Source: a virus. From it: DNA of 20,568 nt. The stretch lies in the IMG/VR virus record IMGVR_UViG_3300030101_003980, positions 1-20,568 of that record; one strand, given 5' to 3'. Under the pieces are notes generated by a model. The model was not told the DNA's origin. It did not search any database and saw nothing but the letters and a program-made list of their open reading frames with translations. Position 1 is the first letter of the stretch. Each line of letters begins with the position of its first letter. A program made the position numbers and the translations under genes. Positions 1 through 20,568 of the stretch are shown here, piece by piece.

Positions 1-1138
1 CGCCGTCTCCGGTCAGGGTCAGTCGGTCTGCGACACCGTACTGGTCTGGAAGCCCAGGCTTACTGAAGTACAGGGTGTTGCCCTGACCGCGCCCACCATC
101 AAGAAACAAACACTGCTTAAAAATGGCAGAAAATCTTGCGTTAGGCGCAGGAAATACTGCACTCTCTGTTTCTGTGGGGGCAGGCGTTGAGAACGTCGAG
201 CTACGCCTGAAGGCGTGAAACAGGGTTTCGACGTTGTTTCGGACATCAGCGATAAAGTAGAAGTCCTGCCCATCGTCAAACGTCCCGTAAATCCTCCGCG
301 CAACAGTCCCAGGAGGGCCAATGGGAATCCGCATTGTTGGGCAGTACCGGAACCCCTGGTTGCCTGCGTCGATTTCCCAATCAATCTCGCACGGCTCAGA
401 CAATGGGCCGATCGAGCCCGTGTCAGAAATAAACGCAACCTTGAACTGGTAGTTGTTTTCAATGCCCGCAGTTCCACCGTTGTGCTTGCCCATCCCGAAG
501 GCGCCGGGGAACGAGATAGCGTTGCCGTACACGGGGTACCAGTTTGATGTGCTGGCGCCCGTATAGCCGTCCGCTGATGCACCACCAGAGGTTGCGTCAA
601 TGGTGATAACCTTGAGCGGATCGGGTGACGGGGCCGCGCCATAAAAGCCCAGTGGACGAACCATCTCCGCCTTGACCTCAGCCGTCGTCTGGGCTGTCGA
701 TCCCATTGGCCAAAGCGAGATTATCTTCGGGGTGTCGCGCCCATTCGTTACGACAACCTTGTCCTGCCACATGGTGTAGTTGGTGGGGGTGTCTGTGGCC
801 GTTGGCGCGATCATGGGCGCCAAGTCGATGATGTTGTTCTCCTGTCCAACCTCGTTGTACAGGCGAAGCTGACCATCCGACTCAAACAAAATGGCCTGCC
901 TCGAACCTCCGGTAGACCCCTGCGACACAAAGATGCTGTGGATTCTCGATGTAGACGCAAATGGAGCAAAGCCCACAGAAGCATTGGGACGATACCGCTC
1001 ATACCCCACGCGGGTTGAGATCCCCTGAATGCGTGGATCTACAGTCCAGTTTTCGATCAGACTGGCAGCCTCAGCGGGCTGCGGAAGGTCCTGCGCCATT
1101 CCCCCCAGGACTCGGACCTGTAGTGTCTGCCCCCTCAT
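1..1138 (-). CDS. Tail nozzle / tail stabilisation-like virion protein (3' part beyond window)
   Basis: A minus-strand frame open from ATG at 1138 to the window edge gives 379 residues without a stop; the C-terminus lies outside. Its N-terminus contains a pattern like LIENWTVDPRIQG followed by a GYERYRP segment, which resembles the 'N-x-x-x-D-P...x-R-x-G-x-x-x-Y' openings of podovirus nozzle and tail stabilisation proteins. The rest is beta-rich and has no enzyme motif. The start overlaps the adaptor stop as ATGA, and no strong Shine-Dalgarno sequence precedes it, so translational coupling is likely. Its position directly after the adaptor supports a role at the head-tail interface or tail tube. 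The family assignment is an inference from position and sequence style; a generic tail structural protein is the alternative. Confidence 0.6.
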   Translation of the reverse strand, partial: MRGQTLQVRVLGGMAQDLPQPAEAASLIENWTVDPRIQGISTRVGYERYRPNASVGFAPFASTSRIHSIFVSQGSTGGSRQAILFESDGQLRLYNEVGQENNIIDLAPMIAPTATDTPTNYTMWQDKVVVTNGRDTPKIISLWPMGSTAQTTAEVKAEMVRPLGFYGAAPSPDPLKVITIDATSGGASADGYTGASTSNWYPVYGNAISFPGAFGMGKHNGGTAGIENNYQFKVAFISDTGSIGPLSEPCEIDWEIDAGNQGFRYCPTMRIPIGPPGTVARRIYGTFDDGQDFYFIADVRNNVETLFHAFRRSSTFSTPAPTETESAVFPAPNARFSAIFKQCLFLDGGRGQGNTLYFSKPGLPDQYGVADRLTLTGDG

Positions 1139-2433
1139 GAGTGAACCAGGGTGCTAAAGCGGCTGAAGCTGTTGGGCTCCATGTTGTTCAACCAGTTGCC
1201 CTTAACGATACGGCGAGCCGGACTGATAAGGTACCGCTTCTCCAGCCGAATCATAATCTCATCGAAACGGCGACGGTAAAGCTCCGACTGTGTCGGGTTG
1301 TCGTGCTTCATGAAGATGTCGGACAACGCCTTGTAAGCAATCACCATGCGCTGGTCGGGGGGTACAGCCGAAGTATCTCCATCCTCATACATGTACTGAT
1401 GCCGGCGCATGTAGCGGATCGTGAACGTGTAGTCCTTGTCCTGCCTTGGATACAGCCTGACCCGCTGTGTGAATCCGTCGCTGTTGGGGATGCGTCGGTC
1501 GTCAAACAGCAGTTCGGAGTCCACCAGATTAGATCGACGCAAATCGACGAGCGTGCGGACGGTCACATCTGTCGGGTCCAACTCAATAGGGGCGCCTGTT
1601 GACGGATCGTTCAACTGACGCCAAGCGTGATAACCCAGGTCTGGAGCGCGGAAGTAGTACCGCTTCTTCAGCCCGTCGTTTGCTACACCTGTGAACGGCG
1701 TAAGCTGGATGTCCTGCGTGTCCGTTGCTGAGAAAGCTACAACCTCACCGTGGTTAGACTCTCGACCACCACGAACAAAGGTGGATGTAATCTCAACTGT
1801 TCGAGCACCCTTACCTGCCGACACCGTTGTGGCACCAAGGTTAAAGTTTCGTCGCGGTGCTGCGATGTAATCGGGATCATAGTTGACCCAGTAAATGGGC
1901 AGGTTGGTCTCCCCCAAAGGCAGATTCCACCACTCGTCTTCGTATCGGGACAGCGGGGAAAGCATGCCTGGGTCGTTAGGCGTGCGCGTGTTCGACCGAC
2001 GAGCAAGACCCAAAACGGTGGTGCAGTCGAACGGTAGATCGATGTACCTGTTGATGACGGTGGCGCTGTAGCTTCCTGACGCACTCTCGAAGTTTCGCTC
2101 CAGCCGTGCCTGCGTCCCGCTGTCTACTACCGTGATGGTGTAGGTCTTGCTGTCTACGTCAATCTCCTGATTGACCATCCACGACTCGAAGAAAGCAGAA
2201 CCGGAGGTCATGACACGACCACCCCCCGTAAAGCTCAGCGTCGCGGTGCGGTCCTTGTAGACCAGCACATCGTCTGCCTTGTTGATGAACGTGAAAGGCT
2301 TTGACAGGCAAATCATTCGGTCTGCTTCGTTAAGCAGCCGATCGATCTGACGACGATAGGTGTCGTTGTTGGGGTCGTAGTCGAGCACGTTGGCGACGTA
2401 CTCGCGGAGTGCCTTGAGGTCAGACGCGGGCAT
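1135..2433 (-). CDS. Head-tail adaptor / tail tubular A-like protein
   Basis: A 432-residue protein starting at ATG 2433 behind AGGAGA. The N-terminus (LKALREYVANVLDY, then RQIDRLLNEADRMI) is helical and of the kind seen in head-tail connector and tail tubular A-type proteins, which sit as a ring beneath the portal. The middle is beta-rich, and the C-terminal third returns to helices (QRMVIAYKALSDIFMKHDN, then ELYRRRFDEIMIRLEKRY), typical of adaptor proteins whose helical bundle is completed by a C-terminal helix. It lies between the decoration-like gene and the tail/nozzle-like gene, the usual place for an adaptor. No catalytic motif is present. Its role as a virion structural protein is likely; the exact ring it forms is inferred. 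Confidence 0.65.
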   Translation of the reverse strand: MPASDLKALREYVANVLDYDPNNDTYRRQIDRLLNEADRMICLSKPFTFINKADDVLVYKDRTATLSFTGGGRVMTSGSAFFESWMVNQEIDVDSKTYTITVVDSGTQARLERNFESASGSYSATVINRYIDLPFDCTTVLGLARRSNTRTPNDPGMLSPLSRYEDEWWNLPLGETNLPIYWVNYDPDYIAAPRRNFNLGATTVSAGKGARTVEITSTFVRGGRESNHGEVVAFSATDTQDIQLTPFTGVANDGLKKRYYFRAPDLGYHAWRQLNDPSTGAPIELDPTDVTVRTLVDLRRSNLVDSELLFDDRRIPNSDGFTQRVRLYPRQDKDYTFTIRYMRRHQYMYEDGDTSAVPPDQRMVIAYKALSDIFMKHDNPTQSELYRRRFDEIMIRLEKRYLISPARRIVKGNWLNNMEPNSFSRFSTLVHS

Positions 2434-2449
2434 GATGCTCTCCTACGAG

Positions 2450-2469
2450 AAACCCCCGCCCCGGCGGGG
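2450..2469 (-). terminator. GC-rich hairpin with short U run (candidate terminator or attenuator)
   Basis: On the minus strand a CCCCGC/GCGGGG stem (six pairs, four-base loop) is followed by G and then TTTCT. It lies in the 66-bp gap between the decoration-like gene and the adaptor gene. The U run is short, so partial termination or an mRNA stability or processing element is as likely as full termination. It could lower expression of tail genes relative to capsid genes. Confidence 0.4.
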
Positions 2470-2499
2470 CCGAAGCAGGGGCTTGGTGTTTGCGACAGT

Positions 2500-2988
2500 C
2501 TACACGAACTGGTTGTACACCAGAACAGTAGCGACACCGAGTGTGTCTGCCTCGCAAGCAATAGCTGCGATGGACCGAAGCACAACCGTAGCCGAGCCGC
2601 CCTCGGCGACATCAGGGACGATCTCCAACTGACCGCCCGTGGAGCCGAGAGTCAGTCGGTTACCCGCGACGGTCGAGGTGTTAACCTTCGCCTCGGCGGG
2701 ACCGGCGGTCACGACAAACACGCGGGAACCTGCGGTCAGCGAGCCGTCAGGCTCTGCCGACTTGAGCACCACGCCGACAAACGCCGTTGCGGTAGCCGTG
2801 TCGGTATCGGCCTTGAGGACGAAAAGGGCCTTGTCCGCATCGACCGTCTTGGACATGTCGAGGCTGACAGCTTCCTTCTCGGCTACCGTTGCGGACGCAA
2901 TGAACACCTCGACCCGCCGACGTGCGGAGGTTGTGACACCGAAGTCGGCGCCGTCGTTGAGGCACTGGAGAATATCGTTGGTAGGCAT
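2500..2988 (-). CDS. Putative head decoration / capsid-associated protein
   Basis: A 162-residue protein lying four bases after the capsid gene stop and followed by a hairpin. It is rich in Ala, Val and Thr, with a predicted beta pattern (repeated V-x-V segments such as RVEVFIASATV and RVFVVTAGPAEAKV) and an A-x-G-x-R turn. This resembles small beta-barrel decoration proteins (DUF2190-like) encoded next to the major capsid gene. The ATG at 2988 has only a weak TGAG element ahead of it, so coupling to capsid translation is plausible. There is no enzymatic motif. The decoration role is inferred from position, size and composition; an unknown structural protein is the alternative. Confidence 0.5.
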   Translation of the reverse strand: MPTNDILQCLNDGADFGVTTSARRRVEVFIASATVAEKEAVSLDMSKTVDADKALFVLKADTDTATATAFVGVVLKSAEPDGSLTAGSRVFVVTAGPAEAKVNTSTVAGNRLTLGSTGGQLEIVPDVAEGGSATVVLRSIAAIACEADTLGVATVLVYNQFV

Positions 2989-2992
2989 GGTC

Positions 2993-4009
2993 TCAGGACT
3001 CCGCGTTGACGAGAATGCCGTGCCCCGAAAGGTTCGACGTGCAAATCTGCATACGGACAGCGATCTGGGCGCTCATCGCGGCATAGCCGCTGATGGACTC
3101 CATATCACCAAGCTCGAACTTGGCGTCGCGATCGAAGTAGCAGTTGAACAGCTTGGTGTTCAAGAAGTACATGGACATCTTGTTAGAGCCGCCGGATCCA
3201 GTAAATCCAAGGTTGGGCTCGATGAACATTGCGGCTCCGTTGAACTGGAGGGCAAGACGACCTGCCATGTTCCGCTCTTCGGTGGCCGAGACGTACCGCT
3301 CAAGCTGCTGAAGCTGATCCTTGTACAGACCGTACGAGGTGGGGCTGGCCAGGATCAGATCCACATCACCCTCAGGGGCAAACTGCTGGCAATCAATCAG
3401 CAGGGACTGCATCTTCTTAAGGCCATTGGCCGAGAATGCTCCGTCCTGAACCTGATTCTGCCACGAGGTGGTAAACGAAGACTTGTCGATCCCGCCGACC
3501 GTGTTGGCCTGGGAACCAAAAGCGCCTTCCTCGAACCAACCCGTTGCGCCGTCGAGACCGTTGAGGGTCTGAAGGTCAGTGAGGATGGTCGAGCTACCAG
3601 CGATAAGCTGCTTCTCGATCTCACGCTTGAACATGCCCATCGTCTGCTTCAGACGGGCCTCTGCGATGCGAACGATAGCCCGCTCACCCTTGTTGGAAAG
3701 CTCCTCCTTGCGGGTGATTACGACCGGAGCGGTCGCGTCACACCACGAGTAGGACGCCGTACGCATCGGGTCCTTGACCGCGAGGCTGACCGCTTCGTAA
3801 CCAGAGGAAAGCTGGGTGATAGTAGAGTGGTCGGTCAGGATCACCGGAGAGTCGATGTAGGACCCCCCATCGACAGTCTCGACGTTCCCACCACGCTCAA
3901 TAGCGTCGAGCAGCGGAATAATCTTGAAGGTGTTGTCAACCTCCTTGTCCCGAAGGATTCGGAGGGTACTGGCGAGAACGTCCGCCTGGACGCCTGTAGT
4001 CGTCGGCAT
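2993..4009 (-). CDS. Major capsid protein (HK97-like fold expected)
   Basis: A 338-residue protein following the scaffold gene. It begins with MPTTTGVQADVLASTLRILRD, has an early segment running from NTFKIIPLLDAIER into a beta region (GGSYIDSPVILTD) typical of an N-arm and E-loop, a long helix (ERAIVRIAEARLKQTMGMFKREIEKQL) like the spine helix, and a C-terminal A-domain-like region with ILASPTSYGLYKDQLQQLERY and FLNTKLFNCYFD. It matches the size and architecture of environmental podovirus and siphovirus capsid proteins. The ATG at 4009 follows AGAGGCACCT, a clear ribosome-binding site resembling the early-gene module. Scaffold upstream and decoration/adaptor downstream support the call. Confidence 0.85.
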   Translation of the reverse strand: MPTTTGVQADVLASTLRILRDKEVDNTFKIIPLLDAIERGGNVETVDGGSYIDSPVILTDHSTITQLSSGYEAVSLAVKDPMRTASYSWCDATAPVVITRKEELSNKGERAIVRIAEARLKQTMGMFKREIEKQLIAGSSTILTDLQTLNGLDGATGWFEEGAFGSQANTVGGIDKSSFTTSWQNQVQDGAFSANGLKKMQSLLIDCQQFAPEGDVDLILASPTSYGLYKDQLQQLERYVSATEERNMAGRLALQFNGAAMFIEPNLGFTGSGGSNKMSMYFLNTKLFNCYFDRDAKFELGDMESISGYAAMSAQIAVRMQICTSNLSGHGILVNAES

Positions 4010-4017
4010 AGGTGCCT

Positions 4018-4046
4018 CTCGTTAAAACGAGTTGATATTAAAACGA
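4018..4046 (-). promoter_or_regulatory. Leader of the capsid gene: twin TTAAAACGA repeats and small hairpin
   Basis: Two direct copies of TTAAAACGA (4022-4030 and 4038-4046, 16 bases apart) form the only AT-rich patch in the 114-bp gap between scaffold and capsid genes. On the minus strand they read TCGTTTTAA, and the upstream copy continues into TAATAT, a possible -10-like element without a convincing -35. CTCGT/ACGAG around the gene-proximal copy can form a five-pair hairpin just before the ribosome-binding site. This may be an internal promoter or protein-binding site that boosts capsid expression. Confidence 0.35.
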
Positions 4047-4123
4047 AGTGGCGTGTCCGTTATCGGGGCCAGTGACCGCCGGCGTATCCCGAAGGGTCCG
4101 GACAGTCTTGCGAAAACACTACC

Positions 4124-4993
4124 TCAATCATTCCGAGACTTCAAGGTCTGGTAGATTTCGTACGCACTTTTGTCCTTGATATCAGGGGACAAAACCGCCT
4201 TGCCTGGGCGCTGGCCCCGGTCTGTTATCAAGGCTGCACGCTGCTGGGCGCGGCGACGGACGACTGCGCGATCGTTGTCGAGTTGGCGCTCAGCCGTCAA
4301 CATCTTGCCCTTGACCATCCAGTACGCAGCCTCCAGCTTTAGGCTGGGGTCTGACTGGAGGGCCTCGTACACACCCTTCTTGACGTTGGAGTCGTCAACA
4401 AGATCGGGATGGGCGGACTTAAAGTTTTCATACCGGGCCTGCGCTTCGCTCTGCTGATTCTTCTTGTGCAAGGGCTCCAGAATCTGCTGAAGTCGCGAGG
4501 CAACCTTGCTCTCGATCAACTGCTGAATGTGGTCAGCGTTGAACGGGTCGAAGTCCTCCGGAGCATTTCCCGCCTGCTCCTTTAGAGAGTCAAGGACTCC
4601 GGACTCCATGAGGGCCTTGTTCTGAGCTTCAATCTTTCGCTTTTCGGCGGCAAGCTCCTGAGTCTTCCGGGTCATCATCTTGCGCATTTCAGCCATCGCG
4701 CGCTGCACTTCTTCCGGCTGATTTGAGTACACGCTGTCCCATGACTCACCTTCACGCAAGCCCTCTGGCTCTGGCTCTGGCTCGCTCTCCTTAGCCTCTC
4801 GCTGCTCCTGCAACTGCCGAGCCTTGCGCGTCTCATAAGCAGTCAGAAGGTTTTCAACCTCCTGCTTGTACTGGTTGGAGTTCGGGTTGCGCCGACCAGC
4901 GTTTTCTGGGGTTGCTGCTGCAACCTCGTCAACGTGCCCTGGTTCGACGGCAGCCGTGTCCGTTGCTTCGGGTGCTGCTGTCTGTTCGTCCAT
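4124..4993 (-). CDS. Scaffolding protein
   Basis: A 289-residue, highly charged protein. Its N-terminus is acidic, disordered and Ala/Thr/Glu-rich, with an EPEPEPE run encoded by a GGCTCT-type hexamer repeat near 4765-4785. A long helical coiled-coil-like centre (RAMAEMRKMMTRKTQELAAEKRKIEAQ) follows, and the C-terminus is basic (RAVVRRRAQQRAALITDRGQR) and ends in a helix. Acidic N-terminus, coiled coil and basic capsid-binding C-terminus, together with its place directly upstream of the capsid gene, are the hallmarks of phage scaffolds that shape the procapsid and then leave. The start at 4993 has GGAGAG about nine bases upstream. Confidence 0.82.
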   Translation of the reverse strand: MDEQTAAPEATDTAAVEPGHVDEVAAATPENAGRRNPNSNQYKQEVENLLTAYETRKARQLQEQREAKESEPEPEPEGLREGESWDSVYSNQPEEVQRAMAEMRKMMTRKTQELAAEKRKIEAQNKALMESGVLDSLKEQAGNAPEDFDPFNADHIQQLIESKVASRLQQILEPLHKKNQQSEAQARYENFKSAHPDLVDDSNVKKGVYEALQSDPSLKLEAAYWMVKGKMLTAERQLDNDRAVVRRRAQQRAALITDRGQRPGKAVLSPDIKDKSAYEIYQTLKSRND

Positions 4994-4995
4994 TT

Positions 4996-5460
4996 CTACA
5001 TTCTCTCCATCATCAGTGCTTCTTCACTCATGCCGCCAGGGGACATCCCTGGTGCAACCTCAACCTCAACCGCAACATCAGCGCCAGCAGACATTGCCTT
5101 CTGAAACTCAGGGCTCTGAGCCAGCTTCTTGACCTGAGACGCAAGCATTGCAACGTCTCGATCGTCTTCGATTCCTGACATCTCAAGGCTGACGCCGGCC
5201 CCGGACTCTCCCGCAGCGTCGGACAGCATCATCAAAAGGCGGATGAACTCTGATGGGAACTCCGTGACATCGCTGTCAAACTCCGGGTAATCACCCTCAA
5301 AGCCCGCCGACTCCAGCGCATCGTTTGCGGCATCTACCAATGCGTTCATCGAGGTCTGGGAAAACATGCCCCGAATGCTGGGCAGCGCCGAGTCCAGTCC
5401 AGCCTGGAGTTCTTCGCCTGCCATCATTGCCTCGCCTGCAACCTTGTCCATCTCATCCAT
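4996..5460 (-). CDS. Acidic hypothetical protein between zinc-ribbon gene and scaffold
   Basis: A 154-residue protein starting at ATG 5460. The frame extends further upstream, but GAGGTG lies just before this ATG and the preceding gene stops one base before it, so this start is preferred. It is acidic and Met-rich, mostly helical (MDEMDKVAGEAMMAGEELQ, then EFIRLLMMLSDAA), with a Gly/Met-rich tail and a VEVEVE stretch coded by a short CAACCT-type repeat near 5054-5070. No known motif is recognised. It sits in the capsid operon between portal and scaffold, so a structural or assembly-chaperone role is possible. The stop is two bases from the scaffold ATG. Confidence 0.6.
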   Translation of the reverse strand: MDEMDKVAGEAMMAGEELQAGLDSALPSIRGMFSQTSMNALVDAANDALESAGFEGDYPEFDSDVTEFPSEFIRLLMMLSDAAGESGAGVSLEMSGIEDDRDVAMLASQVKKLAQSPEFQKAMSAGADVAVEVEVAPGMSPGGMSEEALMMERM

Positions 5461-5461
5461 T

Positions 5462-5866
5462 TCACACCTCTGGGTCTGGGAAAGTCTGAGCCATTGCCAT
5501 GGCTGAACTGCCGGTATCTTCCAGCACTCGCTGGAAGGTTCGGACATTTTTTTCGTGCTTCTCGTGCTCGCGAGACACGCGGCTCTGCTCGGCCTCAACC
5601 TCCCCGTCCTGCAATGGGCGGAGGTTGCGCTCTTTCATGACGCTGTCGCGGTGGGCCTTGTCTCTATACGTGATGCCAAGACCTCGATCACGAAAACCAT
5701 CCCACTTGGTGTCTCCCCACTGCCACGCAGTTTTTGCTGGCATGGTGACAACCATTGCAGCCGAGGCCCCACAGACGCTGCAGGACACCAGATCCATACG
5801 TCGGCTGATGGATCGAAGCTCTTCGGTGTCGTGACCCCTTGGGCACATGTATCGGTACAGCGGCAT
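5462..5866 (-). CDS. FmdB-like zinc-ribbon protein
   Basis: A 134-residue protein opening with MPLYRYMCPRGHDTEE and a second knuckle CSVCG at residues 29-33. This is the layout of FmdB/CxxC-type zinc ribbons, except that the first knuckle is C8-x3-H12 rather than C-x2-C, a variant common in phage copies. The rest is charged and helical, with a KHEKNVRTFQRVLED segment. Start ATG 5866 overlaps the portal stop (TGATG) and follows GGAGAGG. Cellular FmdB proteins are described as putative regulators. In this capsid operon the function is unknown; a zinc-stabilised assembly factor or minor capsid component is possible. Confidence 0.65.
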   Translation of the reverse strand: MPLYRYMCPRGHDTEELRSISRRMDLVSCSVCGASAAMVVTMPAKTAWQWGDTKWDGFRDRGLGITYRDKAHRDSVMKERNLRPLQDGEVEAEQSRVSREHEKHEKNVRTFQRVLEDTGSSAMAMAQTFPDPEV

Positions 5867-7590
5867 CAGATTACCTCTCCATCGGGGAGGACGGCTCGAA
5901 CAGAACCCGGGGTTGGGATCTCTCCTGGAGCTACGCCCATGGACGGCAACGCTTCTGCCGCGCCGGCCATGGCGCCCGGGGGCATGCCTGGGGGTGAGGG
6001 CTGTGGAACTGGTGGGGTCGGCTGCTCTTCCGGGAGGAAGTCTTCGCTGAGCCTATAGACCCGGACAAGGCTCTTGAGGATGGTTTCGTTGTTGACCCCC
6101 AGGGCCTGTAGGACAGGCACAAGGTTCATCAACTCCTGCTTCTTGACTGCTTCGGACATTGGAGTCGAGCCAGAGTCCTGGGCAAAATATCCAAAATCTC
6201 CAGTCAGATCATCAGCTTGCAGTGCGGTGGCTTTACCCCCAAGGCGCACCATTTCCACCTCATCACCCATCAAGGTTGCCAGCATGACGACATACGCTTG
6301 TGCGATTTCGGCAATGGCGGCATCCCGTTCTCGCGCCATCCGCCCGATTTCCGATGCAGAGTATGCGGCCAGCGCGGTAACCTCCGTGGCTGTTGCTTTT
6401 GTGGCCTCTCCTCGTGTAAAGGGGGCCATGATGCTTCCCCTGCCGAAGTCATCCTCAACCTGATTTTCGTATACCTGTAGCTCAGGAGGAACGGGATTGT
6501 GAGGCACGGGAGAGATCGAACGGCTTAGGTCCTGCCCTGGTGACAGTTCGATTTCAATAAACTCACCGTCCTGCCCCTGAGCGATCTTAGACATGGCTTC
6601 TTCGTCGAGCACGCCCTTCTCGACCATCCACTGTCTGGCTGCTCGGCGGATGCCGTTTGCCTGAAACGTCCGGATGGTGTTGACTTCGACCACTTGATCG
6701 TAAACACGGCGCAAAGCCGAATAGCCCCGAAGGGGCTCGTCTGGCTCGCGAGACATGTACATCGGAATGATTGGGACAATGGGCCTGTCGCTGGCTGTCC
6801 GGAAGGGAATGCCATCGAACTTCTCCGAGGCAGACTCGTCCTCCACGCCAACATCAAGCTCGATGCCGTCGTACAAGAACTTGCGACCCTCGGAGTAGTC
6901 TGGAGACCAGACCAGAAGCCGCTCCTTCACAAGGTCGTAAAACTCCACTACCAAGATAAAGTCGTCTACTTGCTTGGTGACGGGATCCTCGTCTCTGCGG
7001 TATGCACCAACCATCTCGGACTCGTCCTGATAGTCGATGTAGCGGGCAAAAGAGCGTTTCGAGTACTTTTTATTTCCGTACTTTTTCTTTGCTGTTTCGA
7101 TTGGCACATAGTACCTGTGGCCAACATAACGCTGGGTGTTCCAACTTGAGGCAGCGTCATCCACCACAATGTCCCATGGTCCCACTGGTGTAACAATGAC
7201 TCTTCGCAGGACATCCTTTGCATCTGTAGGCGTCAGCTTCATTGCTGCCCATGGGTAGATCAAGGACTGTCTAAGTGCGTCCTCAATCTCTCGGCGAGTC
7301 CCAAGCAGCCAGTCGTTGGCCACTTCTTCGGTGATCTCAGGATCACCCGCCCCACGAAGGTCCGGCTTAACAATGACAGATGGGTCCCTGACAAACAGGC
7401 TTGCCACAAAACTCTCGATAAGCTCGTACGCGCGCGAGGTTTCGATCAAGAGGTTTTCGTCGTAAGACATGTTCCGCTGCCAGTACCGCATGAGGTAGGC
7501 GTTGCGGAGCCGCCTCATCTCTGGCCGGCGGTCATTCCAATACTCTTCGTGCTGGTCGTAGATTTTCTGAGCGACCTTGGGGGTAATCAT
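5866..7590 (-). CDS. Portal protein
   Basis: A 574-residue protein lying directly downstream of the large terminase. The frame extends to a GTG at 7605, but the ATG at 7590 makes an ATGA overlap with the terminase stop and has GGAG nine bases upstream, so it is chosen. The N-terminus (HEEYWNDRRPEMRRLRNAYLMRYW) and the following ETSRAYELIESFVASLFV are typical of dodecameric portals. GPWDIVVDDAASSW and a conserved-looking PLRGYSALRRVYDQVVEVNTIRTF region (clip/stem area) support this. After the GEATKATATEVTALA segment, which is very typical of portals, comes a long helix. The C-terminus is Pro/Gly/Met-rich, probably disordered. It forms the DNA channel at the capsid vertex and docks the terminase. 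Confidence 0.88.
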   Translation of the reverse strand: MITPKVAQKIYDQHEEYWNDRRPEMRRLRNAYLMRYWQRNMSYDENLLIETSRAYELIESFVASLFVRDPSVIVKPDLRGAGDPEITEEVANDWLLGTRREIEDALRQSLIYPWAAMKLTPTDAKDVLRRVIVTPVGPWDIVVDDAASSWNTQRYVGHRYYVPIETAKKKYGNKKYSKRSFARYIDYQDESEMVGAYRRDEDPVTKQVDDFILVVEFYDLVKERLLVWSPDYSEGRKFLYDGIELDVGVEDESASEKFDGIPFRTASDRPIVPIIPMYMSREPDEPLRGYSALRRVYDQVVEVNTIRTFQANGIRRAARQWMVEKGVLDEEAMSKIAQGQDGEFIEIELSPGQDLSRSISPVPHNPVPPELQVYENQVEDDFGRGSIMAPFTRGEATKATATEVTALAAYSASEIGRMARERDAAIAEIAQAYVVMLATLMGDEVEMVRLGGKATALQADDLTGDFGYFAQDSGSTPMSEAVKKQELMNLVPVLQALGVNNETILKSLVRVYRLSEDFLPEEQPTPPVPQPSPPGMPPGAMAGAAEALPSMGVAPGEIPTPGSVRAVLPDGEVI

Positions 7591-9134
7591 GTGTTTGTGC
7601 TCCACGGCAGGGCGCGAGACTTAATGCGAGCAACGCGACGGCTACGGATAAACTCGTCCATATACCCCGACATAGACTCCCTGCGATGAGAGAGCGGAGC
7701 ACTTCGGACGCAACGATAGGCGAGAGCGAGTGATACTGCAAGGTCATCATGCAGTCCTGACGGTGCCTCCGGGGTAACCCGCCGCACCTCAAGCGCCCTA
7801 AGCTCGTGCATGGTGGACTGGTCCAGGGCGAAGATGATGCCCGCTTTGATGTGCTCCCTTAAGCACTCAAACGCATCCAGCTTAGACCGCACCGTAGTGA
7901 TCCAAGGTTTACCCCGCGCATTCTTCCAGACGTTGGAGTAGCGCAATCTCCGTAGCTCTTGGAGAACGACGTATCCGTGGTTGTTTGCTTCGCATAGAAC
8001 CAGGGCCTTGTTGTAGCGGCGTGCCACTGTCGCCAATCGGGCCGCAAAGTCCACTGGGGAAATGGTGTTGCTGCGCTCAATATATACGGGCTGGAGTGAA
8101 CCAAGCTCAACCACCGACAGAGCCGAGTAATCCTGCCCTACACCTGCTGCGACATCTGCGCCGATAACGTACCGACTGGTCTCTTCTGGTGGCGCAAACT
8201 CCCTTTCAGGCTTGTCGAACCAAATCGTGTCGATCTGGTCAAGGTCACGAGGATCGAAGTACGTGCTCTCTCGCGCAAGAAACGCATCGTCCAAGCAGCC
8301 CGGGTACTCTCGCTTGAACTTGTGTGTGCCGAGCGTAGCCACCTGCTGCCTGCGCCACCACAACTGAGGCTCATCAAGACCGTACTTCTCGGAAAGCTCT
8401 TTCTCCTCAGGTGATAGCTCAAAATCCTCTGGCACCCGTTCGTCTCGGTATGCGTCGTGCTGCCACCACCAATACGTAAACACCGTCCAACCGTTTTCGG
8501 GTGCGCCTTCGATTAGCCTGTGGAACGCATCCCCAGGCACGTTGACCGTACTCTCGATAATGACCGGCCCGTTTCCGACTGTCGAGATGGTCTGAGCAAG
8601 AACCTCGTCGGAGTCAGTGTAAAAGGCGAACTCAGACAGGTGTCCCCCGGTAAACTCAAACGAACGGGTACCGCCTCGGCCGCCTGTGGTGAACGAGGAA
8701 AAGCCCGCAAGCGTATCCTTGAACAAGGTGTCCTCGGCGCTGTCTACCTCAAGGTCCCGCTGCAACAGCCCGGGCAGTTCTGCCAGCCAGCGTCGATCCA
8801 TGCGGCGAAGGTTTCGAGCAGACCTCTCGTGGAATGAGAGCACCGCATAGGTTTCTGGGTGGGGGCTGCTGTACGCACGGTGGAACTGCCACGCCCTTAC
8901 AGCCGTAGAGATACCGACCTGCCGAGCCTTGATGACGATGACGCGATTTGTCTCGTCCATCAGACCCCACAGCGCCTGCTGCGCCCTGTTTGGCTCAAAC
9001 GGGACAAACTTCTGCTTTTGCTTATGCTTGATCCGGAGCATGCGGCAGAATGCTGCCCGGTCTTGTAGCAGTCTCCCCGTGTCTGGGCGCATGTGCGCTG
9101 GCACAGTTTTGGGGATGTAGACTTCGTCGCTCAC
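7587..9134 (-). CDS. terL: Terminase large subunit (ATPase-nuclease)
   Basis: A 515-residue packaging motor. The ATPase domain has the terminase-type Walker A KARQVGIST (69-77), Walker B ending in E168 (GGHLSEFAFY) and a coupling-motif-like ESTVNVPGD (194-202). The RNase H-like nuclease domain follows, with D327 (VIGADVAAG), E382 (LCEANNHG) and D463/D464 (LHDDLAVSLALAY). All expected catalytic positions are present and length is normal. The start is GTG at 9134, overlapping the stop of the upstream small gene as GTGA. The protein translocates DNA into the procapsid through the adjacent portal and cuts it to genome or headful length. Confidence 0.95.
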   Translation of the reverse strand: MSDEVYIPKTVPAHMRPDTGRLLQDRAAFCRMLRIKHKQKQKFVPFEPNRAQQALWGLMDETNRVIVIKARQVGISTAVRAWQFHRAYSSPHPETYAVLSFHERSARNLRRMDRRWLAELPGLLQRDLEVDSAEDTLFKDTLAGFSSFTTGGRGGTRSFEFTGGHLSEFAFYTDSDEVLAQTISTVGNGPVIIESTVNVPGDAFHRLIEGAPENGWTVFTYWWWQHDAYRDERVPEDFELSPEEKELSEKYGLDEPQLWWRRQQVATLGTHKFKREYPGCLDDAFLARESTYFDPRDLDQIDTIWFDKPEREFAPPEETSRYVIGADVAAGVGQDYSALSVVELGSLQPVYIERSNTISPVDFAARLATVARRYNKALVLCEANNHGYVVLQELRRLRYSNVWKNARGKPWITTVRSKLDAFECLREHIKAGIIFALDQSTMHELRALEVRRVTPEAPSGLHDDLAVSLALAYRCVRSAPLSHRRESMSGYMDEFIRSRRVARIKSRALPWSTNT

Positions 9135-9358
9135 GGCTCAACAAGCTGAAGCACGTTTGCCAGATCCTCAACCTCTGTGTCTACCTTGGCCTCTTCGCGG
9201 CCCTGGGCCACATCGATAACCTTCCACGCGCAATCAACCTGTGCCTTCACGGGCTTGATGCTTCCCCGCAGCGTCCGCTCAATGCATGCCAGGGCGTCTG
9301 GAGCCAGATGGTACAGGGCTTCCTGAATCTGTAGCGGGGTCATGGGTTCTTTCTTCAT
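9131..9358 (-). CDS. Small protein upstream of terL; candidate terminase small subunit
   Basis: A 75-residue protein starting at ATG 9358 behind a perfect GGGGAGG. It is the first gene of the leftward structural operon and overlaps terL by four bases (GTGA). It is predicted to be all helical (LQIQEALYHLAPDALACIERTL), with PVKAQVDCAWKVIDVAQG resembling the helix-turn-helix/oligomerisation part of small terminases that read 'VRLKAAxxxLDRAG'. It is shorter than usual (about 100-200 residues), so it may be a minimal TerS or only a terminase-linked protein. It lies beside the repeat-rich intergenic region, which could hold its DNA recognition site. Confidence 0.55.
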   Translation of the reverse strand: MKKEPMTPLQIQEALYHLAPDALACIERTLRGSIKPVKAQVDCAWKVIDVAQGREEAKVDTEVEDLANVLQLVEP

Positions 9359-9472
9359 TGTGCCTCCCCAAACAGTGTATCACCGCGAACTCTGAAGACG
9401 CACGCACTTGGATTCGTCTCCATAGGGGTGGTATTTCGTTGTTTGGGTTTTGGGGTGGCCCCCCCACCCCCT

Positions 9473-9545
9473 GCAACGCGCCCGCGCGCACACCCGCGCG
9501 ATCGCGCGCCCGCGTCTCGCGACCCCGCGTCGCGATCGCGCGACT
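9473..9545. other. CpG-rich palindromic block
   Basis: The block consists almost wholly of CGCG-type sequence. It contains a perfect 14-bp palindrome CGCGCGATCGCGCG at 9495-9508, a second core CGCGATCGCG at 9531-9540, and around that core a GTCGCG/CGCGAC stem (9529-9534 with 9539-9544). The base composition is far more GC-rich than neighbouring coding DNA. Such a block could be a protein-binding site, a barrier between divergent transcripts, or part of an origin or packaging site. Confidence 0.6.
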
Positions 9546-9558
9546 CATCCCCGCCGCG

Positions 9559-9613
9559 CACCAGCTGCGCACCAGCTGCTCACCAGCTGCGCACCAGCTG
9601 CTCACGAGCTACG
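9559..9613 (+). repeat. Five tandem 11-bp repeats (iteron-like)
   Basis: Units of CACCAGCTGC(G/T) begin at 9559, 9570, 9581, 9592 and 9603. The first four are identical except for the last base, which alternates G, T, G, T, giving a 22-bp higher-order period. The fifth is degenerate (CACGAGCTACG), and a sixth, more degraded copy begins at 9614. Each intact unit carries the palindrome CAGCTG. A period of 11 bp places each site on nearly the same face of the helix, as expected for cooperative binding by an initiator, a small terminase or a regulator. Confidence 0.8.
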
Positions 9614-9660
9614 CACCAAACTACGCGAGAACACAGGCGTGGTGCGCATCGTAGGCGAAT

Positions 9661-9691
9661 CAGTGCACCCCCCAGACCCCTGGGTGCACTG
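9661..9691. promoter_or_regulatory. Perfect 10-bp inverted repeat (operator or hairpin)
   Basis: CAGTGCACCC (9661-9670) and GGGTGCACTG (9682-9691) are perfect inverse complements around an 11-base spacer. No T run follows, so a terminator is unlikely. The arms contain GGTGCACT, which recurs downstream (see the repeat entry). This favours a DNA-binding site, such as an operator for the early genes, although a stable RNA stem cannot be excluded. Confidence 0.55.
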
Positions 9692-9842
9692 CATGAACGC
9701 CGACCAGCACGGCATTCTCTGGCAGGCAGTGCAACCCCCAAGGGGTCGGTATGTGTTTAAATCATTTTCAACGGTTGGTCCCTATTCAACCCCAAAGAGC
9801 TAACACTGGACAGTGAAAACACAGACCAGGAGGGCATTCTGG

Positions 9843-9877
9843 AGTGCATCGCAGGTCATATGGGGTGCACTTTTTTT
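9843..9877 (+). terminator. Weak hairpin followed by seven T (candidate attenuator)
   Basis: AGTGCAT (9843-9849) can pair with GTGCACT (9865-9871; one G-U pair), and the T run extends to 9877. The stem is short and the loop long (15 bases), so termination would be inefficient. Lying 170 bp upstream of the first early gene, it could attenuate transcripts started in the intergenic region, but chance is possible. Confidence 0.3.
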
Positions 9878-10030
9878 ATATCGGCGAGAACGCCGTACTG
9901 GTGGAGCTTATGCGAGAACCCACCCCGACCGCCTCCAATGTTTCTTGGCCCAATGGGTTGCGCGTCCCGACGGTCCGTGCCATGTTGCATTCACCACCGG
10001 ACATCCCGCTGGCTCCGCTCCCACCCCACA

Positions 10031-10048
10031 TCATGAGGCACACCATGA
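10031..10048 (+). promoter_or_regulatory. Repeated translation-initiation module, copy 1
   Basis: TCATGAGGCACACCATGA supplies a Shine-Dalgarno (GAGG), a six-base spacer and the start codon of the gene at 10045. The flanking TCATG and CATGA are complementary, so the start codon can pair with the upstream CAT, leaving the ribosome-binding site in the loop. The 16 bases from ATGAGG onward are identical in all four copies, although the coding sequences differ. Confidence 0.75.
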
Positions 10049-10374
10049 CGCAGACCACAACCATTCACCCGCTGCCCATCGAGTCCTTCATCCACGCGTG
10101 GCTCCGGCAGACCACTGGCCCCACCTACGCACGCTCCGCCTCCCTGGTCCGCTGTTGCTGGGCAATGGTCCACGTCATGGGCTGGAACCATGACCGCTGC
10201 GACGATGCCATCCACTACGCGAAGGTGAACCGCACCATCACCGAAAGGGAGGGCGATTCCATGCAGGCAGCATGCGAGGCTCTGGTGCTGAATACGAAGT
10301 ACACCACCGTTCACCCACTGCCCCTCGTTTACAGCAACATCGAGCAGACCCTTCGCACCATGGGTGCACTGTGA
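10045..10374 (+). CDS. Hypothetical early protein, 109 aa
   Basis: The first gene of the rightward operon. The frame is open upstream to 9844, but the ATG at 10045 has the GAGGCACACC ribosome-binding module and is chosen. The in-frame ATG four codons earlier (giving MRHTM...) has only A/C-rich sequence ahead of it. The protein is helical with several Cys, His and Trp residues (RCCWAMVHVMGWNHDRCDD), and no family is recognised. A short motif, T-x-H-P-L-P, occurs near both ends (residues 6-11 and about 89-94), coded by two similar 21-bp stretches. Its stop overlaps the next start (GTGA). Position suggests an early host-interaction gene; this is inference. Confidence 0.7.
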   Translation: MTQTTTIHPLPIESFIHAWLRQTTGPTYARSASLVRCCWAMVHVMGWNHDRCDDAIHYAKVNRTITEREGDSMQAACEALVLNTKYTTVHPLPLVYSNIEQTLRTMGAL

Positions 10375-10577
10375 ACCAGTACACCGCAGAAGAGGCCATC
10401 GCCATCGCCCTGGGCGGCTCTCTCAAGCAGCGCGAGCGATTCGAGCGCAAGATGGGACGCAGTTTGTCCACCGTCCTGGACATCGCGTGGGACTGGGCGG
10501 AGATGACCGGGAAGCCGTACCTCTCCCTCGCATGCGAGGACGCCTACAACCACCTGACAGGACGGACGGACGAGTGA
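10371..10577 (+). CDS. Hypothetical small early protein, 68 aa
   Basis: It starts at GTG 10371, overlapping the preceding stop as GTGA; the longer frame upstream lies inside the preceding gene and is rejected. The sequence opens NQYTAEEAIAIALGGSLKQRERFERKMG, then SLSTVLDIAWDWAEMTGKPYL, a compact, helical, mixed-charge fold without a recognised motif. The junction lies on a GGTGCACT octamer and lacks a strong ribosome-binding site, so expression probably depends on the upstream gene. A strong GC hairpin follows four bases after its stop. Confidence 0.65.
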   Translation: MNQYTAEEAIAIALGGSLKQRERFERKMGRSLSTVLDIAWDWAEMTGKPYLSLACEDAYNHLTGRTDE

Positions 10578-10580
10578 ACG

Positions 10581-10600
10581 CCAGCCCCCCCGGGGGCTGG
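10581..10600 (+). other. GC hairpin after the 68-aa gene
   Basis: CCAGCCCC and GGGGCTGG form an eight-pair stem (10581-10588 with 10593-10600) around a four-base loop. No T run follows, so it is not a standard intrinsic terminator. It may protect or separate segments of the early mRNA, as it lies just after a stop codon and before the next initiation module. Confidence 0.5.
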
Positions 10601-10667
10601 TCTGCACCTAATGCCGGTGCACTGACGAGCCGATGGCACGGCGAAACCTACACCACACCCCACACCA

Positions 10668-10685
10668 TCATGAGGCACACCATGA
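10668..10685 (+). promoter_or_regulatory. Repeated translation-initiation module, copy 2
   Basis: Identical to copy 1 over 18 bases (TCATGAGGCACACCATGA) and preceded by an A/C-rich tract. It supplies the start codon at 10682. Confidence 0.75.
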
Positions 10686-11005
10686 CGACCCCCACCGCTC
10701 ACGAGTACTTCGCCGACGTTGCCAGCATCGCCAGGGAGATCGTCGCAGAGCACGGCGACAGCGACGACTACATCCACGACGCCATCCACGAGGCGTGCGA
10801 CGGTTCGCAGTGGGTCATCTACACCTACCGCGCCCGTAAGGTGCTGGAGTTCAGCAGCAACGATGAGGCAGGCCCTGACGAGATGGGGTGGGACGGCTTC
10901 TCCGAAGGCTGCGACGGATGGGTCGACGTGTTCACCCGGGGCGCGTACTTCGCTATGTGTGCTGACGTCTCCGAGAAGGTCCACGACCTGCGCGGTGAAC
11001 TGTAA
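10682..11005 (+). CDS. Hypothetical early protein, 107 aa
   Basis: It starts at the second ATG of the module. The much longer frame running back to 10364 lies inside the preceding gene and is rejected. The product is acidic: a helical N-terminus (HEYFADVASIAREIVAEHGDSDDYIHDAIHEACDG in outline), then WVIYTYRARKVLEFSSND, and a Trp/Gly-rich stretch (GWDGFSEGCDGWVDVF). The layout recalls small phage proteins of unknown function that may mimic DNA or inhibit host enzymes, but no family is recognised. It ends before an A/C tract and a hairpin. Confidence 0.7.
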   Translation: MTTPTAHEYFADVASIAREIVAEHGDSDDYIHDAIHEACDGSQWVIYTYRARKVLEFSSNDEAGPDEMGWDGFSEGCDGWVDVFTRGAYFAMCADVSEKVHDLRGEL

Positions 11006-11010
11006 GCCGG

Positions 11011-11069
11011 ACCACCACACCCACACCACACCCACACCACACCACACCCACCAGGGGGCGCAAGCCCCC
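11011..11069 (+). promoter_or_regulatory. A/C-only tract followed by GNRA-capped hairpin
   Basis: The 43 bases 11011-11053 are only A and C (CACACC-type repeats). GGGGGC-GCAA-GCCCCC follows at 11054-11069, a perfect six-pair stem closed by a GNRA tetraloop. It ends five bases before initiation module 3. An unstructured A/C leader plus a stable cap before a ribosome-binding site may set mRNA stability, translation rate or protein binding. Confidence 0.55.
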
Positions 11070-11073
11070 GACA

Positions 11074-11091
11074 TCATGAGGCACACCATGA
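11074..11091 (+). promoter_or_regulatory. Repeated translation-initiation module, copy 3
   Basis: The same 18 bases as copies 1 and 2, providing the start codon at 11088. It lies immediately after the GNRA hairpin. Confidence 0.75.
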
Positions 11092-11318
11092 CCTACGAGA
11101 TTATCGAGCACGACCCCATCCTTGGCGCTCGCCTTTGGCGCGTATCGGACTGCACCGCCTGCGATGGTACCGGCGAGGACTGGTACCCCGGGTGCGATGA
11201 CGCGGCGGCAACGTGCAGAACCTGTGACGGAGCGGGACAGGTGGGGGTCTTCAAGTGGCTTGACCTTAACGGCAAGCCCTACGGGGGCTGGCTTACGCTG
11301 GCAAGCGAGGCGGTATGA
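11088..11318 (+). CDS. Small DnaJ-type zinc-finger protein, 76 aa
   Basis: It contains two C-x-x-C-x-G-x-G repeats, CTACDGTG (22-29) and CRTCDGAG (43-50), the signature of half of the cysteine-rich zinc domain of DnaJ. A further Cys (36) lies between them. There is no J domain. Such isolated motifs bind one zinc and occur in small phage and chaperone-like proteins. They may bind unfolded protein or nucleic acid, or engage host chaperones. The start is set by the module; the stop overlaps the next gene as ATGA. Zinc binding is well supported; the function is unknown. Confidence 0.75.
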   Translation: MTYEIIEHDPILGARLWRVSDCTACDGTGEDWYPGCDDAAATCRTCDGAGQVGVFKWLDLNGKPYGGWLTLASEAV

Positions 11319-11458
11319 ACTGGCACCGGCTTCCCTTCCTGCGTGATGTGCTGCATGAGCACTACACTCCCGCAGATTTCGCAGACGATGCGCTCGCAGC
11401 ACTCCCCTTCTTCGCTGGCCTGCTGGCCCTGGCATTTACGCTTGGTCTGTGCGGCTGA
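11315..11458 (+). CDS. Tiny single-span membrane protein, 47 aa
   Basis: An ATG at 11315 overlaps the zinc-finger gene stop (ATGA) and opens a 47-codon frame. The N-terminus is charged (MNWHRLPFLRDVLHEHY, then PADFADD), and the last twenty residues (ALAALPFFAGLLALAFTLGL) form one clear transmembrane helix ending at Cys-Gly. No independent ribosome-binding site is evident, so it is probably translated by coupling. Tight linkage with the zinc-finger gene suggests joint action, perhaps at the host membrane. Possible roles include an inhibitor of superinfection or of a host membrane protein; none can be shown from the sequence. Confidence 0.6.
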   Translation: MNWHRLPFLRDVLHEHYTPADFADDALAALPFFAGLLALAFTLGLCG

Positions 11459-11477
11459 AGCACACCCACCCCCTACA

Positions 11478-11495
11478 CCATGAGGCACACCATGA
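11478..11495 (+). promoter_or_regulatory. Repeated translation-initiation module, copy 4
   Basis: CCATGAGGCACACCATGA: the 16-base core is identical to the other copies, but the first base is C instead of T, leaving only a four-pair CATG/CATG stem. It is preceded by an A/C-rich stretch and supplies the start codon at 11492. Confidence 0.75.
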
Positions 11496-11809
11496 TCCTG
11501 ACCCCCTCCGAAGTACTCGACGCGGACTGCACTGCACTTGCCGACCGTGTCGGGGAAGCCTGCGTCATCCACTACCACCCCACCGCCGACGAGGTGGACG
11601 CGATCGAGTTCATCGGTGCACGGTACGCCGTGTCCTCAGTCCTGCTCTCAGGGATGGAACTCCAGGAAGACGACACGTACCGGATGACGATCTGCCCGCT
11701 GGACGTGTCGGAAGCACTGGCAGCCGATGGTATCGACCGTGTGCCGATGCTGTCCGAAGACACCGCGCTTGCGCGGCTCGTCTGGCTTATCGGTCCGGCG
11801 GCGGAGTGA
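11492..11809 (+). CDS. Hypothetical early protein, 105 aa
   Basis: It starts at the second ATG of module 4; the upstream ATG (11480) lacks a ribosome-binding site. The protein is acidic with an alternating helix/strand pattern: ILTPSEVLDADCTALADRVG, then ACVIHYHPTADEVDAIEFIGARYAVSSVLLSG, ending in SEDTALARLVWLIGPAAE. No family is recognised. Its stop overlaps the next start as GTGA. Acidity and early position fit a host-takeover or anti-defence protein, which is only inference. Confidence 0.65.
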   Translation: MILTPSEVLDADCTALADRVGEACVIHYHPTADEVDAIEFIGARYAVSSVLLSGMELQEDDTYRMTICPLDVSEALAADGIDRVPMLSEDTALARLVWLIGPAAE

Positions 11810-12072
11810 GCATCTCCCGCGCTGCACGTAGGCTCCGGTGCGTGGTCGGGGCCGTACGGTCCAGGCACTACCACCTCGAAGGCCCAGCCGTAGCAGGGTG
11901 GGCGCGGGTGTGGTGGGTGGACCCGCACACTGGCGACCGATCGCCCCGGTGGGTGTCGATGCGAGGGCGCCCGGCCCTGCGCTACACCCCGCCGACGTAC
12001 TGGCGTGCGTCCCAAGATGTGCTGACGCCCGATGAATGGGCGCAGCTGCGCGAGGAATGGTGTGCGGACTGA
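11806..12072 (+). CDS. Hypothetical basic protein, 88 aa
   Basis: It starts at GTG 11806 within the previous stop (GTGA). A longer frame to 11449 lies inside the preceding gene and is rejected. The protein is basic and Trp/Arg-rich (SISRAARRLRCVVGAVRSRHYH, then GWARVWWVDPHTGDRSPRWVSM), with a C-terminal helix TPDEWAQLREEW. The small beta-type core with W and R residues could bind nucleic acid, but no known family is seen. It is probably translated only by coupling with the preceding gene. Confidence 0.6.
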   Translation: MSISRAARRLRCVVGAVRSRHYHLEGPAVAGWARVWWVDPHTGDRSPRWVSMRGRPALRYTPPTYWRASQDVLTPDEWAQLREEWCAD

Positions 12073-12129
12073 CCGCATGCCGTCCAACAACCGTCCCACA
12101 GTGGACCCCGAACCTGAGAGGATACCCCG

Positions 12130-12324
12130 ATGGCATTCCGCCCAAGAATCTCCGACGACCATGCCCGTGCACTGCAAGCCGCCGCCGCTCTGGCTGGGCT
12201 GACGCCCGCTAAGTACTGTGAGCTTGTTCTCCGGCCCATGGTCGAGGCTGACCTACGATCCCGAACCCAGTCGGTGCCAGCCCTGCGGGGTGTCGTGCCG
12301 ACAGAGGAACAGACCGATGCATGA
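12130..12324 (+). CDS. Ribbon-helix-helix-like DNA-binding protein, 64 aa
   Basis: It starts at ATG 12130 behind GAGAGGA. The N-terminus has a short basic strand (AFRPRIS) followed by two helices, DDHARALQAAAALAG and TPAKYCELVLRPMVEADL. This is the ribbon-helix-helix arrangement of Arc/CopG-type repressors, where the strand inserts into the major groove and the helices dimerise. Its stop lies inside the start of the primase-helicase gene (8-bp overlap). It could autoregulate the early operon; the GGTGCACT octamers upstream are candidate sites, unproven. Confidence 0.6.
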   Translation: MAFRPRISDDHARALQAAAALAGLTPAKYCELVLRPMVEADLRSRTQSVPALRGVVPTEEQTDA

Positions 12325-14572
12325 TGACAGCCGGGTAATGCGCGTGTGGCCGACTGCCTGTGAGGGCACGACCTACGTGCGGCAGACGCTGGCGGGCGGG
12401 GAGTACATTTCCACTGGTGTATTCCCTTGCTCGAAGGTTGACGCCAAGGGACGCGGTCGCAGCGTGGATAACTGCGTGGCTGTCACGTCTTTGTTCTTCG
12501 ACCTTGACCTGCTGCCCTTGTATGATGCAGCCCGGCAGGCGAAGGGTGCAGTGCTGGAGATGCGGGCGCAGGACCGTAAGCTCAGGTTGTACGCCGAGAA
12601 CCCTGCGATGGTCGTCGCCTTTAAGGACCTGTTGCGCGAGGAGTTCCTGTCTGTGCTGGAGGATGTGGTGGGTGAACCTGCCACGCTGATCGTGGACTCA
12701 GGATGGGGATACCACGCGCACTATGCGGTGCATCCCGACATGCAGGGTCAGAAGGTTGCGCTGCGTAAGGTGGCCGCCGCTGTCATCGACGAGTGCAATC
12801 GTCGGTGCTTCGACAGGGGAAAGACGCTCCAGCCCCCTGTCGAGATGCCCTCTGCATTCGATAAGACTTTCGATGTGGGTGCGCGTCTGGCAAGGATGCC
12901 CGGGTCGCGCAACACGAAGGCACCCGGCAATCCCCGGGATGTCGAGGTCATCGCAGCATCCCACACCGTGCTCGATCAGCGCATGCTGCTGGCTCTTCAG
13001 GAGGAGTACGTCAAGGACGGGCAGATGCCTGACCATGGAGCCGACGATGGGATCGTACCCCGCCCGGCTAAGCCGAAGGTCGCGCGCCGCGTTGATTGTG
13101 ACTTTCGTGCCATGCATCTCGCCGATGGGCGGGTGTGGCAGACCATCGCTTCAAGCCTTGCCCCCGGCGAGCGCACTAAGGTTGTGTGTCCTTTTGGTGG
13201 CTCGTCGGTGGGCTCGGGTTTCTTCGCAGCGGAGTCCGATGGTCGGATCCGCTACTACTCCAGCCCGACAGACACCACGTACTGGAACACGTACACCGCA
13301 CCGAAGCGCAGCGGACTGGCTGACCTGCTTCGTGGACCCAGCAAGAAAGGTCAGCCGGGTGAGGTGCTCAAGAGTGTGGTCAACCTTACGCGCATGCTCC
13401 GGGATGATGGGACTTATGACCTGTGGTACGACGAGTTCAGGCAGCGGGAGATGGATGGTCAGGATCCGGTGACAGACACCCTGTGGATCCACGTACTGGA
13501 ACACATGGAGTCCACGTATGGGTGGGCATGGAGACCAGGGCAGCAGATGATCTGGGGCGCCATTGAGAAGGTGTGCCGAGAGCGCAGCCGCAACCCCCTG
13601 TGCGAGCACCTCTCTACTCTCCAGTGGGATGGCACCCCGCGCATGGACCGATGGATCACGGAGGTGTGCCGAGTAGAAGACAACGCCATGATGCGGGCGT
13701 ACTCCAGGCGGTGGGCGATCGGTTTGATGGCTCGTGCCTTCAAGCCGGGCTGCAAGCTCGACACATCGCTGGTCATCTCCGGCCCGCAGGGCTTTGGCAA
13801 GTCCACAATGTTCCGGGAGTGGGTGACACTGCCCGGTCTCGATGACCTGTTTGTGGACACCAAGATCGATCTGCGCCAGAAGGATGCCTACCTCACACTG
13901 CATACCTGCTGGATCTATGAGGATGCCGAGCTTGCTGGCCAGTCAGCCAGTGACACCGAGTCACGCAAGGCGTTCCTCTCCTCGCAGGTTGACCGTCTTC
14001 GCCCTCCATTCGGTAGGAAGATGCGGGAATATAAGCGACACACCATCATTGTGGGCACCACCAACGAGGACGAGTTCCTCAAGGATCGCACAGGTGATCG
14101 CCGGTACTGGGTGGTGCGGGTCACGGATCCCCGTGGTGCGGACATGGAATGGCTGAAGCAGAACCGTAATCAGATGCTCGCAGAGGCGCGCGTTGCCTAC
14201 GAATCCGGAGAGCAGTGGTGGCTTACGGCTGTTGAGGACAGGCTGCGGGCGCTGAACAATAAGCAGTTCCAGGCAATCGATTGGTACACCGAGTGCGCCA
14301 TTACCGGGTTCGTTGCCAACGGGGGAGGCAAGCGCAACGGGATCACCGTTGCACAGTTCGCACGAGCAGTAGACCCAAATCTGTCCGTGCAGTCTCGCAG
14401 CGTGTCGCTTAGTGCTGCTCTGTTGAGAGGCGGTTGGGTCAAGTGGCGATCCAATGGGGTCACCTACTACTACAAGAACACTGAACAGAGGCACAACGAC
14501 AACGGGATTCATGCCATCAAGGCATTGATGGGTGAGTCGAACATTAGGGCTCGACTTGCCAAGATCGGCTGA
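12317..14572 (+). CDS. PrimPol-VapE/VirE-type primase-helicase
   Basis: A 751-residue replication protein. The ATG at 12317 follows GAGGAA; the earlier in-frame start at 12218 lies in the preceding gene. The N-terminal third has archaeo-eukaryotic primase features: a D-x-D motif (FFDLDL, D62/D64), a G-Y-H motif (WGYHAH, H133) and an R-N-T-K segment (GSRNTKAPGNPRDVEVI). The C-terminal half matches the VapE/VirE helicase-like domain: RNPLCEHLSTLQWDGTPRMD, Walker A GPQGFGKS (489-496), acidic Walker B (WIYEDAEL), and GTTNEDEFLKDRTGDRRYW with the Arg finger. CPFGG at 291-295 recalls the start of a primase zinc ribbon, but its cysteine partners are missing. It should prime and unwind phage DNA at the origin. 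Confidence 0.85.
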   Translation: MHDDSRVMRVWPTACEGTTYVRQTLAGGEYISTGVFPCSKVDAKGRGRSVDNCVAVTSLFFDLDLLPLYDAARQAKGAVLEMRAQDRKLRLYAENPAMVVAFKDLLREEFLSVLEDVVGEPATLIVDSGWGYHAHYAVHPDMQGQKVALRKVAAAVIDECNRRCFDRGKTLQPPVEMPSAFDKTFDVGARLARMPGSRNTKAPGNPRDVEVIAASHTVLDQRMLLALQEEYVKDGQMPDHGADDGIVPRPAKPKVARRVDCDFRAMHLADGRVWQTIASSLAPGERTKVVCPFGGSSVGSGFFAAESDGRIRYYSSPTDTTYWNTYTAPKRSGLADLLRGPSKKGQPGEVLKSVVNLTRMLRDDGTYDLWYDEFRQREMDGQDPVTDTLWIHVLEHMESTYGWAWRPGQQMIWGAIEKVCRERSRNPLCEHLSTLQWDGTPRMDRWITEVCRVEDNAMMRAYSRRWAIGLMARAFKPGCKLDTSLVISGPQGFGKSTMFREWVTLPGLDDLFVDTKIDLRQKDAYLTLHTCWIYEDAELAGQSASDTESRKAFLSSQVDRLRPPFGRKMREYKRHTIIVGTTNEDEFLKDRTGDRRYWVVRVTDPRGADMEWLKQNRNQMLAEARVAYESGEQWWLTAVEDRLRALNNKQFQAIDWYTECAITGFVANGGGKRNGITVAQFARAVDPNLSVQSRSVSLSAALLRGGWVKWRSNGVTYYYKNTEQRHNDNGIHAIKALMGESNIRARLAKIG

Positions 14573-14597
14573 AAGGCCACAACCAAAGGGCACAATC

Positions 14598-15233
14598 ATG
14601 AAGATGTCAGATAACACTGATGCGCTGTTTGCAGCGTTGTCAAAGGCACAGGCTGAAATGGGCCGTGCATCCAAGGACGGGAAGAACCCGCACTACAAGA
14701 GCAAGTACGCAACGCTCACCGCAGTGCTGGAAACCGTACTCCCGCCACTGAACTCCAACGGGCTGACGCTGTCGCAGCACCCCGGGCTGGATGGTGATGT
14801 GGTCACGCTCACCACGATCATCGGGCACACGTCGGGCCAGTGGATGAGCAGCCAGTCGGCTGTCCCTCTGGGTAAGAAGCGTGACGCGCACGCCTACGGC
14901 TCGGCCGTGTCGTACCTGCGCCGCTACTCCTGCGCCGCAGTCATGGGCTGCATTCAGGATGACGACGATGGCAACGCAGCATCCCAGATGCGCAGCCGGG
15001 GCAACGTGTCGGTGCCCATGCCGTCTCCGATGACGGCCCCGCAGTTGGACTCCGCTTGCCGTGACAATGGCTTCCTGCTCGACGACATTCGTGCGTGGTG
15101 CTTGGCGCATGGTCGCCCGGACCCGCTCGCCATGCGGATCGACAAGCAGCGCCAGATGCTGCGCTGGCTGAACAGAGATGGAACCGGAACGGTGCGGGCG
15201 TGGCTGGACGCGCAGGTTGGAGGTGAGGGATGA
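14598..15233 (+). CDS. ERF-family single-strand annealing protein
   Basis: A 211-residue recombinase. The ATG at 14598 has AAAGGG upstream, and the frame to 14532 overlaps the primase gene, so this start is chosen. The N-terminal domain carries the ERF pattern: NPHYKSKYATLTAVLE, then HTSGQWMSSQSAVPLG, ending with AYGSAVSYLRRYSCAAVMGC followed by a D-D-D-D-G stretch. ERF proteins anneal complementary single strands. The partner exonuclease and SSB are encoded two and three genes downstream. The leader is shared with the exonuclease gene (AAGGGCACAAT). Confidence 0.88.
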   Translation: MKMSDNTDALFAALSKAQAEMGRASKDGKNPHYKSKYATLTAVLETVLPPLNSNGLTLSQHPGLDGDVVTLTTIIGHTSGQWMSSQSAVPLGKKRDAHAYGSAVSYLRRYSCAAVMGCIQDDDDGNAASQMRSRGNVSVPMPSPMTAPQLDSACRDNGFLLDDIRAWCLAHGRPDPLAMRIDKQRQMLRWLNRDGTGTVRAWLDAQVGGEG

Positions 15234-15484
15234 ACGGCGAAGAGTCTCTCGATCCGAAGTTTGTGCTGGAGTGTCGGATGGATGCGCTGTCCGAGATGCA
15301 GGACAAGGAGTTTGGTGAACTCCTCGACTGGATTTCCGACATGCAGATGCCCTGCATTCTTGGCGGCATGACCGCCCAGCGTACGATCCGGGCATCCATT
15401 CAGATCCGCACACTGATGGCGTACGTCAATCAGGTCATCGAACAGTACAACAGCATGAAGGTGAGCAAGAGTGACGCATGCTGA
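15230..15484 (+). CDS. Hypothetical protein in the recombination operon, 84 aa
   Basis: It starts at ATG 15230, overlapping the ERF stop (ATGA), behind a strong GGAGG. It is acidic and helical (SLDPKFVLECRMDALSEMQ, then EFGELLDWISDMQM), with a C-terminal helix ASIQIRTLMAYVNQVIEQYN. It lacks a recognised motif. Its position between ERF and the resolvase suggests an accessory role in recombination, such as partner binding. It overlaps the resolvase start by seven bases. Confidence 0.65.
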   Translation: MNGEESLDPKFVLECRMDALSEMQDKEFGELLDWISDMQMPCILGGMTAQRTIRASIQIRTLMAYVNQVIEQYNSMKVSKSDAC

Positions 15485-15999
15485 TTCTTGGGATCGACCC
15501 AGGGCCTCGAACGTCTGGCCTTGTTCTGTACAAGACTGACCGCAACGGCCCTGGTGTTGTCATTCAGGCGGTGAAGGACGCGAGCCTGTACACGGTGCGC
15601 GGGTTCATCGACAGCCTCAACGCTGTCCCCGACGCATGCGTTGTCGTCGAGCGCACGCAGGCTGGTCCACCGAGCACTCAGGTGGTTCTTACCACCGAGG
15701 TGGTGGGTCGAATCATGGAAAGGTGCGACTCTCAAGGCATCAGGTGCGACACGTACTATCGCCGTGATGTACTCCAGGCGCTGGCCTGCGCACGCACCGG
15801 AAACAAGGACAGCCTTGTGCGAATGGCATGCATCGAACTGCATGGAGGAGACAAGTCCACCGCGATTGGAAGCAAGAAAACACCGGGTCCGCTGTACGGC
15901 GTGACCTCTCATGCGTGGCAGGCTCTGGGTGTCGTCTGCGCGCATGTCCTCCCGTGGCACTCAAACAACGAAGGGCACAATGATGCGACCAATGACTGA
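15478..15999 (+). CDS. RuvC-like Holliday-junction resolvase
   Basis: A 173-residue protein of the RNase H/RuvC fold. It starts LILGIDPGPRTSGLVL with the first catalytic Asp at D7, and a second acidic residue follows a hydrophobic strand (ACVVVERTQAG, E58). The third site, normally H-x-x-D-A, reads SHAWQALGV: His145 is present but Gln148 replaces the Asp. It may therefore use another residue, be a weak enzyme, or only bind junctions. In an operon with ERF, exonuclease and SSB, its role would be to resolve recombination intermediates or debranch DNA before packaging. Confidence 0.78.
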   Translation: MLILGIDPGPRTSGLVLYKTDRNGPGVVIQAVKDASLYTVRGFIDSLNAVPDACVVVERTQAGPPSTQVVLTTEVVGRIMERCDSQGIRCDTYYRRDVLQALACARTGNKDSLVRMACIELHGGDKSTAIGSKKTPGPLYGVTSHAWQALGVVCAHVLPWHSNNEGHNDATND

Positions 16000-16786
16000 T
16001 GCAGAGTACCGATTGGTACCAGCAATCAACTACAGCAACCTCAAGCACATGAGGAAGAGCCCGCTGCACTACCGTCATGCAGTGGACTCTGGACCTGACC
16101 CTGACCTCGCGCAGAAGCTGGCGATGTTCCGGGCAGTTCACACTCTGGTGCTTGAGCCGTTTCAGTTCACGTCCGAGTACTCTGTGTACGAGGGACGGCG
16201 AGACAAAAGAACCAAGGCATACAAGGAGTTCCTCGCCAACAATGAAGGGAAGTCAATCCTGTCGGTGACTGAGCACGAGCAGGCGCTGGCCATCGCTGAG
16301 GCGGTATCGGATCACCCCTGGGTGGTGGACCTTCTTGCGGCTGACGGAACAAAGTGCGAGGTCCCCATGGTCTGGGACGACCCCACCGCAGGACCATGCA
16401 AGGGCAAAGGCGACATCCTGCACTACAGTGAGGAGCGAGGGCTCATCGTGGCAGACCTCAAGACCTACGCCACGACTGACGCAAAGCAGATTGCAAGAGA
16501 TGGCGCAAGGAATGGGTGGCACATCCAGTTTGCCCACTACCTGCACGGTGCAGCCCACCACTATGGACTCGACCTTTCAAAGGTCAGGTACTCCTGCTTC
16601 TCTGTAATCGCAGAGGCCAACGCGCCTCATGATGTTGCGGTATGCGAGTGGGATGAGGAGTCGATTGACTTTGCGATGATCGAGCATCGCCGACTTCTTG
16701 ACACCGTAACTGAATGCGAGCGCAACCAGCACTGGCCTGGGCGCAAGAACATGCAGACCATCACCATTCCTGACTACCTTCGCTGA
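15983..16786 (+). CDS. RecE/Cas4-type (PDDEXK) exonuclease
   Basis: A 267-residue nuclease. The start at ATG 15983 has AAGGGCACAAT with the same spacing as the ERF gene; the ATG at 15980 is the alternative. The N-terminus has INYSNLKHMRKSPLHY and a helix with FRAVHTLVLEP, the His-containing motif of RecE-like proteins. Catalytic residues follow: E126 (KCEVPMVW), D144 (GKGDIL), D158-L-K160 (VADLKTYAT), and Q182-x3-Y186 (QFAHYLHG). It should resect double-stranded ends to give single strands for ERF. It overlaps the resolvase gene by 17 bp. Confidence 0.88.
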   Translation: MRPMTDAEYRLVPAINYSNLKHMRKSPLHYRHAVDSGPDPDLAQKLAMFRAVHTLVLEPFQFTSEYSVYEGRRDKRTKAYKEFLANNEGKSILSVTEHEQALAIAEAVSDHPWVVDLLAADGTKCEVPMVWDDPTAGPCKGKGDILHYSEERGLIVADLKTYATTDAKQIARDGARNGWHIQFAHYLHGAAHHYGLDLSKVRYSCFSVIAEANAPHDVAVCEWDEESIDFAMIEHRRLLDTVTECERNQHWPGRKNMQTITIPDYLR

Positions 16787-16793
16787 GGTTCCT

Positions 16794-17171
16794 ATGCCTG
16801 CTTTCATGACTATTACCGGACGCATTGCGCGCGATCCCGAAACCCGCACCACGAACAAGGGCACCACCGTGTGCAAGTTGACCATCCCGGTTGATACCGG
16901 TTGGGGCGACAACAAGCGCACGACGTGGTGGACCGTCAGCCTGTTTGGCAAGCGTGCCGAAACCGCAGGAAAGTACCTCAGCAAGGGGCAGTGGACCTGC
17001 GTCAGCGGTAAGCCAGAGGTCCGCACCTACGAGAAGAAGGACGGAACCCACGGGTTCAGCGCCGAGATGGTGGCTGACACTTTTGACTTCGTCGGACCGA
17101 AGGAGCAGGACAGTGTAGGGAACGGGGGCCGTGCTCAGTCCGGCCCATCATTCGATGACTTGCCGTTCTGA
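16794..17171 (+). CDS. ssb: Single-stranded DNA-binding protein
   Basis: A 125-residue OB-fold protein. TITGRIARDPETRTTNKGTTVCKLTIPVD leads to WWTVSLFGKRAETAGKYLSKGQWTCVSGK and a C-terminal acidic tip DDLPF, the interaction tail used by SSB to recruit partner enzymes. The ATG at 16794 has GAGG five bases upstream, overlapping the exonuclease stop. It coats single strands made by the helicase and exonuclease. Its last 37 bp overlap the convergent spanin-like gene on the other strand. Confidence 0.93.
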   Translation: MPAFMTITGRIARDPETRTTNKGTTVCKLTIPVDTGWGDNKRTTWWTVSLFGKRAETAGKYLSKGQWTCVSGKPEVRTYEKKDGTHGFSAEMVADTFDFVGPKEQDSVGNGGRAQSGPSFDDLPF

Positions 17172-17521
17172 TACTCAGCCAGTGCTGCCTGCTCTACTGC
17201 TGAACAGGATGGGCGTTGGGCACTCGTGTTGCCCATCGCCCAGCATTGGAGCAGAGCACACTGGGCGCTCATAGGGTCACCGCCAAGCTCGCGCACGCAT
17301 GCTGGTGGGGTCGCTGACAGCGTAGCCTTCAGTTCGGCATCCAGTATGACGGGCTGTTGTGCTGCAACCAGTATTTCAGTTTGCCCATCGAGCAGTGCAT
17401 CTATGCTCTGGGTCTGTGCCTCAAGAACCTTGTGGCCCTTGTCCTGGGACTTCATGATGCCAATCCCAGCAGCGCCACCACCAATGAATGCGACAAGTCC
17501 GACGATGATCACGGTGTTCAT
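17135..17521 (-). CDS. Rz-like inner-membrane spanin candidate, 128 aa
   Basis: The ATG at 17521 overlaps the endolysin stop (ATGA) and has AGGG seven bases upstream; the longer frame to 17635 lies inside the endolysin gene. It has one N-terminal transmembrane helix (NTVIIVGLVAFIGGGAAGIGIM), then a polar helical segment (EAQTQSIDALLDGQTEILVAAQQ) and a Cys-containing C-terminal part (CVRELGGDPMSAQCALLQCW, then SAQRPSC). This is the plan of an i-spanin that fuses inner and outer membranes at the end of lysis. I found no o-spanin with a lipobox in or beside it, so the call rests on architecture and location. Confidence 0.55.
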   Translation of the reverse strand: MNTVIIVGLVAFIGGGAAGIGIMKSQDKGHKVLEAQTQSIDALLDGQTEILVAAQQPVILDAELKATLSATPPACVRELGGDPMSAQCALLQCWAMGNTSAQRPSCSAVEQAALAEYQNGKSSNDGPD

Positions 17522-17940
17522 ACAAACGCCCTGTTTAACTGCCAGTGAGGCCCATCCCGGAAACAACTCCAGTCCCCACCCCACTCCAGTTCGTACTGCC
17601 CCGTAGTTTTTTCGTCCATCTGGAGGCGTGACCACACGGTCTTGATGTGGTCAGCGAGCGGGTAGTAGTCAGCCCAGTTCCATGACAACGTGCCGTTGAT
17701 GTACGGGGCAACGTCAACCGCCATGCTGGGGTAGCTGTTGTGCCGAGACTTAGGCCAGGACAGTTGACTCTTACCTTGAGCCACCATCTGGTTTTGTCTC
17801 TCCTCATTTCTAAATCCCTCTAAGACGGTGAAATCACTGGGACATTCAGGGTCGTCGAGAGCTTCGGTCATAAGGAGAATCAGGTCGCCATGACAGGTCT
17901 CAAGTCTCTGACGTGACCGGCGGGAAAAAACGTAGCTCAC
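17518..17940 (-). CDS. Endolysin, M15-type L,D- or D,D-peptidase
   Basis: A 140-residue single-domain peptidoglycan peptidase. The M15/VanY zinc signature is present: S-R-H-N-x4-A-x-D (SRHNSYPSMAVDVAPY, H67 and D76), then EWGGDW (E119 as catalytic base candidate) and DGPHWQL with the third zinc ligand H132. Size and motif order match phage M15 endolysins such as that of T5, which cut peptide cross-links. There is no signal peptide, so it needs a holin. The start is GTG 17940, overlapping the preceding stop (GTGA). The ribosome-binding site is weak, so coupling is likely. Confidence 0.9.
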   Translation of the reverse strand: MSYVFSRRSRQRLETCHGDLILLMTEALDDPECPSDFTVLEGFRNEERQNQMVAQGKSQLSWPKSRHNSYPSMAVDVAPYINGTLSWNWADYYPLADHIKTVWSRLQMDEKTTGQYELEWGGDWSCFRDGPHWQLNRAFV

Positions 17941-18056
17941 TTTTTCTTGCGCTTCTTGACGGCCGCCTTGACTGCCTTGAGCTTCTTCATCGCCTTCTTC
18001 TTGGTGGTTGGCTTGCTCTTGCGCGTTGCCTTGAACTTGCCTTTGGCCTTGTACAT
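17937..18056 (-). CDS. Lysine-rich 39-aa peptide
   Basis: An ATG at 18056 opens a 39-codon frame ending in TGA at 17937. GGAGG lies upstream, and ATG overlaps the preceding TAA (TAATG); the stop overlaps the endolysin GTG (GTGA). Of 39 residues, 18 are Lys and two Arg, with no acidic residue, so the charge is about +20. The N-terminus is M-Y-K-A-K-G-K-F-K-A, and it ends R-K-K-K. It resembles histone tails or cationic antimicrobial peptides. The ribosome-binding site and exact junctions support a real gene. Roles to consider are DNA compaction, RNA binding or membrane disruption in lysis. Confidence 0.7.
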   Translation of the reverse strand: MYKAKGKFKATRKSKPTTKKKAMKKLKAVKAAVKKRKKK

Positions 18057-18382
18057 TACTTCCTCCGACGCTGTGGTGAGGCTCGCTTCCCTGACCGCTT
18101 CTGTGCCGTTTGCTTGGCGGGGCGCTTCATTGACGGGGTCTTGCTTGAAACCTTCCGCGATGGCCGACAGTAAGACTTGGATCCCCCAGCACCCTTAGCT
18201 CCGCACGCCTTGCCTGATGCTGTCTTCCACTTCTCCTTTCCCCACCGCTTAAGGTCAGAGCCCTTCTTCGACTTCCGTACTTGTCCCTTAGCTTTCCGGC
18301 ACTTAGCCACCGCCTGCGATGCGCGAGCCGAAGGCCATTTCTTATACTGCCTCTTGATTTTTTTGGTACAAGCATCGGCCAT
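18056..18382 (-). CDS. Basic protein resembling DUF5872, 108 aa
   Basis: It starts at ATG 18382 behind GAGG, two bases after the preceding stop; the long frame to 18892 runs through other genes and is rejected. The product is very basic. The middle, from SDLKRWGKEKWKT to YCRPSRKVSSKTPSMKRP with Cys residues between, matches my memory of the DUF5872 pattern (L-K-R-W-x-x-E-K-W ... C-R-P-S/T-x-x-V), seen in phages and giant viruses and without known function. Two paired Cys regions may bind a metal. The C-terminal tail is rich in Lys, Arg and Ser. It belongs to the block of three cationic genes. Confidence 0.7.
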   Translation of the reverse strand: MADACTKKIKRQYKKWPSARASQAVAKCRKAKGQVRKSKKGSDLKRWGKEKWKTASGKACGAKGAGGSKSYCRPSRKVSSKTPSMKRPAKQTAQKRSGKRASPQRRRK

Positions 18383-18384
18383 GG

Positions 18385-18648
18385 CTACCTCGTGGACTTC
18401 TTGCCCTTGCAGCGCCAGCGCTTGCGCGACAGGCGAAGGGGGCTGTTGGGGTCCTTTGCCGCCTTCGGCGACTTCTTCATTTGGCCTGCGGACCGAGCGC
18501 AGTAGGCGTCGCCCTTCGATGTGCCCGGCCTGACCCTGGGTCCTCCACCCTTGGCCTTGCCTGCCTGCCCATAAGAAACGCGACGCTTGCGTCCCGTCTT
18601 GGGGTCGCGAAAAGACTTGACCTTTGCCTTCCCTTTTGCTGGCCTCAC
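18385..18648 (-). CDS. Basic protein resembling DUF6321, 87 aa
   Basis: It starts at GTG 18648, overlapping the preceding stop (GTGA), with GGAGG ahead. The conserved-looking core reads GDAYCARSAGQMKK then KDPNSPLRLSRKRWRCKG, a pattern I associate with DUF6321-type phage proteins of unknown role. The N-terminal half is Lys/Arg/Gly-rich and likely disordered. Two Cys residues flank the core and could bind metal or form a disulfide. The neighbours are a holin-like gene before it and another cationic gene after it. Confidence 0.7.
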   Translation of the reverse strand: MRPAKGKAKVKSFRDPKTGRKRRVSYGQAGKAKGGGPRVRPGTSKGDAYCARSAGQMKKSPKAAKDPNSPLRLSRKRWRCKGKKSTR

Positions 18649-18956
18649 CCTGCCTCCTTCGTCGGAAGTCGAGAGTACAGCCCGCCCACTTTCCGCTCCA
18701 GGCGGTCGAGGGATGCTGTGATCTCCTGATGCCGAGCGTTCTCGTCACGCATGGACTCCAGCCACGCATCGCGGTCACGACCATGCGACTCCAGCAACGA
18801 GTCGATCTGCTGAAGGTGCCGGTCAATCCAAGTCTTTGCTGCCGGGATGACGCTCTGAGTGATGGCCTTCCACACTGCGTACAGGATGACAAGCAGGAGA
18901 ACCAGCGAACTGGTTGGTCCCGTCAGCATCGACAGCAGGGCAGCGTGCTCCTCCAT
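18645..18956 (-). CDS. Small membrane protein, candidate holin, 103 aa
   Basis: One transmembrane helix near the N-terminus (SSLVLLLVILYAVWKAI) is followed by an amphipathic coiled-coil-like segment (IDRHLQQIDSLLESHGRDRDAWLESMRDENARHQEI in outline) and a charged tail. This is the layout of single-span (class III or BhlA-like) holins and of other small phage membrane proteins. The ATG at 18956 is preferred because GGG lies six bases upstream; a GTG at 18959 is the alternative. It starts on the previous stop (TGATG). The lysis region, with the endolysin four genes downstream, supports the holin call, which is not certain. Confidence 0.55.
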   Translation of the reverse strand: MEEHAALLSMLTGPTSSLVLLLVILYAVWKAITQSVIPAAKTWIDRHLQQIDSLLESHGRDRDAWLESMRDENARHQEITASLDRLERKVGGLYSRLPTKEAG

Positions 18957-19234
18957 CACAGACCCATCGCGTCGTTGTAGGCGTCACGCACACGACCAGC
19001 CACGGTGCTGCCGTTGACGTTCGACGTGTCAGCCGGCACACCATCGCCCCTGTTGTCGAGCACCATCACCACAGCCACGCGGCCGTCTGGAAGCTCCACA
19101 CCCTGGCAGGTGTAGTCTCCATCTCCGTGTGGGATGTCTGCGTCCGCCTGCTCATACAGGTCGGTGGTAGTGGGTTCGCCCTCGGTGGCGTCACCATAGG
19201 TGATAGTCAGCGTAGGGCCGGCTGTTAGCAGCAT
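18956..19234 (-). CDS. Hypothetical protein downstream of fibre-like gene, 92 aa
   Basis: It starts at ATG 19234 on the stop of the fibre-like gene (TGATG). The product is acidic and beta-rich (PTLTITYGDA, then YTCQGVELPDGRVAVVMVLDNRGDG), with a C-terminal helix AGRVRDAYNDAMGL. No family is recognised. Its coupling to the fibre-like gene suggests a fibre assembly chaperone or accessory tail protein, but this is position-based inference. Confidence 0.6.
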   Translation of the reverse strand: MLLTAGPTLTITYGDATEGEPTTTDLYEQADADIPHGDGDYTCQGVELPDGRVAVVMVLDNRGDGVPADTSNVNGSTVAGRVRDAYNDAMGL

Positions 19235-20319
19235 CAGGTGATTCCCTTGTACGCAATCACGCGCACGTCGCAGTCATCGCGGAGGTTGAGCTTGATGAAG
19301 TCCCTCGCCTGTGGTGCTGAGGCGTTCGCTTGGTCGTTGTGCTGCTGGTTGCCGTAGCTGCTCAGGTTGTCACCGTCGGCAGGCAGCGTGGCCGTCCCCT
19401 GGTCAAACGATGGCTGCCAGCTTCCGCCCATGATGCGGCATGCCATGCGCGTTGGCGTCGTTGTCACGTCAGTCAGCCCGCTATTCCACGCCTTCACCGT
19501 CGTGAATGATGGATTGTTGCCGGCCGTTTTATTCTCACGGGTGAGCATCGCCGTGGCGCTTGGGTTGCCGGCACTGTTGGTTCCAGGCAGGAACTGCGCC
19601 TCATTGGCAGCGTTGGTGCCTGTCTGGTTCTGCGCGACAGTCCAGTTCATGCTCTGGCCTATGGCTGCGTTTTCCATCGAGACGTAGACCATGATGGGGT
19701 ACCGCTCCATCGCGAAACCGCCTGCACTCATGTTGATGCTGATGAGCCCCCGGTTGGTCGTGGGGTCACCTTCAAAGATGAGCACGCCATTTAGAATCTT
19801 CAAAAGCGTGGGCCCACTCGTCCCCAGATAGTCGAGCTTCCAGACCTGATTGATGCCGCCCGGACCGCTGGGCACGTTGTGCAGGCCAGCGCCTGCGGTC
19901 AGGAAGTCGTAGCTGGAGATGCCGCTGATATCTACAACCGTTTCCAAACCACCGGACGCTGCGGCAATGCTAAACGAGTGCGTGGCCGTGGCCAGCGGGT
20001 TGTTGCTCGCGTCCCGCGCGGTCAGGGACAGCGTCCCGGAGTCGCCGTTTGCGGTGTTGCTGAACGTGTAGGGGCCGAGGCCACTACCGCTGACTGAGGC
20101 AGACCCTGCGGCATTGGTCACCGAGGAGACGTAGTTGTCGATGACGCCACCACTGTCGGTAAACGCACCGAACGTCTTGGCGGTGAGGGATCCGCCCGCT
20201 GCTACTGCCTGGGATGTTGCTGCTGGGGCGGTGACGGGAGAGTTACCACCACCACCACCACCACCAGCGGGGCCACCGTTGGCACCCGTGGTCGGGTCGA
20301 AGGTAGGAGTGATGGGCAT
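19234..20319 (-). CDS. Fibre-like / host-binding virion protein with Ig-like domain
   Basis: A 361-residue protein with ATG 20319 behind GGAG (seven bases away), one base after the preceding stop. A short head (MPITPTFDPTTG) leads into a poly-Gly linker. It is followed by a Ser/Thr/Ala-rich domain (about 28-118) with an Ig/PKD-like ending (GPYTFSNTANGDSGTLSLTARDASNN). The C-terminal region (about 125-361) is beta-rich with Trp, Asn and Gly, such as QVWKLDYLGTSGPTLLKILNG and IMGGSWQPSFDQ, and resembles a jelly-roll or lectin-like binding domain. It could be a receptor-binding fibre or a capsid-attached adhesin. No enzyme motif is present. Confidence 0.6.
   Translation of the reverse strand: MPITPTFDPTTGANGGPAGGGGGGGNSPVTAPAATSQAVAAGGSLTAKTFGAFTDSGGVIDNYVSSVTNAAGSASVSGSGLGPYTFSNTANGDSGTLSLTARDASNNPLATATHSFSIAAASGGLETVVDISGISSYDFLTAGAGLHNVPSGPGGINQVWKLDYLGTSGPTLLKILNGVLIFEGDPTTNRGLISINMSAGGFAMERYPIMVYVSMENAAIGQSMNWTVAQNQTGTNAANEAQFLPGTNSAGNPSATAMLTRENKTAGNNPSFTTVKAWNSGLTDVTTTPTRMACRIMGGSWQPSFDQGTATLPADGDNLSSYGNQQHNDQANASAPQARDFIKLNLRDDCDVRVIAYKGIT
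20245..20265 (-). repeat. Trinucleotide (GGT)7 coding the poly-Gly linker
   Basis: Seven ACC on the plus strand (GGT on the coding strand) encode a Gly run near residue 20 of the fibre-like protein. Slippage would change linker length in whole codons without shifting the frame. Confidence 0.75.
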
Positions 20320-20320
20320 C

Positions 20321-20568
20321 TCAGTTCTCCGTCCACTGGATGATGGACTCCGTAAACACCGCAGTACCGTTATCGACCTTCGCGTACAGGTATACGTTTC
20401 CTGTCTCTGTGGTCAGGATCTGCGTAATGGGGACCTTGACGCTGTACGACACCACGCCAGAGTTCGTCGTGGTGATGCCGGTGGCAATCGTCGCCTCCGT
20501 GTCGGGCACCACGATCCGATCCCCAGCATCATCCAGGCAGAGACGGATGCTGATTTTTGTAGGGGCGG
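20321..20568 (-). CDS. Beta-rich virion-type protein (5' part beyond window)
   Basis: The minus-strand frame is open from the window end to the stop at 20321 (82 complete codons). An internal GTG at 20512 is not needed as a start, because the sequence continues upstream as TKISIRLCLDDAGDRIVV. The visible part alternates strands (VVSYSVKVPITQIL, VYLYAKVDNGTAVF), typical of Ig-like or fibre-associated domains in tail proteins. The stop lies one base before the fibre-like start, and its last codons carry that gene's ribosome-binding site. The family cannot be named. Confidence 0.6.
   Translation of the reverse strand, partial: APTKISIRLCLDDAGDRIVVPDTEATIATGITTTNSGVVSYSVKVPITQILTTETGNVYLYAKVDNGTAVFTESIIQWTEN

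Follow-up and report, generated by a model that had tools for sequence, protein, structure and literature searches.

Hammerhead ribozymes clustered between prophage genes, just 5' of gene starts, have been proposed to process messages by cutting long transcripts down to the length of single genes (Perreault et al. 2011, PMC3088659). Cleavage was seen in vitro and, for the set flanking the anti-restriction gene ardA, whose hammerheads lie just 5' of that gene, also in E. coli (PMC3088659). The HHphage hammerhead of haloviruses HF1 and HF2 is placed in a comparable way, 13 nt 5' of the start codon of an early gene (PMC3088659). Separately, repeated sequences are found at gene starts in cluster K mycobacteriophages, where Pope et al. 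2011 described the SAS, with the 13-bp consensus GGGATAGGAGCCC (PMC3203893). The SAS is present in 11-19 copies and about half of SAS genes have a second element upstream, the ESAS, whose inverted repeats do not covary as RNA (PMC3203893).

Here we describe a locus of an environmental DNA phage, within the first 20,568 bases (the window) of a virus record of 33,256 bases. As in the prophage clusters, predicted hammerheads lie between phage genes, beside a putative Ocr-like gene here and beside ardA there. Unlike those clusters, they belong to an environmental phage group in which a repeated start leader lies behind the ribozymes, the ribozyme before one orthologous gene is of type I or type III depending on the phage, and a hairpin abuts the type III cut. 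HHphage differs from this clade as a single ribozyme of an archaeal virus for which a repeated leader is not described. The module repeated here, ATGAGGCACACCATGA, resembles the SAS in being a short repeat containing a Shine-Dalgarno (SD) sequence just before the starts of unrelated non-structural genes, but it does not match the 13-bp consensus, has four copies and extends into the start codon, and where the SAS has the ESAS, the upstream element is a predicted ribozyme. A search for later work on phage hammerheads, limited to non-subscription papers, found nothing beyond the 2011 paper. Hammerheads beside phage genes are thus known, as are start sequences repeated within a phage; within these limits of the open literature, their joining, together with a cut-abutting hairpin, is new.

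A repeated start module in the early operon

The leftward genes of the window are structural (terminase, portal and capsid, the latter two called by size and position only), and the rightward operon consists of small early genes followed by a VapE-type primase/helicase and an ERF recombinase. In this operon, one copy of the 16-mer heads each of genes 1 to 4 (Table 1). An exact search recovered the four copies reported by the first-pass annotation and no others, all on the plus strand, and the longer identity it had seen in three of them amounts to 21 nt, CATCATGAGGCACACCATGAC, common to copies 1-3, with copy 4 identical over 17 (the extra base being the C before the ATG). Allowing up to three mismatches adds one match in the window, where shuffles expect 0.35. 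The remaining 12.7 kb of the record contains no further copy, and, an ACC tract aside, every unrelated 16-mer in the record is found at most twice. The open frames headed by the module ATGs encode 109, 107, 76 and 105 aa (copies 1-4), and their products are unrelated, as had been proposed: no match among the four proteins is better than E 0.4 and they are not paralogues. The genes that lie between them, at 10371, 11315 and 11806, have no module and overlap the stop of the preceding gene, suggesting that each translational sub-block opens with a module.

Table 1. Positions of the start modules, predicted RNA structures and gene 2 in the window
Feature	Positions	Strand	Description
Start module copy 1	10033..10048	+	exact repeat; SD AGG, CACACC spacer, ATG 10045; leads gene 1 (10045-10374)
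Hairpin	10580..10601	+	9-bp GC-rich stem, CCCC loop; -18.8 kcal/mol, z -2.5; ends at the predicted cut
Type III hammerhead ribozyme (predicted)	10595..10652	+	predicted cut C10602/T10603; CTGACGA 10622-10628; GAAA 10643-10646
Start module copy 2	10670..10685	+	exact repeat; ATG 10682; 67 nt 3' of the predicted ribozyme cut
Gene 2	10682..11005	+	107 aa, acidic, pI 4.27, predicted all-helical
Hairpin before copy 3	11054..11069	+	GGGGGC-GCAA-GCCCCC; z -3.95, 0/200 shuffles as stable; ribozyme core absent
Start module copy 3	11076..11091	+	exact repeat; ATG 11088; leads gene 3 (11088-11318)
Start module copy 4	11480..11495	+	exact repeat; ATG 11492; leads gene 4 (11492-11809)

Repeats of this kind, intergenic, on one strand and with imperfect dyad symmetry, could be DNA elements, a promoter or operator at each gene in the manner of a dispersed regulator site. 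We regard this as the least probable of the readings weighed here, since the module is always fixed to an SD and a start codon in a single orientation, the dyad is not conserved and no sigma-70-like promoter was found in the region. The symmetry was also read in the first-pass annotation as an RNA fold, in which TCATG at one end pairs with CATGA at the other, placing the SD in a loop and masking the start codon. As an RNA switch, this fold would hide SD and start until a phage or host factor opened all four copies together. The pairing exists as described, perfect over 5 bp in copies 1-3 and worth -3.5 kcal/mol for the module alone, but only four of the pairs form in copy 4, and within its surrounding sequence the fold does not outdo shuffles (z 0.2 to -1.6, not significant). 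Given that the TCATG half is moreover absent from the leaders of all relatives, we consider such a switch very improbable, and the masking part of the proposal is not supported.

Two stretches of the region are repetitive. Where the terminase and early operons diverge, a long stretch between genes (9440-9900) has low-complexity GC repeats, tandem copies of CACCAGCTG and several GGGTGCAC(T) motifs; in relatives, GGTGCA repeats of a comparable kind occupy this position, which is perhaps an origin or promoter. The gap between genes 2 and 3 contains a run of CACACC/ACCACACCC repeats (11008-11052), a very A/C-rich unstructured leader stretch.

Leaders of early genes in related phages

Searches with the terminase retrieved 17 and then 80 related contigs; the primase retrieved no relatives when used as the query. 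In bacterial and archaeal genomes, the terminase query found no relative that would point to a host. The close clade, defined by a terminase 79-90% identical, consists of L107/L109, L015, L016, L019, L020 and L021. The 16-mer itself is absent from the first 17 terminase-related records, but early genes of the close clade have leaders such as AAGGACACACACC-ATG, AGAGGACACACA-ATG and AAGGGGCACACCCA-ATG. What these share with the window is the SD, CACAC and the second ATG (leader type RAGGACACAC..ATG); the upstream in-frame ATG and the TCATG half of the palindrome are found in the window only, which argues against both a conserved MRHTM peptide and a conserved SD-masking hairpin and is in line with the RNA-level role in initiation that had been favored over a peptide. 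The comparison indicates that the true start is the second ATG, with AGG (within GAGG) as the Shine-Dalgarno sequence and CACACC as a conserved spacer, and that the 16-mer is a lineage-specific version of the close-clade leader. No leader with SD, CACAC and ATG was found in the same region of about 40 more distant loci, several of which are short there. An SD with CAC after it is, however, also enriched at starts elsewhere in the family.

Nine other viral contigs contain the exact 16-mer once each. They are not relatives: several of these copies are coding coincidences (for example the RHT motif of a tyrosine recombinase in L001), and three contigs share a gene start of the ordinary kind. In the distantly related phage L058 (terminase 28%), which comes from the same metagenome as L019, positions 2400-5717 contain leaders of the AGAGGACAC type together with hammerheads of types I and III, a hint that the host sets the leader style or that exchange has taken place.

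Orthologues of gene 2 were found in L107 (64% identity) and L021 (45%), and of gene 4 in L021 (47%), and their leaders are of the AAGGACACACAC type. Since the orthologues are kept and have the relatives' leader, the window copies appear to have arisen in place and not to have been brought in with the genes, presumably homogenized in place by conversion or by strong parallel selection. This bears on the suggestion that the repeat is a homology seam, a recombination site at which early genes are exchanged as cassettes. Early gene content is indeed variable, and the relatives offer no convincing orthologue of gene 1 or gene 3. For genes 2 and 4, however, leader and gene have travelled separately, and no other record has several copies of the 16-mer at such starts; we therefore find the seam quite improbable.

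Gene 2 is probably an Ocr-like DNA mimic with an anti-restriction role. It matches the ocr-like PHROG profile (E 0.019), and with a structure model of pLDDT 72, T7 Ocr occupies ranks 1, 2 and 4 of the Foldseek search of the PDB (probability 0.93-0.99, TM ~0.6, with weak E values of 0.28-0.83). Matches of its homologues to PADLOC HORMA (E 0.013) and Pfam TPR_CHK1 were judged to be chance. Gene 3 is of a CxxCxG type resembling a zinc finger, with a weak match to DnaJ_CXXCXGXG.

Hammerheads before the leaders of the clade

The first-pass annotation had overlooked a hammerhead just 5' of copy 2, as well as the ribozymes that precede the matching leaders of relatives. By sequence and structure, the region before copy 2 is a type III hammerhead with a predicted cut between genes. 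It matches Rfam RF00008 with 35.9 bits (E 2e-5 in a search of 2.5 kb, 6.3e-8 in its own genome), which is below the gathering score of 48.5 bits and so outside curated membership of the family. The core is complete (CUGACGA, GAAA, a GUC cleavage site and the A15.1-U16.1 pair), and all three stems are present, stem I with 6 bp, stem II with 4 bp and stem III, short and open, with 3 bp. No second ribozyme was detected in the window, at copies 1, 3 or 4, by both Rfam models and a strict core pattern.

In the closest relative, L107, an orthologous type III ribozyme precedes the orthologous gene 2, whose leader is AAGGACACACACCATG. A third type III was found in L182, an otherwise unrelated phage of 44.7 kb, with a pattern in which the varying positions were left open. 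All 17 pairs are kept across the three sequences and two show compensatory changes on both sides: stem I has A-U, C-G or G-C as its fourth pair, a different one in each sequence, and in stem II the inner pair changes as well. Covariation support is moderate, 29 of 500 shuffles scoring as high with only three sequences. The 17 pairs include a 4-bp UGCC/GGCA pairing between loops I and II, a putative tertiary contact that could form in all three (with a G-U in one).

The hairpin that abuts the window ribozyme begins 3 nt past the stop of the upstream gene (10371-10577), and L107 and L182 have a hairpin of different sequence at the equivalent place. It competes with the ribozyme for the same GGU, placing the active fold ~8 kcal/mol above the minimum in a secondary-structure model that leaves out tertiary contacts. 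This competition suggests that the window ribozyme may be slow or inactive; the 3-pair stem III and the sub-threshold Rfam score also speak against it.

Other members of the close clade have type I hammerheads in this position. In L021 a complete type I hammerhead lies directly before three of four AGGACACAC leaders, with sequences such as GAGUGA-CUGACGAG-ACC-GGAA-GGU-CGAAAC-GUCCC...GGGACGUC/UCACUC-UCACCCAAGGACACACACC-AUG, and L019 has two more. All five precede AAGGACACAC start leaders, with 22-26 nt from the predicted cut to the ATG; when aligned, 100% of their cells are paired, six pairs have changed on both sides and none of 500 shuffles reaches the covariation score. The L021 orthologue of gene 4 is among the genes preceded by a type I hammerhead, with the leader AAGGACACACACGC-ATG. 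Before gene 2, the window and L107 have a type III hammerhead and L021 a type I. The ribozyme of gene 2 would have been replaced or would have arisen twice, and both point to selection for a cut before this gene. Rfam at gathering thresholds returned nothing in any relative, which is a false negative due to the strictness of the cut-offs. A weak RF00163 match in G017 (E 0.027) was not used, and when the ribozyme regions were compared with named phages by blastn, the matches were due to chance only.

These leaders might still be plain ribosome-binding sites of a host that favors AGG-CAC, with the window copies having converged on, or been recently copied from, the strongest version and the ribozyme at copy 2 being unrelated. 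An SD followed by CAC does occur at other starts of the same genome (TerS, GAGGCACA-ATG; major capsid, GAGGCACCT-ATG; ERF, AGGGCACAATC-ATG) and is enriched among SD-starts of the wider family (47 of 216 versus 46 of 1492 out-of-frame controls, summed), and three of the four window copies stand without a ribozyme. We nevertheless consider this account unlikely, because the 16-21 identical bases, including the non-pairing CATC/ATG flank, are more than an SD preference requires, and because five of the seven such leaders in L021 and L019 have a ribozyme directly 5' of them.

Phage hammerheads at gene starts and a proposed processing unit

Two pattern scans of IMG/VR provided a wider set of phage hammerheads, 71 of them testable. 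An SD, a start codon and an open reading frame follow within 60 nt (median 30) of 45 of the 71, compared with 98 of 710 random positions on the same strand (14%) and 2 of 69 on the opposite strand. Where a phage has several hammerheads, one leader tends to be reused behind them, as in L063 (GGGAGGTTAGAAG-ATG), L067 (TGGAGCTGTACAG-ATG), L070 and L090. L070 has four nearly identical hammerheads on the minus strand (6712-8676), and in at least three of the four the whole of ribozyme and leader is nearly identical before different genes, so that, as judged by sequence, L070 argues strongly for a ribozyme-start cassette that is used repeatedly. Hammerheads of L067, L063, L090 and L070 are structurally complete and score below the Rfam gathering cut-offs, so annotation of phages based on Rfam misses them.

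Nearly every phage type III hammerhead has a stable hairpin that ends 0-10 nt 5' of the predicted cut, right after the upstream stop. Type III examples numbered 21 (from L058, L073, L076, L083, L084, L092, L093, L095-L097, L099, L105, L107 and the window). Their last 34 nt before the cut average -14.9 kcal/mol versus about -5 for stretches 40-160 nt upstream, although a small number of related phages account for many of these examples and the count overstates their independence. The 3' end of the upstream message may be protected by such a hairpin. In type I, stem III is closed and by construction places a hairpin at the cut, and with either type the upstream product would thus end in a 3' hairpin and the downstream product begin with a leader.

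Taken together, we think it likely that the 16-mer is the standard start leader of the small early genes and the downstream half of a processing-and-start unit of the clade. The full unit would consist, in order, of a stop codon, a hairpin, a hammerhead, a short unstructured leader and SD-CACAC-ATG; within the window it would survive complete at copy 2 only, copies 1, 3 and 4 being the translation half alone (copy 3 together with a plain hairpin). The early operon would be made as a single RNA and the ribozyme would cut it between genes, at C10602/T10603, into gene-block messages. The upstream message would keep a 3'-terminal hairpin protecting its end, and the downstream message would carry a short A/C-rich 5' leader with a strong, uniform ribosome-binding site. 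Across the clade, hammerheads probably divide the long early transcript in this way into messages of one gene each. We infer cleavage, and its effects on message stability and translation, from the repeat, the conservation of the leader, the sequence, structure and covariation of the ribozymes, the orthology of the genes and the placement of these elements, all established here. Against this explanation, a ribozyme is found at just one of the four window copies and the 16-mer does not need one, and the exact 16-mer is confined to this record as a multi-copy start leader. The copies without a ribozyme indicate that in this phage the module is mainly a start leader.

A broader proposal, which we offer tentatively and would ourselves lean against, is that phages use a modular, self-processing punctuation unit made up of a stop codon, a hairpin, a hammerhead and a phage-specific leader that recurs before many genes. 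Types I and III might be exchanged in it before the same gene while the ends of the products stay constant, and the type III hairpin would be the functional counterpart of the closed stem III of type I, its refolding driving product release.

The role of phage hammerheads is a question that has stood since 2011. That the same gene is preceded by a ribozyme of type III in two phages and of type I in a third, close to a repeated leader, fits selection for cutting there, and this pattern at gene 2 makes the idea of message processing directly testable. Repeats at gene starts, known so far by description and lacking an explanation, gain an RNA-processing context.
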